Both the position numbers and the translations under genes were made by a program. Of a stretch of 64,000 bases of DNA, positions 1 to 64,000 are shown one piece after another; the first letter of the stretch is position 1; each line of letters begins with the position of its first letter. The notes below the pieces were generated by a model. That model worked only from the letters and a program-made list of their open reading frames with translations. It ran no database searches and was not told the origin of the DNA. The DNA comes from Halotalea alkalilenta (GTDB taxonomy: Bacteria; Pseudomonadota; Gammaproteobacteria; Pseudomonadales; Halomonadaceae): positions 1,798,001-1,862,000 of the forward strand of contig NZ_CP015243.1 of NCBI RefSeq assembly GCF_001648175.1, given 5' to 3'.

Positions 1-1
1 C

Positions 2-787
2 GAGCGACCGCGCGACGAGGTGTCGATCAGCGTCAAGTTCGGCGCGCTGCGTGACCCGGCCGGCGGCTGGGGGGGATACGATGCCCGTCCCGAGGCGATC
101 AAGAACTTCGTCGCCTATTCGCTGACCCGGCTCGGGGTCGACTACATCGACATCTACCGCCCGGCGCGCCTCGACCCGCAGGTGCCGATCGAGGAGACCG
201 TGGGCGCGATCGCACGGCTGGTCGAGGAGGGCTACGTGCGCCACATCGGGCTTTCCGAAGTCGGCGTCGAGACCCTGCGCCGCGCCGCCTCGGTGCATCC
301 GATCAGCGACCTGCAGATCGAGTACTCGCTGATCTCGCGCGGCATCGAGACCCGGATCCTGCCCGCCTGCCGCGCGCTGGGTATCGGCATCAGTGCCTAT
401 GGGGTGCTCTCGCGTGGACTGATCAGCGGCCACTGGCGCGCCGGTGCGGCCGATGGCGGAGACTTCCGCGCCCATAGCCCGCGCTTCCAGGGCGAGGCGC
501 TCGAACACAATCTTGCCCTGGTCGAGACGCTGCGCCAGCTGGCCGAGGGCTGTGGGCTGACACCGGCCCAGCTGGCGATCGCTTGGGTCGCGGCCCAGGG
601 CTCGGACATCGTTGCGCTGGTCGGCGCGCGCAGGCTCGACCGGTTGAGCGAAGCGCTCGGCGCGCTCGATGCCCGACTCGATCACGCCACGCTCGAGGCC
701 CTGGATAACGCTTTTCCTCCCGGCATCGCGGTGGGCGATCGATATGCGCCGGCGCAAATGGCAATGCTGGACAGCGAACGAGGCTGA
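2..787 (+). CDS. Aldo/keto reductase (5'-truncated by window edge)
   Basis: This is the C-terminal part of an aldo/keto reductase, an NADPH-dependent (beta/alpha)8-barrel oxidoreductase of the cytoplasm. The reading frame is open to the window edge, so the true start and the N-terminal catalytic Tyr region lie outside. Visible family features are the YSLTRLGVDYIDIYRPAR strand-helix segment, the conserved VRHIGLSEVG strand (GxS), the QIEYSLISR strand, and a C-terminal NADP-binding segment ending in GARRLDRLSEAL. These fit the YakC/Tas-like subgroup that reduces aldehydes or ketones; the substrate cannot be told. Its stop codon directly abuts the stop codon of the convergent quinone oxidoreductase, leaving no room for a terminator between them. 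Confidence 0.85.
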   Translation, partial: ERPRDEVSISVKFGALRDPAGGWGGYDARPEAIKNFVAYSLTRLGVDYIDIYRPARLDPQVPIEETVGAIARLVEEGYVRHIGLSEVGVETLRRAASVHPISDLQIEYSLISRGIETRILPACRALGIGISAYGVLSRGLISGHWRAGAADGGDFRAHSPRFQGEALEHNLALVETLRQLAEGCGLTPAQLAIAWVAAQGSDIVALVGARRLDRLSEALGALDARLDHATLEALDNAFPPGIAVGDRYAPAQMAMLDSERG

Positions 788-1801
788 TCAGCCCTCACCG
801 ACCACCAGTACGATCTTGCCGATGTGGTGGCCCGCATCCATCAGCGCATGGGCATCCGCGGCGCGGGCGAGGGGGAAGGTGGCGTCGATCAGCGGCTTGA
901 TCTCGCCGCGTTCGATCAGCGGCCAGACCTCGCGCTCGAGCTCGCGGGCGACCTCGGCTTTCTCCGCTACGCTGCGCGCGCGCAGGGTTGAGCCAGTATG
1001 GGTGAGGCGCTTCTTCATCAGCTCGAAAAGCTCGACGTCGTGGCCATGGCCGCGCTGGGTGGCGATCTGGATGATCCGCCCGAACTTGGCCGCGGCGCGG
1101 TAGTTCCTGGTCACGTAGTCGCCGCCGATCATATCGAGGATCAAGTCGACCCCATGGCCGTCGGTGAGCCGTGAGACCTCCTCGACGAAGTCCTGTTCGC
1201 GATAGTTGATCGCGGCGCTGGCGCCGAGTTTCAGGCACGCCTCGGCCTTGGCTTGCGAGCCGACGGTGACGATCACCTGCTCGGCGGCGAAGGCGCGGGC
1301 GAGCATGATCGCGGTAGTGCCTATGCCGGACGAGCCGCCGTGGATCAAGACCCGGTCGCCGGCCTTCAGCCGGCCGTCCTGGAACAGGTTGGTCCACACC
1401 GTCATGAAGGTTTCCGGCAGCGCCGCCGCCTCGACCATGCCAATGCCGGTCGGTATGTGCAGCGCATTGTCCTCGTGGATCACGCAGTATTCGGCGTAGC
1501 CGCCGCCGGCGACCAGGCCGCAGACCCGTTCGCCCTCATCGAAGCGGGTGGCTCCCGCGCCCAGCCCGATGACTCGGCCGGCGATCTCGAGGCCAGGGAT
1601 GTGTGACGCGCCGGGCGGCGGTGGGTACTTGCCCTGGCGCTGCATCACGTCCGGCCGGTTGACCCCGGCCGCGGCGACCTTGACCAGTATCTCCCCCGGC
1701 CCTGGCGTGGGCAGCGCGTGCTCGCGGATGACGACTACCTCGGGGCCACCGGCGCCGTCGAACTCGATCACGTTCATGTGGCTCGGTAGTGACTGATTCA
1801 T
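788..1801 (-). CDS. NAD(P)H quinone oxidoreductase, zinc-free MDR family (PIG3-like)
   Basis: A 337-residue medium-chain dehydrogenase/reductase that likely reduces quinones or other activated alkenes with NADPH in the cytoplasm. The N-terminal GroES-like domain has GVNRPDVMQRQGKYPPPPG and PGLEIAGRV, typical of the PIG3/TP53I3 quinone oxidoreductase group. The Rossmann domain carries the nucleotide motif HGGSSGIGTTAIMLARA at about residues 154-170. The cysteine and histidine ligands of zinc alcohol dehydrogenases are absent. The ATG is preceded by a good ribosome site (AAGGAG), which supports this start; a second ATG eight codons later is less well placed. It converges on the aldo/keto reductase with no gap. 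Confidence 0.88.
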   Translation of the reverse strand: MNQSLPSHMNVIEFDGAGGPEVVVIREHALPTPGPGEILVKVAAAGVNRPDVMQRQGKYPPPPGASHIPGLEIAGRVIGLGAGATRFDEGERVCGLVAGGGYAEYCVIHEDNALHIPTGIGMVEAAALPETFMTVWTNLFQDGRLKAGDRVLIHGGSSGIGTTAIMLARAFAAEQVIVTVGSQAKAEACLKLGASAAINYREQDFVEEVSRLTDGHGVDLILDMIGGDYVTRNYRAAAKFGRIIQIATQRGHGHDVELFELMKKRLTHTGSTLRARSVAEKAEVARELEREVWPLIERGEIKPLIDATFPLARAADAHALMDAGHHIGKIVLVVGEG

Positions 1802-1923
1802 GCAGCTCTCCTTGAAGCGGTTCGCTCGCCCCTGTTCGCTGATCCTCGGTAAAGACGAGGATAGAGGGCGGGTGGGGCGAGCAATGACGAGTGGTTCTAG
1901 CGTAGGTCAGTGCGTCCTCGGCG

Positions 1924-3282
1924 TCACCCGATCTGGCGGCGGGTCCCGACGCGCCGCAGCGCCAGCCGTAGTCCGTCGATCGCCAGCAGTAGGGCGAGGC
2001 TTGCGCCGAGCACCGGCAGCGCCCAGCCGAGCAGCGCCGTGGCGAGCGCGAGCGCAGGCCAGGCCCGGCGAGGCAGTCGGGCGATGGCGTACCACAGTGG
2101 CTCGAGCCGGCGCGGACGCCGCCGCCACCACAGTCGATAGCCCCAAATGATCAGTACCGTGAGCCCCAGCGCCGTCGCCGCCAGCAGCAGTTGGTTGGGC
2201 AGGCCGAAGAGCATACCGATGTGGGCATCCACTCCCCAGCGGGTCAGCTTGGCGGCGAGTGGGAAGTCGGCGAAGCGCAGCAGGTCGACCACTCGTCCGT
2301 CGCGTGGGTCGATCGCCGCGCTGTCTGCCTGGGTCGGCCATTGGTAGTCGATCTCGCGCACCGTCCAGGCACGGGCCTGGTCGTTCGACGGGCGCAGCTC
2401 GATGCGTTGCGCGCCGAGCCCGGCGCTGCGGGCCGCGGCGAGCACCAGATCGGCCTGGGCGGGATCGAACGCCGTGGTCGCCGGCTCGTCCATCGCGCCA
2501 TGATGCGCCGCGTGGGGATCATGGCGCGGTTCGATTCGGCCGGGGTCGAGCTGGGTCGAGACGCTCGGGGTACCCCAGTCCAGCGCGCTGCGCAGCTCGG
2601 AGATTCGCTCTCCCGCCCATTTCGACCAGGTCAATCCGGTGGCGGAGAAAAACGAAAGCCCGACCAGCAGTACCAGCCCAAGGGTGGCATGGCCACGCGC
2701 GGTGCCGCGACGCTGGCCGCCACGACCGAGCCACCATAGCGCGGCGCCGCCAAGTGCCAAGAGCCACAGCCAGGAGGCGGCCAGCTCGCTGTAGGCGCGA
2801 CCGAACTCGCCCAGGTGCAGGCTGCGGTGGAAGTGATCGATCCAGGTACGCAGCGGCAGCAGGCCGCTGGTGCCGTAGACGGGCAGCGTCCCACGCAGCT
2901 CGAGGCTGACCGGGTCGACGAACACCGCGAGGTGCATCGAGCCACCGAGCTTCGGGTCGGCGAACATCACGCGCGTCGTCGTGCCCGGTTGGGGCGCGGG
3001 GCGAATCGCGGTGGGGGCGGGGCGGCCATCGATCGCCGCGCGTGCGGCTTCGAGCTGGGCGGAGAGCGGCTGTGGTTCGCCGCTGGTTGGCGCGCGCAGC
3101 GCGTCGGCGTAGAGCCAGGCCTCGAGCGAGGGCGTCAGCGCATAGAGTGCGCCGCTCAGTGCGGCGGTGAGGATGAACGGGGCGACCAGCAGGCCGATGT
3201 AGAAGTGCAGGCGGTGGATCAGTGCGATCCAAACGCCACGCGCCTTTGCATCGGCGCGCGGAGGGGCAGCGGAGGCGGGCAT
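1924..3282 (-). CDS. PepSY-associated TM helix protein (PiuB-like iron/copper-related membrane protein)
   Basis: An inner-membrane PepSY-domain protein. An N-terminal transmembrane helix follows the family signature HRLHFYIGLLVAPFILTAAL. A periplasmic PepSY region follows, then the IDHFHRSLHLG motif and two or three further helices near residues 190-210, 235-255 and 370-460. Such proteins are often found in iron or copper uptake loci and may be heme or metal reductases; the exact role is unknown. I chose the ATG at 3282 because GAGGAA stands 7 bases before it. The frame stays open to a TTG at 3369, which would overlap the stop of the upstream DUF2946 gene as TTGA and give 29 more residues, but no ribosome site is visible there. 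The pair looks co-transcribed. Confidence 0.8.
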   Translation of the reverse strand: MPASAAPPRADAKARGVWIALIHRLHFYIGLLVAPFILTAALSGALYALTPSLEAWLYADALRAPTSGEPQPLSAQLEAARAAIDGRPAPTAIRPAPQPGTTTRVMFADPKLGGSMHLAVFVDPVSLELRGTLPVYGTSGLLPLRTWIDHFHRSLHLGEFGRAYSELAASWLWLLALGGAALWWLGRGGQRRGTARGHATLGLVLLVGLSFFSATGLTWSKWAGERISELRSALDWGTPSVSTQLDPGRIEPRHDPHAAHHGAMDEPATTAFDPAQADLVLAAARSAGLGAQRIELRPSNDQARAWTVREIDYQWPTQADSAAIDPRDGRVVDLLRFADFPLAAKLTRWGVDAHIGMLFGLPNQLLLAATALGLTVLIIWGYRLWWRRRPRRLEPLWYAIARLPRRAWPALALATALLGWALPVLGASLALLLAIDGLRLALRRVGTRRQIG

Positions 3283-3365
3283 GGCCGGTTCCTCGAGCGT
3301 GGACGCAATCCTGGGCACGGATTGCGAGGCGCCGACATCCTCGGGGGATGCGGCGGGTGACGGAT

Positions 3366-3797
3366 TCAAGCGGCTCGAGCTGCGGCGGGGGGCGCGCGGG
3401 GTGGGGCGTGGATCGAGCGCGCGCTGCCTGGATAGCCACGGTCGGGGCGCGCGGTGAGCAGCTGCCGGTCGAGACTCCCCAATTTGTTAAGGCTTGGGGG
3501 ACTCGGGGGCAGGCTGGGTAGCTGAAGCAGGTGGCAATAGCCGCACTTGGCATGGTCCTGCGCGGCGTGGGGCGCCTGTGCCGGAGGGGCCGGGTTATCG
3601 CGATGCTGCGCTTCGGCGTAGTGCGGGGGCGATGAGCGATGCGCGGGCGGGTGGTCGTGCGCCATCGCCGCTGGTTCGAAGCGCCCAGGCATCTGCTGCG
3701 CCAGCGCCACCGTCTGGGAGACCAGTGGCGCGATGGAGATCAGCAGCATGGCGCAGAGCGCGATCCAGGCGGTGAGGCGGCGACGATCGAGACGCAT
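3366..3797 (-). CDS. DUF2946 family protein
   Basis: A 143-residue protein with an N-terminal hydrophobic segment (WIALCAMLLISIAPLVSQTV, about residues 11-30) that serves as signal or anchor. A His- and Pro-rich middle follows, then a CGYCHLLQLPSLPPSPPS motif near residues 85-103, the hallmark of DUF2946. Members usually sit beside TonB receptors or PepSY proteins and are thought to be related to metal handling because of the Cys/His content, but no function is established. It is the first gene of a minus-strand pair with the PepSY protein. Its upstream region faces the cobalamin riboswitch of the btu operon. Confidence 0.75.
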   Translation of the reverse strand: MRLDRRRLTAWIALCAMLLISIAPLVSQTVALAQQMPGRFEPAAMAHDHPPAHRSSPPHYAEAQHRDNPAPPAQAPHAAQDHAKCGYCHLLQLPSLPPSPPSLNKLGSLDRQLLTARPDRGYPGSARSIHAPPRAPPAAARAA

Positions 3798-3863
3798 CGA
3801 AGGACAGGGTGCAGGAATGGGAACGCAAGGGTGCGGCGAATCCGCCTTCGGGTCAATCCTATG

Positions 3864-3890
3864 TGTTACACGTAATTGTTATTTAGTAAC
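3864..3890. promoter_or_regulatory. AT-rich inverted repeat in divergent intergenic region
   Basis: GTTAC at 3864-3868 and GTAAC at 3886-3890 form an inverted repeat around an AT-rich core in an otherwise G+C-rich area. It lies between the divergent DUF2946 gene and the cobalamin riboswitch. It could be an operator or part of either promoter. It does not match the Fur consensus, and I cannot assign a regulator. Confidence 0.3.
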
Positions 3891-3899
3891 GTTTTTGGC

Positions 3900-4060
3900 A
3901 TCCTGAGCGGCGCTTGGGCGTATCGATTGCGCCGGACCCCGCACTGCCTTAAGGTCGATGCCGATATCGTGCCTAGCGGGAAGCCGGTGAGATCCCGGCG
4001 CGGTCGCGCCACTGTATTCGATGCCTGTCGAGAGCCAGACCTCGCGAGTCACGCCCCTCC
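3900..4060 (+). promoter_or_regulatory. Cobalamin (adenosylcobalamin) riboswitch
   Basis: The leader contains the conserved core of the cobalamin riboswitch: GGGAAGCCGGTGAGATCCCG (from 3978), then CGGTCGCGCCACTGT, and a B12-box-like GAGCCAGACCTCGCG near 4031-4046. A GGGCG/CGCCC pairing (about 3916-3920 with 4051-4055) could close the element. It ends about 40 bases before the btuF ATG, where ligand binding could mask the ribosome site. It should repress the btuFCD-cobF operon when cobalamin is plentiful. Outer boundaries are approximate. Confidence 0.9.
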
Positions 4061-4097
4061 ATCATTGCCAATGGGACGCGTCATCCCAGGAGAACCC

Positions 4098-5144
4098 ATG
4101 CCCTACGTTTCAGCGGCGCTCGTTTCGCGACGCCTGCTTCTACCGCTGTGCTTGAGCGTGGCGAGTCTCGCCCCCTCGCTGGGGCAGGCCGCCACCGACT
4201 ATCCGCTGCGTATCGACAACTGCGGCCGCACCCTGGTCTTCGAGCAGGCGCCCGAGCGGGTGGTGAGCATCGGCCAGGCGAGCACCGAGATACTGCTCGG
4301 CCTCGGGCTCGGCGCGCGAATCGTCGGCACCGGGGTGTGGTTCGGGCCGCTGCCGCCTGCGCTCGCCGCTGAGGGCGCCGCGGTGCCGCGGCTTGCCGAC
4401 AATGCGCCGAGCTTCGAGGCGGTGGCTGGCACGCGCCCCGACATCGTCACCGCCCAGTATACCTATCACCTCGGTGCCAACGGCGAAGTCGCCACGCCCG
4501 AGCAGTTCGAAAGCCTCGGCATTCCTTCCTACGTCTCGCCGTCGGACTGCGAGAACAAAGGAGTGACCGCGGACTCCAACGCCGACGGCAGCCGTTCGCA
4601 GCCATTCGAGATGGCGCTGGTCGAGCGCGAGGTCAGTGAACTGGCCGAGATCTTCGACGTCGGGCCGCACGGCGAGGCGCTCAACGCAGCGCTTAAGGCA
4701 CGCATCGCGCAGGCGCGCGAGCGCCTCGACGGCGCCGCGCCCGAGCCGCTCAAGGTGGTGTTCTGGTTCTCCAGTCCCAGGCTCGAGGGCGACCCCTGGG
4801 TGGCGGGCAGCAACGGCGTGCCGGGTTACATCTCCCGCACCCTCGGGCTCGATAACGTGATCGAAACCGAAGAGGAGTGGCCGGCGGTGAGCTGGGAGCG
4901 GATCGCCTCGCTCGACCCTGACGTCATCGTGGTAGCGCGGATGGACCGCAGGCTTTATCCCGCAGACGACGCTGAGATCAAGCGCGGTTTTCTTCAGCGG
5001 GATCCGGTGACCCGTGAGCTGCGTGCGGTGCGCGATGGCCGCGTGCTGGTGGTGGATGCCCAGGCGCTCAATCCTTCCATCCGGGTGGTCGACGGTATCG
5101 AGATGCTCGCCGATCAGCTCGGCGGCGCTGGAGTGGCGCGGTGA
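4098..5144 (+). CDS. btuF: Cobalamin ABC transporter periplasmic binding protein (BtuF-like)
   Basis: A periplasmic substrate-binding protein of the BtuF/FecB/FhuD fold with a Sec signal peptide (LLLPLCLSVASLAPSLGQA). The mature part starts with DYPLRIDNCGRTLVF and ERVVSIGQASTEILLGLGLG, the usual first lobe of class III metal-chelate binding proteins. It should hand B12 or another corrinoid to the BtuCD permease. The open frame runs back to 3876, through the riboswitch. The ATG at 4098 with AGGAG ten bases upstream gives a proper signal peptide and is the true start. Its stop overlaps the btuC GTG start (GTGA). The riboswitch supports a cobalamin rather than a siderophore substrate. Confidence 0.88.
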   Translation: MPYVSAALVSRRLLLPLCLSVASLAPSLGQAATDYPLRIDNCGRTLVFEQAPERVVSIGQASTEILLGLGLGARIVGTGVWFGPLPPALAAEGAAVPRLADNAPSFEAVAGTRPDIVTAQYTYHLGANGEVATPEQFESLGIPSYVSPSDCENKGVTADSNADGSRSQPFEMALVEREVSELAEIFDVGPHGEALNAALKARIAQARERLDGAAPEPLKVVFWFSSPRLEGDPWVAGSNGVPGYISRTLGLDNVIETEEEWPAVSWERIASLDPDVIVVARMDRRLYPADDAEIKRGFLQRDPVTRELRAVRDGRVLVVDAQALNPSIRVVDGIEMLADQLGGAGVAR

Positions 5145-6181
5145 TCGAGCGGTTCGCCGCCGACGCTGGCTGGGCCTGGCGCTATGGGCTGGCCCTGGTC
5201 GCGGTGCTGGGGCTGGGGGTTGCCGTGGTGCTCGCCGCCTCGATCGGTGAGATGCGCATCCCGTTCACGGTGTCGTTGAAGGCGATCCTCAACGGGCTCG
5301 GTCTCACCGACTATCCGCTCGATCGGATCCAGCAGGGCATCGTCTGGGAGTACCGGGTCAGCCGCGCGCTGGTCGCGGCCTGCTGCGGCGCGGGGCTTTC
5401 GGTGTGCGGGGCGATCCTCCAGGCGCTGCTGCGCAACGCCCTGGCCGAGCCTTACGTGCTTGGAATCTCGGCCGGAGCCTCGACCGGCGCCGTGCTGGTC
5501 ATGCTGCTCGGCATCGGCGGTGGCGCGATCGGGGTCTCGCTCGGCGCTTTCCTTGGCGCGGCGCTTGCCTTCTCGCTGGTGCTGCTGCTCGCCGCCGGCG
5601 GTCGCGCTGGGGTGACGCGGGTGATTCTCGCCGGGGTCGCCGGCGCCCAGCTGTTCAACGCCTTGACCGCCTATATCGTCTCCACCTCGGCCAACGCCGA
5701 GCAGGCGCGCAGCGTGATGTTCTGGCTGCTCGGCAGCCTCGGTGGAGTGCGCTGGCCCGACGTTTGGCTCGCCGCGCTGGTGGTCGGGGTGGCGCTCGCG
5801 GCCTGCCTGCTGTTCGCCCGCTCCCTCGACGCTTTCGCCTTCGGCGAGGATCTCGCCGCGACCCTTGGCATATCGGTAGCCGGCGTGCGGCTGGTGCTGT
5901 TCGCGATCACCGCGCTGGTCACCGCGACCCTGGTCAGCATCGTCGGCGCGGTAGGGTTCGTCGGCCTGGTGATCCCCCACGCCGCGCGCTTTCTGGTCGG
6001 CCCCGGGCACTCCAGGCTGCTGCCGGCTTCGGCGCTGATCGGCGCCAACTTCATGGTGCTCGCCGACATCGTCTCGAGGATCATCGTGCCCCAGCAGGTA
6101 CTGCCGATCGGCGTGGTCACCGCGCTGGTCGGTGCGCCGGCCTTCGCCTTGATCCTCTATCGATCGAGGCTGAGCCAATGA
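5141..6181 (+). CDS. btuC: Cobalamin ABC transporter permease (FecCD family, BtuC-like)
   Basis: A 346-residue FecCD/BtuC permease with about ten transmembrane helices, forming the inner-membrane channel with BtuD. Seen are the family motifs RVSRALVAACCGAGLSVCGA, NALAEPYVLGISAGAS, and the cytoplasmic coupling segment VGAVGFVGLVIPHAARFLVG. The GTG start overlaps the btuF stop by four bases and its own stop overlaps the btuD ATG in the same way, which points to translational coupling. Position directly after the riboswitch-controlled binding protein indicates corrinoid transport. Confidence 0.92.
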   Translation: MIERFAADAGWAWRYGLALVAVLGLGVAVVLAASIGEMRIPFTVSLKAILNGLGLTDYPLDRIQQGIVWEYRVSRALVAACCGAGLSVCGAILQALLRNALAEPYVLGISAGASTGAVLVMLLGIGGGAIGVSLGAFLGAALAFSLVLLLAAGGRAGVTRVILAGVAGAQLFNALTAYIVSTSANAEQARSVMFWLLGSLGGVRWPDVWLAALVVGVALAACLLFARSLDAFAFGEDLAATLGISVAGVRLVLFAITALVTATLVSIVGAVGFVGLVIPHAARFLVGPGHSRLLPASALIGANFMVLADIVSRIIVPQQVLPIGVVTALVGAPAFALILYRSRLSQ

Positions 6182-6987
6182 GTCTCGAAGCGCATGGGCT
6201 GGACTGGCGGGCCGGAGGCCGATTGATCCTGGACCAGGTATCGCTGCAGGTGCCGCCCGGCGAGCTGATGGGACTGCTCGGCCCCAATGGCTCGGGCAAA
6301 TCCTCGCTGCTGCGGCTGTTCGCCGGACTGGTCCGGCCCGCCCGGGGCGAAGTGCTGCTCGACGGTGCACCGCTCGCGCGGCGCTCCCGCCGCGACGTCG
6401 CTCGGCGCATCGCCCTGGTCGAGCAGCATGCCACCACCGACACGGACATCTCGGTGCTCGAATCGGTACGGCTCGGGCGGACCCCGCATCGCTCGGCGAT
6501 CTCTGGCTGGAGCGTGAATGATCAGCGCGCGGTCGACAGCGCACTCGACCAGGTCGGCTTGGCCGACAAGAGCGCAAGGCGCTGGCACACCCTGTCGGGC
6601 GGCGAGCGCCAGCGAGTGCAGATCGCCCGCGCGCTGGCCCAGCAGCCGAGCGAGCTGCTGCTCGACGAACCGACCAATCACCTCGATATCCAGCACCAGC
6701 TCGAGCTGCTCGAACTGGTGCGCCGACTCCCGCTGACCTGCGTGATGGCGATCCATGATCTCAACCTGGCCGCGATGTTCTGCGATACCCTGGCAGTGCT
6801 CGACAGCGGACGGTTGGTCGCCTTCGGCGCTCCCGAGGAGGTGCTGACGCCCGCACTGATCGAACGCGTCTACGGCGTGCGCGCGCTGGTGTCTCGCTCC
6901 ACCCGGCACCGTCGCCCACACGTCCAGTATCTGCCGCTGACACCCTCGAGCCTTGACCAGGAGCCGCCATGCGAGCCCTCGACCTGA
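6178..6987 (+). CDS. btuD: Cobalamin ABC transporter ATP-binding protein (BtuD-like)
   Basis: A 269-residue ABC ATPase that powers BtuC. Walker A is GPNGSGKSS near residue 36, the signature is LSGGERQR near residue 140, Walker B is LLLDEPTNHLD, and the switch histidine follows in AIHDLN. The start ATG overlaps the btuC stop (ATGA). The same frame is open far upstream, but that part is a shadow of btuC. Its last 19 bases overlap cobF. The FecE/BtuD/HemV subgroup is clear from LGRTPHRS and the DLNLAAMFCD segment. Confidence 0.9.
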   Translation: MSLEAHGLDWRAGGRLILDQVSLQVPPGELMGLLGPNGSGKSSLLRLFAGLVRPARGEVLLDGAPLARRSRRDVARRIALVEQHATTDTDISVLESVRLGRTPHRSAISGWSVNDQRAVDSALDQVGLADKSARRWHTLSGGERQRVQIARALAQQPSELLLDEPTNHLDIQHQLELLELVRRLPLTCVMAIHDLNLAAMFCDTLAVLDSGRLVAFGAPEEVLTPALIERVYGVRALVSRSTRHRRPHVQYLPLTPSSLDQEPPCEPST

Positions 6988-7718
6988 TCGGCATCGGCGC
7001 CGGCGACCCGCGCCATCTCACCCTACAGGCGGTGGAAGCGCTGGGTCGGCTCGATCTCGTCGTGCTGATCGACAAACGTGCCGAAACCGCCGAACTGACC
7101 CGGATGCGCGAAGCGATTCTCGACCGCTTCGCCTCGCCCAGGCTCAAACGCCTCCACCTCGACGACCCACCGCGTCGCCGAGAAGGCGACTACGCCGCCA
7201 ACGTCGAGGCATGGCATACCGCCCGGGCCGAGCTGCTCGAGGACGCACTACGCCGCCATCTCCAAGACGGACAGCGCGCGGCACTGCTGGCCTGGGGCGA
7301 GCCGACCCTGTTCGACAGCGCGCTGCGGCTGATCAAAACGATCGAAGCGCGCGCAGGCATGCAGCTCGAGGTCGAGGTGATCCCCGGCATCTCCAGCATC
7401 CAAACGCTCGCAGCGCGCCACCGCATCCCCCTCAACCGGATCAACGAACCGGTCCACATCACCACCGGGCGCAAGCTCGCCGAAGGATTTCCCCCCGGAC
7501 TCGACGCGGTGCTGGTGATGCTCGACGGCGACTGCACCTTCCTGCAAGTGGCGGAGCCGGGAATGGAGATATTCTGGGGCGCCTACCTCGGCACCGAGGA
7601 TGAGATCCTCATCGAAGGCCTGGTCGAAGAGGTCGGCGAACGCATCGTCGAGCTGCGTAGCGCAGCGCGTGCCCGCAAAGGGTGGGTGATGGACACCTAC
7701 CTGCTACGGCGGCGATAG
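6969..7718 (+). CDS. cobF: Precorrin-6A synthase (deacetylating)
   Basis: A 249-residue SAM-dependent tetrapyrrole methylase matching CobF, which methylates C-1 and removes the acetyl group from precorrin-5 in aerobic cobalamin synthesis. Features are the N-terminal LIGIGAGDPRHLTLQA (the GxGxGD SAM loop), LAWGEPTLFDSALR, and the PGISSIQTLAARH strand-helix. CobF is found only in the oxygen-dependent pathway, so this organism likely makes B12 aerobically. No other cob gene is in the window. The start overlaps btuD by 19 bases, so both are translated from one riboswitch-controlled transcript. The ribosome site is a modest AGGAGC. Confidence 0.9.
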   Translation: MRALDLIGIGAGDPRHLTLQAVEALGRLDLVVLIDKRAETAELTRMREAILDRFASPRLKRLHLDDPPRRREGDYAANVEAWHTARAELLEDALRRHLQDGQRAALLAWGEPTLFDSALRLIKTIEARAGMQLEVEVIPGISSIQTLAARHRIPLNRINEPVHITTGRKLAEGFPPGLDAVLVMLDGDCTFLQVAEPGMEIFWGAYLGTEDEILIEGLVEEVGERIVELRSAARARKGWVMDTYLLRRR

Positions 7719-7752
7719 CCGCTGATTTTTCGTATACCGTTATCTCGATAGT

Positions 7753-7770
7753 AGTGATCTTCGGATCACT
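7753..7770 (+). terminator. UUCG-capped hairpin after cobF
   Basis: AGTGATC, TTCG, GATCACT form a perfect 7-bp stem with a stable UUCG tetraloop 34 bases after the cobF stop. There is no clear T run after it, so it may be a weak terminator or a 3'-end stabiliser of the btu-cob mRNA. Confidence 0.5.
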
Positions 7771-7785
7771 TAGAGGAGAGTCGAA

Positions 7786-8280
7786 CCGCGGCCCATTCGC
7801 CGAGGCTTGGTCCCTCGATTCCGCTTCGCTCCACTCGGGACGAACGGGTGGGGGTGTAGCGCCACGGCTTGGCAATCCACCCCCCGTTCGTGGTGAGCCG
7901 GCGAGGAACGAGCCGCGTCGAACCACCGCCCATTCGCCGAGGCTGGGTTCCGCATCCGCTCGTGGTGAGCCGGGCCTTCGCCGACCCGAGCCAGTTCGCG
8001 CAAGTTCGTGGTGAGCCGGCGAGGAACGAGCCGCGTCGAACCACCGCCCATTCGCCGAGGCTGGGTTCCGCATCCGTTCGTGGTGAGCCGGGCCTTCGCC
8101 GACCTGGGCTCGGCCGCGCAAGGCAGTGGAGGCCCGAGTCGAACCACCGCCCATTCGCCGAGGCTGGGTTCCGCACCGTTCGTGGTGAGCCGGGCCTTCG
8201 CCGACCTGGGCCAGTTCGCGCAAGGCGGTGGAGGCCCGAGTCGAATCACCGCCCACTCGCTGCCGGCGGGTTCCGCTTCA
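7786..8280. repeat. Degenerate tandem repeat array between cobF and queG
   Basis: This gene-free stretch is filled by about five imperfect units. Each carries the core CGAACCACCGCCCATTCGCC followed by GAGGCTGGGTTCCGCA. Cores start near 7786 (degenerate), 7921, 8039, 8142 and 8244 (degenerate), with periods of about 135, 118, 103 and 102 bases. A second shared block, CGTGGTGAGCCGGGCCTTCG, recurs near 7960, 8079 and 8181, and a variant CGTGGTGAGCCGGCGAGG occurs near 7890 and 8008. Both strands are open in several frames only because the unit lacks stops. The products are repetitive and unlike known proteins, so I treat the region as non-coding. Confidence 0.8.
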
Positions 8281-9378
8281 GCCGTGGGCGAGCAGGGTGG
8301 GGGCGCGGCGTCGCTGCTCGGCGAGCGCCCATTCGACATGCTCTCGAACCAGCGCGCTTGGATCGTTGCGGCGGGCTTCGAGCGCGTCGACCACTCGCGG
8401 TGACCAGGGCGCGTTGCCCAGCCCTACCGCGATGTTGCGCAGCCAGCGCTGGTGGCCGATGCGGCGGATCGCGCTGCCTTCGGTGCGCTCGAGGAACTCC
8501 TCCTCGCTCCAGGCGAACAGCTCGATCAGCTCGGCGCGATCGAGGGCGTGGCGGGGGGCGAAGTCGGGTTCGGGGCTTGCGCGGGTGAAGCGGGTGAACG
8601 GGCAGACCAGTTGGCAGTCGTCGCAGCCATAGACCCGGTTGCCGATCGCGCGGCGAAATTCGAGCGGGATCGCGCCTTTGAGTTCGATGGTGAGATAGGA
8701 AATGCAGCGCCGCGCGTCGATCACCTTGTCGTCGACGATCGCGCCGGTGGGGCAGGCGCTCTTGCAGCGCTCGCAGCTGCCGCAGTGCTCGCGTTCGAAC
8801 GGCGGGTCGACCGGCAGCGGCAGGTCGGTGTAGAGCTCGCCGAGAAAGAACAGCGAACCCGCCTTGGGGCTGAGCAGCATCGAGTTCTTGCCGAACCAGC
8901 CGAGGCCGCTGCGCTGGGCCAGCGCGCGCTCGAGCACGGGAGCTGAGTCGACGAAGGCGCGATAGCCGAAAGGGCCGATTTCGGCCTCGAGCCATTTCGC
9001 CAGCGTCGTCAGCCGTTTGCGTATCAGCTTGTGATAGTCGCGCCCGAGCGCGTAGCGGGAGATATAAGCCTTGTCCGGCTGGCCGAGCAGTTTGGTGGTT
9101 TCGACCTCGGGTGGCAGGTAGTCCATCCGCGCGGTGATCACCCGGCGGGTGCCGGGTACCAGTTGGTCGGGGCGCCAGCGCTTGTCGCCGTGCTCCGCCA
9201 TGTAGCCCATCTCGCCGTGCATGCCGGCATCGAGCCAGCGGGCGAGGTGCTCGCGGTGCTCGCCGAGCTCGACATCGGCGACGCCCAGCTGCTGGAAGCC
9301 GAGCTCGCGGCCCCAGACCAACAGCTTGGCCTTGAGCGCAGTGAGATCGGGTTCCTGGCGCAGAGCATCATCCGTCAT
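8278..9378 (-). CDS. queG: Epoxyqueuosine reductase
   Basis: A 366-residue cobalamin- and Fe-S-dependent enzyme that reduces epoxyqueuosine to queuosine in tRNA anticodons (tRNA Tyr, His, Asn and Asp). The start matches QueG (LLVWGRELGFQQLGVADVEL). It has RMDYLPP, GRDYHKL, DSAPVLERALAQRSGLGWFG, and two ferredoxin-like 4Fe-4S motifs: CGSCERCKSACPTGAI and CDDCQLVCPF. The C-terminal HEAT-like tail (RRIGHQRWLRNIAVGLGN) is also typical. It is divergent from nnrD, in the common gammaproteobacterial arrangement queG | nnrD-tsaE-amiC-mutL. The enzyme needs cobalamin, which fits with the nearby B12 operon. Confidence 0.96.
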   Translation of the reverse strand: MTDDALRQEPDLTALKAKLLVWGRELGFQQLGVADVELGEHREHLARWLDAGMHGEMGYMAEHGDKRWRPDQLVPGTRRVITARMDYLPPEVETTKLLGQPDKAYISRYALGRDYHKLIRKRLTTLAKWLEAEIGPFGYRAFVDSAPVLERALAQRSGLGWFGKNSMLLSPKAGSLFFLGELYTDLPLPVDPPFEREHCGSCERCKSACPTGAIVDDKVIDARRCISYLTIELKGAIPLEFRRAIGNRVYGCDDCQLVCPFTRFTRASPEPDFAPRHALDRAELIELFAWSEEEFLERTEGSAIRRIGHQRWLRNIAVGLGNAPWSPRVVDALEARRNDPSALVREHVEWALAEQRRRAPTLLAHG

Positions 9379-9506
9379 GGCGGTGCGGTGTCTTGGGGTG
9401 ACCGCTTATTATGCATCAGTGACGACGCACCGGCGAATTAGCCAGGCCGCTCGCTGCGGCCTAAGCTGTGCGACGAAGCCTGTCCGCGAAGTTCCAAGGA
9501 GCGAAC

Positions 9507-11036
9507 ATGAGTACTCCCCTGCATACCCGCCGCCGTACTGCCGCAGTCGAGGTGCCGGCGCGCCTGCATGACGCGGCCCAGACCCGGGCGCTGGATCGTG
9601 AGGCGATCGCGGCGGGGATCTCGGGGTTCGAGCTGATGCGGCGCGCGGGCGCCGCCGCTTTCGCGCTGATCCGGCAGCGCTGGCCCAAGGCGCGGCGGAT
9701 CAGGGTGTTCTGCGGCGGCGGCAACAACGGTGGGGATGGATATGTCGTCGCCGCGTTGGCCAGCCGGGCAGGACTGATGGTCGAGGTGCTGGCGTTCAAG
9801 TCGCCCGAGACGCTGGCGGGCGAGGCCGCCGAGGCGGTCGCGATGGCCCGCGAGGCAGGGGTTGCGATCGTCGATGGCGAGGCCGGGCTCGATCAGCCGT
9901 TCGATGCCGACCTGCTGGTCGACGCGCTGCTCGGCACCGGTGCCAAAGGCGCGCCGCGCGGCGCCTATCTGCGTGCGGTCGAGGCGATCAACCAGGACCC
10001 CGCGCCAGTACTGGCGATCGATCTGCCGAGCGGGGTCGACGCCGATACCGGGATGGCCGAGCAGGCAGTGTCGGCAACGCTGACGCTGAGCTTCATCGCG
10101 CGCAAGTTCGGGCTCTATACCGGCCTCGCCGCCGACTACGTCGGAGAGCGCTTTTTCGACGACCTGGGCCTGGACCCACGGCTGCTCGCCTCCGGCGAGG
10201 CGCTGGGCCGGCTGCTCGAGCCGGCGATGCTCGCCGGCTACCTGCCGCCGCGGCTGCCGAGCAGCCACAAGGGGCATACCGGGCACCTGCTGGTGGTCGG
10301 CGGGCGCCCTGGGTACGGTGGTTCGACGATCATGGTCAGCGAGGCGGCGGCGCGGGTTGGCGCCGGGCTGATCAGCCTCGCCACCGATGCCTGCCACCTC
10401 GCCGCCGCTTTGGCGCGGCGACCCGAACTGATGGTGCGCGGGGTGCGCAGCGGGCTCGAGATCGGCGATCTGCTCGAGGCTGCGGATGCGGTGGCGATCG
10501 GGCCGGGGCTCGGCCAGGGTGCCTGGGGCCAGGGGCTTTTCGATAAGGTGCTGGAGCGCCCTGGGCCGCGGGTGATCGATGCCGATGCGCTGCACCTGCT
10601 CGAATCGCGCTATGCCGGGCTCAGGCGCGACGATTGGGTGCTGACCCCGCATCCCGGCGAGGCGGCGATGATGCTCGGCTGCAAGGCGTCCCAGGTGCAG
10701 GCCGACCGGCTCGCCGCCGCGCGTGAGCTGTGGCGCCGTCGCGGCGGGGTGATCGTGCTCAAGGGCAACGGTACCCTGGTGGTGGCGGGAGAGAACGAAA
10801 CCGACGTCGCGCTCTGCCCCTATGGCAACCCCGGGATGGCGAGCGGTGGCATGGGCGACGTCCTCGGTGGGATGATCGCGGGACTCTTGGTGCAGGGCCT
10901 TGCGCCCTTCGATGCCGCCTGCGTCGGCGTGCTGGTGCATGCCCTGGCGGCCGACGAGGCCGCGCGTGTTGGCGGGGAACGTGGTCTCCTCGCCGGTGAT
11001 CTGGCATCCTTTGCGCGACGTAGGGTCAACCCTTGA
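9507..11036 (+). CDS. nnr: Bifunctional NAD(P)H-hydrate epimerase / ADP-dependent NAD(P)H-hydrate dehydratase
   Basis: A two-domain NAD(P)HX repair enzyme (YjeF family, about 509 residues). The N-terminal epimerase half has QTRALDREAIAAGISGFELM and GGGNNGGDGYVVA, and interconverts R- and S-NADHX. The C-terminal dehydratase half (from about residue 245) has SSHKGHTGHLLVVGGRPGYG, GPGLGQG, LTPHPGEAAMML, and the NPGMASGGMGDVLGGMIAGL active-site segment. The frame is open from 9468, but the ATG at 9507 is preceded by AAGGAGCG and starts the conserved domain with a normal leader. It begins the plus-strand run into tsaE and amiC. Confidence 0.94.
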   Translation: MSTPLHTRRRTAAVEVPARLHDAAQTRALDREAIAAGISGFELMRRAGAAAFALIRQRWPKARRIRVFCGGGNNGGDGYVVAALASRAGLMVEVLAFKSPETLAGEAAEAVAMAREAGVAIVDGEAGLDQPFDADLLVDALLGTGAKGAPRGAYLRAVEAINQDPAPVLAIDLPSGVDADTGMAEQAVSATLTLSFIARKFGLYTGLAADYVGERFFDDLGLDPRLLASGEALGRLLEPAMLAGYLPPRLPSSHKGHTGHLLVVGGRPGYGGSTIMVSEAAARVGAGLISLATDACHLAAALARRPELMVRGVRSGLEIGDLLEAADAVAIGPGLGQGAWGQGLFDKVLERPGPRVIDADALHLLESRYAGLRRDDWVLTPHPGEAAMMLGCKASQVQADRLAAARELWRRRGGVIVLKGNGTLVVAGENETDVALCPYGNPGMASGGMGDVLGGMIAGLLVQGLAPFDAACVGVLVHALAADEAARVGGERGLLAGDLASFARRRVNP

Positions 11037-11054
11037 ATCTTCACGAGAGTCAGC

Positions 11055-11558
11055 ATGCCGCGCCGTTCTTGCCCCACCATTCGCCAGCGAGTCGAGCTGC
11101 TCGCCGACGAGGCCGCCCAGGTCGAGCTCGGCGTCCGGCTCGGCCGCTGTCTCGACCATCGGGGCTGCGTGTTCCTGATCGGCGAGCTCGGTGCCGGCAA
11201 GACCACGCTTGCGCGCGGCGTGCTGCGCGGCCTCGGTCACCGCGGTGCGGTGAAAAGCCCGACCTATACCTTGATCGAGCCTTATGTGATCGGTGAGGCA
11301 CGGGTCAATCATTTCGATCTCTATCGTCTCGGCGACCCCGAGGAGCTCGAATTCATCGGCGCCCGGGAGCTGTTCGAAGCCGATGCCTTGAACCTGATCG
11401 AGTGGCCTTCGCGCGGTGCGGGCTGGTTACCGCCGGCCGATCTGGTGGTGGAACTGAAAGTGATCGCCAGCGGACGCGAGGCTACCCTCACCGCTGCCAG
11501 CGATCATGGAGAAGCCGCCTTGGGTAGATTAGAGCGCAGTTCTTCGGAGGCAGAGTGA
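11055..11558 (+). CDS. tsaE: tRNA threonylcarbamoyladenosine biosynthesis ATPase TsaE
   Basis: A 167-residue P-loop ATPase that works with TsaB and TsaD to place the t6A modification on ANN-decoding tRNAs. It has the Walker A motif GELGAGKTT near residue 46, SPTYTLIEPY, HFDLYRLGDPEELEFIG, and LNLIEWPSRG, all family hallmarks. It lies 18 bases after nnr and its stop overlaps the amiC GTG start (GTGA), as in many gammaproteobacteria. Confidence 0.96.
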   Translation: MPRRSCPTIRQRVELLADEAAQVELGVRLGRCLDHRGCVFLIGELGAGKTTLARGVLRGLGHRGAVKSPTYTLIEPYVIGEARVNHFDLYRLGDPEELEFIGARELFEADALNLIEWPSRGAGWLPPADLVVELKVIASGREATLTAASDHGEAALGRLERSSSEAE

Positions 11559-13066
11559 AGTCATTGGTGTTTTCTCATCCGAGCCTGCATCGCGGGTTCA
11601 TGCTGCTCGCTCTGCTGTTTTGCGTGCTGGTCCAGTGCTTCCAACCGGCCCAGGCGGCCGAGCTCGGCAATATCCGCACCTGGAGCCAGGATGGCACCAC
11701 CCGGGTGGTGTTCGATCTCGACGACGACGTCGACTATCAGGTCTTCACGCTCGATGACCCAATGCGCCTGGTGGTCGATTTCAAGAACACCAGGGTGGTT
11801 GGCGACATCGCCTCCGCCGCGGGCAACGAGCCATTGTTCGAATCGGTGCGCTGGGGCGTGCGCGAGGGCCACGACCTGCGCGTGGTGATCGATCTCGCCC
11901 GGCCGGTGGTCTACAGCCAGTTTCCGCTCGGTCCCGCGGCCGGGGCCACCGGCAGCCGGCTGGTGGTCGATCTCCAGCAGGGCCAGGGCAACAACGGTGA
12001 CGATGCCGTGCTCGCCGCGGCGCGCCAGCAGATCGGGGTCACCGATGCCGACGAGGCACAGCGCGATCCGATCGCGGCGATCATCAGCCAGCAGGAAGCC
12101 AATGCGCGCCGCCAGGCGGCGAGCCCGCCGCCTTCGCCGCAGATCGCCGAAGCCACCAGCCCTACCGCCAACCAAGGGCGTGGGCGCGATATCGTGGTGG
12201 TGATCGATCCAGGTCACGGCGGCAAGGATCCAGGGGCGATCGGTGCCAATGGCACCCGTGAGAAGGATGTGGTGCTGGCGATCGCCCGCCGGCTGAAGGC
12301 GCGCTTCGACGCCGCGCCCGGCTTCACCGCCAAGCTGACCCGTGACGGCGATGAGTTCATCCCCCTGCGCGGACGCACCGAGATCGCTCGACGCAACCAC
12401 GCGGACTTCTTCGTCTCGATCCACGCCGATGCGGCCAAGTCGCGCACGCCGCGGGGCTCTTCGGTCTACGCGCTCTCCCAGCACGGGGCGACCTCCGAGG
12501 CGGCCCGCTGGCTGGCCCAGTCGGAGAACAGCGCCGATCTGATCGGTGGGGTCGACGGTGATCTCAGCCTCAATGACAAAGACGAGATGCTGCGAGGGGT
12601 GCTGCTCGACCTGAGCATGACGGCGACGGTCAACGCCTCGCTCAGCGCCGGAACCCACCTGCTCAGTCAGCTCGGACGTTTCAACCGGCTGCACAAATCG
12701 CAGGTCGAGCAGGCTGGCTTCGTGGTGCTGAAATCGCCCGACATCCCTTCGCTGCTGGTCGAGACCGGCTTCATTTCGACCCCGGCCGAGGAGGCGCTGC
12801 TGGGCACCGGCGCGCACCAGGACCAGCTCGCCGGGGCGATCTTCGGCGGCATCAATACCTATTTCCAGCAGCATCCGCCGCCCTCCACCTATCTCGCCCA
12901 GCAGATACGCGGTGGCGGGCTCGCCAGCGGCCAGTACCGGGTGCGCAGCGGCGATACGCTGTCCTCGATCGCCCAGCGACAGGGCGTGACGATGGTCGAG
13001 CTCAAGCGCGCCAACGCGCTCGAGACGGACGTCGTCCGCGCAGGACAAGTGCTGCACATACCTTGA
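11555..13066 (+). CDS. amiC: N-acetylmuramoyl-L-alanine amidase with AMIN and LysM domains
   Basis: A 503-residue periplasmic cell-division amidase that cleaves septal peptidoglycan crosswall side chains. The order is a signal peptide ([19 protein letters not shown]), an AMIN domain ([17 protein letters not shown], about residues 35-140), an Amidase_3 catalytic domain ([17 protein letters not shown], zinc His and Glu, and LVETGFIS, about residues 208-430), and a C-terminal LysM ([18 protein letters not shown]). The LysM makes it AmiB-like in architecture, so amiB is also a fair name. The GTG start overlaps the tsaE stop and has CGGAGG upstream. EnvC/NlpD-type activators are not in the window. 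Confidence 0.93.
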
Positions 13067-13079
13067 ATCGGAGGCCCGC

Positions 13080-15077
13080 ATGAGCGACGCGACATCGAGC
13101 GAGCGAACGGCGGCCGAGACTCGCCGGCGCATCCAGGTCCTGTCGCCGCGGCTGGCGAACCAGATCGCCGCCGGCGAAGTGGTCGAGCGTCCCGCTTCCG
13201 TGCTCAAGGAGCTGGTCGAGAATGCGATCGACGCGGGCTCCCGGCGGATCGAGATCGAGCTCGAGGCGGGGGGCGCCAAGCTGATCCGGGTGCGTGACGA
13301 CGGCAGCGGGATCGACGCCGAGGACCTGCCGCTCGCGCTCTCGCGCCATGCGACCAGCAAGATCGCGACCCTCGATGAGCTCGAAGGGGTGGCGAGCCTT
13401 GGCTTTCGCGGCGAGGCGCTGGCGTCGATTGGCTCGGTCGCGCGGCTGGAGCTGTTCTCCAACGTCACCGATGAACCGGCGAACGGCTGGCGGGTGGTCG
13501 CCGAAGGGCGCGACATGGCGTCGAGGGTCAGTCCCGCGCCGCATCCGCGCGGTACCTCGGTGGCGGTGCGCGATCTGTTTTTCAACACGCCTGCGCGGCG
13601 CAAGTTTCTGCGTACCGAGAAGACCGAGTATGGCCATCTCGAGGAGGCCTTCCGACGCCTGGCGCTATCGCGCTACGACATCGGCTGGGTCCTGCGCCAC
13701 AACCAGAAGGGCATCCACCAGCTGCGTCCCGCCGCGAGCCTCACCGAGCGCCGTGCCCGGGTCGCCGCGCTGCTCGGCCAGGAGTTCGTCGCCAATGCGC
13801 TGGATGTCGAAGTCGAGGCCACCGGACTCAGGCTGTGGGGATGGGTGGGGCTGCCGACCCACACCCGCGCCCAGGCCGACCAGCAGTACTTCTTTGTCAA
13901 TGGCCGGGTGATCCGCGACCGGCTGGTCGCCCACGCGGTGCGCCAGGCCTACCGTGACGTGCTGTTTCACGGGCGTCAGCCAGTGTTCGTGCTCTATCTC
14001 GAGCTCGACCCCAAGGTGGTCGACGTCAACGTCCACCCGACCAAGCACGAAGTGCGTTTTCGTGATTCCCGGCTGGTCCACGACTTTCTTTTCTCCAGCC
14101 TGCACCGTGCGCTGGCCGATACCCGTGCGGGCGCGGCGGCCGGGGCGGCAGCTGAGCAGGGGGAAGAGGCAGGGCAGGAAGCGCGGATCGACCCGCTGAC
14201 CGGCGAGCTGCTCGACGCTGCGGCCGGTAAGGCTGATGAGCCGCCGGCCTGGCGCCAGCAGTCGATCTCGCTCGGCGAGCGTCGCCCCGACTATCCGGGC
14301 GGCGGCGGGGCGAGGGAGGGGGGGCTCGAGCGGCCCAGCGGCGATCGGGTGCGCGCCTTCCTCGACGGCTACCGGGCGCTTCACCCGCGCGATCAGGAAG
14401 CCGCGCTGCTCGCATCCCATGGGCGCGATGATCAAACCTCCGCGCCGAGCCTCGATCGAGCCGAGGGCGAGGCGCCCGAGGTGCCACCGCTGGGCTACGC
14501 CGTCGCGCAGCTCCATGGTGTCTACATCCTGGCCCAGAGCGCCCGGGGCATGGTGGTGGTCGATATGCACGCGGCCCATGAGCGGATCACCTACGAGCGT
14601 TTGAAGCGCCAGTTCGAGGCCGGCCGGGTCGAGGCCCAGCCGCTACTGGTGCCGGTCTCGATCGCCCTCTCCGAGGCCGAGGTCGAGCTGGCGCTGGCGG
14701 AGGCCGAAGGTTTCGCCCGGCTCGGCGTCGAGCTCGACGCCGCCGGCCCCGAGACCCTGTTGGTACGCCAGATCCCGACGCTTTTGATCAAGCGCCAGGG
14801 GCAGGAGAACGTCGAGCCTTTGATTCGCGAAATGCTCGCCGAGCTGTCGCGCTATGGGCGCAGCGACCTGCTGCGCGGTCGGATCGACGAGATCCTCTCG
14901 ACCATGGCCTGCCACGGCAGCGTGCGCGCCAATCGCAGGCTGACCCTCGAGGAGATGAATGCGCTGCTGCGCGACATGGAGATCACCGAGCGCAGCGGTC
15001 AGTGCAACCACGGTCGCCCGACCTGGACCGAGCTCGGCATGCGCGACCTGGATCGGTTGTTCCTGCGCGGGCAGTAG
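13080..15077 (+). CDS. mutL: DNA mismatch repair protein MutL
   Basis: A 665-residue MutL. The GHKL ATPase half has [33 protein letters not shown] and [11 protein letters not shown] Pro/Gly-rich linker (about residues 345-475) precedes the dimerisation domain. That domain holds [14 protein letters not shown] near residue 495, which fits the DxHA(X)2E(X)4E endonuclease motif of MutL from bacteria that lack MutH. This MutL is therefore likely a nicking enzyme itself. The ATG has GGAGG six bases upstream and lies 13 bases after amiC. miaA follows, the usual mutL-miaA-hfq order. Confidence 0.97.
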
Positions 15078-15181
15078 CCGCGCCCTTCGAGGTGTCAACC
15101 CACGCTGGCTTCGGCTAGACTGCCGGGCCCTGACGCCGCGCCCGCCATCCGCGGGTGCGGTCGCGTTTCGACAGAGCTTCG

Positions 15182-16144
15182 ATGGACGACCGGATGCCTT
15201 GCCACCGCCAAGACCCGCGACCGTTGGCGATCTTCCTCATGGGCCCGACCGCCGCAGGCAAGACCGACGCCGCGATCGCGCTGCACGAACGGCTCGGCTG
15301 CGAGCTGATCAGCGTCGACTCGGCGATGATCTATCGCCAGATGGACATCGGTACCGCCAAGCCGAGCGCGCAGGAGCTCGCCCGAGCGCCTCATCGGCTG
15401 ATCGACATCCTCGACCCGGCGCAAACCTACTCGGCGGCCGATTTTCGCCGCGACGCGCTGGTGGAGATGGCGGCGATCACCGCCCGTGGCCGGATACCGC
15501 TGCTGGTCGGTGGCACCATGCTCTACTTCAAGACCCTGCTGGAGGGCAACGGCGGGCTGCCGCCCAGCGATCCAGCGCTTCGCGCCGCGCTCGAGGCCGA
15601 AGCCCAGAGCCGCGGCCTCGCCGAGCTGCACCGCGAACTCGCTGCGCTCGATCCGCAGTCGGCTGCGCGCATCCATCCCAATGATCCTCAGCGACTGCTG
15701 CGTGCGCTCGAAGTGCAGCGCCAGACCGGGCGCTCGCTCACCGAGCACTGGCGGGCGCAGCGCTTCGAGCCGCTGCCGTGGCGGGTGCTTCAACTCGCCC
15801 TGGTACCCGGCGAGCGTGCCGCCTTGCACGCTCGGATCGAGGCGCGTTTCGATGCGATGCTCGCCGCCGGGCTGGTCGAGGAGGTGGCGGCGCTGCGCGC
15901 GCGCGGCGATCTTTCCGCGGCGATGCCATCGATGAGGAGCGTCGGCTATCGCCAGCTCTGGCGGTACCTGGATGGGAAGTGCGATTGGGCGACGATGCGT
16001 GCCCAGGGGATCATTGCGACCCGCCAGTTGGCCAAGCGCCAGCTGACCTGGTTGCGCAGCTGGCCTGAGCTTCACACGGTCGAGGTCCCGCGCGACGACA
16101 TCGTTGCGGCGCTCTTGAAAATTGTGCGAGGTGACGGCACTTAG
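15182..16144 (+). CDS. miaA: tRNA dimethylallyltransferase
   Basis: MiaA transfers a dimethylallyl group to A37 of UNN-decoding tRNAs. The P-loop is [14 protein letters not shown]. Further motifs are [54 protein letters not shown] and [11 protein letters not shown]; all are diagnostic. The frame opens at 15155 (GTG), but the ATG at 15182 gives a length (320 residues) and an N-terminus closer to the family. An ATG four codons further on is also possible, and no strong ribosome site decides between them. Position between mutL and hfq agrees with the assignment. Confidence 0.95.
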
Positions 16145-16196
16145 CGTAGACTGGTCGTCCGCGAACGAAGCCGACATTTAGCGTTCAAACGTTCGA

Positions 16197-16219
16197 GTAC
16201 GGGTGGTTTCTACCCGTAC
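16197..16219 (+). other. Perfect hairpin in the miaA-hfq spacer
   Basis: GTACGGGT, loop GGTTTCT, ACCCGTAC give an 8-bp perfect stem in the 246-base gap before hfq. There is no T run. A second possible pairing (GTACCC near 16270 with GGGTAC near 16311) lies downstream. This may be a structured hfq leader or the processed 3' end of miaA mRNA. Confidence 0.45.
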
Positions 16220-16390
16220 CCAGGGCACCGGCTTCGGGCCGAATTGGGGCTCGGCGAGCGTCCCGGTGACGTACCCCTGTGTGGCCCATCCATGGTGTTG
16301 GTGGGCGCGCGGGTACGGAGGGTGGCGCGTCGTGCCGTGAGATCGACCACAAGACCCCAAAAACGCGGCATCTTTTTTTCGGAGAGCAAC

Positions 16391-16642
16391 ATGTCCAAAG
16401 GACAGTCACTACAAGATCCCTACCTGAACATCCTCCGCAAGGAGCGGATTCCGGTTTCCATCTTCCTGGTCAACGGTATCAAGCTGCAGGGCCAGATCGA
16501 ATCCTTCGATCAGTTCGTGATCCTGCTGCGCAACACGGTCAGCCAGATGGTGTACAAACATGCCATCTCCACCGTGGTGCCGTCCCGCAACGTGCGCCTG
16601 CCGGCCCCGGACGCAAGCGTTCCCTCCGGTCAGGACCAATGA
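16391..16642 (+). CDS. hfq: RNA chaperone Hfq
   Basis: An 83-residue Sm-like RNA chaperone that pairs small RNAs with mRNAs as a ring hexamer. The Sm1 region is [20 protein letters not shown] through [12 protein letters not shown], and the Sm2 motif is [13 protein letters not shown]. The core matches gammaproteobacterial Hfq closely; only the C-terminal tail ([13 protein letters not shown]) is short. The ATG is preceded by GGAGAGCAAC. The frame is open upstream to 16244, but that part is the non-coding leader. Confidence 0.98.
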
Positions 16643-16659
16643 TGACGACGAGGCGCTGA

Positions 16660-17967
16660 TTGTTCTTCGAACGTCCCGATTCGGGTGAAACGGCCATCCT
16701 GGTGCATATCGAGTTCCAGGATGGCCGAGAGCCCGAGGACCCCATGGAACTGCTCGAGCTGGCGCGCTCCGCAGGCGCTATTCCCGCCGCGCTGATCGAA
16801 GGTAGCCGTCGCTACCCGGAAGCCCGCATGTTCATCGGCGAGGGCAAGCTCGAAGAGGTGCGCGAAGCCCTCCGGGCCCACGAGGCTGAGCTGGTGATCT
16901 TCAACCACGCCTTGAAGCCCTCCCAGGAGCGCAATCTCGAGAAGGAACTCAAGTGCCGGGTGCTCGATCGCACCGGGCTGATTCTCGACATCTTCGCCCA
17001 GCGCGCGCGGACCCACGAGGGCAAGCTGCAGGTCGAGCTCGCCCAGCTCGAGTACATGTCCACCCGCCTGGTGCGTGGCTGGACCCACCTCGAGCGCCAG
17101 AAGGGCGGTATCGGCCTGCGCGGCCCTGGCGAGACCCAGCTCGAGACCGACCGGCGCCTTTTGCGCGCGCGGATCCGCCAGATCAACAAGCGCCTCGAGA
17201 AGGTGCGCAGCCAGCGTAGCCAGAACCGGCGCGCCCGCGACCGGGCCGAGATCCCCTCGACCTCGCTGGTGGGGTACACCAACGCCGGCAAGTCGACGCT
17301 ATTCAACGCCCTGACCTCCTCCGACGTCTACGCCGCCGACCAGCTCTTCGCCACCCTCGACCCGACCCTGCGCCGGCTCGAAGTCGCCGATGTGGGTCCG
17401 GTGGTGCTGGCCGATACCGTAGGCTTCATCCGCCATCTGCCGCACAAGCTGGTGCAGGCGTTCAAGGCGACGCTCGAGGAGGCCGCCGAGGCCGATCTGC
17501 TGATCCACGTGATCGATGCGGCAGACCCCGATCGCGAGGCCAACATCGCCCAGGTCGATGCGGTATTGGAGGAGATCGGTGCGCAGGACGTGCCGCGATT
17601 GCTGGTGATGAACAAGATCGACCTGCTTGGCAGCCAGCCCAGGCTCGAACGCGATGCCCAGGGCCGGCCGCATACGGTCTGGCTCTCGGCGCGTGACGCC
17701 CAGGGGTTCGAACTGTTTCACCAGGCGCTCTCCGAGCTGCTCGCGGTGGATCTGGTCGAGCTTTCGCTCAGACTGGCGCCGCACAAGGGCTGGCTGCGTG
17801 CGCAGCTGCACGAACTCGGGGCGGTGCGTGAGGAGCACTACGACGAGCAGGGGTATGCCTGTCTCGATATTCGCCTGCCGCAGCGCGACTTCCTCCAGCT
17901 GCTCTCGCGCGGTGAGGAGAATCCCCGGGACTACCTGCCGGCCGAGGCCTTCGCCTCCGATTATTGA
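16660..17967 (+). CDS. hflX: Ribosome-associated GTPase HflX
   Basis: A 435-residue GTPase that splits stalled 70S ribosomes under heat or other stress. The N-terminal HflX domain has ARMFIGEGKLEE, NHALKPSQERNLEKEL and the glycine-rich GGIGLRGPGETQLETDRR. The G domain has G1 GYTNAGKSTLFN, G3 DTVGFI and G4 NKIDL. The start appears to be TTG: MFFERPDSGETAILVHI lines up with the N-terminus of known HflX, and the next ATG (16744) would remove conserved sequence. It begins 17 bases after hfq, in the conserved hfq-hflX-hflK-hflC order. Confidence 0.95.
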   Translation: MFFERPDSGETAILVHIEFQDGREPEDPMELLELARSAGAIPAALIEGSRRYPEARMFIGEGKLEEVREALRAHEAELVIFNHALKPSQERNLEKELKCRVLDRTGLILDIFAQRARTHEGKLQVELAQLEYMSTRLVRGWTHLERQKGGIGLRGPGETQLETDRRLLRARIRQINKRLEKVRSQRSQNRRARDRAEIPSTSLVGYTNAGKSTLFNALTSSDVYAADQLFATLDPTLRRLEVADVGPVVLADTVGFIRHLPHKLVQAFKATLEEAAEADLLIHVIDAADPDREANIAQVDAVLEEIGAQDVPRLLVMNKIDLLGSQPRLERDAQGRPHTVWLSARDAQGFELFHQALSELLAVDLVELSLRLAPHKGWLRAQLHELGAVREEHYDEQGYACLDIRLPQRDFLQLLSRGEENPRDYLPAEAFASDY

Positions 17968-18343
17968 GGCGAAGATTTCGGTCACACTCTTCACGCTTGG
18001 CCATTTTGGCCCTAGTGTGGAGCCGAGGCGGCGTCGCTCGGTCAGCTCAGCTAACGTTAAGCTCGAGTCTGATGCGGGTGGCGCCGCTTTGGTGTTAGCT
18101 TGTCGGCACCGACATTAGGCTTTGCGATTCATATGGTTGATAATGTGCACAGCCGATGGAACGGGGGTTGATACTGTTTTCGCCGCTTCATGCGGACTTG
18201 GCGGCTAGCATATCGAAGATGCGTTTCTTGCGGCTTCGGCGCTTGCCTTGCGCGCGGCGGCAGCGATGACCACAGCGCGATGATCGAAGCCGGGCCACGT
18301 TGACGAGCGTGGGCGGGTGGCGACGAACTCTTGGAGAGGATGT
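17968..18343. other. Intergenic spacer hflX-hflK (376 bases)
   Basis: I see no convincing gene here. The only structure noted is a short GGCCATTTTGGCC inverted repeat near 18000. The AT-richer part around 18125-18180 (with TTGATAATGTGCAC) may hold a promoter for hflKC. The plus-strand frame entering hflK is open from 18317, but its extra residues do not resemble HflK. Confidence 0.5.
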
Positions 18344-19771
18344 ATGGCTTGGAACGAGCCAGGTAATGGTGGCAACGACAAGCGCCACGACCCCTGGGGC
18401 AGCGGCAATCGCAAAGACGAGGGCAGTGACCAGGGGGGCCGAGACGATGACAAGCGGCCGAACGATCCCTGGGGTGGTGGCAACCGTGGCAACAAGGGTA
18501 GTGGCCGTCCACCGGATCTCGACGAAGCATTGAAGAAACTGCAAAACGGGCTGGCTGGTCTGTTCGGCGGTAAAAAGCGCTCCAACGGTGGTGGCGATGG
18601 CGGCAATGGTGGGCGCAAGCACAGCGCGCTGATCCTGCCGGCGGTGCTGGTGGTGGTCGCCTTGGGCGTCTGGGCCGGCTCCGGTTTCTATTTGGTCGAT
18701 CAGTCCGAACGCGGCGTAGTCCTGCGTTTCGGCAAGTATCACGACACCGTCAACCCCGGTCTGCACTGGAACCCGCCGCTGGTCGACAGGGTCAGTCTGG
18801 TCAACGTCACCGAGGTGCGTTCGTTCCAGCAGAATTCCTCGATGCTCACCAGCGACACCAACATCGTTACCGTGCGGATCTCGGTGCAGTATCAGGTCGC
18901 CAATCCCCGCGACTTCGTGCTCAACGTACGCGAGCCGGAGCAGAGCCTGCGCAATGCGCTGGACTCGACCCTGCGCCATGTGGTCGGCGCCAGCGGGATG
19001 CAGAACGTGCTGACCAGCACCAGCGAAGTGCAGGAAGTCCAGCAGGCTGACGACACTGCCCCGTCGCAGATCGAGGATGAGAGTGCCGGTCCGGATGCGG
19101 TGCCTTTGATCAGCATGACGCCGCCGGTGCAGGATTCGCTGCTCAGCGGTCGCGAGGAGCTCGGGCCCGCCGTCGCCGAGCGGCTCCAGCAGGCGCTCGA
19201 CGCCTACCGGGTCGGCTTGAGACTGCAGACCGTCAACCTCGAGAGCACCCAGGCACCCGACCAGGTCCAGGATGCGGTCGATGACGTGATTCGCTCGCGC
19301 GAGGATCGTCAGCGCTCGATCAACGAGGCCCGCGCCTACGAGAACGCCCTGCAGCCGCAGACCGAAGGGGAAGCGCAGCGCCTGATCGAGGAAGCGACCG
19401 GGTATCGCAACTCGGTGGTCTCCGACGCTCGCGGTCAGACCAGCCGCTTCCTCGCGGTGCTCGGCGAATATCGCCAGGCCCCTGAAGTGACTCGCGAACG
19501 CCTTTACCTGGATGCGCTGAGCTCGATCTACTCTCGCAGTCCGAAAGCCCTGGTCGATCTCGACCAGAACAACAACTCGATGATCTATCTGCCTCTCGAT
19601 CAGCTGCGTGGTCGCGGCCAGGACGGGCAGGGGACTCAGGTCGACCCCGATGAGGTGCGCCGGCTCGAATCGGTCTCCCGGCAGACGGTCGATCAGGTCA
19701 TCAACCGCCCCGGCCGTACCGAGGCCCAGAGCGGTAGCAACACCAGCGGTCTGCGGGAGGGACGGCAATGA
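18344..19771 (+). CDS. hflK: FtsH protease modulator HflK
   Basis: A 475-residue SPFH-family membrane protein that forms the HflKC cage around FtsH and limits its access to membrane substrates. The N-terminus is Gly/Asp-rich with repeated DPWG/NPWG-like motifs (MAWNEPGNGG, HDPWGSG, NDPWGGG). One transmembrane helix follows (LILPAVLVVVALGVWAGSGF, about residues 97-116). The SPFH domain then has VLRFGKYHDTVNPGLHWNPP. An acidic insertion of about 40 residues (about 226-268, rich in D, E, Q and S) sits inside the SPFH/coil region and is absent from classic HflK. The ATG at 18344 has GGAGAGGA upstream. The stop overlaps hflC (ATGA). Confidence 0.95.
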   Translation: MAWNEPGNGGNDKRHDPWGSGNRKDEGSDQGGRDDDKRPNDPWGGGNRGNKGSGRPPDLDEALKKLQNGLAGLFGGKKRSNGGGDGGNGGRKHSALILPAVLVVVALGVWAGSGFYLVDQSERGVVLRFGKYHDTVNPGLHWNPPLVDRVSLVNVTEVRSFQQNSSMLTSDTNIVTVRISVQYQVANPRDFVLNVREPEQSLRNALDSTLRHVVGASGMQNVLTSTSEVQEVQQADDTAPSQIEDESAGPDAVPLISMTPPVQDSLLSGREELGPAVAERLQQALDAYRVGLRLQTVNLESTQAPDQVQDAVDDVIRSREDRQRSINEARAYENALQPQTEGEAQRLIEEATGYRNSVVSDARGQTSRFLAVLGEYRQAPEVTRERLYLDALSSIYSRSPKALVDLDQNNNSMIYLPLDQLRGRGQDGQGTQVDPDEVRRLESVSRQTVDQVINRPGRTEAQSGSNTSGLREGRQ

Positions 19772-20652
19772 TCAACAACCGCGCATTGGTCATCATCGCG
19801 CTGCTAGCGGTCATCGCCTGGATCGCCAACGCCAGCTTCTACGTGGTCGACGAGACCCAGAGGGCGATCAAGCTGCGCTTCGGTGAAGTGGTCGAGGCGG
19901 ACATTGCGCCGGGCCTGCATCTGAAATGGCCTTTGATCAACACCGTGCGGACGTTCGACGCCCGCGTGCAGACGGTGGAGAGCAGCGAGAGCCGCTTCCT
20001 TACCGCCGGGCGTAACGCACTGATCGTCGACTCCTACGTCAAGTGGCAGGTGACCGACCCGAACCTGTTCTACGAGTCGACCCGTGGCGACATGACACGT
20101 GCCGAGAGCCTGATCGCACCGCGCGTCGACGAAAGCCTGCGTAACGCTTTCGGTAGCCGCGACGTCAGCACCATCATCAGCGAGGACCGTGATGAAATGC
20201 TGCTCCAGCCGATGGCGAACCTCGATCGTGCGATGCGTCAGGAAGTCGGCGTGGCGATCCTCGACATTCGCTTGAAGCGTGTCGAGCTGCCCCGTGAAGT
20301 GACCCAGGCGGTGTTCGAGCGGATGCGCACCGAGCGCCATGCCGAGGCACGCCAGTATCGCGCCCAGGGTCTCGAGCAGAGCGAGCGTATTCGCGCCCGC
20401 GCCGATCGTGAGCGCCAGGTCGCCCTGGCCACCGCGCGTCAGGAGGCCGAGACGCTGCGCGGGCAAGGGGATGCCGAGGCTTCGCAGATCTATGCCAACG
20501 CCTATCAGCAGGACAGCGAGTTCTTCCGCTTCTACCGCTCGCTCGACGCCTATCGCACGAGTTTCAGCGGCGATGGGGATATGCTGATACTGAGTCCCGA
20601 CAGCGAGTTCTTCCGCTACTTCAGCAATCCGCAGGGCGAGGCTCAGAACTAG
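19768..20652 (+). CDS. hflC: FtsH protease modulator HflC
   Basis: A 294-residue SPFH protein and partner of HflK. It has an N-terminal signal-anchor (ALVIIALLAVIAWIANASFYVV), TQRAIKLRFGEVVEADIAPGLH, and the coiled region with RMRTERHAEARQYRAQG, a family hallmark. The C-terminal FYRSLDAYRTSF and DSEFFRYF segments also match. Its ATG overlaps the hflK stop. A hairpin with a T run lies about 90 bases after its stop. Confidence 0.97.
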   Translation: MINNRALVIIALLAVIAWIANASFYVVDETQRAIKLRFGEVVEADIAPGLHLKWPLINTVRTFDARVQTVESSESRFLTAGRNALIVDSYVKWQVTDPNLFYESTRGDMTRAESLIAPRVDESLRNAFGSRDVSTIISEDRDEMLLQPMANLDRAMRQEVGVAILDIRLKRVELPREVTQAVFERMRTERHAEARQYRAQGLEQSERIRARADRERQVALATARQEAETLRGQGDAEASQIYANAYQQDSEFFRFYRSLDAYRTSFSGDGDMLILSPDSEFFRYFSNPQGEAQN

Positions 20653-20741
20653 GCTTCGAATCCCTCGGCCCACTGCGGCATCCGGCGCTCCTGGCGCCGG
20701 ATGCCGTACGGGATGGCACGCCGCTGCAAGCGTGGTAGAAT

Positions 20742-20775
20742 CCACAAAACCGGGCGCGCCCCGGTTTTTTTGTGG
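20742..20775 (+). terminator. Hairpin with T tract between hflC and hisZ
   Basis: CCACAAAACCGG and CCGGTTTTTTTGTGG pair around a GCGCGCC loop, leaving an interrupted T run on the 3' arm. This could terminate hflC transcripts. A good -10 element (TAGAAT, 20736-20741) lies immediately upstream, so the hairpin may instead be at the very 5' end of the hisZ-purA transcript and act as an attenuator or stability element. Confidence 0.6.
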
Positions 20776-20923
20776 CCGAGTCGCGACGCGCTCCCGCCGT
20801 TTCCGACCAAGGGAAACGATCGCCCGGCCGCTTCACCGCAGTCCGACGTCTCGCCAGCGCCATCCGGCGCCTCTTTGGCCGCGCGAGAACGTCCGAGCAG
20901 TCAAACTTCTAGGGCATCCAGAC

Positions 20924-22108
20924 ATGACCATGGCCGATCGCTGGCTTCTTCCCGACGGCATCGACGAGGTGCTCCCGCCCCTGGCGCTGCGCATGGAGTC
21001 GCTGCGTCGCGCGCTTCTCGATCTTTACCACCGCTGGGGTTACGACCTGGTCGTGCCGCCGCCGGTCGAGTTTCTCGATTCACTGCTGACCGGCACCGGC
21101 AGCGATCTCGAGCTGCAGACTTTCAAGCTCACCGATCAGGCCAGTGGGCGGATGATGGGGCTTTCCGCCGACGTCACCCCGCAGGTCGCGCGGATGGACG
21201 CACACTCCCTGCGCCGTCCCGGGCCTTCGCGGCTTTGCTACTGCGCCAATGCGCTGCGCGCCACGGCGGACCAGTACCAGGGGGGGCGCAATCCGGTGCA
21301 GCTCGGTCTCGAGCTGTTCGGCCATTCAGGCATCGACGCGGATCTCGAGATCGTTCGCCTGGCGCTGGAGAGCCTCTATCTCGCCGGTGCCACCGATGTC
21401 CACCTCGCCTTCGGTCATATCGGCATCTATCGCGTGCTCACCGAGGCCGCGGGGCTCGACGCCGCGCTCGAGCGCGACCTGTTCGAGGCGATCGAACGCA
21501 AGGCCTATACCGAGATCGATGCTCTGCTCGAAGAGGCCGAGATCGACGCTTCCCTGCGCCACATGCTGGCCCGCCTGCCGAGACTGCATGGCGGCCTGGA
21601 GGTGATCACCGAGGCGCGCGAGTCCTTCCTCGACATGCCCGAGGAGATCTCGGCCCAGCTCGAGCAGTTCGAGCACCTGGCCCGACGCATCGGCGCGGAG
21701 CACCCCGAGGTCGAGCTCTACTTCGATCTCGCCGAGCTTCGCGGCTATCAGTATCACACCGGCGTGGTGTTTGCCGCTTACGTGCCCGGCTATGGCCAGG
21801 CGCTGGTCAAGGGGGGACGCTACGACGACACCGGGCGCGCTTTCGGGCGCTCGCGACCGGCGACCGGCTGCTCGATGGAGCTCAAGCTGCTCGCGGGGCT
21901 TCGCGAGCAGCTGCCGCCGTGCGACGGCATCTGGGCGCCCGCCGGCGAGAATGGCGAACTGGAGGCCATCGTCGCCAAACTGCGCGCGGCCGGTGAGCGA
22001 GTGGTCCAGGCGCTGCCTGGGCAGGTCACCGGCGCGTTGGATCATCGCTGCAATCGCCGTCTCGAGCGAATCGACGGCGAATGGCGCTGTGTGCCGCTCG
22101 ACGCATGA
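20924..22108 (+). CDS. hisZ: ATP phosphoribosyltransferase regulatory subunit HisZ
   Basis: A 394-residue class II aminoacyl-tRNA synthetase paralogue that activates the short form of HisG in histidine synthesis. It has WLLPDGIDEVLPP, FKLTDQASGRMMGLSADVTPQVARMDAH, RLCYCANALRA, LELFGHSGIDADLEI, and the late FDLAELRGYQYHTGVVFAAYVPGYG motif with KGGRYD. Histidyl-tRNA synthetase anticodon domains are lacking, which separates it from HisS. I chose the ATG at 20924; the open frame begins further upstream without homology. It lies 60 bases before purA, the usual hisZ-purA pair. Confidence 0.95.
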   Translation: MTMADRWLLPDGIDEVLPPLALRMESLRRALLDLYHRWGYDLVVPPPVEFLDSLLTGTGSDLELQTFKLTDQASGRMMGLSADVTPQVARMDAHSLRRPGPSRLCYCANALRATADQYQGGRNPVQLGLELFGHSGIDADLEIVRLALESLYLAGATDVHLAFGHIGIYRVLTEAAGLDAALERDLFEAIERKAYTEIDALLEEAEIDASLRHMLARLPRLHGGLEVITEARESFLDMPEEISAQLEQFEHLARRIGAEHPEVELYFDLAELRGYQYHTGVVFAAYVPGYGQALVKGGRYDDTGRAFGRSRPATGCSMELKLLAGLREQLPPCDGIWAPAGENGELEAIVAKLRAAGERVVQALPGQVTGALDHRCNRRLERIDGEWRCVPLDA

Positions 22109-23464
<1,356 letters not shown>

Positions 23465-23484
23465 GCCTCATCGTCTCTGAGTGC

Positions 23485-23520
23485 AAACGCTCCGCCAATC
23501 CCATGGCGGAGCGTTTTTCG
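23485..23520 (+). terminator. Rho-independent terminator after purA
   Basis: AAACGCTCCGCCA, loop ATCCCA, TGGCGGAGCGTTTTT form a 13-bp perfect stem followed by five Ts. It sits between the convergent purA and entA genes and may also slow transcription from the entA side, although the opposite strand has only a short T run. Confidence 0.93.
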
Positions 23521-23559
23521 TTTCGGCAGGCGCCTTCCGCCATCGCCTAGGCGTGGCAT

Positions 23560-24375
23560 TCAGCCAAGGTCGAAGGTGGCGCCGCCGTCGATGCGCAGGT
23601 CGTGCAGGGTGATGTGCCCGGCACGGGGGGAGAGCAAAAACAGGATCGCGTCGCTGACGTCGTCGGGGGTGGCGATCTTGCCCAGCGGGATGCCGGCCTT
23701 GAAGCTTGCGAGCGAGCCTTCGATCACCTTGGCCCGGCCGCTCTCGTCCGCCCACATGCCGCGCTGCATGCCGGTGTCGGTGGAGCCGGGAGAGACGACG
23801 TTGCAACGGATGCCGTATTCGGCGAGCTCGAGACCGAGGCAGCGGGTCAGCTGGGTCGCCGCGGCCTTGGAGGCGGCGTAGGCGCCCATCTCCATCCGCG
23901 GGGTACCGGCGGCGTTGGAGCTGACCACCACGATCGCGCCGCGACGGCGCGGGATCATCCGGCGTGCCACCGCGCGGGCGAGGCGGAAGGGGCCGCCTGC
24001 GTTGATCGAAAGCGCCCGCTCCCATTCGTGGTCCTCTAGATCGACCACCCGGCCCATCTGCAGCACGCCTGCGACGCTTGCGAGGTGATCGATCGGCCCG
24101 TGGATGGCCTCGGCCGCGGCGACGGCCTGGTCGACGGCCTGGGTGTCGGCGACGTCGAGCGGATGCAGCGAAAGCCGCTCGCCTGCGTCGAGCGTGGCGG
24201 CGAGCCGCTCGAGTCCCGCTTGCTTGAGATCGAGCGCGGCAACCCTTGCGCCCTGCTCGAGCAGGCGTCGCACCAAGCACTCACCGATGCCCTGGGCGGC
24301 GCCGCTGACCACCACTACCTGGCCTTCGAACTCTTGGTCCCGAGGCTTTGGCGAGAGGGTCGTTTCACCGCTCAT
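23560..24375 (-). CDS. entA: 2,3-dihydro-2,3-dihydroxybenzoate dehydrogenase
   Basis: A 271-residue short-chain dehydrogenase that oxidises 2,3-dihydro-2,3-dihydroxybenzoate to 2,3-dihydroxybenzoate with NAD. The nucleotide motif is [10 protein letters not shown] near residue 20, the catalytic motif is YAASK, and [16 protein letters not shown] matches the EntA/DhbA group. The frame is open to 24408, but the ATG at 24375 overlaps the entB stop (ATGA) and fits the family start. It is the last gene of entC-entE-entB-entA, which together make and activate the catechol unit. Confidence 0.92.
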
Positions 24376-25244
24376 TTCATTCCACCGGCGCGGAAGATCT
24401 CGCGCCATTCGTCAAGCGTCGCATGCTCGACCAGATCGGCGAAGCCGACCTCGATGCCCTCCCGGCGCAGCCGCTCGGCGAGGCTCATCAGACGAATCGA
24501 GTCCATCCCTGCGAGCATCAGGTTCTCGTCGCCGGGAATCTCCTCCAGCGGGGTCTCGAGCAGCCGCTCGATCTCCGCCTCGAAGGCGGCCAGATCGAAG
24601 CCGCGGGCGCTGTCCAGCGCGGCGATGGTGTCGGCGGTGGTCAGGCTCACGCCGCAGTTGCGCGCGACGTAGTCGGTGGCCATGCGGTGCTCCGACGCAG
24701 AGAAGTCCGCCACCGCGTCGTAGACGAAGAACGGCTGGACATCCTGCATGAAGGCCTCGAGCGCGGTCGCCATGCAGCCGATGTGGCCATAGATGCCGGT
24801 GATGATCAGCTGGTCGCGACCCAGCTCGCGCAGTTGGGCGCGCAGGTCGGAGCGCTGGAAGGCGCTGTAGCGCCACTTGGTCAGTACCACCTCGTCCGCG
24901 GTGGGGGCGAGGCGGGCGACGATCGGGTAGAGCTCGGGATGGGCGGGCAGGCCCGGGCCCCAGAAGTCGTTGAGCAGGGCGCGGTCGCTATCGGGCTGTT
25001 CGGTCGGCTGCGCGGTGTAGAACACCGGGATTCCATTCGCGCGCGCATGGTCGAGCAGCTGGCGAGTGTGGTCGAGCAGCATCGGAATCGGTGCCTGGTC
25101 GCGGTAGTACTTGTCGAGGAAGTACTCCTGCATGTCATGGATCAGCAGCGCCGCACGGCCTGCTTCCGGCCGCCAGTCGACCCGGTTGTCGGGACGAGCC
25201 TCGGCGCCGGGCATCGGATAGGGCGTGATCGCGGGGATGGTCAT
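24372..25244 (-). CDS. entB: Isochorismatase / aryl carrier protein
   Basis: A 290-residue bifunctional protein. The N-terminal isochorismatase domain (about 1-205) has RAALLIHDMQEYFLDKY, VLTKWRYSAF and the GIYGHIGCMATALEAF segment, and removes pyruvate from isochorismate. The C-terminal aryl carrier domain has LAGMDSIRLM, where Ser249 should carry phosphopantetheine loaded with 2,3-dihydroxybenzoate by EntE. The carrier then feeds the EntF condensation domain. No phosphopantetheinyl transferase gene is in the window. It is 64 bases after entE and overlaps entA by four bases. Confidence 0.95.
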   Translation of the reverse strand: MTIPAITPYPMPGAEARPDNRVDWRPEAGRAALLIHDMQEYFLDKYYRDQAPIPMLLDHTRQLLDHARANGIPVFYTAQPTEQPDSDRALLNDFWGPGLPAHPELYPIVARLAPTADEVVLTKWRYSAFQRSDLRAQLRELGRDQLIITGIYGHIGCMATALEAFMQDVQPFFVYDAVADFSASEHRMATDYVARNCGVSLTTADTIAALDSARGFDLAAFEAEIERLLETPLEEIPGDENLMLAGMDSIRLMSLAERLRREGIEVGFADLVEHATLDEWREIFRAGGMK

Positions 25245-25308
25245 GGTGATGCAACCTCTACGGCAGATAGGCGAAAGCCGCCCGGCGCGCGGTCGGGCGG
25301 CATGGGGT

Positions 25309-26976
25309 TCAGGCGAAGCGCTCCTTGAGCAGTTCGCGTAGCACTTTGCGGCTCACCTTGCCGACCCCGCTCTGGGGGAAGGCGTCGATGAATTCGAAGC
25401 GATCGGGCACCTTGTAGGCGGCGAGGCGTCCGCGTACGAAGCGGGCGAGATCACGCTTGTCGAGCGCCTGGCCATCGCGGGCGACGACGAATGCGCAGCT
25501 GCGCTCCCCGAGGTAGGCGTCCGGCATGCCGACCACCGCGACGTCATGGACGCCGGGATGGGCGAGCAGCACGTTCTCGACCTCGTCCATCGCGATCTTC
25601 TCGCCGCCGCGGTTGATCTGGTCCTTCTCGCGGCCCTCGACGATCAGATCGCCCTGCTCGGTGCGCACGGCGATGTCGCCGGTGCGGTAGAAGCCGTCCG
25701 CGGTGAACGAGGCCGAGTTGACCTCGGGCGCGTTGAAGTAGCCGCGAATGGTGTAGGGACCGCGGGTGATCAGATGGCCGGCCTGGCCGGGGGGAAGGTC
25801 ACGGTCCTGGTCATCGACGATACGCACCTCGTCGAGCGGCGAGATCGGTCGTCCCTGGGTGTGGATGATCAGCTCCTCGGGATCGTCAAGGCGGGTGTAG
25901 TTGACCAGCCCCTCGGCCATCCCGAACACCTGCTGGAGCGTGCAGCCGAGCGTCGGACGCACTCGCCGCGCCGCCTCGCTGACCAGTTTGGCGCCGCCGA
26001 CCTGGAGCACTTCGAGGCTCGCCAGCTGCTCGACGCCTCGGCTCGCCGCCTCCAGCCAGATCAGCGCCAGCGGTGGCACCAGCGCGGTGATGGTGACCCG
26101 CTCGCGCTCGATCAGCGGGAAGCAGACATCCGGGCTGGGGCGCGGTGCCAGCACCACTTGGCCACCGGCGTAGAGTACGCCGAGGAAACCGGGCGAGCTC
26201 ATCGGAAAGTTATGGGCGATCGGCAGGCTGACCAGGTAGACGCTGTCGGCATCGATGCCGCAGAGCTCGTTGCTGCCGCGCAGGCTATAGATGTAGTCGT
26301 CGTGGCGCCGGGGAATCAGCTTGGAGAGCCCGGTGGTGCCGCCGGAGAGCTGGAAGAAGGCGAGCTCGCGCGAGTGCGGTGGGGCTGGCAGCTCGTCCGC
26401 CGCGGGGGCGGTGGCGAGCAGGTCGTCGAAGGCGACCAACTCCTGCGCCTCGCCGCAGATCACCAGATGCTCGAGCGTGGGCACCGCGGCCTGGGTCTCG
26501 CGTGCGAGCGTGCGGTGGTCGAAGCCTTCGAAACGGTCGACGGTGATCAGCGCGCGTGCGCCGCTGAAGCGGCAGAAGTGCTCGAGCTCGTTGCGGCGAT
26601 GGGCGGGCAGCGCGAACACCGGCAGCGCGCCGAGGCGGAACAGCGCGAAGCAGGCAACGATGAACTCGGCCCGATTGGGCAGCTGCAGTACCACCCGGTC
26701 GCCCTTGTCGATCCCTAGTCGGTACAGGCCGAGAGCGCAGCGCTCGACCCGCGCGTCCAGCTCGCGATAGCTCAATCGAGCCTCGCCATCGACCACGGCG
26801 ATTCGCTCGCCTTGGTCCGCGGCGCGTTGACGCAGGAAGCCACTGAAGGTCTCGCCTCGCCAATAGCCGGCGGCGACGTAGCGTTCGACGAACTCCGCCG
26901 GCCAGTCCGGGCAGAGGGCGGCGACGTCGTCGTCGGGTGCCACCTGGATCGGGTGGGCGTTGGCTGCGTGGTTCAT
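25309..26976 (-). CDS. entE: 2,3-dihydroxybenzoate-AMP ligase
   Basis: A 555-residue stand-alone adenylation enzyme that activates 2,3-dihydroxybenzoate and loads it onto EntB. Motifs include [21 protein letters not shown] (A3 core region), [24 protein letters not shown] and [11 protein letters not shown]. The substrate pocket reads [12 protein letters not shown]. The Asn in this position (near residue 255) is typical of 2,3-dihydroxybenzoate enzymes, while salicylate enzymes carry Cys. Its ATG overlaps the entC stop (ATGA). Confidence 0.95.
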
Positions 26977-28211
26977 GCATCTGTCCCTGGAGTGGATGAG
27001 GTGGTGGACGCCTGGCCGAGCGAGTCATCGAGGCCCAGCGCCGCCAGCATGGTACCGAGCTTGGTGCCGGTCTCGGCGAACTCGCTGGCGGGTGTCGAGC
27101 CCTCGACCAGCCCGGCGCCCGCGTAGAGAGTGAGGTGTTCGCCACGCAGCTCGGCGCAGCGCAGCGAGAGCGCCCATTCACCGTCGCCCGAGGCGTCGCA
27201 CCAGCCGACCAGGCCGCTGAACAGCTCGCGCTCGAACGGTTCGAGCCGGCGGATCGCAGCGAAGGCGGCGGCGTTGGGGTGACCACATACCGCCGGCGTC
27301 GGGTGCAGCGCGCGAGCGATGGCGAGCGACGAGGGCGCGGGCTCGATCAGCTCGCCGCTGAGCTCGGTCGACAGGTGCCAGAGCTTGCCGGTGCTCAGAA
27401 GCGTCGGGCCCTCAGGCACCTCGAGCTGCGAGCAGAACGGGCGCAGCGCCGCGACCACCGCGTCGATCACCAGCGCGTGCTCACGCAGGTCCTTTTCGGA
27501 GTGCAGCAGGGCCGCTGCGGCCAGGCGATCCTCCTCGGGGTCTCGGCGGCGAGCGGCCGAGCCCGCCAGTGGGTTGACCATCACCCGTCGGCCGATTCGC
27601 CGCACCATCAACTCGGGGCTGGCGCCGAGGAACACCGCCGGCGACTGGCGCGCCTCCAGCGGAGTGGCGAACACATAGGCTTCGGGATTGCGATGCAGCA
27701 GCCGGCGCAGCAGCAGGGTGGGGTCGAGCGCGCCGTCGGTCTCGACCTCGAGGGTTCGGGCCAGCACCACCTTGTCGAGGCGCCCGGCGCGGAACTCGGC
27801 CAGCGCCGCCTCGACCCCGGCGCAGTAGCCGGCGCGGTCCGGATGCGGTGTGACGCGGCGCGCCTTGGCGTCGAGGGCCGGCTCGGTCTGCTGGGCCGCC
27901 CAGTGGGTCAGCGCGGAGCGCTCCGTGCAGCGTCGCGGCAGCAGCAGCCGGCCGTGGCGATCATCGGCGAACGGCAGCGCGCCGACCACCCGCGGATTCG
28001 CAATCCCCGCGCGCCGGCCTTGTTCGAGCAGCTCGGCGAGGGCTTGTTCGCCTTGATCACCGCGCGGAGAGCGCGTGTCCAGCCAGTCGCCGGCGAGCAG
28101 GGCGCGGGTCGGCGAGCTGAACAGGAAGTCTTCCGCGCGATAGGCCGAGACCAGTGCCTCGGCGGTGGTCTCGTCGCCGGTGGGATGGGGGATGACCATC
28201 TCGTCGTTCAC
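26973..28211 (-). CDS. entC: Isochorismate synthase
   Basis: A 412-residue chorismate-binding enzyme that converts chorismate to isochorismate, the entry into catechol siderophore synthesis. Motifs are [61 protein letters not shown], and the C-terminal [16 protein letters not shown]. The start is a GTG with AGGAG eight bases upstream. A Fur-box-like sequence lies about 70 bases before the start. First gene of entCEBA. Confidence 0.94.
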
Positions 28212-28281
28212 GGTTCGCTCCTGACCGCCATCACAGGGGGCGGTGTAAGGCTCAGGGTGGGCATGTTAAATCCAAACGGAG

Positions 28282-28301
28282 GCTGAATCATTCGCATTTG
28301 T
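28282..28301 (-). promoter_or_regulatory. Putative Fur box upstream of entC
   Basis: Read on the minus strand, ACAAATGCGAATGATTCAGC contains AATGCGAATGATT, close to the common AATGAGAATGATT core of Fur sites. It lies just upstream of entC, where iron repression of siderophore synthesis is expected. Confidence 0.6.
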
Positions 28302-28369
28302 CGATGCGTCGTCGCCGCACTACTGCGGCGTATTCCATTCATCCGCAAGGTTTGGCTCGATACGCGGGA

Positions 28370-29158
28370 CTAGGCGGTATCCGGGCCCCGGCATCTGGTC
28401 TCGCGTCGTGCCCCGGGCACCCGCAGCACCGCGTCGCAGAGCTCGCTGAGCGGCTGCGTTTCACCGCCCCAGGGATTGACCCGGCGTGCGGCGAGATCGC
28501 CCTCGACGTCGATCAGCTCAAGATCGCGGCAGGCGCTATCGAAAGGCATCAAGCGCGGTGGCAGTTCCGGCCACAGCGTACGCAGTGCGATGCCCTCGTC
28601 GAGCAGCTGGCTGGCGAGGGTGACACGCCCATCGACCGGTGAGCGGGCCAGGTGGCGCATGCCGAAGAGCAAAAGCCCTGGGCGACCGCTCGCGAGCAGG
28701 CGCTGCTCGATGCAGCCGAGGAAGGCCTTGCGGCGGTGCCTGTCGCGCTCGGCGCACGGCCACTCGCCGGCCGGCTCGGCCAGCCACATCCTCATCCGCC
28801 GCTGCGCGGGCCGCTTGCGATTGACCGCCCGCAGGCGGCGCAGCAAAGCGGCATAGACCGGGTGGCGCCAGAGCGTGGCATGGGGGCCATCGTTCCAGAT
28901 CGGCTTCAGCGCGCCGGCGCCGAGGCGGCTGCCGGCCAGGTAGGCGTCGAGCAGTGCCTGGTGGCGCTGGCAGCCGAACTCGACCACCAGGTCCTGGCAG
29001 CGCGACGCGATCGCCTCGCTGAGTATCAGCTCGGTCAGCGCACGCATCACCTTGGGCGTCAGATGGGCTTCACCGAGGCCGACCAGCCCGGCTTGGTCGA
29101 ACCATCCAGCGAGCGCGGAGGCGACGTCAGCGAAGCCTTTGGTCACGGTGCGAGCCAT
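28370..29158 (-). CDS. Putative hydrolase of the erythromycin esterase/ChaN-like superfamily, co-translated with entF
   Basis: A 262-residue protein I do not recognise as a named siderophore gene. Its motif layout resembles the EreA/ChaN/TraB-like fold. LGEAHL near residue 30 (GExH) is followed by LVVEFG near residue 60. Then come a W..P..LLRRLRAVN..RP..RRMR block near residues 95-122, and LLLFGMRHLARS near residue 166, where Ere proteins have a late conserved His. No signal peptide is seen, so it is likely cytoplasmic. The ATG lies inside the end of entF (16-base overlap), so it should be translated with the synthetase. A role in opening, editing or releasing the siderophore ester is possible (inference). 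No Fes-type esterase is found in the window. A heme-binding ChaN-like role is the main alternative. Confidence 0.6.
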   Translation of the reverse strand: MARTVTKGFADVASALAGWFDQAGLVGLGEAHLTPKVMRALTELILSEAIASRCQDLVVEFGCQRHQALLDAYLAGSRLGAGALKPIWNDGPHATLWRHPVYAALLRRLRAVNRKRPAQRRMRMWLAEPAGEWPCAERDRHRRKAFLGCIEQRLLASGRPGLLLFGMRHLARSPVDGRVTLASQLLDEGIALRTLWPELPPRLMPFDSACRDLELIDVEGDLAARRVNPWGGETQPLSELCDAVLRVPGARRETRCRGPDTA

Positions 29159-32100
29159 TGATCGATCCGGGTGGCGATCCGCGCCAGCATCTCGGGGCGG
29201 ATCATGCCGGGATGGTCGCAGTCGAGATCGATGCCGACGATCTCGCCTTCGACGTAGGGTGCCCAGGCGGAGCGTTCGAGCCAGTGCTGCTCGCGCGGCG
29301 CGGCGGCGGTGAAGAACAGCATCCCACCGCGGTAGCGCAGGTGGTGCGAGGCGCGCACCAGACGGCTCGAGTTGATCACCACGTCCACCAGCCGGTCGAG
29401 GGTCGCGGTATCGAGGCTCGCCATCGCGTGCTGTTCGTGCTCGAGCAGTGCGACCACGGTGGCGCGCTCGACTGGCGCCCCGGGCGGCGCCTCGACGCCG
29501 GCGAGACGCAGCAGCGCGACCAGCGCCTCGTGCTCATCGGGTGGCATCATGTGACGCCACAGGTCGCTCGGGTAGGCGTCGAGCAGGGCGAGTAGCTCGA
29601 CTTCCTCCCCATCCTCCTGCAGTAGCGCGGCCACGGTATGGGCGACCATGCCGCCCAGCGACCAGCCGAGCAGCCTGTAGGGGCCATGTGGCTGGCGGGT
29701 ACGCAGCGCGGCCAGATAGTCGCGCGCCATCGCCTCGAGGCTCTCAGGCGGTGTCTCGCCTTCCCGCAGCCCTTCGGCCTGGACGCCGATCACCGCGCCG
29801 TCGCCGCCCAGTACCCGCGCAAGCCCCGCGTAGCACCAGGCCAGCCCGCCGGCCGGGTGGAAGCAGAACAGCGTGGGCGTCCGGCTGCCAGGCGCGGCGC
29901 GGCGCAGGGTGAGGAGGCGATCGAGCGCGCCCTCGCGCTGCGCCTGGTCGAGCTCGCGCGCCATCCGCGCAGGGGTAGGGGCGGTGAACACGGTGGCGAT
30001 CGAGACCTCCTCGCCGGTCGCCTCGCGGATCCTCAGTGCCAGTTGCACCGCCGCCAGCGAGTGCCCGCCGAGGTCGAAGAAGTCGTCATCGGCGCCGAAT
30101 TCGTCGAGCGCCAAGGTGGCGGCGAATAGCGCGCAGAGTTCGCGCTCGCGCGGCGATGACGGCGCGCGACGCGCAGGCGTAGCCGCCTCGGGAGGCGGCG
30201 GCAGGGCGCGTCGATCGAGCTTGCCGTTGGGGCTCAGCGGCAGTCGCTCGATCGGCACCAGTGCACTCGGCACCATGTAGTCGGGCAGCCAGTGGTGAAG
30301 GTGATCGTCGAGCTCGGCTCGCCAGTCGATGGCGCTATCCTCGGCCAGCACCAGGTAGCCGATCAGCCGTTCGGCATGGAGATTGACCGCGGCGGCCTCG
30401 ACCGCCGGGTGGCGCTCGAGCACCGCCTCGATCTCGTCGAGCTCCAGGCGCTGGCCGCGCAGCTTGACCTGATGGTCGATGCGGCCGTGGTACTCGAGCT
30501 CGCCGGCCGGGTTCCAGCGCGCCAGATCGCCGCTTTTATATAGTCGCTGGCCGTCGAGGCCGGTGACGAAGCGCTCCGTGGTGAGCTCAGGGCGGCCGAT
30601 GTAGCCGCGCGCCAGGTTGCGCCCGCCGATGTGGAGTTCGCCGATCACCCCGACCGGCAGGCGCAGGCCCTGCGGGTCGAGGATCTCGATCCGGGTATTC
30701 CAGATCGGGTGGCCTATCGGTACCGAGGCCCGATCCTTCAATCGCTCGCAGGGCCAGTAGGTGACGTCGACCGCGGCCTCGGTGGGGCCGTAGAGGTTGT
30801 GCAGTCGTGCGCTGCCTTCGAAGGCACGCTGGAAGCGCTCGACCAGACCGCGCTTGAGCGCCTCGCCGCTGGCGAACACCTGTCGCAGGCTCGGCAGCCT
30901 GCGCGGGGCATGCTCGAGCTCGTCGAGGAAGGCCGCGAGCATCGAGGGCACGAAGTGCAGCGTGGTGATCGACTCGGCGGCGATGATCTCGGCCAGGTAG
31001 CGCGGGTCGCGGTGGCCTTCGGGGCGCGCCATCACCAGGGTGGCGCCGTGGAGCAGCGGCCAGAACAGCTCCCACACCGAAACGTCGAAGCCGACCGGGG
31101 TCTTTTGCAGTACCCGGTCGCGGGCACTCAGGCGGTATTCGTGCTGCATCCACTCCAGCCGGTTGACGATCGCACGGTGCTCGATCACCACCCCCTTGGG
31201 CTCGCCGGTCGAGCCGGAGGTGAACAGCACGTAGGCCGGATCGGTCGGCGAGCGCGCGGGGAGCCGGCGCTGGTCGAGTGCGGAAGGTGCGGTCAGACGC
31301 TCGTCCCGGGCGTCGAATTCGAGCCACTCGACTCCCTCGGGCAGCGCTTGGGCGTGGTCCGCGTCACAGATCACCAAGAGCGGTGCCGCGCGTTCGATCA
31401 TCCGCTGCCAGCGCCCCGGCGGCTGGTCCAGCGGCAGCGGCATGTAGGCCGCGGCGCACTTGTGGATCGCCAGCAGGGCGATTTCGAGTTCCAGCGAGCG
31501 CGGCAGCGCTACGCCGATCACCCGGGGCGTCTGCGGCGCGGGCGCGGCGAGCGTGTCGAGGCGCGCGAGAATCAGCGCGGCGAGACGCCGGGCACGGGTA
31601 TCGAGGGTGCGGTAGTCGAGCCGCTCGCCCTCGAAGGCCAGTGCCTCGGCGTCCGGGGTGCGTGCCACCTGACGCTCGAACAGCGTCGCCAGGTCGGTTT
31701 CCTCCACCGGATGGTCGGTGTCGTTCCAGCGCTCGATGCGCTCGAGCTCCTCCGCGGTGGCGATCGGCAGCTCGCCGACCGGCTGGCGCGGATGGGTGGC
31801 CAGCGTCTCGCACCACTGCACCAACCGGGTCAGATGATCAAGGGCATCGGGCGCCGAGTAGAGCTTCGGGTTGCTCTCCAGGGTCAGATGCAGTGCGTCA
31901 TCGTCGTTGCCGAGGTAAAGGCTTAGGGTCATGTCGTCGACCGGCCCGGGAGCGAGGTGGTGCGTCTCGGTGGCGCAGCCGTCGAACAGCCGCGGCTGGG
32001 CGAACGGCAGGATGTTGACCTGCGGTCCGGACAGCGGCGCCTCGCCGGGCAGCCGGTCGAGCTCGCGGGCGAGCCATTCATGGCGATAGCGCTGGTGGCG

Positions 32101-33096
32101 GCGGGCGCCGCTCAGCGCCTTGCGCAGCTGGGCGAGCCAGTCGACCAGCCCAGTCTCCAGGCCGGCTTCGATCCGCAGCGGTAGTACGTTGACCACGGAT
32201 ACCGGCGTGCGCAGCGCGCTGGCATCGAGCCGACCCATCATCGGCAGGCCGAGCACCGGCGATGCGCTGGCGGTCATCCGGGCGAGATAGCTCGCGATCA
32301 TCGCGAGCAGCAGTTCGGGCAGGGTGGCATCGAGCGAGTCGGCCAATCGCGCGAGTGCGGCCCGACGCTGTGCATCGAGCGTAACGCGATGGCGCTGAGG
32401 GCGAGGGGCGGCGAGCGAGAAACGCCCCGCCAGCGAGACGGCTTCGCCGGCCTCGGCCAGCTGGCCGTGCCAATAGTCGCGATCCTTCAGGCAGGCCGGA
32501 CTCTCGCGATAGGCGCGCTCGGCCTCGAGCCGGGCCTCGAGCCTGCCGAACCAGGCCTCGCGCGGCGCCACTCCGGTGCCGAGCGCCTGATAATGCTCAG
32601 CGGCACGCTGCTGCAGCAGTCCATAGGCATAGGCGTCGAACTGCAGGTGATGAATGCTCGAGAACCATATCCAGTGCCGCTCGGCGATGCGCAGCAGCGC
32701 CTGCTCCACCAGCGGATCGCTGGCCGGGTCCAGCACACGCTCGAGCCGTCCCAGCATCCATTCCCAGGCAGCCTCCCGCGGGGTGGGGTGGGCGGAGAGA
32801 TCGATGCGCGCGAGCGGGATCGGTGGATGGGCCTCGAGCTGTTGGAAGGGGCCTTCGGTGTCCACATCGAACCGCGCCCGCAGCACTTCGACCTCGGCCA
32901 GGCTCGATTCGATCGCGCAAGCGAGCCGGTCGGCGTCGAGCGCACCGCGAATTTCCAGCGCCTGGCCGGTGAGGTAGGCCTGGGCCGAGGCGCCCAGCTG
33001 CTGGGCATACCAGACGCCGCTCTGGCTGCCGGTCAATGGGTATCGCTGCACATCGATCAGATTGGCAGCGGTGGGATGGGAAGTGTAGTGGGACAC
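29143..33096 (-). CDS. entF: Enterobactin-type nonribosomal peptide synthetase EntF (C-A-T-TE)
   Basis: A 1317-residue synthetase. The condensation domain (about 15-455) has HHLQFDAYAYG near residue 149. The adenylation domain (about 475-980) has VLFTSGSTGEPKG near 625 and YGPTEAAVDVTYW. The carrier domain has LGGHS near 1010. The thioesterase has GWSLGG near 1145, Asp in LLDAYP near 1172 and His in DHPGM near 1293. Pocket residues seen in DVSVW, LHFVPSM, FASGEA and the TEAAVDV region match the serine code of E. coli EntF. It should join dihydroxybenzoyl units from EntB to serine and release a cyclic or linear oligomer. The GTG start has CCAGGAG upstream. It is the first gene of an operon with the hydrolase-like gene. 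Confidence 0.94.
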   Translation of the reverse strand: MSHYTSHPTAANLIDVQRYPLTGSQSGVWYAQQLGASAQAYLTGQALEIRGALDADRLACAIESSLAEVEVLRARFDVDTEGPFQQLEAHPPIPLARIDLSAHPTPREAAWEWMLGRLERVLDPASDPLVEQALLRIAERHWIWFSSIHHLQFDAYAYGLLQQRAAEHYQALGTGVAPREAWFGRLEARLEAERAYRESPACLKDRDYWHGQLAEAGEAVSLAGRFSLAAPRPQRHRVTLDAQRRAALARLADSLDATLPELLLAMIASYLARMTASASPVLGLPMMGRLDASALRTPVSVVNVLPLRIEAGLETGLVDWLAQLRKALSGARRHQRYRHEWLARELDRLPGEAPLSGPQVNILPFAQPRLFDGCATETHHLAPGPVDDMTLSLYLGNDDDALHLTLESNPKLYSAPDALDHLTRLVQWCETLATHPRQPVGELPIATAEELERIERWNDTDHPVEETDLATLFERQVARTPDAEALAFEGERLDYRTLDTRARRLAALILARLDTLAAPAPQTPRVIGVALPRSLELEIALLAIHKCAAAYMPLPLDQPPGRWQRMIERAAPLLVICDADHAQALPEGVEWLEFDARDERLTAPSALDQRRLPARSPTDPAYVLFTSGSTGEPKGVVIEHRAIVNRLEWMQHEYRLSARDRVLQKTPVGFDVSVWELFWPLLHGATLVMARPEGHRDPRYLAEIIAAESITTLHFVPSMLAAFLDELEHAPRRLPSLRQVFASGEALKRGLVERFQRAFEGSARLHNLYGPTEAAVDVTYWPCERLKDRASVPIGHPIWNTRIEILDPQGLRLPVGVIGELHIGGRNLARGYIGRPELTTERFVTGLDGQRLYKSGDLARWNPAGELEYHGRIDHQVKLRGQRLELDEIEAVLERHPAVEAAAVNLHAERLIGYLVLAEDSAIDWRAELDDHLHHWLPDYMVPSALVPIERLPLSPNGKLDRRALPPPPEAATPARRAPSSPRERELCALFAATLALDEFGADDDFFDLGGHSLAAVQLALRIREATGEEVSIATVFTAPTPARMARELDQAQREGALDRLLTLRRAAPGSRTPTLFCFHPAGGLAWCYAGLARVLGGDGAVIGVQAEGLREGETPPESLEAMARDYLAALRTRQPHGPYRLLGWSLGGMVAHTVAALLQEDGEEVELLALLDAYPSDLWRHMMPPDEHEALVALLRLAGVEAPPGAPVERATVVALLEHEQHAMASLDTATLDRLVDVVINSSRLVRASHHLRYRGGMLFFTAAAPREQHWLERSAWAPYVEGEIVGIDLDCDHPGMIRPEMLARIATRIDQWLAP

Positions 33097-33166
33097 TCGC
33101 CTGCGACTCCTGGAACGCCATCTGTCGGTCGAAAAGTGTGACTTAAATTAAAGCTTAAGGTCAACC

Positions 33167-33185
33167 AAATGAGAATAATTTTTGT
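33167..33185 (-). promoter_or_regulatory. Putative Fur box upstream of entF
   Basis: AAATGAGAATAATTTTT on the plus strand (33167-33183) resembles the AATGAGAATNATT Fur core. It lies in an AT-rich stretch about 75 bases before the entF start, between the divergent entF and fecI genes. Confidence 0.6.
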
Positions 33186-33292
33186 TCATTTTTGGGCCGC
33201 ATCGCTGCCGTGCGCACCAACCTGGTGCTTCTCGGCGTGCCAGGCGCGCATCGCGTCGTCATGACGAATCGGCTACCATGCCGTCTGATCAA

Positions 33293-33311
33293 TTCAAATG
33301 ATAATGATTCG
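33293..33311 (+). promoter_or_regulatory. Putative Fur box upstream of fecI
   Basis: TCAAATGATAATGATTCGG (33293-33311) contains AATGATAATGATT, a strong half of the GATAATGATAATCATTATC consensus. It stands about 55 bases before the sigma factor ATG and would make the signalling pair iron-repressed. Confidence 0.65.
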
Positions 33312-33363
33312 GCTTATGCCGTCTGGCGGGCTACCCCCATCGTAGTGGAGATTTCCTCAGGTC

Positions 33364-33855
33364 ATGGTCCATGACGTGCATTCGCTCTACAGCCATCACC
33401 GTGCCTGGCTGGCCCGCTGGCTGACGGGCCGTCTCGACGATCCAGGCGCAGCTTCGGACCTGGTCCAAGATACCTTCCTGCGCTTGCTCGGCGTCGATGC
33501 CCGGCAGCTCGAGCGACTGCATGAGCCGCGCGCCTATCTGGTCACCGTCGCCCGGCATTTACTGATCGACCACCAGCGCCGCCGTGCGCTCGAGCGCGCC
33601 CTGCTCGAGGCCCTCGCTGCCTGTCCGGCCTCCTCGGTGCCCTCCAGCGAAGAGCAGATGATCATGCTCGAAACCTTGCTCGAGATCGAACGTCTGCTCG
33701 ACGGCCTGGCACCCAAGGTGCGCAGCGCCTTTCTGATGGCGCGTCTCGAGGGACTCGACCAGGCCGAGATCGCCCGCCGCCTCGGTGTCTCCACGCGCAG
33801 TGTCAGGCGCTATCTGGTCGAGGCGCTGAGCCACTGTCTGCAGGCCAGCGGATGA
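33364..33855 (+). CDS. fecI: FecI-like ECF RNA polymerase sigma factor
   Basis: A 163-residue extracytoplasmic-function sigma factor of the iron-uptake (FecI/FpvI) group. Region 2 has LYSHHRAWLARWL and DPGAASDLVQDTFLRLL, followed by REPRAYLVTVARHLLIDHQRRR-like sequence. Region 4 has LDGLAPKVRSAFLMARLEGL and AEIARRLGVSTRSVRRYLVEAL. It should direct transcription of the receptor gene downstream when FecR signals ferric siderophore. Its stop overlaps the fecR ATG (ATGA). A Fur box lies upstream. Confidence 0.92.
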   Translation: MVHDVHSLYSHHRAWLARWLTGRLDDPGAASDLVQDTFLRLLGVDARQLERLHEPRAYLVTVARHLLIDHQRRRALERALLEALAACPASSVPSSEEQMIMLETLLEIERLLDGLAPKVRSAFLMARLEGLDQAEIARRLGVSTRSVRRYLVEALSHCLQASG

Positions 33856-34814
33856 GCGACGCCGAGCCGCCGCTGTCGTCGCGAGTGGCTCGGGAAGCGG
33901 CGCGCTGGTGGCTGAAGCTCGAGGAGCGCTCGTCGAATCCCAGCGTCCACGCCGCCTTCGAGCGCTGGCTGTCGCGAGACCCCCAGCATCTCGAGGCCTG
34001 GCAGCGGCTGGCCGCGCTGGACCAACGGATCAGCGCGCTGCCGCCTGGGATCGGCGAAAAGACCTTGGACGGCGCCCGGCGCCAACGGCGTATGTTACTC
34101 AAGACCACGGCGATGGTCGCGATCGGTTTGCCGCTGGCAGCGGAGGGAACGCGCCGGCTGCCCTGGAGCAACTGGCTCGCCGACCAGCGTACCGCGGTGG
34201 GGGAGCGGCGCGAGATCACGCTGGCCGACGGCGGGCGACTATGGCTCAACACCGCAAGCGCCGCCGACATCGAGTATGACCGGCGCGGCCGCCGGCTGCG
34301 TTTGATCGCAGGCGAGCTGGTGGTTCGAACCGCCGCCGACGTCGAGCGACCCGCGCGCCCCTTTTTCGTCGATACCCCGAGCGGGCGCGTCGAGGCGTTG
34401 GGGACTTACTTCGGGGTGCGCCTGGAGGGCGCGACGGTCGATCTCCTGGTGTTGGAGGGGCGGGTACGGGTGGATACGCGAGGCGGCGCCTCCCGAACGA
34501 TCGATGCGGGCCAGTCGACGCGCTTCAATCGCGATGAGATCGCGCTACCGACGGCGGGCGATACCACCTCGATCGGTTGGACCCAGGGGCTTCTCTATGC
34601 CGAAGACTGGCGGTTGGACCGGGTCGTCGAAGAGCTCGCCCGCTATCGCAGTGGCTGGCTTTCATGCGACCCGGCGGTGGCGGCGCTGCGGATCTCGGCG
34701 GTGCTGCGCCTCGACGACGTCGATGCCGCACTGGCGACGATCGCGGCCAGCCTGCCGGTGCGGGTGCGCTACCGCACCCGTTACTGGGCCACGCTCGGCA
34801 CGCTGGAAGGCTGA
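33852..34814 (+). CDS. fecR: FecR-like anti-sigma factor / signal transducer
   Basis: A 320-residue inner-membrane sigma regulator. The N-terminal cytoplasmic domain (DUF4880 type) has EAARWWLKLEERSSNP and FERWLSRDPQHLEAWQRL. One transmembrane helix follows (TTAMVAIGLPLAAEG, about residues 84-98). The periplasmic FecR domain has ITLADGGRLWLNTASAADIEYD, LIAGELVVRT and FFVDTPSGRVEALGTYFGVR. The C-terminal STN-like end (LARYRSGWLSCDPAVAALRISAVL) should contact the receptor's signalling domain. Translationally coupled to fecI. Confidence 0.92.
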   Translation: MSDAEPPLSSRVAREAARWWLKLEERSSNPSVHAAFERWLSRDPQHLEAWQRLAALDQRISALPPGIGEKTLDGARRQRRMLLKTTAMVAIGLPLAAEGTRRLPWSNWLADQRTAVGERREITLADGGRLWLNTASAADIEYDRRGRRLRLIAGELVVRTAADVERPARPFFVDTPSGRVEALGTYFGVRLEGATVDLLVLEGRVRVDTRGGASRTIDAGQSTRFNRDEIALPTAGDTTSIGWTQGLLYAEDWRLDRVVEELARYRSGWLSCDPAVAALRISAVLRLDDVDAALATIAASLPVRVRYRTRYWATLGTLEG

Positions 34815-34870
34815 TCACTCCCGGGCTGAGCGACCCGGTCACGGAGCGGATGAATGAACGACCCGGCGAT

Positions 34871-34896
34871 GGAAAAAATTATCTTTTCGATGTCCG
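34871..34896 (+). promoter_or_regulatory. Candidate FecI-type promoter of the receptor gene
   Basis: GGAAAA at 34871 followed about 16 bases later by GTCC resembles the GGAAAT...TC pattern of FecI-dependent promoters. It lies in the 152-base gap between fecR and the receptor gene, about 75 bases before its ATG. The match is short and could be chance. Confidence 0.4.
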
Positions 34897-34966
34897 CTTT
34901 TATTCATTGGTTCGTCATCCCTGTCATCACCGATCGACAACTTCTCCTGTCAGGGAAACCACAACC

Positions 34967-37423
34967 ATGTCATTCGATTCTCGCCGTCCCTCCACCGTTT
35001 GCTGGCGTCGTCTCGCGGCGCGGGGAGGCCTGGCGGCGGCGCTGGGTTGCGCCCTCGGCGTATCGTTGCCCGCCTTCGCTCAGCAGCCAGCGGCTCAGCC
35101 GGGTGCCGCGCGCAGCTATACGATCCCTGCCGGCCCCTTGGGTCCGGCGCTGATGCGTTTCGCCAGTGAGGCCGGAGTCAACCTGGTGCTCGACCCGCAG
35201 CTGGTCGACGGGCGCACCAGCCCAGGCGTGCAGGGCAGTCTCTCGGTGGCGCAAGGATTCTCCCTGCTGCTCCAGGGCAGCGGCCTGGAGAGTGTGCCGA
35301 GCGGTAATGGAGGCTACGTGCTGGTCGAGCGCAGCGCGCAGAGCGGCTCTTTGGATACGCTGACGGTGATCGGCACCCGGTTCGTCGCCGGCAATGATCG
35401 GTTGGTGCCGGAGTACGCCGGCGGCCAGGTGGCCAGCGGCGGACGGTTGGGGGTGCTTGGCCAGCAGCAGGCGTTCGACGTGCCGTTCAACATCACCTCC
35501 TATACCGCCAAGAGAGTGGAGGACCGCCAGGCGAAGACGCTTGGCGATGTGCTGAAGAGCGATGCCTCGGTACAGGTCGGCTCGGGCTATGGCAACTACG
35601 CCGAAAGCTTTCGTATTCGCGGCTTCACGCTCTCCGGCGATGACGTTTCGTTCGGCGGCCTCTACGGCGTGCTGCCGCGGCAGGTGGTGGTACCCAACGC
35701 GATCGAGCGGGTCGAGGTGCTCAAGGGGGCGAGCGCGTTTCTGAACGGCGTACCGCCGGGCGGGTCGGGCGTCGGCGGCTCGATCAACCTCGAGCCCAAG
35801 CGTGCCGGCGACGAGCCGCTGCTGCGCACCACCCTGGGCTACGCCACTGACGGCTACGGCGAGGCCGCGGTCGACGCTGGGCGCCGCTTCGGCGACGACA
35901 ATCAGTTCGGTGCACGGATCAACCTGCTTCGTGGCAGCGGCGGTTCGCCCGTCAGCGGTGACGATGACGAGCGCTCGAGCTCCTTTGCGCTGGCGCTGGA
36001 CTATCGCGGTGAGCGGCTGCGCAGTTCGCTCGACGTCGGTTACCAGAAGCAGGTCTACCAGGGCACTCGGCGCGGTATCTATCTCGGCGGCGAGCTGACC
36101 CAGATGCCGCAGGCGCCTTCGCCGCGAACCAACTACACCCCCTCCTGGGCTTACTCGGAGGTCGAGACCACCTACGGCATGTGGCGCGGCGAGTACGACT
36201 TCGCGCCCAACTGGACCGGCTACCTGGCGCTGGGCGGCAATGACACCGAGGAGTACGGCGTCTATAGCTCTCCGACGGTGAACAACCTTGCCGGCGATGC
36301 CACCGTCGGGCGCATGGATGTCCCCTTCGAGGCCAAGAGCTTCGCCTCCCAGGCGGGCGTGCGTGGCAGCTTCGACACCGGTGCGGTTTCCCACTCGGTC
36401 AACCTCGGCTATTCCGGGGTGCTGCGCAGGTCCTACAGCGCCTACCGGATGACCTCGAACTCGGATACCAACATCTTTGATCCGGTGGACGTGCCGGCCC
36501 CTACCGACTACTACGACTTCCCCGGCGGGGACATGGACGACCCTAACCTGCGCAACCGCGTGCGTGCCAACGGCGTCTCTCTCTCCGACACCTTGTCGAT
36601 GTTCGACGACAAGCTGCGCCTGCTCGCGGGTGTTCGCTACCAGGAACTCACCGTGCGCAACTACAGCTATGAAGGCGCGCCGGAAAACGCCTTCGACGAG
36701 TCGGCCTACACTCCGGTCTACGGCATCGTCTATCAGCCGTGGGAGACGGTTTCGTTCTACGCCAACTATGTCCAGGCCTTGCAGCAGGGGCCGACGGTGC
36801 CCTCCAGCGAAGGCTATCCCAACGCAGGCCAGGTGCTGGGCACGGTGCGTTCGAAGCAGCACGAGGCCGGGGTCAAGTTCGACTATGGCCGCATCGGCGG
36901 CGGTATCAGCCTGTTCCAGATCGAACAGCCCAACGCCTCGGGCGACGGTGAGGTCTATGCGCTCAACGGCGAGCAGAAAAATCGCGGGCTCGAGCTCAGC
37001 GTCTTCGGCGAACCGCTGGTCGGCTGGCGCGTGCTGGGGGGCGTGACCTTCCTCGATACCGAGCTCAGCGGCACCACCGATGGCGCCAACGATGGCAACG
37101 ACGCCATCGGCGTGCCGAAGTACCAGGCCAATCTGGGCAGCGAGTGGGACCTGTCCGGCGTCGAGGGACTGACCTTGACCGGCGATGTGGTACGCACCGG
37201 TTCGCAGTACGCCGACGACGGTAACCAGTATCGCCTCGAGCCTTGGACCCGCCTGGATCTTGGCGTGCGCTATGCCACCCGGCTCGCCGGCAGCCCGGTG
37301 ACCTGGCGCGCTGGAATCGAGAACGTGACCAACAACGGCTACTGGGAGAGCGTCGGCGAGAGCGGCTACGTCACCCAGGGCATGCCGAGGCTGTTCAAGC
37401 TTTCGATGTCGGTCGATCTCTGA
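34967..37423 (+). CDS. TonB-dependent siderophore receptor with STN signalling domain
   Basis: An 818-residue outer-membrane transducer. The order is a signal peptide (LAAALGCALGVSLPAFA), an STN signalling domain (about 50-121: YTIPAGPLGPALMRFASEAG), a TonB-box-like DTLTVIG, the plug (FRIRGFTLSGDDVSFGGLYG, IERVEVLKGASAFLNGVPPGGSGVGGSIN), and a 22-strand barrel ending in MPRLFKLSMSVDL with terminal aromatic/hydrophobic residues. It should bind a ferric siderophore and signal to FecR. Whether it takes the cell's own catecholate or a foreign siderophore is not clear from sequence. The frame is open from 34577, but the ATG at 34967 with CAGGGAAA upstream gives the signal peptide. Confidence 0.93.
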   Translation: MSFDSRRPSTVCWRRLAARGGLAAALGCALGVSLPAFAQQPAAQPGAARSYTIPAGPLGPALMRFASEAGVNLVLDPQLVDGRTSPGVQGSLSVAQGFSLLLQGSGLESVPSGNGGYVLVERSAQSGSLDTLTVIGTRFVAGNDRLVPEYAGGQVASGGRLGVLGQQQAFDVPFNITSYTAKRVEDRQAKTLGDVLKSDASVQVGSGYGNYAESFRIRGFTLSGDDVSFGGLYGVLPRQVVVPNAIERVEVLKGASAFLNGVPPGGSGVGGSINLEPKRAGDEPLLRTTLGYATDGYGEAAVDAGRRFGDDNQFGARINLLRGSGGSPVSGDDDERSSSFALALDYRGERLRSSLDVGYQKQVYQGTRRGIYLGGELTQMPQAPSPRTNYTPSWAYSEVETTYGMWRGEYDFAPNWTGYLALGGNDTEEYGVYSSPTVNNLAGDATVGRMDVPFEAKSFASQAGVRGSFDTGAVSHSVNLGYSGVLRRSYSAYRMTSNSDTNIFDPVDVPAPTDYYDFPGGDMDDPNLRNRVRANGVSLSDTLSMFDDKLRLLAGVRYQELTVRNYSYEGAPENAFDESAYTPVYGIVYQPWETVSFYANYVQALQQGPTVPSSEGYPNAGQVLGTVRSKQHEAGVKFDYGRIGGGISLFQIEQPNASGDGEVYALNGEQKNRGLELSVFGEPLVGWRVLGGVTFLDTELSGTTDGANDGNDAIGVPKYQANLGSEWDLSGVEGLTLTGDVVRTGSQYADDGNQYRLEPWTRLDLGVRYATRLAGSPVTWRAGIENVTNNGYWESVGESGYVTQGMPRLFKLSMSVDL

Positions 37424-37492
37424 GTCCGACGCTTTCATCGGGCTGGCTGATGCCGGCCCTCGACCATTCTTTTTCACTCAAGGAAACGCTAG

Positions 37493-38620
37493 ATGATCCA
37501 GTTTCGCACTTCCCGTCTTGCTCGTGCCGTCGCCCTTGGCCTGGGGCTCGGGTTCGGCCTCACCGCGCTGCCGGCGCTGGCCGACACCGGCGCCAGCGCA
37601 CCGGCGGCTGCCGGCGCATCCGTAGCGCAGCAGGGCGAGGACTCGCGGGTGCTGAGGCGCGAGCTCTCCCACGGCGTCTACGAAGTGGCCTACAGCCCCA
37701 GTCGCGACTCCCTCTACGTGGCCGCGGCCCAGCGCTTCAACGACGGCGAGGGCGGGGTGCTGTTCGAGCTCGACCCGCGCACCCTCGAGGAGAAAAGGCG
37801 CATCGAGTTGCCCTACAAGGCTTTCGCCCTGGCCCTCGACGATGCCCGCGGCCGGCTCTACGTTGGCGACACCATGGACGCTTCGGTGAGCGCGGTCGAT
37901 CTCGACAGCGGGACGCTGGTCGGCTCGCTGCGCTTCGCCGAGAAGGCGCCGGGCGAGCAGTACTATCCGGTGCATCCACGCATGCTGCGCCTCGATGCGA
38001 ACGCCCAGCGGCTCTACGTCACCGCGGTAGCCGATCCGGGCAAGCTCTATGTGGTCGACACCACCGACATGAGCCTCGCCGGCACCGTCGAGGGGCTCGG
38101 CAAGTGGACCGCGGGGCTGACGCTCGACCCGAGCCGCCAGCGCGCTTACGTGAGCAACTTCGATGGGCAGATCGTGGTGATCGACACCGCAACGCTCGAG
38201 GTCGACGCCCGCTACGCCGCCGGTGGCACCCAGCCGACCAATCTGGCCCTGGATGAAAGTGGCCAGCGGCTCTACATCACCGACCAGGAAAGCGGCGACG
38301 TGGTGGTGCTGAACGCAGCCGACGGTGCGCCGGTGACCCGGATCGCGAGCGGTGCGGGTGCGCTGTCGCTGACCTTCGATGGCGCTCACCGTTGGTTGTT
38401 CGTCACCAATCGCGAGGCTGCCACGGTCAAGGTGTTCGATGCCGAGAGCTACACCTTGCTGGAGACCTTCGAGCTACCGACGCATCCGAACAGCCTCGCG
38501 GTCGACGACGCCAGCGGTAGCCTGTTCGTCACCATCAAGGAGCCGCTCAGTCAGCCCGAGGACGAAGACGGCGACTGGGAGGGCGACTCGCATGACTCGG
38601 TAGCACGGATCACGCCCTGA
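37493..38620 (+). CDS. YncE-like periplasmic beta-propeller protein
   Basis: A 375-residue secreted protein (signal peptide LARAVALGLGLGFGLTALPALA) of the YncE/lactonase-like seven-bladed beta-propeller type. Repeated blade motifs are seen, such as RLYVGDTMDASVSAVDLDSG, RAYVSNFDGQIVVIDTATLE, RLYITDQESGDVVVLNAADG and WLFVTNREAATVKVFDAES. E. coli yncE is iron-regulated and neighbours the TonB receptor gene yncD, so the position 70 bases after this receptor fits an iron-linked role. Biochemical function in this family is unknown. The C-terminus is acidic (EDEDGDWEGD). Confidence 0.85.
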   Translation: MIQFRTSRLARAVALGLGLGFGLTALPALADTGASAPAAAGASVAQQGEDSRVLRRELSHGVYEVAYSPSRDSLYVAAAQRFNDGEGGVLFELDPRTLEEKRRIELPYKAFALALDDARGRLYVGDTMDASVSAVDLDSGTLVGSLRFAEKAPGEQYYPVHPRMLRLDANAQRLYVTAVADPGKLYVVDTTDMSLAGTVEGLGKWTAGLTLDPSRQRAYVSNFDGQIVVIDTATLEVDARYAAGGTQPTNLALDESGQRLYITDQESGDVVVLNAADGAPVTRIASGAGALSLTFDGAHRWLFVTNREAATVKVFDAESYTLLETFELPTHPNSLAVDDASGSLFVTIKEPLSQPEDEDGDWEGDSHDSVARITP

Positions 38621-38710
38621 GCTTGGACCAAGCTTGCTCTCCAGGCCGCCCGCCGTCGACCATCGTCTATCCTGCTGTCGACCGCGTCAGCAGTGACAGG
38701 AGAGACTTTG

Positions 38711-39259
38711 ATGACCCAATGTCGAGACAGCGAGCGGCGTTTCGGGGCGATCAGTCGCGGGCTGCACTGGGCAGTGGCGCTGCTGCTGCTCTGGCAGTTC
38801 GCTGGGATGCTTTGCAAGGTGCTGATCGGTCCCAGTGCGATCACCGGGTTCCTGGTCGGCACCCATAAGCCGCTCGGTGCGCTTTTGCTGGCGTTGATCG
38901 CGCTGCGCGCTCTCTGGGCGCTCGGGCAGCTCAAGCACCGCCCGTCCCAGCCGGATACCCTGTTGGGATGGTGCGCCCGGCTGGGGCACTTGTGCCTCTA
39001 CGCGCTGATGCTCTTGGTACCCGCGCTGGCATTGCTGCGCCAGTACGGCTCCGGGCAGGCCTTCGCGCCGTTTGGCATCCCGCTGTTCGCCGGGGGATTC
39101 GAGCCGATCGGCTGGATGACCGCACCGGCCAATGCGCTGCATGGCTGGCTCGGCTGGGTACTGCTCGCGCTGGTGGCAGGGCACGTGCTGATGGTGGTGG
39201 TGCACCGTCGGCTGCTCGGCGATGACGTCCTGCCGAGGATGGTGGGACGCGGTGATTGA
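38711..39259 (+). CDS. Cytochrome b561 family protein
   Basis: A 182-residue inner-membrane cytochrome b561 with four predicted helices. Heme-ligand histidines are in SRGLHWAVALLLLWQF, LVGTHKPLGALLLALIALRA, NALHGWLGWVLLALVAGHV and MVVVHRRLL. It moves electrons between quinol or another donor and an unknown acceptor. Next to siderophore uptake genes a ferric-reductase-like role is possible (inference). I use the ATG at 38711, which has CAGGAGAGAC upstream, rather than the GTG at 38693. Confidence 0.88.
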   Translation: MTQCRDSERRFGAISRGLHWAVALLLLWQFAGMLCKVLIGPSAITGFLVGTHKPLGALLLALIALRALWALGQLKHRPSQPDTLLGWCARLGHLCLYALMLLVPALALLRQYGSGQAFAPFGIPLFAGGFEPIGWMTAPANALHGWLGWVLLALVAGHVLMVVVHRRLLGDDVLPRMVGRGD

Positions 39260-39279
39260 ACGCACCGCGGGACAGTAGA

Positions 39280-39360
39280 GGATCAGTTTTCGAAAAAAAT
39301 ATTAGCATGCTATTTTTATCGCCAAGGTTTAATGTTTCCATAATAAACCGTTCGAAGTCA
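39280..39360. promoter_or_regulatory. AT-rich island with inverted repeats before the ParB-like gene
   Basis: A sharp A+T-rich stretch in high-G+C surroundings. It includes the perfect palindrome TAGCATGCTA (39303-39312) flanked by A and T runs, and GGTTTA/TAAACC (about 39325-39348) as a second inverted repeat. It may combine a terminator for the cytochrome gene and the promoter of the next gene. Confidence 0.4.
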
Positions 39361-39379
39361 TGGCTTGGCGAGTACCTTG

Positions 39380-40429
39380 ATGAGCATGCAATCTCTTCCT
39401 CGATCGTCGGCGGATGTCGCCGCCGACGGTCTGCTCGGCCCGGGGGCCGATCCGCTGTTTCGCGACCTGGTTTCTTCTTCGATGCGCTGGCAGGCGGGTC
39501 TGGCGCACCTTGAACATCGCATCAGGAGTTTGTCCCAGCGCTGGGTCTCCGGGCCGATGGAACGGCTGCTGTTGCGCCACTGGCGTGACCGCGGCCGCTG
39601 GACCCCCGCGATCGAGCGCATGGGGCTGCCGCGTCGAGCGATGCAGGCCGCGCTGGGGGAGGCTGCGCTGACGCTTTACGTCGATCCGCGCAAGCTGATC
39701 CGCATCGTCAAGCATGCACCCAGGGAACAGGAGCCCCGGCCTTCGTCCAAGGTCTTCATCTGGGACGGCAACTGGGACCTGGGACGGGAGGATCTGCGCG
39801 AGGGATCTCGCTACCGCTTCATCAGCGATCTCGAGCTGCATCGCGACGAGCTGCGCGAAAGCGAGAGCTATCGGAGGCTCTACGCGGATCTCGCCCAGGG
39901 CGAGCCCAGGCGGTTTCGCCAGCTCGGGATATGCCTCGACAGCGAGGAGAGGATCGAAGGCTACCTACGCGTTTATCTCGCGTTCCTCGACGGCATGGCG
40001 GCGGGGGGCTTCGATGCGAGCCGCGGCAAGGACCGCCTGGGCGTGGCGGTATCGCGCGAGGGCAAGCTTTTGAAGATCAACCGCGGCCTGCACCGGCTAG
40101 CGATGGCGCAAAGCATTGGGCTGCCGCTGGTCCCCGTCTTCGTCCAGAGCGTTCATCGCCAATGGTGGCAGCAAGTGGTCGGCCAACGCCATGGCGAGCA
40201 GGCCCTCGCTGCGCTGCGCTCGGCGCTCCAGTCTTGCGTACCGGAGGAGGCGCCGGGCCCGCTCGATCGCGGCCCCTCGGGGGCATTCGACGATCGCCTC
40301 TTGCCTTCGTCGCGTAGCGAGGAGGCGCTGATTGCACCGCCCCCGGTGCCGGATGGCAAAGTGGCTGAGAAGTGCCCCGGTGGAAACCGGACCGGGGCGG
40401 CGCGTAGCGAGGAGTGTTCGCTTCTCTAA
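39380..40429 (+). CDS. Hypothetical protein with ParB/sulfiredoxin-like motif
   Basis: A 349-residue protein of unknown function without signal peptide or membrane helix. The middle (about residues 120-270) has VFIWDGNWDLGREDL, RYRFISDLELHRDEL, GKDRLGVAVSREGKLLKINR and then GLHRLAMAQSIGLPLVPVFV. That last segment resembles the DGxHRLxAAxxLGLxxIPV core of ParB-like nuclease/kinase folds, with Asn-Arg replacing the usual Asp-Gly. Related proteins with a D-G-x-H-R core occur in surface-polysaccharide regions; this is a weak link. The last 60 residues are low-complexity and include two copies of an RSEE motif. The start is the ATG at 39380; a TTG at 39365 and an ATG at 39386 are alternatives. An AT-rich region precedes it, suggesting its own promoter or acquisition. 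Confidence 0.6.
   Translation: MSMQSLPRSSADVAADGLLGPGADPLFRDLVSSSMRWQAGLAHLEHRIRSLSQRWVSGPMERLLLRHWRDRGRWTPAIERMGLPRRAMQAALGEAALTLYVDPRKLIRIVKHAPREQEPRPSSKVFIWDGNWDLGREDLREGSRYRFISDLELHRDELRESESYRRLYADLAQGEPRRFRQLGICLDSEERIEGYLRVYLAFLDGMAAGGFDASRGKDRLGVAVSREGKLLKINRGLHRLAMAQSIGLPLVPVFVQSVHRQWWQQVVGQRHGEQALAALRSALQSCVPEEAPGPLDRGPSGAFDDRLLPSSRSEEALIAPPPVPDGKVAEKCPGGNRTGAARSEECSLL
40374..40398 (+). other. GC-rich hairpin inside the 3' end of the ParB-like gene
   Basis: GCCCCGGT and ACCGGGGC form an 8-bp stem with a GGAAACCGG loop. It lies between two copies of CGCGTAGCGAGGAG (about 40310 and 40400). It may be a terminator-like or repetitive element that has become coding. Confidence 0.4.
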
Positions 40430-40466
40430 GCCGCGCAGTCGCCGGCAGCCCCGTGGACGCAGGGGT

Positions 40467-41309
40467 TCAGTCGAGCCACTCGGCGACGCGATCTTCGTGG
40501 TTGGCGACCCAGTCCTTGGCGGCCTGGTCGGGCGTGGCGCCTTCGCTGATCGCGAGCATCACCGCGCCTACGTCGTCCGGGCCCCAGCTGAAGCGCTTGA
40601 GGAAGGCGCTGGCCTCGGGGGCCTTTTCGTCGATACCGGGATGCGCCACGGTGTCGATGCGCTCGGCCTCGCCGAACACCGACTTGGGATCATCGAGGAA
40701 GCGCAGCTGCCACTTGGCGAACATCCAGTGAGGGATCCAGCTGGTCACCACGATCGGCTGCTCGGCGTTGATCGCGCGGCCCAGCGCCACGGTCATCGCC
40801 GGTCCCGAGCTCGGCATCAGGGTGTAGTCGAGCCCGTACTCACGGATCGCATCCTCGGTGCGGCGCATCACCCCGGCGCCGGCATCGATCCCGGTGATCC
40901 TGCCGTCGAAAGCGGCGCGTTCGCCCTCGAGGTCCTCGATGCTCCTGGCCTGCACGTAGTCCGGCACCACCAGCCCAATCTTTGCATCCTCGTAGTTGGT
41001 GCCGAGTATCTCGATATCGTCCTTGAGCCGCTCGTAGTACTCGCCGTGGGTCGCCGGCAGCCAGGCCGAGAGGGTGAGGTCGAGATCACCTCGGGCCACG
41101 CCCTGCCACATGATCGCGGGTTCCACCGCCCTGAGTTCCACCGGATAGCCGAGTTTCTCCTCGAGGATCGCCGCGGCGACATGGGTGGTGGCGACGCTGT
41201 CGTCCCAGCCGTTGACGTAGCCGATCGAGAGACTCGGCTTGTCGGCGGCGAGCGCGGCGGATGAGAGCGCTAAGGTAGCAACGAACGCAAGGGGGAGGTG
41301 CAGTTTCAT
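40467..41309 (-). CDS. Glycine betaine-type ABC transporter substrate-binding protein (OpuAC family)
   Basis: A 280-residue periplasmic binding protein with signal peptide (LPLAFVATLALSSAALA). It has SIGYVNGWDDSVATTHVAAAIL, LTLSAWLPATHGEYY and VTSWIPHWMFAKWQLRFLDD, which supply the Trp residues typical of quaternary-amine binding cages. It should deliver glycine betaine or a related compound to the neighbouring permease. The ATG at 41309 with GGAGCG upstream starts a clean signal peptide; the frame is open to 41390. It follows choX, so one permease seems served by two binding proteins, as with CbcXWV plus separate binding proteins in Pseudomonas. Confidence 0.88.
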   Translation of the reverse strand: MKLHLPLAFVATLALSSAALAADKPSLSIGYVNGWDDSVATTHVAAAILEEKLGYPVELRAVEPAIMWQGVARGDLDLTLSAWLPATHGEYYERLKDDIEILGTNYEDAKIGLVVPDYVQARSIEDLEGERAAFDGRITGIDAGAGVMRRTEDAIREYGLDYTLMPSSGPAMTVALGRAINAEQPIVVTSWIPHWMFAKWQLRFLDDPKSVFGEAERIDTVAHPGIDEKAPEASAFLKRFSWGPDDVGAVMLAISEGATPDQAAKDWVANHEDRVAEWLD

Positions 41310-41340
41310 TGGATGTCGCTCCAGGTGCTGAGGGGTGGGG

Positions 41341-42291
41341 TCACTGTGGCAGGCTTGCGAGCACCGCGGCCCGGGCATCGCCACCTTCACGGGTGGTGAC
41401 GCCTTCGAGCCACGCGTCGAGGCGCTCGGGATGGGCCTTGATCCACTGCCGGGCGATCTCTTCTGGGGTGCCTTCCCTGGCCTCGAGCGAGGCCATCAAT
41501 TCGCCTTCCATCGGCACGTCGAAGCGCAGATTGTCGAGCAGGCGGGCGGCGTTGGGGCAGCGCTGCGGGTAGTCGGGGGCGGTCACGGTGAACACCTGCG
41601 CCGCACCCTGGTCGGGGCCGAATACCTCATCGCCGCCGTCGAGATAGCGCATGTCGAAGCTCTGGTTCATCGGGTGCGGCGCCCAGCCGAGGAACACCAA
41701 CCACTGCTCGCTGCGCACCGCGCGACGCACCTGGGTGAGCATTCCCGCCTCGCTCGATTCGATCATCTGGAAGTCGCCCAGGCCGAACTGGTCCTGCTTG
41801 ATCATCTCGTCGATCAGCAGGTTGCCGTCGTTGCCTGGTTCGATCCCGTAGATCCGCCCGCCGAGCTGGTCTTTGAAGCGAGCGATGTCCTGGAAGGTCC
41901 TGAGCCCGGCGTCATAGGCGTAGGCCGGTACCGCGAGGGTGTACTTGGCGCCTTCGAGGTTGGCGGTTTCGGCTATGCGCAGCGAGCCTTCGGCGCGAAA
42001 TGGCGCGACCAGCGAATCCATCGACGGCGACCAGTAGCCGAGGAAGGCGTCGAGGCTGCCGGTCTTGACCCCGGTGAAGGCGATCGGCACCGAGACCAGC
42101 TGGGTGGTCGGAGCGTAGCCGAGCGCTTCACCGAGCGCTGAGGCGACCCCTGTGGTCGCGGTGATATCGCTCCAGCCGATCTCGGCGAAGCGCAGTGCGG
42201 TGCACTCCGGTGGGTCTCCCGCGGCGAGCGCGGCGCCGCTGGTCAGGGTGAGGGTAAGGCCGAGGCCGTATAGGTAGGGTCGAGCGTTCAT
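41341..42291 (-). CDS. choX: Choline ABC transporter substrate-binding protein
   Basis: A 316-residue OpuAC-family protein with signal peptide (GLGLTLTLTSGAALA). The choline-cage residues known in ChoX appear in order: GWSDITATTGVA (Trp and Asp), GYWSPSMDSL (Trp), PAYAYDAG (Tyr) and FLGWAPHPMN (Trp). It should bind choline in the periplasm for ChoW/ChoV. It starts directly at the end of choW (one-base overlap), consistent with one operon choV-choW-choX plus the second binding protein. Confidence 0.88.
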   Translation of the reverse strand: MNARPYLYGLGLTLTLTSGAALAAGDPPECTALRFAEIGWSDITATTGVASALGEALGYAPTTQLVSVPIAFTGVKTGSLDAFLGYWSPSMDSLVAPFRAEGSLRIAETANLEGAKYTLAVPAYAYDAGLRTFQDIARFKDQLGGRIYGIEPGNDGNLLIDEMIKQDQFGLGDFQMIESSEAGMLTQVRRAVRSEQWLVFLGWAPHPMNQSFDMRYLDGGDEVFGPDQGAAQVFTVTAPDYPQRCPNAARLLDNLRFDVPMEGELMASLEAREGTPEEIARQWIKAHPERLDAWLEGVTTREGGDARAAVLASLPQ

Positions 42292-43196
42292 CAGTGGCTT
42301 TCTCCGTTGACCGGCGCGCGCTGGCCGGAAATGCGGCCGAACAATCGGCTTAGATATCCCGAGCGGCGCGCTCGGCGGCTGTCGCCGAAGCTCTCGGTGA
42401 TCCGATCGAGCACGATCGCCAGCAGCACCACCGACATTCCGCTTTCGAAGCCGAGACCGATGTCGAGGCGCTGGATGCTGGCGAGTACTTCGTTACCGAG
42501 CCCGCCGGCGCCCACCATCGAGGCGATGATCACCATCGACAGCGCCATCATGATGGTCTGGTTGACTCCGGCCATGATCGACGGCAGCGCGTTGGGTAGC
42601 TGGACCTTGAACAGCAGCTGGCTCGAGGTGCAGCCGAACGACTGGCCCGCCTCGATGATCTCCTTGTTGACCTGGCGAATGCCGAGGGTGGTGAGGCGCA
42701 CCGCCGGCGGCATCGCGAAGATCACCGTGGCGATGATTCCCGGCACACGGCCGAGGCCGAACAGCATCGCCGCCGGGATCAGGTAGACGAAGGCGGGCAT
42801 GGTCTGCATGAAGTCGAGCAGCGGCCGGATCAGCATGTTGACCCGGTCGCTGGTCGCGGCCCAGATTCCCAGCGGTATGCCGATCAGCAGGCTGATCATC
42901 GTCGCCGAGAGGGTCAGGCCCAGGGTCACCACGGTCTGTGGCCAGAAGCCGCTGAGCAGGATCAGTCCTAGTGCCGCGAGGGTGAAGATGGCGAAGCGCA
43001 GTCCCAGGCGCCAGGCACCGAGCAGCGCGAAGAGCAGGATCATCACCTCTGCCGGCATCACCTGCAGCAGGGCCTCGATGGTGGAGGCGAATTCGTCCAC
43101 CACCATACCGATGGCGTCGAATACACCGCTGTAGTTGTCGAGCAGGTAGTCGACGCCGTCGTTGACCCAGTCGCCGATGTGGAGCTGGAAGTTCAT
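42291..43196 (-). CDS. choW: Choline/glycine betaine ABC transporter permease
   Basis: A 301-residue ProW-type permease with about six to seven helices. It includes ATMISLLIGIPLGIWAATS and the coupling EAA-like segment EAGQSFGCTSSQLLFKVQLP, followed by NQTIMMALSMVIIASMVGAGGLG, a hallmark of betaine/choline permeases. The ATG overlaps the choV stop by four bases. It forms the inner-membrane channel with ChoV. Confidence 0.92.
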   Translation of the reverse strand: MNFQLHIGDWVNDGVDYLLDNYSGVFDAIGMVVDEFASTIEALLQVMPAEVMILLFALLGAWRLGLRFAIFTLAALGLILLSGFWPQTVVTLGLTLSATMISLLIGIPLGIWAATSDRVNMLIRPLLDFMQTMPAFVYLIPAAMLFGLGRVPGIIATVIFAMPPAVRLTTLGIRQVNKEIIEAGQSFGCTSSQLLFKVQLPNALPSIMAGVNQTIMMALSMVIIASMVGAGGLGNEVLASIQRLDIGLGFESGMSVVLLAIVLDRITESFGDSRRARRSGYLSRLFGRISGQRAPVNGESH

Positions 43197-44401
43197 GGCT
43201 GTGCTCCTTGCAGGCGGCTGAGCAGCCGGCCTTTGGTGATTGCGCCGGTGTAGCGGCCGTCATCGTCGACCACCGGAATCGGGCCTTCGTTGCTGATCAG
43301 CCGATCGATGACGTCGGACAGCGGCAGATTGGGCGCGACCGGTGCGACCGGCTTGAGCAGCGATTGCTCGAGGCTCAGCGGGCGATCGTCGGCGGTCAGC
43401 AGGGCGAGCTTCTCCAGGCTGATCGAGCCGCGGAAGCTGCGCTGCTCGTCGACCACGAAGGCATAGTGCTTGTCCTGCGCCTCGAGATCTCGGCGCACCT
43501 GGCAGCCTTCCGGGGCGCGGCCGTTGTGCACGTAGACCGGGACGCTGTCGGCCTTGAGCTGGTCGGCGACGAGGAATCGGCTGGTGTCGACGGTCGAGAA
43601 GAAGTGGCGCACGTAGTCGTCGGCGGGGGCGGCGACCAACTCCTCCGGGGTGCCGACCTGGACCATCCGGCCGCCCTCCATGATCGCGATGCGGCTGCCG
43701 ATCCGCAGTGCCTCCTCGATATCGTGGGAGACGAACAGCACGGTGCGGCGATGCTCGCGCTGCAGGCCGAGCAAAATCTCCTGCATTTCGCGGCGGATCA
43801 GGGGGTCGAGGGCCGAGAACGCCTCGTCCATGATGATCAGCGAAGGATCGACCGCGAGCGCCCGGGCGAGGCCGACGCGCTGTTGCATCCCGCCGGAGAG
43901 TTCGTCGACCCGTTTGGTAGCGAAACCCTGCAGCCCGACTTGCTCGAGCACCTCCGTGGCGCGCCGCTCGCGCGCCGCACGGCCGACCCCGGCAACCTCG
44001 AGGCCAAAGGCTGCGTTGTCGAGCACGTTACGGGTCGGCATCAGCGCGAAGGATTGGAACACCATGCTCATTTCGCGCCGGCGCAGTTCGATCAGCTCGC
44101 GGCGGTTCATGCTCGAGACGTCGCGGCCATCGATCAGCACCTGGCCGGAAGTGGGCTCGATCAGCCGGTTGACCAGTCGGATCAGCGTCGACTTACCGGA
44201 GCCGGAGAGCCCCATCAAAACGAAGATTTCACCTTCCGCGACTTCGAAGGAAACGTCGTTGACACCGACTATCACGCCGCTTTCCCGGTTGAGCCGCTGC
44301 TTGTCCCAGCCCTCGTTGAGCCGCTGCATCGCCTGGCGCGGATGGGAGCCGAACAGCTTGTAGAGATTGCGTACCACGATCTTGCCATGGGGGGGCGACA
44401 T
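43193..44401 (-). CDS. choV: Choline/glycine betaine ABC transporter ATP-binding protein
   Basis: A 402-residue ProV-type ATPase. It has the N-terminal IVVRNLYKLFGSHPRQAM, Walker A MGLSGSGKSTLIR, signature LSGGMQQRVGLARAL, and Walker B LIIMDEAFSALDPLIRR. The C-terminal part (about 285-400) has CBS-like sequence (AFVVDEQRSFRGSISLEKLALL, PIPVVDDDGRYTGAITKGRLL), used in related systems to sense ionic strength or nucleotides. The ATG at 44401 has GAGGAG upstream; the open frame continues far upstream without homology. Divergent from gbdR. Confidence 0.93.
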   Translation of the reverse strand: MSPPHGKIVVRNLYKLFGSHPRQAMQRLNEGWDKQRLNRESGVIVGVNDVSFEVAEGEIFVLMGLSGSGKSTLIRLVNRLIEPTSGQVLIDGRDVSSMNRRELIELRRREMSMVFQSFALMPTRNVLDNAAFGLEVAGVGRAARERRATEVLEQVGLQGFATKRVDELSGGMQQRVGLARALAVDPSLIIMDEAFSALDPLIRREMQEILLGLQREHRRTVLFVSHDIEEALRIGSRIAIMEGGRMVQVGTPEELVAAPADDYVRHFFSTVDTSRFLVADQLKADSVPVYVHNGRAPEGCQVRRDLEAQDKHYAFVVDEQRSFRGSISLEKLALLTADDRPLSLEQSLLKPVAPVAPNLPLSDVIDRLISNEGPIPVVDDDGRYTGAITKGRLLSRLQGAQP

Positions 44402-44890
44402 GCGGGGGAGCTCTCCTCGGAGCGCCGCTCGCGAGCGCGTGCCTCGGTCTAGGAGGGGGCGGGTCGCGAAGCGGACGTTGTTCTTGTAGTCGACCGCGGC
44501 GGCCGCTGCTCGATGATGGTGCTGGATCGCGGCGGCCGTTCTCGTATGGGTCACAATAGCCCCTTGCCGTGGGCGTCCTTGTCGGCAAGCGACATCGGGA
44601 TTGCGTTCAACGACACGCAGGCATTGGGCGGTCCATGCAAAGGATGCGGCGTGGGGCGCTGGTTTGCTAGGGTGAAATCGACCTATCGGACAATTTATCG
44701 AGGCGGCGACAGCGCCTTGGTGCGCGAATCTTGCATGGAGGATTGCAAGGGGACCGCATGGCGATGCCGCCCCCTTCGGAAGCCGGGGAGAGCCCCAGCG
44801 TCCATTGGCCTGCAACCCAGACTCCAGGCGCCTCTGGCAGCCCTTGCGGGGGTTGGCGCCGTCGGATCGTGTTTCAACGAGGAGTACTCC
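44402..44890. other. Divergent control region choV | gbdR (489 bases)
   Basis: No gene is seen. It holds the inverted repeat CTTGCCG/CGGCAAG (44563-44589), a GCGGCGGCCG motif that occurs twice (near 44495 and 44530), and an AT-richer stretch with GGACAATTTATCG near 44691. It is a likely site for GbdR binding and for both promoters, but I cannot place them exactly. Confidence 0.45.
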
Positions 44891-45991
44891 ATGTCCCAGT
44901 CAAGCGAAGGCTCCGATTCCTCCATTTGTCGAGCCCGCAGCGTTGGCTTCCTGTTGCTCGACAATTTCACCCTGATCTCCATGGCATCGGCGATCGAGCC
45001 GCTGCGGATGGCCAACCAGCTCTCCGGGCGTGAGCTCTATCGCTGGGTCACTCTGAGTCCCGATGGTGCGCCGGTCTGCGCCAGCGACGGTGTGCGGGTG
45101 GCGCCGGATCTATCCTTCGACGCCGCGCCCGCGCTCGACATGGTGATCGTCTGCGGCGGGGTTGACATTCGCGCCAGCGTCGGGCGCGAACACATCGGCT
45201 GGCTGCAGAGTCTGGCGCGCCAGGGCAGGATGCTCGGCGCGGTGTGTACGGGCAGTTGGGCACTGGCGCGGGCAGGGCTGCTCGATGGCTACGATTGCAG
45301 CGTGCACTGGGAGTTCCTCGCCGCGATGCAGGAGGCCTTTCCGCGCGTAGCGATGACCACCCGGTTGTTCTCGCTCGATCGCGACCGCTGTACTTCCTCT
45401 GGCGGCACCGCGCCGATGGACATGATGCTGCGGCTGATCCAGCAGTCCCACGGGCGCGAGCTCGCCGCGGCGATCTCCGAGATGTTCATCTACGAGCGCA
45501 TTCGCAACGAGCAGGACCACCAGCGAGTGCCGCTCAAGCACATGCTCGGCACCCACCAGCCTAAGCTGCAGGAGATCGTCGCGCTGATGGAGGCCAACCT
45601 CGAAGAGCCGATCGACCTCGACGAACTGGCGCACTACGTCGATGTCTCCCGGCGTCAGCTCGAGCGGCTGTTCCAGAAGTACCTGCACTGCTCTCCGTCG
45701 CGTTACTACCTCAAGCTGCGTTTGATCCGCGCGCGCCAGCTGCTCAAGCAGACCTCGATGTCGATCATCGAGGTCGCCTCGGTGTGCGGCTTCGTCTCCA
45801 CGCCTCATTTCTCGAAGTGCTATCGCGAGTATTTCGGCATCCCACCGCGGGAGGAGCGGGTCGGCACCACTTCGGTGCGCGTGCTGACGCTGCCGGTCAA
45901 TCTCGATTCGGCCAACCGCGACGAGTCGCTTTCGACCACCGCGCTGAGCCGGGCTCGCAACGAGTCGACCTTCGCAAGCGTAAGGGTCTGA
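44891..45991 (+). CDS. gbdR: AraC-family regulator of glycine betaine catabolism (GbdR-like)
   Basis: A 366-residue GATase1-like AraC regulator. The N-terminal DJ-1/PfpI-like domain has SVGFLLLDNFTLISMASAIEP, VIVCGGVD and AVCTGSWALARAGLLDG. The C-terminal DNA-binding part (from about 250) has LEEPIDLDELAHYVDVSRRQ and VASVCGFVSTPHFSKCYREYFG. In pseudomonads GbdR senses glycine betaine or dimethylglycine and activates gbcAB, dgc and choline-uptake genes. Being divergent from choVWX and close to gbcAB supports the same role here. The ATG at 44891 has GAGGAG upstream; earlier starts in frame lack homology. Confidence 0.9.
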   Translation: MSQSSEGSDSSICRARSVGFLLLDNFTLISMASAIEPLRMANQLSGRELYRWVTLSPDGAPVCASDGVRVAPDLSFDAAPALDMVIVCGGVDIRASVGREHIGWLQSLARQGRMLGAVCTGSWALARAGLLDGYDCSVHWEFLAAMQEAFPRVAMTTRLFSLDRDRCTSSGGTAPMDMMLRLIQQSHGRELAAAISEMFIYERIRNEQDHQRVPLKHMLGTHQPKLQEIVALMEANLEEPIDLDELAHYVDVSRRQLERLFQKYLHCSPSRYYLKLRLIRARQLLKQTSMSIIEVASVCGFVSTPHFSKCYREYFGIPPREERVGTTSVRVLTLPVNLDSANRDESLSTTALSRARNESTFASVRV

Positions 45992-46003
45992 ATGCGCACC
46001 GGT

Positions 46004-46021
46004 ATCGCCCCCACGGGCGAT
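46004..46021. terminator. Short hairpin between convergent gbdR and acyltransferase gene
   Basis: ATCGCCC, loop CCAC, GGGCGAT give a 7-bp perfect stem in the 41-base gap between the two stops. No T run follows, so termination activity is uncertain. Confidence 0.4.
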
Positions 46022-46032
46022 GCCGCGGGCCT

Positions 46033-46758
46033 TCAGCTCAGCGGGCAAGCCACCGATGCGGTGGCTCGAAGCTGCGCCTGCGATGACAGCGCCATCATCT
46101 GCAGCAAGTGGCGATAGAGGTCCGCTGCATCGCTGCGCAGTCCGTCGACGGTGCTCTCTTCGGTCTTGTTGAGGTAGAACCCGCGCCGGCCGTAGAGTTC
46201 GATGACCTCGCCGGCGGGCGCGAAGTGCAGGCCGAAGCGCTTGAGCAGGCGTGGCAGGGAAGGCTCCATCACTGCATAGGCGCAGGGGCGGCGCGAGTTC
46301 TTGATCATCACGCCCGCGGCCAGATACAGCAGCAAGCCGATCGACATCGGCAGGGCGGCGCTCTTGTCGCCGTTCAGGCGGTAGTCGCGCACTACTGCCA
46401 GGCGGGAAATCTCGCACACCTGCCAAGGCTCGAAACGGGATGGATGCAGTGGGCCGCAGGCCGGCGTCGCTGGCCAGTGAGCCTCGAGCGGCAGCCGGTG
46501 CGTGTGGTTTTCCGGCATCACCACCCTGACACAGCCCACCGCCATGCCGTTGGCGCGATCGCGCAGCAGGCAGTGGAGGGAATAGTCGTCATGTTCGTCC
46601 TGCTCGAGTCCCACCTGCGACTGGGTAGTGGTGAAGTAGCCCAGCTCCTCTCGGAATATCCGGTGACGCAGTGCGAAAACCTGATCGCGCTCTCGCTCGT
46701 CGCCGGCGACGCTGAGTTCGAAGTGCTCGAGCAAACCGTCGATAGCAATCGCGATCAT
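46033..46758 (-). CDS. PEP-CTERM/exosortase system-associated-type acyltransferase (GNAT fold)
   Basis: A 241-residue protein resembling the exosortase-associated acyltransferase family, which is distantly related to LuxI-type and N-acyl amino acid synthases. Typical features are FALRHRIFREELGYF, DEHDDYSLHCLLRDRANGMAVGCVRVVMPE, VCEISRLAVVRDYR and the late SLPRLLKRFGLHFAPAGEVIELYGRRGFYL. It may transfer an acyl group to a small amine or amino acid. No exosortase or PEP-CTERM gene is in the window. I use the ATG at 46758; the frame is open to 46860. The ATG is preceded by CCTCCC, which is anti-Shine-Dalgarno-like rather than a ribosome site. Confidence 0.75.
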   Translation of the reverse strand: MIAIAIDGLLEHFELSVAGDERERDQVFALRHRIFREELGYFTTTQSQVGLEQDEHDDYSLHCLLRDRANGMAVGCVRVVMPENHTHRLPLEAHWPATPACGPLHPSRFEPWQVCEISRLAVVRDYRLNGDKSAALPMSIGLLLYLAAGVMIKNSRRPCAYAVMEPSLPRLLKRFGLHFAPAGEVIELYGRRGFYLNKTEESTVDGLRSDAADLYRHLLQMMALSSQAQLRATASVACPLS

Positions 46759-46940
46759 GGGAGGATCTCTCGTTGGTCGGGCTTCGCTTTCGTGCGGTGG
46801 GGACGAAAAGAGCGGCCCGAGAGGGTGGGTAAACCTGAGTGAAGACCAGAATACGACCAACGTCTTGCAGCTGGGATGTTCGATGGTTCATTCGATTCGC
46901 CCTGGCGGGTATCGTACGCGACACCGCTTGCACAAATGTC

Positions 46941-49790
46941 TCACACCTGCGGTTCCAGGCGCGCGAGTAGCTGGCTCACCTGTGTCGGTCGGCCGAGATA
47001 GAAGCCTTGGGCATGGGTGACGCCGATCTTTTCCAGCAGTTTCAGGGTTTCTTCATCCTCGACGCACTCAGCGACCACCTGCTTGCCGAATGCCAGTGCG
47101 GTCTCTGTGATCGCCTTGGTGATCAGCCAATCCTCGTGGCTGGTCGCCAGCTGGCGGATGAAACTGCCGTCGATCTTGACCACGTCGGTGGGCAGGTGGC
47201 GCAGGTGGTGGAAGCTGCTGAAACCGACACCGAAGTCGTCGAGCGCGGTTTTGCAGCCCAATGCGCGGATGCCGTTCATTATCCGGCTCGCCTGGGCGAT
47301 ATCGGTCACCGCCACGGTTTCGGTGATTTCGATGGTCAGCCGCTCGGCGGGCGCGCCGCTCGTCGCGAGCATTCTGTCGAGCCTGTCGAGCAGGCGGTTG
47401 TCGAGCAGCGAAGCGGCCGAGAGATTGATCGCCAGATGGACGCCGTAGGGCTCCAGCCGCCTGAGCAGCGCCAGCCCCTCTCTCATCACCCATTGGTCGA
47501 TCTCGGTGATCAACCCGCAGCGCTCGGCGATCGGGATGAAGCCTCCGGGCTGGATCAGCCTGCCCTGCTCATCGACCATCCGTACCAGCGCCTCGTAATG
47601 ATTTACCGAGCCGCCGCGCAGGCTGACGATCGGCTGCAGCTCGAGTACGAAGCGCTCCTCGCGCAGCGCCTGGCGCAGCCGCTCTATCCCATCTACCCGC
47701 TGCTGCAGCGCAAGTCTCGGTGCCTGTAGCGCGCTGAGCAGGTGCCAGCGCTGGTGCACGCTCTCCTTGGCCTGGTACATCGCCATGTCGGCGCTGGCCA
47801 GGAGCTCCACCGGGGTGGCGCCATGCTGGGGATAGAGCGCGATGCCGATGCTGCCTATCGCGCGATGGCGGCGACCGTTGGCGTAGTACTCGATCGCTCC
47901 CAGCGCCTGCTCGATGCGACGAGCGACCTGAACCGCCTTGGCTTCGTCGGCGCCCTCGACCAATAGTACGAATTCATCACCGCCCTGGCGGGCGATCACC
48001 GCTTGTCCTTCCAACTCGTGGCGCAGTGCCGCGGCGACCCGCTTGAGCAATTCGTCTCCCGAGCTGTGTCCACTCAGCTCGTTGACCTCCTTGAACTGGT
48101 CGAGGTCGAGGAACAGCACCGCCCCTTTGCCGTCCTGGTCGATCATGCGATCGAGGGCCTGTTCCAGATAGCGGCGGTTGTAGAGCTGGGTCAAAGGATC
48201 GCGATTGGCCAGCCAGGCCAATCGGCGCTCGGCGTGCTTGCGCTCGGTGACGTCGATGCCGACCGAGATCTGGCCCTGTGGCCGGTTGCTATCGTCGAGC
48301 AGCGGCGCGTGGTACCAGGCGATCACTCTGGGCGGCAGGTCCGGCTGCTCGAGCAGCGCTTCCTGGGGATGAGCATCGATCTCTTCGCCGCCCTCGGGGC
48401 TGCGCAGGAACACTTGGGCGAAATCGCGCCCGAGCAAAGCGGCGGCTTCGATCCCGGTGACCTGCTCGGCCTGTCGGTTGACCCGAGTGATCCGACCATT
48501 GGCGTTTTGCAAAAGGATCAGCACCTCAGCGGTATCGAGCAGCCGATTGACGAAATCCCGTTCGCGACCGAGCTCCTTGATGCGCTCGGCGAGTTCGGCG
48601 CTGTGCGCCTCGACGTCGAGCTCGAGCTTGGCGAGACGATTGGTGATCAGGAGCGCTGTGTGGTTGAGCACATCGATCTCATCCGGCCAGCGGGCATGGG
48701 GCAGGGCGATCTCGCGGCGCACCCGGGCGAAGTCGCGCGTGGCCAGCGCCGGCAGCGCCTGGGTGAGCCGCCTGAGCCTTTGCATCGGGCGCCACAGCAG
48801 GGCCAGCAGCAGCGCCTCGGCGACCAGCCAGCCGCTGATCATCACGATCACCAGCCGGTTGGTATCGGCCGCGATCGAGCGCACCTCCGCGGTGATGTCG
48901 GAGAGCACCAGCAGATGCCCGACCGCTTGTTCGCTGTCGCCCTCGTTCAGCGGCATGGCGAAGAGCTCGTAGCTGCGACTCCCATCGTTGAACCGTTTGG
49001 AGCCCACGCTCAGCTCCCTGATGCTGACTTGGCTGGAGGCGACCTCCAGCACCGGCAGCGTCTGCTCGAGATTGGTGATCGTCAGCAGGTGGCCATTCCA
49101 GGATGGGATGTAGCGAAGCTCTTCCTGCCGCACCGGGATGCCGCCGTCGATCATCAGCGAGACGTTGTCGCTGGTGGCGCGCTGGGCGCTCAGGGTCAGA
49201 TCGGCCAGCGAGCGGTTGATCATCAGCACGCCGGCGCTTTCACCGCCGATCAGGATCGGCGTGAAGGCATATTGCAGGCAGCTCGAGGAACACTGGATCG
49301 AGGTGATCACTTCGTCCTCCTCCAGCACTCGGGAGAGGGTGGCCTGCAGCCAGTCGGGGCTGTAGTTCTGTGGCTCCTGGCCCCAATAGGCATAGCGGCG
49401 CCCACTTGCATCGAACAGCGCCAAGCGGTGGGCGTCGAGGGTCAGCTGAATGGTCGGCCACTGCGCCTCGAGATTGCGTTGCAGGCCGTCGAGGGTGCTG
49501 TCGCCCTCTTCGTCGCGCGGAGAGAGCGCGGCGAGCAGGCTGGCTTGCCGGCCGAGTTCGATCGAGGAGCGCCTGAGCGCGAGTTCGATCTCGCTGCGCT
49601 GATGGTCGTACCAGTCGAGACGGCGCTCCTCGAACTGACGCGTGAAGCTCGAGTGGCTCAGGTAAGTGAGCACTACCGCGAGACACAGCAGGATCAGGCT
49701 GGTGAGTGCGATGGCGCGCCACTTCAGGCTGACCAGTGGGCGGGTCGGCGAATGCCTGGGGGGATGGTGCTGCGTCGGTTTTTGCATCAA
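46941..49790 (-). CDS. Membrane-bound GGDEF-EAL c-di-GMP signalling protein with periplasmic sensor and PAS
   Basis: A 949-residue inner-membrane protein. The order is a transmembrane helix (about 26-45), a periplasmic sensor (about 46-310), a second helix (about 314-340), a coiled linker, a PAS domain (about 415-530), GGDEF (motif GGDEF near residue 602) and EAL (YEALVRM near residue 731). The cyclase motif is intact, but the upstream RxxD inhibitory site is replaced. The phosphodiesterase keeps its metal and active-site motifs (NLSAASL, EITE, DDFGVGFSS, KIDGSF, QGFYLGRP). Both activities are possible. It is the last gene of a run with an outer-membrane barrel and a PstS-like protein, which suggests periplasmic ligand control of c-di-GMP. 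Confidence 0.92.
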   Translation of the reverse strand: MMQKPTQHHPPRHSPTRPLVSLKWRAIALTSLILLCLAVVLTYLSHSSFTRQFEERRLDWYDHQRSEIELALRRSSIELGRQASLLAALSPRDEEGDSTLDGLQRNLEAQWPTIQLTLDAHRLALFDASGRRYAYWGQEPQNYSPDWLQATLSRVLEEDEVITSIQCSSSCLQYAFTPILIGGESAGVLMINRSLADLTLSAQRATSDNVSLMIDGGIPVRQEELRYIPSWNGHLLTITNLEQTLPVLEVASSQVSIRELSVGSKRFNDGSRSYELFAMPLNEGDSEQAVGHLLVLSDITAEVRSIAADTNRLVIVMISGWLVAEALLLALLWRPMQRLRRLTQALPALATRDFARVRREIALPHARWPDEIDVLNHTALLITNRLAKLELDVEAHSAELAERIKELGRERDFVNRLLDTAEVLILLQNANGRITRVNRQAEQVTGIEAAALLGRDFAQVFLRSPEGGEEIDAHPQEALLEQPDLPPRVIAWYHAPLLDDSNRPQGQISVGIDVTERKHAERRLAWLANRDPLTQLYNRRYLEQALDRMIDQDGKGAVLFLDLDQFKEVNELSGHSSGDELLKRVAAALRHELEGQAVIARQGGDEFVLLVEGADEAKAVQVARRIEQALGAIEYYANGRRHRAIGSIGIALYPQHGATPVELLASADMAMYQAKESVHQRWHLLSALQAPRLALQQRVDGIERLRQALREERFVLELQPIVSLRGGSVNHYEALVRMVDEQGRLIQPGGFIPIAERCGLITEIDQWVMREGLALLRRLEPYGVHLAINLSAASLLDNRLLDRLDRMLATSGAPAERLTIEITETVAVTDIAQASRIMNGIRALGCKTALDDFGVGFSSFHHLRHLPTDVVKIDGSFIRQLATSHEDWLITKAITETALAFGKQVVAECVEDEETLKLLEKIGVTHAQGFYLGRPTQVSQLLARLEPQV

Positions 49791-49855
49791 TCGGTATGCC
49801 TGAAACAGGGCCTGCGGAGGGAGGAGGGCAACTGACGGCTACCCTCCATATTGGT

Positions 49856-51052
49856 TCAAAATCGCAGCGTCATCTGCATCAGCAACAGGTTCCATCGCTT
49901 GCTGGCGTCGTCTCTGTCGGTGAGCCAGAAGGTGCCGGTCACGTAGTGATATTCAGCGGCCAGCAAAAGCCTCGGGGTCACCGACCATTGCAGACCGGTG
50001 GTCCAGTCCCGTGCATAGGCGGAGTAGGCGGGTGAGCCGGATACTTCGGATTGCCGGTATCCCCAACGGTCGTCTCTATCGGAGATCGCTAGATCGTAGC
50101 GTAGCAACCATCGCCAATCTTCACTGAGCAAGCGCGTGTACTGGAGATAAGCGCTCTCCCCGGTCACTTGCGAATTGAGCGCCGGGTTGGACAAACCGGA
50201 GAACTCTCGCTTGCGCAGTGCGTACTCCATGGTCAGGTTCCAGTGCTCGGCATTGTACTGGGCGGAGAATATGATCGGTTGGAAGTAGAACTCGCCATCG
50301 AGTCGTCTGCCCCCTATTTCTTCGATATCGGCCTTCACCCGCGCGGTGCTGATCGCGGCGACTACCCTGCCGCCATCATGCTCATACTGTAGCTGGCTGA
50401 TCATCGATGCCTTGGGATCTATCCGCGTCGGATGACCCTGGAAACCCAGCGCGCGCTCGACATCATCGTCCTTGAGCGGTACCCCGACGCCGAAGTTGAA
50501 CCTCAAGGTGCCGTTGCTCAGCCGCCTTTCGACGTAGGTCATCACTCCGTCGGCGGCAAGCCCCAGGTTGCGGGTGCGGTCGAAGTAGATCGATTGCGGC
50601 AGCAGGATACCGGGGCGAGTGAAGGCGACATCACGGGTCTGATTGTAGATTCCCAGCGGCAGCTTGCCCCGGCCGATCTGGAAGCCTGCGTTGGCGCTGG
50701 CGCTGGTATAGGGCTGGTAGTCGACCACCCCGTAGTCGAGCTGGGGGGAGCCATCGCTCGCGCTATCGCCAACCCGACGCGCCATTACCTGAGCGGCGAC
50801 CAGCACCCGGGAGCTGGGACGCAGCGAGGCGTTCAAGCCAAGCTCAGTATAATCGGCGCTGAGATTACCGTCGGCACCGAAGAAGTGGTTGCGGTCGGTA
50901 TAGAGCAGGGTCTGGCTGAGAAAACCGTGGATCTGCAGGTTGTTCACCGCGGCCAGCGATGAATCCGCCTGATAGCACAGCAGCGGTAGCAGGCACGATA
51001 GGCGGCGGGGCCAGCGGCGCTTATCGTAGCGGTATTGCGCGGACGCGTTCAT
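49856..51052 (-). CDS. Putative outer-membrane beta-barrel (porin-like) protein
   Basis: A 398-residue protein with an N-terminal hydrophobic stretch (LSCLLPLLCYQADSSLAAV) and many alternating amphipathic strands, ending in the outer-membrane signature MQMTLRF with a terminal Phe. The mature start (LQIHGFLSQTLLYTDRNHFFG) resembles uncharacterised porin-like proteins. The ATG overlaps the upstream PstS-like gene by 32 bases and the GGDEF-EAL gene follows 65 bases downstream, so the three look like one operon. It might be a channel, or a surface partner of the signalling protein. No specific substrate can be named. Confidence 0.75.
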   Translation of the reverse strand: MNASAQYRYDKRRWPRRLSCLLPLLCYQADSSLAAVNNLQIHGFLSQTLLYTDRNHFFGADGNLSADYTELGLNASLRPSSRVLVAAQVMARRVGDSASDGSPQLDYGVVDYQPYTSASANAGFQIGRGKLPLGIYNQTRDVAFTRPGILLPQSIYFDRTRNLGLAADGVMTYVERRLSNGTLRFNFGVGVPLKDDDVERALGFQGHPTRIDPKASMISQLQYEHDGGRVVAAISTARVKADIEEIGGRRLDGEFYFQPIIFSAQYNAEHWNLTMEYALRKREFSGLSNPALNSQVTGESAYLQYTRLLSEDWRWLLRYDLAISDRDDRWGYRQSEVSGSPAYSAYARDWTTGLQWSVTPRLLLAAEYHYVTGTFWLTDRDDASKRWNLLLMQMTLRF

Positions 51053-51548
51053 CGACCCACTCCCTTTCGACGTAGCCTACCCCGTTGGTGGTATTCGCGA
51101 TGCGATCCAGCATCTGCGCTTGATTGGTGACCTGGTTGGGCGCTTGGCCTGTACCTGAATAGACGCCTCGATCCCAGGCCAGTCTAAGTTGGCTGGGGTA
51201 GATGCCCAAAACCTGCTTGGCGAATCGCGAATGCACGGGGCTTGCATCCGGCAGCACGAAGACCTCGATCGCGGCACCGCTGTCGTCGAGCGATCTCTGG
51301 CGCATGGCGAAGATCGCGCGCGCGGTCTCCCGCGAAATCGACATCGGAGTACGGGAGTCAGGATTGGCGATGAGCACCAAGTCATGCGGGGAGGTCGAGT
51401 TCTCGGCATAGGCGTGGATGCAGAACAGCATGAGGCTCAGCCAGTGCCAGCGCCACCGGGGCTTGGTGCTTCTGCGACGCGGGCTGGGCAGCAACGAATC
51501 GCGATGGGTCGTTCGGCCGAACGGCCTCGTGCTAATAGCGCTTGCCAT
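51021..51548 (-). CDS. PstS-like periplasmic substrate-binding family protein (short)
   Basis: A 175-residue protein with a long basic N-terminus followed by a hydrophobic stretch (WLSLMLFCIHAYA), which acts as signal peptide. The mature part has DLVLIANPDS, SRETARAIFAMRQRSL, IEVFVLPDASPVHSRFAKQVLGI and NTTNGVGYVEREWV. These match short phosphate-ABC-transporter-like binding proteins, which are about half the length of true PstS. Such proteins occur in signalling operons rather than with transport ATPases. It probably senses a periplasmic ligand for the c-di-GMP protein two genes downstream (inference). No good ribosome site precedes the ATG. Confidence 0.7.
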   Translation of the reverse strand: MASAISTRPFGRTTHRDSLLPSPRRRSTKPRWRWHWLSLMLFCIHAYAENSTSPHDLVLIANPDSRTPMSISRETARAIFAMRQRSLDDSGAAIEVFVLPDASPVHSRFAKQVLGIYPSQLRLAWDRGVYSGTGQAPNQVTNQAQMLDRIANTTNGVGYVEREWVDERVRAIPLR

Positions 51549-52058
51549 GGATATCCGCGCGCGAGTGGAACGTAAACTTCATCGTAGTCCCGCAATCATC
51601 CTCTGCGCCGTCGAGTCACGATTTTTGCATCGAAATTTGGTGCGATCGTGTGGAGACGGTGAGCGATGGGGCCGAATGCGAAGCCGAGCGAAGCAACGCC
51701 CGGACACAGCGGATGTGGGAGAGCCCGAATCAGAATAATCGGCACCGCTGAGGATTGCATCCGCTGCGTGTAAGTAAAAGAGATGAAGGTGCCCGCAAGG
51801 TGGGTGTCGCAGAGGCTGCGTGTGGCGAGAGTCTCCAGGTATTTCGCAACGATGTCGCCGTCTCCGGGAGCGGATCGGCCGACGATGGCTCAGCCTGGAG
51901 GTGCACTGTGATGTGTCGAGAACACGCTCGAATATCGCGAAAAACCGCGCCTGGATTTTTTGCGCTTGTGTCATCTACCAGTGAGGCAAATGAGGGGGAT
52001 TCTTGATTGACTGAAGCGGTGGCCACGAAGAGCCACCGCTTGGTTTGCCGGACCGCGA
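51549..52058. other. Intergenic region (510 bases) before the PstS-like gene
   Basis: Short open frames occur on both strands (for example 51755-52006 plus and 51730-52026 minus). Their products resemble nothing I know and no ribosome site supports them. The region should hold the promoter of the minus-strand signalling operon, and it ends with the porin terminator hairpin at 52014-52041. I checked for a c-di-GMP (GEMM) riboswitch and did not find one. Confidence 0.45.
52014..52041 (-). terminator. Hairpin downstream of the porin gene
   Basis: AAGCGGTGGC, loop CACGAAGA, GCCACCGCTT form a 10-bp perfect stem about 18 bases after the porin stop. The T run is poor on the minus strand, but position and stem strength fit a terminator. 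Confidence 0.65.
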
Positions 52059-53201
52059 TCAGAAGTCGTAGCGCAGGCGCACCCAGTTTTCATCCGGTTG
52101 GTTATCGGAAGTGTTGGTGAAGGTGCGCTCCAGGTCGACCCGGAACCCATAGGCCAGCTGGGTGGCGAGACCGACGTACTGATGGTTGGTCTGGTAGTTG
52201 TCCCAGCGCATGCCGTCTCCGGCGACGTAGGGTTGGGTGCTCTTCAACAGCGGCATGTCGAGCGGGAATTTGTAGCCGGCGAAGTACTCCCACCCCTGTG
52301 CGGTGCCCTCGAAGTAGTCGGTCGGGACTCGATTGTCGTGCAGCGGCACGAAGTCTTCGTAGACGCCCACCATCGCAGACAGGGTCCAGTTATCAGGCTT
52401 CCACTGTACGGCGGTGCCGCTCATCTGCTGGTCGTATCCGGTGGGATCGCCACTGCCTTGGCGGATCTCGGCGCGAGTGTAGCTGTAGGCCGCGCTCAGG
52501 GTCAGGTCCGGGGTGACGCGGTAATCGGCACCGATCGCACCGCCGGATTTGCGCTTGTAGCGCAAAAGGTTCGCCTCGTCGCCACCGAGATAGTAGTCGT
52601 TGGTCGGCAGCGTCCAGCCCAGGGTGAGCTTGACCGGTCCAATGTCCTTGACGTACTTGATCAGGTCGCGCGCCCGGTAGGAGCCGTCGTAGTCGCCATT
52701 GACCCCGTTGCCCGGCCCCTGGCCATGCATGTCGTTGTCCCATACGTCGGTCTTCTCGCCGATCACGCTGTAGAAGACGCTGTTTTGCTTGCCATAGGTC
52801 AGCGTGCCGTAGGTATTGCTCGCCACGCCCACGTAGAGCTGGCGCCTGGTGGTGTTGTCCCTGTCGTGATCGTAGTGGCGATTCCAGTCGAGGGTATTGA
52901 AGATGTCCACACCGGGCTCGTAGTAGCCGAGCAGGCGTAGATCGTCGCTGAGGAAGTACTCCGCGGTGATCCGCAGCCGGGTGCCGCCGTCGTAGCCGCG
53001 ATGCATGTACGAGCCATCGTCGCTGCCGCCCATCTTGTTGCGATACTGAGAACGAATGCTGCCCCCGACCTGGAGCTTGAGGTTGTTGAGCACGGGTGAA
53101 CCATTGTCGCGCTCGAGCAGAGTGATTTCGGCGCTGGCGCTGGCGGCGTAAAGGAGCGCCCCGGCCGCGGTGACGGCGAGCACTCCCTGGTTGATCTTCA
53201 T
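52059..53201 (-). CDS. General outer-membrane porin
   Basis: A 380-residue Gram-negative trimeric-type porin. It has a signal peptide (GVLAVTAAGALLYAASASAE), the first strand LKLQVGGSIRSQYRN, GLASN-like VASNTYGTLTYGKQNSVFYSV (the usual region before loop 3), and a C-terminal NWVRLRYDF with the terminal Phe needed for outer-membrane insertion. It should allow diffusion of small solutes. Located between the c-di-GMP module and gbcA, it may serve betaine or amino acid uptake, but that is only context. An A/T-rich promoter region lies upstream (53300-53345). Confidence 0.88.
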   Translation of the reverse strand: MKINQGVLAVTAAGALLYAASASAEITLLERDNGSPVLNNLKLQVGGSIRSQYRNKMGGSDDGSYMHRGYDGGTRLRITAEYFLSDDLRLLGYYEPGVDIFNTLDWNRHYDHDRDNTTRRQLYVGVASNTYGTLTYGKQNSVFYSVIGEKTDVWDNDMHGQGPGNGVNGDYDGSYRARDLIKYVKDIGPVKLTLGWTLPTNDYYLGGDEANLLRYKRKSGGAIGADYRVTPDLTLSAAYSYTRAEIRQGSGDPTGYDQQMSGTAVQWKPDNWTLSAMVGVYEDFVPLHDNRVPTDYFEGTAQGWEYFAGYKFPLDMPLLKSTQPYVAGDGMRWDNYQTNHQYVGLATQLAYGFRVDLERTFTNTSDNQPDENWVRLRYDF

Positions 53202-53454
53202 TGTATTGTCTCTTTCCCTTGTCGTTTGGATGAGTCGCCTGGGCGTCGAGTGGGGTTACCCACCGCCGTCCGGCGTATCGATCGCTGCCCGGTGAGAGGT
53301 AGGGACCGAAAAAAAAGCGATTAAGTTTTAAATCAGTTTTGGTTGGGGGGAAAGAGCCTGGGGACTTTTTTCTCGAGCGGTGCGCGAATGGATGCGCCCC
53401 GCACGGCGATGGTCACCGTGCGGGGCGGGGAGGGGAAGGAGACTGGGGCGGGAT

Positions 53455-54744
53455 TCAGACCGCGGCGGCGGTGCGCTGCGGCGAAAGCTCGTCGATGCCG
53501 AGGTGGGCGAGCATCCGTTCGCTGTACCAGTCGAGGAAGTCGATCACGCCGAATTCGTAGGTCTTCGAGTAGGGGCCCGGCTGGTAGGCGAGCGAGTTGA
53601 TCCCACGCTGGTTCTCCTCGGCCAGCCGCCGGTCCTGGTCATTGGTGGCGTCCCATACCTGGCGCAGCCGGGCGACGTCGTAGTCGACGCCCTCGACCGC
53701 GTCCTTGTGCACGATCCACTTGGTGATCACCTTGGTGCGCTGGGCCGAGAGCGGCCAGACGGTGAAGTTGATCAGATGGTCGCCCATGCAGTGGTTCCAC
53801 GAGTGCGGCAGATGAAGGATGCGCATGCTGCCGAGGTCGGGGTCGGTGATCCGTCCCATCAGCTTGTTGCAGCCCTGCTTGCCATCGAAGGTCATCGAGA
53901 CCGCGCCTTCGGTCAGCGGCATCCTGACGATCCGGTTGCGCAGCCCGAACGAGGCGTGGGCATGGGGAATGCCTTGGGTATCCCAACGCATGGCGCAGGC
54001 GGCGACGTGCTGCTTGAACGCCTCGCTGGCGCGCGGGTCGGTGACGTCGTCCCATTCGAGCAGGGTGTTCAAAAGCTCCGGATGCGAGCCGTTGCAGTGG
54101 TAGCATTCGCGGTTGTTCTCGATCACCAGCTTCCAGTTGGCCTGTTCGATGATCTCGCTTTTCACCGCCACCTTGGTGTTGGCCATGTCGTAGGGGGCCA
54201 TGTAGTGCTCGAGGGTGGCGAAGAAGTCGTCGATCGACACCGGGTTCTCGGCGAGCGAAACGAACACGAAGCCGCCGGCCTCGCGCACGTGCACCGGCTT
54301 GAGCCCATAGTCGGCCATCGAGAAGTCGGTGCCCATCTCGGTGCCCGCGAACAGCAGCCGGCCGTCGAGTTCATAGGTCCACTGGTGGTAGGGGCAGACC
54401 AGCTTGGCGACCTTGCCGCGCTCGTGCAGGCAAAGCCTTGAACCGCGATGCCGGCAGACATTGTGGAAGGCGTGGATCGCGCCGTCAGCGCCGCGCACCA
54501 CCAACACCGGGTTGTCGCCGATCTCGATGGTGAGATAGTTGCCCTTGGATGGAATCTCGCAGCCCATCCCGGCGATCAGCCACTCCTGGGCGAAGATTCG
54601 CTCGATGTCCAGCTGGTGTACGCGCTCATCGTTGTAAAGCGGCTGCGGCAGCGAGAAATAGGGGTTGCGCTCGGCAAGCATCCTGCCCACCGCCTGGCGC
54701 ACGGTAGCGAGGGGATCGTCGAGGATAGGGAGGGGCTGGATCAT
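53455..54744 (-). CDS. gbcA: Glycine betaine monooxygenase oxygenase subunit
   Basis: A 429-residue Rieske non-heme iron oxygenase that demethylates glycine betaine to dimethylglycine and formaldehyde with electrons from GbcB. The Rieske site reads CRHRG...CPYHQWTY (about residues 97-119). The mononuclear iron region has NNRECYHCNGSHPEL near residue 210, with a later Asp. It belongs to the GbcA/stachydrine demethylase group. Divergent from gbcB across a 272-base control region, which is the usual arrangement and likely holds GbdR sites. Confidence 0.93.
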   Translation of the reverse strand: MIQPLPILDDPLATVRQAVGRMLAERNPYFSLPQPLYNDERVHQLDIERIFAQEWLIAGMGCEIPSKGNYLTIEIGDNPVLVVRGADGAIHAFHNVCRHRGSRLCLHERGKVAKLVCPYHQWTYELDGRLLFAGTEMGTDFSMADYGLKPVHVREAGGFVFVSLAENPVSIDDFFATLEHYMAPYDMANTKVAVKSEIIEQANWKLVIENNRECYHCNGSHPELLNTLLEWDDVTDPRASEAFKQHVAACAMRWDTQGIPHAHASFGLRNRIVRMPLTEGAVSMTFDGKQGCNKLMGRITDPDLGSMRILHLPHSWNHCMGDHLINFTVWPLSAQRTKVITKWIVHKDAVEGVDYDVARLRQVWDATNDQDRRLAEENQRGINSLAYQPGPYSKTYEFGVIDFLDWYSERMLAHLGIDELSPQRTAAAV

Positions 54745-55016
54745 GGTCTGCTCCTGATGCGAGCGCGCGAGTTATTGTTGGGGCCACTTGGCGGTGGGAG
54801 TCGATGATCCGAGTGTGGGCCGCTGCACCGGGCGATCCTTGTCCATGGACGACATGCTTGGATGCATCCCCGACGCGGCCGAGCCTGTGCGACGCGGGCG
54901 GTCGCGATGAGCAAGACGATGTCGCCGACGGATAAGTGGGCCTTAAGGGCATGGCGCACAATCGCGCCATGGACGCAACCGTCCCTGCCGTTCGATGCCG
55001 TGCCAGGAGTTCCTTG

Positions 55017-56144
55017 ATGACCAATACCGCCGCGTCTTCGTCAAATCCGCCGCTGAGCGTCAATCCAGTCAACACCCAGACCTGGGTCAACGGCCGGCAC
55101 CTGGTGCGCTGCGTCAAGGTCATCCAGGAAACCTGGGACGTGCGCACCTTCTGCTTCATGGCCGACCAGCCGATCATGTTCTTCTTCAAGCCGGGGCAGT
55201 TCGTCACCCTCGAGCTCTCGATCGACGACGAGCAGGTGATGCGTTCCTACACCATCTCGAGCTCCCCGTCGGTGCCCTACAGCTTCTCGATCAGCGTCAA
55301 ACGGGTGCCGGGTGGGCGGGCCTCCAACTGGCTCCATGACCATCTGCGCCAGGGCGACCGGATCGCCGTGCACGGGCCGGTCGGGCAGTTCAACGCCATC
55401 GACTTTCCCGCCGACAAGGTGCTGTTCCTCTCTGGCGGCGTGGGGATCACGCCGGTGATGTCGATGTCACGCTGGTTCTTCGATACCAATGCCGCCGTGG
55501 ACATGGTCTTCGTCCACAGCGCTCGCTCGCCGCGCGACGTGATCTTCCAGCGCGAGCTCGAGCACATGGCCTCCCGAATCGACAACTTCGCCCTGCATCT
55601 GATCTGCGAGCGCCACGGGCTCGGCGAGCCCTGGGCCGGCTATCGCGGCTTTCTCGGGCTCGAGATGCTCAGGCTGATCGCCGCGGATTTCCTCGAACGC
55701 GAGATCTTCTGCTGCGGCCCTGCCCCCTATATGGCGGCGGTGCGCGCGCTGCTGGTCGAGCAGGGCTTTAATATGAATCGCTACCACGAGGAGTCGTTCG
55801 GGGCGACGCCGGTCGATGCGCGGATCGATGCGGTGGAGCAGGCCGAACAGGCCGAGCAGGCACCAGAGCCCGATCGCTCGCTGATGCATCTGGTCGAGTT
55901 CGCCGGGGCCGGCAAGAGCGTGCGGGTTTCGCCGGAAGAGACGGTTCACGCCGCCGCCGCCAAGCTCGGGCTGCACATTCCCAAGGCCTGCGGGATGGGG
56001 ATCTGCGGCACCTGCAAGGTGATGAAGCAGTCGGGCGAGGTGGTGATGGAGCACAACGGCGGGATCACCGAGGAGGACGAGGCCGAGGGCTACATCCTCT
56101 CCTGCTGCTCGCGCCCGTGTGGCGATGTGCTGATCGATTTCTGA
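55017..56144 (+). CDS. gbcB: Glycine betaine monooxygenase reductase subunit
   Basis: A 375-residue ferredoxin-NAD(P)+ reductase with a C-terminal plant-type ferredoxin. The flavin motif is RSYTISSSP, the nucleotide motif is GGVGITPVMSM, followed by CCGPAPYMAAVRALL. The 2Fe-2S motif is ACGMGICGTCKV with a late Cys in ILSCCSRPCGD. It passes electrons from NADH to GbcA. The ATG at 55017 has CCAGGAG upstream; the frame is open to 54936 without homology. A short acidic linker (EQAEQAEQA) separates the two domains. Confidence 0.94.
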   Translation: MTNTAASSSNPPLSVNPVNTQTWVNGRHLVRCVKVIQETWDVRTFCFMADQPIMFFFKPGQFVTLELSIDDEQVMRSYTISSSPSVPYSFSISVKRVPGGRASNWLHDHLRQGDRIAVHGPVGQFNAIDFPADKVLFLSGGVGITPVMSMSRWFFDTNAAVDMVFVHSARSPRDVIFQRELEHMASRIDNFALHLICERHGLGEPWAGYRGFLGLEMLRLIAADFLEREIFCCGPAPYMAAVRALLVEQGFNMNRYHEESFGATPVDARIDAVEQAEQAEQAPEPDRSLMHLVEFAGAGKSVRVSPEETVHAAAAKLGLHIPKACGMGICGTCKVMKQSGEVVMEHNGGITEEDEAEGYILSCCSRPCGDVLIDF

Positions 56145-56193
56145 ACCCGCCGGCGGCGCGTCGCACCGGGAGGAAGTATCGCGAAGCTGCCGA

Positions 56194-56346
56194 TCAGGCG
56201 GCTTGGCGATACTCCCGCGCTTGGGGTGAACGCTTGCGGGAGTAGCTGCCCTTGCCCTTCTTGGGTTTCTCCTGGCGCATCCGGTAGAGCGGGCTGCGCA
56301 GCTGCGCTTTGAGCGCATTGTCTCGGATACCGCGGTCTTTCTTCAT
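56194..56346 (-). CDS. arfA: Alternative ribosome-rescue factor ArfA
   Basis: A 50-residue basic protein. GIRDNALKAQLRSPLYRMR followed by EKPKKGKGSYSRK matches the core of E. coli ArfA ([32 protein letters not shown]). ArfA recruits RF2 to ribosomes stalled on nonstop mRNA when trans-translation fails. The ATG at 56346 has AAGGAGAG upstream. A hairpin lies inside the last third of the gene (56211-56243, codons about 35-46), just after the KGKGSYSRK stretch. In E. coli this place is cut or terminates transcription, so that the full-length product is made from truncated mRNA and is tagged by tmRNA. The frame stays open upstream through the pentanucleotide repeat, but no start there is supported. 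Convergent with gbcB. Confidence 0.88.
   Translation of the reverse strand: MKKDRGIRDNALKAQLRSPLYRMRQEKPKKGKGSYSRKRSPQAREYRQAA
56211..56243 (-). promoter_or_regulatory. Intragenic hairpin of arfA
   Basis: ACTCCCGC (56211-56218) and GCGGGAGT (56236-56243) form an 8-bp stem within the arfA coding sequence. Its place after the KGKGSY codons matches the RNase III/terminator hairpin that ties ArfA production to trans-translation in enterobacteria. Confidence 0.7.
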
Positions 56347-56708
56347 CTTCTGCTCTCCTTTCCAGGTCGCGCTGCAATCGTGCGCGGTCGAGCTGATCGC
56401 ATTGGGTCGCGTCAGCGCGGGTGGAGGATAGCCTGGTTCGCCACGCCACGCCACGCCACGCCACGCCACGCCACGCCACGCCACGCCACGCCACGCCACG
56501 CCACGCCACGCCATCCGGCACACCTCGTCTCGATCCAAGCGTCGCGCCTCGTGGCGGGTGGTTTGAGCATTTCGACGTCGCACACAGGCAAACGCCGCAG
56601 GATGCCTCGAGCAAGTATGGGCTTGTCATCGATAGCTGATTTTCCCCTGTCGCCGGGTCGTTCCTGCGCCCGGTGTTCTTTTCTGGATACCTGCCCGCGT
56701 ACGAGCAC
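56347..56708. other. Divergent spacer arfA | purU (362 bases)
   Basis: No supported gene lies here. The main content is the perfect CCACG repeat at 56441-56510. The rest (56511-56708) probably contains the purU promoter. Long open frames across the repeat encode only periodic pentapeptides. Confidence 0.55.
56441..56510. repeat. Perfect CCACG pentanucleotide repeat, 14 copies
   Basis: Fourteen head-to-tail CCACG units (70 bases) without any mismatch. The array lies about 95 bases upstream of the arfA start and about 200 bases upstream of purU. Such perfect short repeats change length by slipped-strand mispairing, so copy number may vary between cells and alter promoter spacing for either gene. 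Confidence 0.97.
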
Positions 56709-57581
56709 ATGCCCATGACCACCGCCTTTGATGGTTGGATTCTCGCCGCCCAGGGGCCGAGCCGCCTCGGCACCATTGATGTCGTCACCCGCTTTCTGTT
56801 CGAGCGTGGCTGCTACGTCACCGAGCATCACAGCTTCGACGATCGCCTTGAGCGGCGCTTCTTCATCCGCGTCGAGTTCTGCGACCTGCCGGTCGAGGCG
56901 CAGGAGGAGTTTCGCGCCGCGCTCGCCGAACGCTTGGCGCCTTTTTCGATGGAGTTCGAGCTGGTGCCGCCGGGTCACAAGCCCAAGGTGGTGATCATGG
57001 TCTCGAAGGCCGACCACTGCCTGAACGATCTGCTCTATCGTCAGCGCACCGGCGCGCTCAACATGGACATTCGCGCGGTGGTCTCCAACCATCCGGACCT
57101 CGAACCGCTGGTCCGCGCCCACGGTATCGACTGGCACCACTTCCCACTCAGCGCCGACCACCCCGAGCGCAAGCCGGTCCAGGAGCGCAGGGTGATCGAG
57201 GTGATCGAGGGCAGCGGTGCCGAGCTGACCATCCTGGCCCGCTACATGCAGGTGCTCTCCGCCGAACTCTGCCAGCGCCTCGACGGCCGGGCGATCAACA
57301 TCCATCACTCGCTGCTGCCCGGTTTCAAGGGCGCGCGCCCCTATCACCAGGCCTACGCCAAAGGGGTCAAGCTGGTCGGTGCCACTGCCCACTACATCAA
57401 TGACGACCTCGATGAGGGGCCGATCATCGCCCAAGGGGTGGAGGCGGTGGATCACGCCCACTATCCGGAGGAGCTGGTCAGCAAGGGGCGCGATATCGAG
57501 TGCCTGACGCTGGCCCGCGCGGTGAAGCAGCACCTCGAGCGCCGGGTATTCCTCAGCGGGCGGCGCACGGTGGTGTTCTAG
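56709..57581 (+). CDS. purU: Formyltetrahydrofolate deformylase
   Basis: A 290-residue enzyme that hydrolyses 10-formyl-THF to formate and THF. An N-terminal ACT-like domain has GTIDVVTRFLFERGCYVTEH. The formyltransferase fold has KVVIMVSKADHCLNDLLYR, VSNHPDLEPLV, LARYMQVLS, NIHHSLLPGFKGARPYHQA and GATAHYINDDLDEGPII. Near betaine catabolism genes it may free THF loaded with the one-carbon units released from betaine, dimethylglycine and sarcosine. Start choice between 56709 and 56715 is uncertain. Confidence 0.93.
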   Translation: MPMTTAFDGWILAAQGPSRLGTIDVVTRFLFERGCYVTEHHSFDDRLERRFFIRVEFCDLPVEAQEEFRAALAERLAPFSMEFELVPPGHKPKVVIMVSKADHCLNDLLYRQRTGALNMDIRAVVSNHPDLEPLVRAHGIDWHHFPLSADHPERKPVQERRVIEVIEGSGAELTILARYMQVLSAELCQRLDGRAINIHHSLLPGFKGARPYHQAYAKGVKLVGATAHYINDDLDEGPIIAQGVEAVDHAHYPEELVSKGRDIECLTLARAVKQHLERRVFLSGRRTVVF

Positions 57582-57588
57582 CCTGGGT

Positions 57589-57607
57589 CGACGCCGCCCG
57601 GGCGTCG
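57589..57607. terminator. Hairpin between convergent purU and alcohol dehydrogenase genes
   Basis: CGACGCC, loop GCCCG, GGCGTCG form a 7-bp stem right after the purU stop. Only a short T-containing stretch follows, so termination is likely but not proven. Confidence 0.5.
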
Positions 57608-57641
57608 TCGATTTGGTGATGGATTTGGCGACGAGACGTGC

Positions 57642-58811
57642 TTAGCCGAAGTCGTCGGCATAGCAGTGCCGGTAGAGCGTTATGATCTCGGCGTGGCTCG
57701 GTATCCGGGGATTGTTGCCGGGGCTGCCGCTCGCCAGCGCGTCTTCGGCCATTTTATCGAGCCGTGGCGCGAGCGCTTCCCACTCGATCCCATAGCGCTG
57801 CATGTTGGGAATCTCGAGACTCAGGCATAGACGCTTGACCCAGGCGACCACGGCGTCCGCCGCGGCATCGATGTCCCGAGGGCACTCACCGGGGAGTAGC
57901 ACCGCGGCCAGTTCGGCCAGGCGAGGCGCGCAGTCGCGACGGCTGAATTCGAGTACGCCGGGCAGCAGCATGGCGTTGGAGATGCCGTGGGGGACGTGGA
58001 ACAGCGCACCGAGCGGGCGCGACATGCCGTGCACCAGCCCCACCGAGGCGTTGGAGAATGCCTGGCCGGCCTGGGTCGCGCCGAGCGATAGCTCGCTCCA
58101 GGCGTCGAGGTCCTCACGGTCGCGCCAGGCGCGTTCGAGATGGCGTCCGATTCGTGCGCAGGCGGCCAGTGCCAGGGTGTCGGTATAGGGGTGGGCGCGT
58201 CGCGACAGATAGGCTTCGATCGCGTGGGTCAAAGCGTCGACCCCGGTGGCGGCGACCACTGGACCGGGTGCCGAGCGGGCGAGCTCGGGATCGACGATCG
58301 CCACCGCGGGCATCAGTGCGGCGCGCTTGATCATCATCTTGATCCCGCGCTCGGTGTCGGTGATCACGGTGACGTCGGTGCCCTCCGAGCCCGTGCCCGC
58401 GGTGGTCGGTACCGCGATCAGCGGCAGCGCCACCGCCCCCGGGTGCTGGCGCGGGTCGAGGTAGTCGGCGATATCGCCACCGCTCGCGGCGAGCAGCGCC
58501 ACCGCCTTCGCCGCATCGATGCAGCTACCACCGCCGAGGCCGACCAGCATCCGGCAGTCGTATTCGCGGGCGATCGCCAGCGCCGCCTTCACGTGGCGAT
58601 CCTCCGGTTCCCCGTCGACGTCGATGAAGCTCGAACACTCCACCCCCGCATCCTCGAGCAGGATGCGGGCACGGTTGATCAGGCCGAGCATTTCCATCGT
58701 CCGGTCGCCGACCAGCAGCGCTCGACTGCCGAACCTCGCGGCTTCCTCGCCGAGTCTTTCGAAGGCGCCCGCGCCATAGTGGAGCGTATCGGGGGAGAAA
58801 ATGCTCGGCAT
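57642..58811 (-). CDS. Iron-containing alcohol dehydrogenase
   Basis: A 389-residue group III (iron-dependent) alcohol dehydrogenase. It has GLGGGSCIDAAKAVALLA (NAD motif), PTTAGTGSEGTDVTVITD, and the metal ligand region GVDALTHAIEAYLS followed by GLVHGMSRPLGALFHVPHG. It oxidises an alcohol or reduces an aldehyde in the cytoplasm. Beside gbcAB and purU a role with formaldehyde is conceivable, but the substrate is unknown. The ATG at 58811 has AGGA nine bases upstream; a frame extension to 58844 is unneeded. Confidence 0.88.
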   Translation of the reverse strand: MPSIFSPDTLHYGAGAFERLGEEAARFGSRALLVGDRTMEMLGLINRARILLEDAGVECSSFIDVDGEPEDRHVKAALAIAREYDCRMLVGLGGGSCIDAAKAVALLAASGGDIADYLDPRQHPGAVALPLIAVPTTAGTGSEGTDVTVITDTERGIKMMIKRAALMPAVAIVDPELARSAPGPVVAATGVDALTHAIEAYLSRRAHPYTDTLALAACARIGRHLERAWRDREDLDAWSELSLGATQAGQAFSNASVGLVHGMSRPLGALFHVPHGISNAMLLPGVLEFSRRDCAPRLAELAAVLLPGECPRDIDAAADAVVAWVKRLCLSLEIPNMQRYGIEWEALAPRLDKMAEDALASGSPGNNPRIPSHAEIITLYRHCYADDFG

Positions 58812-58895
58812 CGTCGGTTTCCTATCCTCGCTGGGCTCGCCCAAGCCTAACCAGACGGCCCTGGCTTCGCGCTCCCGACTTTGGTGGCATGAAGG

Positions 58896-60620
58896 CTAGC
58901 ACTCGGCGCTGTCCAGCCACTCCTTCGCTTGGCGTCGCGCGCGGGCAAGACCCGCGACGTAGGCCAGCCGATGCTTGACGCTCCTCACTCCCGCGCGGCG
59001 AAGCTTGAGCCGCAGCCGGGGACGCACGCCCACCAGCACCAGGCCGATGTGCTGGCGGCGATAGTCGTCGATCACGTTCTCGAGCGCGACCAGCGCGGTC
59101 ATGTCGAGCAGCGGTACGTCGCGCATGTCGACGATCACCACCCGCACCTCGGGGTCGAAGCGCCGCAGCGCGCCGAGCGCCTTTTCCGCCGCACCGAAGA
59201 ACAGCGGTCCGCTGATCGAGTAGCCACGCACACCCGCTGGCAGCGCCTCGAGCAGATCGGCGTCGCTCTGGATCAGCGATGCCGTGGCGGTCTCCTCGCT
59301 CATCCGCTTGATGAAAAGCCCAGCGGCGAGCAGCAGCCCGACGCCCACCGCCAGCACCATATCGAACAACACGGTGAGCACCAGGCAGGTCAGCAGTACC
59401 AATTGATCGTGGCGTGGGGCGACGCGCAGTGCGTGGACCACGTGGCGCGGTTCGCTCATGTTCCAGGCGACCATCAGCAGCAGCGCCGCCAGTGCCGCCA
59501 TCGGCAGGGTGGCGAACAGCGGGGCGAGCAGCAGGATCGCCAGCAGCACCACCGCGGCGTGGATCACCGCGGCCAACGGAGAGTAGGCGCCCGCGCGTAC
59601 GCTGGCCGCGGTGCGGGCGATCGCGGCGGTCGCCGGGATGCCACCGAACAGCGGCGCGACCAGGTTGCCGATGCCCTGGCCGACCAGCTCGGCATCGGGG
59701 TCGTGACGGGAGCCCGCCATGCCGTCGGCGACTACCGCGCAGAGCAGCGACTCGATCGCGCCGAGCATCGCGATCGCCAGCGCCGACGGCAGCAGCGCCC
59801 GGAGTAGCTCGAAGGAGAGCCCGAGCGGCGCTCCGTCCGCGCCGGCCAGCTCCCATGGCCAGGCGAAGTCCGGCAGCATCGGCGGGATGCCGGGGAGGGT
59901 CAGGCCGTCTTGCTGGTAGTGGAAGCGTTCGCCGAGCGTCTCGGGACCCTGGCCGAAATGGACCATCGCCAGACCGGCCAGGGTGCCCACCGCCAGAGCG
60001 GCGAGATGGCCAGGTATCTTCGGCACCAGGCGTGGCCAGAGGATCAGCGTGGCGAGCGTCAGCGCGCCGATCAGCGCATCCGCGAAACGCAGGCTCGGCA
60101 GCGCTTGGCCCAGGGCTGCGAGCTGGGCGAGATAGTCATGGCCGGCGGCGGCGGGGCTCAAGCCGAGGAAGTCCTTGAGCTGAAGTGTGGCGATCACCAC
60201 ACCGATACCGGCGGTGAAGCCCAGCGTCACCGGATAGGGAATGAACTGGATCAGCCGGCCGACCCGCAGCATGCCCATCGTCACCAGGATCAGCCCGGCG
60301 AGCAGGGTGCAGGAGAGCAGGCCGCCGAGGCCGAAGCGCTCGGTGATCGGCAGCAGTACCACGACGAAGGCCGCGGTCGGACCGCTGATGTTGTAGCGCG
60401 AGCCGCCGCAGAGGGCGATCAGCGGGGCCGCCACCATCACGGTGTAGAGGCCATGCTGGGGCGGCACGCCGATTGCGATCGCCAGCGCCATCGCCAGAGG
60501 AATGGCGATCACGCCGACGGTGAGGCCGGCGACGATGTCGCGGCGTAAATGGGCGAGGGAATAGCCACTGCCAAGGGTCTGACGGGCAGCGGAAAACAGC
60601 GGGATGGAACGGTTGGACAT
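58896..60620 (-). CDS. SulP family anion transporter with STAS domain
   Basis: A 574-residue SLC26/SulP transporter. The membrane part has about 12-14 helices with AGLTVGVIAIPLAMALAIAIGVPPQHGLY, SGPTAAFVV and GIGNLVAPLFGGIPATAAIARTAASVRAG. The C-terminal STAS domain has VRVVIVDMRDVPLLDMTALVALENV. E. coli DauA, of similar length, carries C4-dicarboxylates, while others carry sulfate or bicarbonate; the substrate here is not clear. The frame is open to 60851, but the ATG at 60620 begins just before the first conserved segment. Confidence 0.9.
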   Translation of the reverse strand: MSNRSIPLFSAARQTLGSGYSLAHLRRDIVAGLTVGVIAIPLAMALAIAIGVPPQHGLYTVMVAAPLIALCGGSRYNISGPTAAFVVVLLPITERFGLGGLLSCTLLAGLILVTMGMLRVGRLIQFIPYPVTLGFTAGIGVVIATLQLKDFLGLSPAAAGHDYLAQLAALGQALPSLRFADALIGALTLATLILWPRLVPKIPGHLAALAVGTLAGLAMVHFGQGPETLGERFHYQQDGLTLPGIPPMLPDFAWPWELAGADGAPLGLSFELLRALLPSALAIAMLGAIESLLCAVVADGMAGSRHDPDAELVGQGIGNLVAPLFGGIPATAAIARTAASVRAGAYSPLAAVIHAAVVLLAILLLAPLFATLPMAALAALLLMVAWNMSEPRHVVHALRVAPRHDQLVLLTCLVLTVLFDMVLAVGVGLLLAAGLFIKRMSEETATASLIQSDADLLEALPAGVRGYSISGPLFFGAAEKALGALRRFDPEVRVVIVDMRDVPLLDMTALVALENVIDDYRRQHIGLVLVGVRPRLRLKLRRAGVRSVKHRLAYVAGLARARRQAKEWLDSAEC

Positions 60621-60846
60621 GAATGGCCGGGCCTCTCGGGAATACGGAGGTGGTCGTCGTGGGCGCGGTGCCGCGCGGCGGCCGTCGAGGCATTGAACAC
60701 CCTGGCGCACTGGCGCGCATCCGGGGAGGGAAAAAAACTGCGCCGGAGGTGACGAAGCGAAAGTGATAATTTGTCGCATTTGCGCGTGATTGTCGGGCAA
60801 CGTGTATGCAACGCGCACGATATGCCGAATCAATCCGGGCCATAGC

Positions 60847-60876
60847 TTCACAGCAATGGCTAAACAGGACTAAAAT
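60847..60876 (+). promoter_or_regulatory. Candidate sigma-70 promoter of the suf operon
   Basis: TTCACA (60847-60852) and TAAAAT (60871-60876) with 18-base spacing stand 30 bases before the GTG start of the Rrf2 regulator. Confidence 0.55.
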
Positions 60877-60881
60877 AGTCC
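60867..60881 (+). promoter_or_regulatory. IscR/Rrf2-like operator over the -10 element
   Basis: GGACTAAAATAGTCC is a perfect palindrome around an AAA-containing centre and overlaps the -10 TAAAAT. It matches the GACT-N-AGTC core of the IscR type of site. It is placed for autorepression by the Rrf2 regulator just downstream. Confidence 0.65.
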
Positions 60882-60905
60882 GCAATCACTCAACGGGGTG
60901 GAAGC

Positions 60906-61409
60906 GTGCTCAAACTGTCGAAACTCAGCGATTACGCCGGTGTGGTGATGGCGCAGATCGCTCGCCATCCGGAGAGCGCTCACGCCGCGCCGGAACTGGC
61001 GGCGAGCGTCGGCCTGCCGCGTCCGACGGTGAGCAAGACACTCAAGCTTTTGCAAAAGGCTGGGCTTTTGATTTCGCGACGCGGTGTGCAGGGCGGCTAT
61101 CTGCTCGCCCGCCCGGCCCGCTCGATCCGGGTCAGCGACATTATCGAGGCGATCGAGGGGCCGGTGGCGATGACCGCTTGCAGTCACGGTGGCAGCGACT
61201 GCGACCTGGCGGCGACTTGCGGCGTAGCCGACAACTGGCAGCGGGTGTCGGTCGCGATTCGCCAGCTGCTCGATAGCGTCACCCTCGAGCATCTCGCCCA
61301 GCGCGAGCCGCTCAAGCTGACCCCGCCGCGCGCCGAGACCGCCGTTCGCCGCATCAGCGAGTCGCTCTTGGTCAGTGACGCGCGGGTCACCGATGCGACA
61401 GCGCGCTGA
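60906..61409 (+). CDS. SUF system Rrf2-family transcriptional regulator
   Basis: A 167-residue Rrf2/IscR-family regulator. The winged helix is [19 protein letters not shown] through [19 protein letters not shown] and [14 protein letters not shown]. Three cysteines (in [18 protein letters not shown]) probably hold an Fe-S cluster that reports cluster status. It stands 90 bases before sufB, a position typical of the SUF-specific Rrf2 regulators of gammaproteobacteria. The start is GTG. A palindromic operator lies over its own promoter. Confidence 0.92.
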
Positions 61410-61498
61410 GCGCGGCAGGACATTTCCGCGCAAGCCGCGGACTAGACACATACATGAAGGGCCGAGCGACCGTCACTACGCTCGCAGGGGAGAGGAAT

Positions 61499-62941
<1,443 letters not shown>

Positions 62942-63019
62942 GGCCGGCGCGAATATCGACATTATCCCCGGCGCCGCCAGGTCGCCGGCACCACGCTAGA
63001 TATGAAAGGTTCAGACATC

Positions 63020-63772
63020 ATGCTCGAGATCAAGGATCTACACGCCAAGGTCGAAGACAAGGCCATCCTCAAGGGGGTCGACCTGACCATCGCGCCGGGC
63101 GAAGTTCACGCGATCATGGGCCCCAACGGCGCCGGCAAGTCGACCCTCTCGGCGGTGATCGCCGGCAAGGAGGGCTATGAGGTCACCGGCGGGTCGATCA
63201 CCTTCGAAGGCCGTGACCTGCTCGAGATGGAAGTCGAGGAGCGCGCTCAGGCGGGGGTGTTGATGGGTTTTCAGTACCCGGTCGAGATTCCGGGCGTGAA
63301 GAACGTCTACCTGCTGCGCGCGGCGCTCAACGCCAAACGCAAGGCCCAGGGGCTCGACGAGATCCCCGCTCCAGAGTTCATGCGGCTGATCAAGGACAAG
63401 CTCGCGTTCATGAAGATGGACGGTGCTTTCCTCCAGCGTGCGGTCAACGAAGGCTTCTCCGGCGGCGAGAAGAAGCGTAACGAGATCCTCCAGATGCTGG
63501 TGCTCGAGCCCAAGCTCGCACTGCTCGACGAGATCGACTCCGGTCTCGACATCGACGCGATGAAGGTGGTCGCCGAGGGAGTCAATTCGCTGCGTACGGA
63601 GGATCGGTCGATCCTGATCGTCACCCACTACCAGCGGCTGCTCGACTATATCGTGCCGGACTACGTCCATGTGCTGATCGACGGGCGCATCGCCCGCTCC
63701 GGCGACAAGGGGCTTGCCCTCGAGCTCGAGTCGCGCGGCTACGACTGGATCCTCGAAGGGGAGCACGCATGA
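63020..63772 (+). CDS. sufC: Fe-S assembly ATPase SufC
   Basis: A 250-residue ABC-type ATPase of the SufBCD complex. Walker A is [13 protein letters not shown], the signature is [14 protein letters not shown], Walker B is [15 protein letters not shown], and the switch His is in [10 protein letters not shown] favour the ATG at 63020 because AAAGG lies about ten bases upstream and the N-terminus [17 protein letters not shown] lines up with known SufC. An ATG at 63002, giving six more residues, lacks a ribosome site. The stop overlaps sufD (ATGA). Confidence 0.96.
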
Positions 63773-64000
63773 CCGTTACCGCCATTCGTCCCGATGCGCC
63801 GGTGCCGGATCAGGCGCTGGGGCATTTCTCCGCGGGCTTCAACGCGCAGGCGCCGGCCGCCTTCGCTGGGCTCGAGCGGCTTCGCCAGCGCGGACGCGCG
63901 GCGTTCGAGGCGGTCGGACTGCCGACCCGCCGCGTCGAGGCTTGGAAGTACACCGACGTGCGCGCGATCGCGCGCACCGACTTCGCTCTCTCCGATCAGG
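63769..64000 (+). CDS. sufD: Fe-S assembly protein SufD (3'-truncated by window edge)
   Basis: Only the first 77 residues are inside the window. The ATG overlaps the sufC stop by four bases. The start includes [20 protein letters not shown] and [18 protein letters not shown], the conserved N-terminal signature of SufD. The rest of the operon (probably sufS and others) lies downstream. Confidence 0.93.

Follow-up and report, generated by a model that had tools for sequence, protein, structure and literature searches.

A TIKI/Ere/ChaN-superfamily hydrolase-like gene coupled to entF in Halotalea alkalilenta: a possible counterpart of the cytosolic enterobactin esterase Fes

The entF-X pair and its siderophore locus

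The window, i.e. the whole stretch of 64,000 nucleotides of the Halotalea alkalilenta genome analysed here, carries a siderophore locus with the minus-strand gene order entF, X, entC, entE, entB and entA, and with fecI, fecR and a receptor gene running divergently from it (table 1). The gene called X here had been singled out in a preliminary description as a 262-residue open reading frame starting within the last 16 bases of entF, and it is found as described, on the minus strand and with an ATG start; a second possible start, a GTG 12 bases downstream of the ATG, overlaps the entF stop by 4 bases (GTGA). The third-position GC content of X (0.85) is like that of entF, entC and entE (0.86-0.87), its frame has been conserved across Halotalea, Carnimonas, Kushneria, Larsenimonas and Phytohalomonas, and dN/dS in the comparison with one same-genus genome (G001) is 0.069/0.195 = 0.35. 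X is under purifying selection, and the conserved frame, third-position GC and dN/dS rule out a chance open reading frame. Neither a signal peptide nor a lipoprotein or other export signal was seen by eye in the X protein of the window.

Table 1. Features discussed in the text (positions in the window; for the MbtH-X fusions, in their own loci).
Feature	Position	Strand	Basis
X, TIKI/Ere/ChaN-superfamily hydrolase-like gene, 262 aa	28370..29158	-	ORF list, predicted fold, profile alignments, conservation
Overlap of X ATG with end of entF, 16 bases	29143..29158	-	sequence
Codons E30-A31-H32 (GExH; aligned to E/H of EreC-type GExxH and to ChaN GExH)	29063..29071	-	alignments, conservation
Codon E60 of VVEFG (by alignment, counterpart of the second Glu in Ere and in ChaN)	28979..28981	-	alignments, conservation
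Codon R142, possible EreC R261 equivalent, placed solely by spacing to H169	28733..28735	-	R in 26/27 rows
Codon H169 of FGxxHL (aligned to ChaN His; EreC H289 equivalence by order only)	28652..28654	-	alignment, conservation
entF, C-A-T-TE NRPS, A-domain pocket columns as in E. coli EntF	29143..33096	-	domain search, column comparison
entC, isochorismate synthase	26973..28211	-	TIGR00543 over cut-off
entE, 2,3-dihydroxybenzoate-AMP ligase	25309..26976	-	TIGR02275, 719.5 bits vs cut-off 723.55
entB, isochorismatase-ArCP	24372..25244	-	named by eye and place; NCBIfam matches weak, sub-cut-off
entA, 2,3-dihydro-2,3-DHB dehydrogenase	23560..24408	-	TIGR04316 over cut-off
Gap between the divergent entF and fecI, containing Fur-box-like sites (33165, 33294, 33300)	33097..33363	.	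12-13 of 19 consensus matches
fecI-type sigma factor, fecR, TonB-dependent receptor with STN domain	33364..37423	+	domain search
MbtH-X fusions	L031:7740-9128; L032:8354-9823		

The C, A, T and TE domains are all present in the EntF of the window. In the ten A-domain columns compared, one of them shifted by one from the usual set, 11 of 13 EntFs have the same residues as E. coli EntF, one column differing in the other two (G344 and G423), and the substrate is accordingly predicted to be serine. The EntF of the window scores 811 bits with the NCBIfam EntF model, far below the cut-off of 2400, so that its exact product is unsure. The 267-base gap between entF and fecI contains three of the window's 14 Fur-box-like sites (at least 12 of 19 matches to a Fur consensus), two of them overlapping, and resampled 64-kb windows hold 1 to 13 such sites each; the sites are suggestive only. 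A gene for a siderophore-interacting reductase (PF08021/PF04954) lies between entA and entB in another genome (G016), with genes similar by eye in G010 and G163.

Predicted fold and candidate catalytic residues

When the predicted structure of X was compared with structure libraries, the predicted fold was Ere/ChaN-like, in agreement with what the preliminary description had expected. EreC and Bcr135 cover 241-245 residues, as opposed to 187 for ChaN, and the Z-scores are also better for the former, at a sequence identity to X of 11-18%. The order is reversed when sequence profiles are compared: hhalign gives probabilities of 96-98 for X with ChaN/PF04187 (local alignment, E 1e-9, 182 columns) versus 71 for X with Ere, the local alignment with the latter ending before H169 and no global alignment being obtained. 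X is, therefore, nearer to ChaN by sequence profile and nearer to EreC/Bcr135 by predicted fold. With Pfam, PF04187 matches X with 14.7 bits (gathering cut-off 27.7) and gives similarly weak, sub-cut-off matches in five of ten homologues, the best reaching 22.3 bits; PF05139 yields no match in X at E up to 10 and about 12 bits, under its cut-off of 26.4, in two of the ten, so that the cut-off of either superfamily arm is reached by none of these 11 proteins. X has no NCBIfam match, and matches neither PF11806 nor PF00756, which sets it outside the Fes family. A PDB search by sequence with X alone gave no match, and the viral structure library gave one (E 7e-6).

The catalytic members of the TIKI superfamily are defined in PMC6254334 by a beta-sheet core with 2His/2Glu. 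X has such a predicted core and such a set, the equivalence of the residues being drawn from alignment and order; it also shows profile-profile relatedness and a predicted fold in common with ChaN/PF04187, and the predicted fold of EreC/Bcr135 in common with the Ere family. All motifs quoted in the preliminary description are present, namely LGEAHL (residues 28-33), LVVEFG (57-62), W97..P100..LLRRLRAVN113..RP..RRMR and LFGMRHLARS. Their likeness to Ere motifs holds for the first Glu/His pair and the second Glu, which align, but not for the spacing of the first pair, which is one residue shorter, E-x-H as in ChaN and the Vibrio protein RRSP rather than the E-x-x-H of Ere. E30, H32 and E60 can be aligned with Ere as well as with ChaN; H169 aligns with ChaN only. 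The working residues reported for EreC are E47, H50, E78, H289 and R261, with no metal (PMC7979712), and those of RRSP, each described as essential in a metal-independent hydrolase core, are E3900, H3902, E3930 and H4030 (PMC6254334); judging from the alignments and, for H169 and EreC H289, from order only, their counterparts in X would be E30, H32, E60 and H169, with R142 as a possible equivalent of R261. The motif residues are conserved in homologues: in an alignment of 27 rows (one for the window, 21 drawn from a named scan's 20 loci and five further ones, several rows being close kin and not independent), H32, E60 and H169 never vary, residue 30 is always E or D, and position 142 is R in 26 rows. 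Uncharacterised related proteins in several phyla (L087, L088, L089, L090, L091, L092 and L093) carry VVEFGxxRHQ-like and DPPIDW-like motifs, and two of them (L092, L093) an Ere-like extra residue between E/D and H.

Linkage to entF and the distribution of trilactone esterases

X was found in 8 of 58 relatives and in 15 of 275 family genomes (five of 24 genera), and a profile search found it in 10 of 390, 3 of 369 and 3 of 398 genomes of order, class and phylum samples, each of which includes the window's own genome and its near kin. Leaving out a partial match with an internal stop (63 positions; G399, order search), 21 genomes bear X. In 18 of them (the 15 of the family plus G344, G423 and G913), X immediately follows entF on the same strand and starts in every case 1-23 bases from the end of the entF stop, and the proposed linkage of homologues to siderophore loci is, to this extent, borne out. 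In the three others (G565, G575 and G624, which has two copies), entF is absent from the 1.5 kb around the homologue, and stretches of 18-19 kb gave no matches for any of entA, B, C, E and F. The named scan yielded 20 loci, 12 from Halomonadaceae, one from Oceanobacter and seven others (Planctomycetota, Kofleriaceae, Roseisolibacter, Streptosporangiaceae, and gammaproteobacterial, Sphingomonadales and Cyanobacteria MAGs); the eight outside Halomonadaceae gave no entB, C, E or F match by tblastn in stretches of 4 to 21 kb, the Kofleriaceae locus giving weak entA-like and fecI-like matches. Several homologues not linked to entF start, by eye, with signal- or lipoprotein-like sequence. A branch bound to entF is thus set beside a broad family whose proteins mostly look exported. 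The linkage is not without exception along the X tree, because the unlinked G565 protein groups with the entF-linked G913 protein (support 0.997). In Oceanobacter kriegii, two tandem exported-looking homologues, one of them lipoprotein-like, adjoin ABC-transporter-like genes (by eye) and no ent genes (L030:8100-10179; also L085). Plasmid-borne spread of X was rejected, as 72,556 plasmid records gave no tblastn match.

EntE (E at most 1e-100) is encoded in all 18 linked genomes and in none of the three unlinked ones. It was also found in four of 23 X-less family genomes (G002, G018, G022 and G194), a set made up of 17 relatives not picked for an esterase (one with EntE, G002) and six picked for a PF11806 match (three with EntE); the NRPSs of G022 and G194 are multi-module. 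The entF-X pair is separate from entE in all 12 Kushneria, Larsenimonas and Phytohalomonas genomes, and in the four that were read the remaining ent genes cluster around entE; X, thus, goes with entF itself. In these genera (L037-L043) the pair occupies a similar site among housekeeping genes, far from other ent genes, flanked by eye by a dnaB-like gene on one side and a ferrochelatase-like gene on the other.

The EntF comparison took in 12 of the 18 linked genomes and excluded G022 and G194 for their large multi-module NRPS neighbours. In a tree of 15 sequences, where G002 is represented by a 1016-residue part only (its entF, L132:11245-15448, is split over two reading frames in the draft), the three X-less EntFs form a separate group with support 1.000. 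All 12 X-linked EntFs that were read have the TE motif GWSxGGM; G002 has GWSVGGV, and E. coli and G018 share GYSLGGT. That X goes with one EntF type and Fes with another is only suggestive, with three X-less sequences.

As the preliminary description had stated, the window encodes neither Fes nor IroE: the genome has no match to PF11806, the Fes N-domain, and its three PF00756 matches all lie outside the window. One of these is an exported-looking IroE/PfeE-type esterase near a TonB-dependent receptor (L101:5777-6886, minus strand; G000:C1:1381776-1382885), so that only a cytosolic Fes is really missing from the genome; the site of action is described as cytoplasmic for Fes and periplasmic for PfeE and Cee (PMC8001512). 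Within the family, six of the 275 genomes have a PF11806 match and the 15 that bear X are not among them, but with so few of each this absence of overlap (0 genomes observed, 0.3 expected) is about what chance alone would give. Five of the six PF11806 proteins are, by eye, exported-looking, longer or otherwise different. The curated Fes model NF007758 was over its cut-off in one of 14 genomes (G018) and in none of the 12 X-bearing genomes among them, and it gave no match at all in G344, G423 and G913; the two models together cover all 18 linked genomes, and true Fes is absent from all of them. In G018, a member of the Halomonadaceae without X, the gene immediately upstream of entF encodes a genuine Fes (483 bits, cut-off 222). 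This E. coli-type fes-entF pair (L136:9042-14467) is apart from entCEBA and looks acquired as a unit; the E. coli order is fes-ybdZ-entF. In G002, an entC-E-B-F-A cluster occurs without X or Fes; downstream of these ent genes is encoded a protein that looks exported and matches the Fes model below cut-off (37.5 bits).

PF00756 was over cut-off in 17 of the 18 linked genomes (below it in G913), each of the 17 having one match near 200 bits, which is taken by eye to be a housekeeping FrmB-like protein. A further exported-looking PF00756 esterase was found in at least eight X-bearing genomes (G000, that of the window, G001, G008, G010, G017, G031, G165 and G168), in some adjoining, by eye, a TonB-dependent receptor or binding protein gene. 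Strict mutual exclusion of X and all known trilactone esterases is thereby refuted. Ester cleavage in X-bearing genomes need not, therefore, depend on X, which would be at most a cytosolic partner and not always the sole esterase.

Two genomes of one genus outside Halomonadaceae (G344, G423) have, directly after entF, an X homologue that begins with an MbtH domain (30.7 bits in L031, cut-off 27; 35.4 and 34.8 bits in a second search), in clusters with entA and, by eye, genes for a binding protein, permeases, an ATPase, a PPTase and a receptor. An MbtH domain normally binds an adenylation domain. In the entF-linked G913, the coupled start codon opens a Tat-like signal, MNRRRFIQLAG (by eye). If both are read correctly, the substrate common to these forms would be free and reachable on either side of the inner membrane, which the siderophore itself would fit better than EntF-bound intermediates. 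Although ybdZ adjoins entF in E. coli, no MbtH protein was found in any of the 15 X-bearing Halomonadaceae, the genome of the window included, and their EntFs may not need one. The idea that X substitutes for MbtH was rejected, as MbtH is also absent from the X-less G018 and is fused to X in two genomes.

Possible function and comparison with known systems

We propose that X belongs to the TIKI/Ere/ChaN superfamily as an ester hydrolase that activates water and serves the siderophore of the adjacent EntF; this siderophore would be a 2,3-dihydroxybenzoyl-serine (DHB-Ser) oligo-ester, either enterobactin or a closely related compound. By the mechanism proposed for EreC, E30 would hold H32 as it takes a proton from a water molecule positioned with E60 and H169. 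Attack of the resulting hydroxide on the seryl ester carbonyl would open the trilactone and break it down to DHB-Ser units, so that a reductase could free the iron. X would, in this way, do the job of the cytosolic Fes on an unrelated fold. The probability that X takes the place of Fes on the siderophore of its EntF is put at about one half; that it is a hydrolase of some kind on this pathway, iron release and biosynthesis taken together, we regard as quite probable. More tentatively, it may represent a second, unrelated type of enterobactin-class ester hydrolase, of TIKI/Ere fold, recruited from a mostly exported-looking family, tied to one EntF clade as Fes is to another, and cytoplasmic or, in one lineage, periplasmic. 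Against a Fes-like role, the superfamily also includes proteases, heme binders and members without the motif, the MbtH fusion hints at a role during synthesis, and G002 has entF but neither X nor Fes.

A hydrolase on the biosynthesis side would edit or release EntF products, either clearing stalled acyl thioesters or linearizing the trilactone before export, as a functional cousin of EntH, a type II thioesterase. The strict pairing with entF even where entE is elsewhere, the overlapping or coupled start in all 18 linked genomes and the MbtH fusions all speak for such a role, which we nevertheless consider rather unlikely, as the G913 protein, given its Tat-like signal, would be kept away from EntF-bound intermediates, the lactones on which Ere enzymes act are free, and the EntF of the window retains its own TE domain. 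Action on EntF-bound intermediates, included in the preliminary description, is thus weakened by the G913 signal and kept open by the MbtH fusion; overall, the observation made there is confirmed and the interpretation partly supported. A non-enzymatic, ChaN-like role, in which X binds heme, iron or the ferric siderophore, would agree with ChaN/PF04187 being nearest by profile and with the weak PF04187 matches in X and half of the ten homologues, but is improbable given the conservation of the full 2His/2Glu set (much of which ChaN relatives share), the better fold coverage and Z-scores with EreC/Bcr135, and the lack of a visible lipoprotein or export signal in the window's X. Least probable of all is that X hydrolyses something else, as a protease or in detoxification of another lactone or peptide, and hitch-hikes with entF, for which the related, often exported-looking copies outside siderophore loci (Oceanobacter, Planctomycetota, Kofleriaceae, Roseisolibacter and others), the protease RRSP of the same superfamily (PMC6254334) and a distant Ere homologue reported in a graspetide locus, where it may serve modification or resistance (PMC8939145), can be quoted, whereas entF adjacency and entE are kept in 18 of 18 linked genomes and entE is absent from all three unlinked ones tested.

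To our knowledge, ester cleavage of catecholate trilactone siderophores has so far been explained by one fold (Fes, IroD, IroE, PfeE and Cee). Fes of E. coli and G018 resembles X in adjoining entF and in its presumed substrate, but is an alpha/beta hydrolase with PF11806 and PF00756 domains. The periplasmic IroE, PfeE and Cee share the presumed substrate, and one X homologue has a Tat-like signal; they are PF00756-type enzymes, unlike X, and such a protein coexists with X in the window's genome. If X is indeed a siderophore esterase, entF genomes without fes would be explained, and a new marker gene would be gained for the mining of genomes for metallophore clusters.

Among the matches listed in a search of the open-access literature, no Ere, ChaN or TIKI protein tied to a siderophore NRPS was recognized, though one may exist elsewhere; a distant precedent in natural-product loci is given by graspetide loci reported to contain an Ere homologue and a Tiki/TraB-family protein (PMC8939145). 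RRSP, a Vibrio endopeptidase of the TIKI superfamily, matches X in its E-x-H spacing and in the 30 residues by which its two Glu are set apart (3900/3930; 30/60 in X). ChaN (PF04187, Cofac_haem_bdg; PDB 2g5g), the best sequence-profile match, has the E-x-H spacing in common with X. EreC (PDB 6xcq/6xcs) and the Bacillus cereus Ere-family protein Bcr135 (3b55; also 2qgm) are among the closest by fold, with the differences that X is shorter (262 versus about 400 residues), of low identity to them, E-x-H rather than E-x-x-H, without a PF05139 match and located in a siderophore operon. Were the proposal correct, the resistance-enzyme fold of Ere would gain a natural counterpart in siderophore metabolism, which would suggest that hydrolases of natural esters were part of the background from which macrolide esterases arose.
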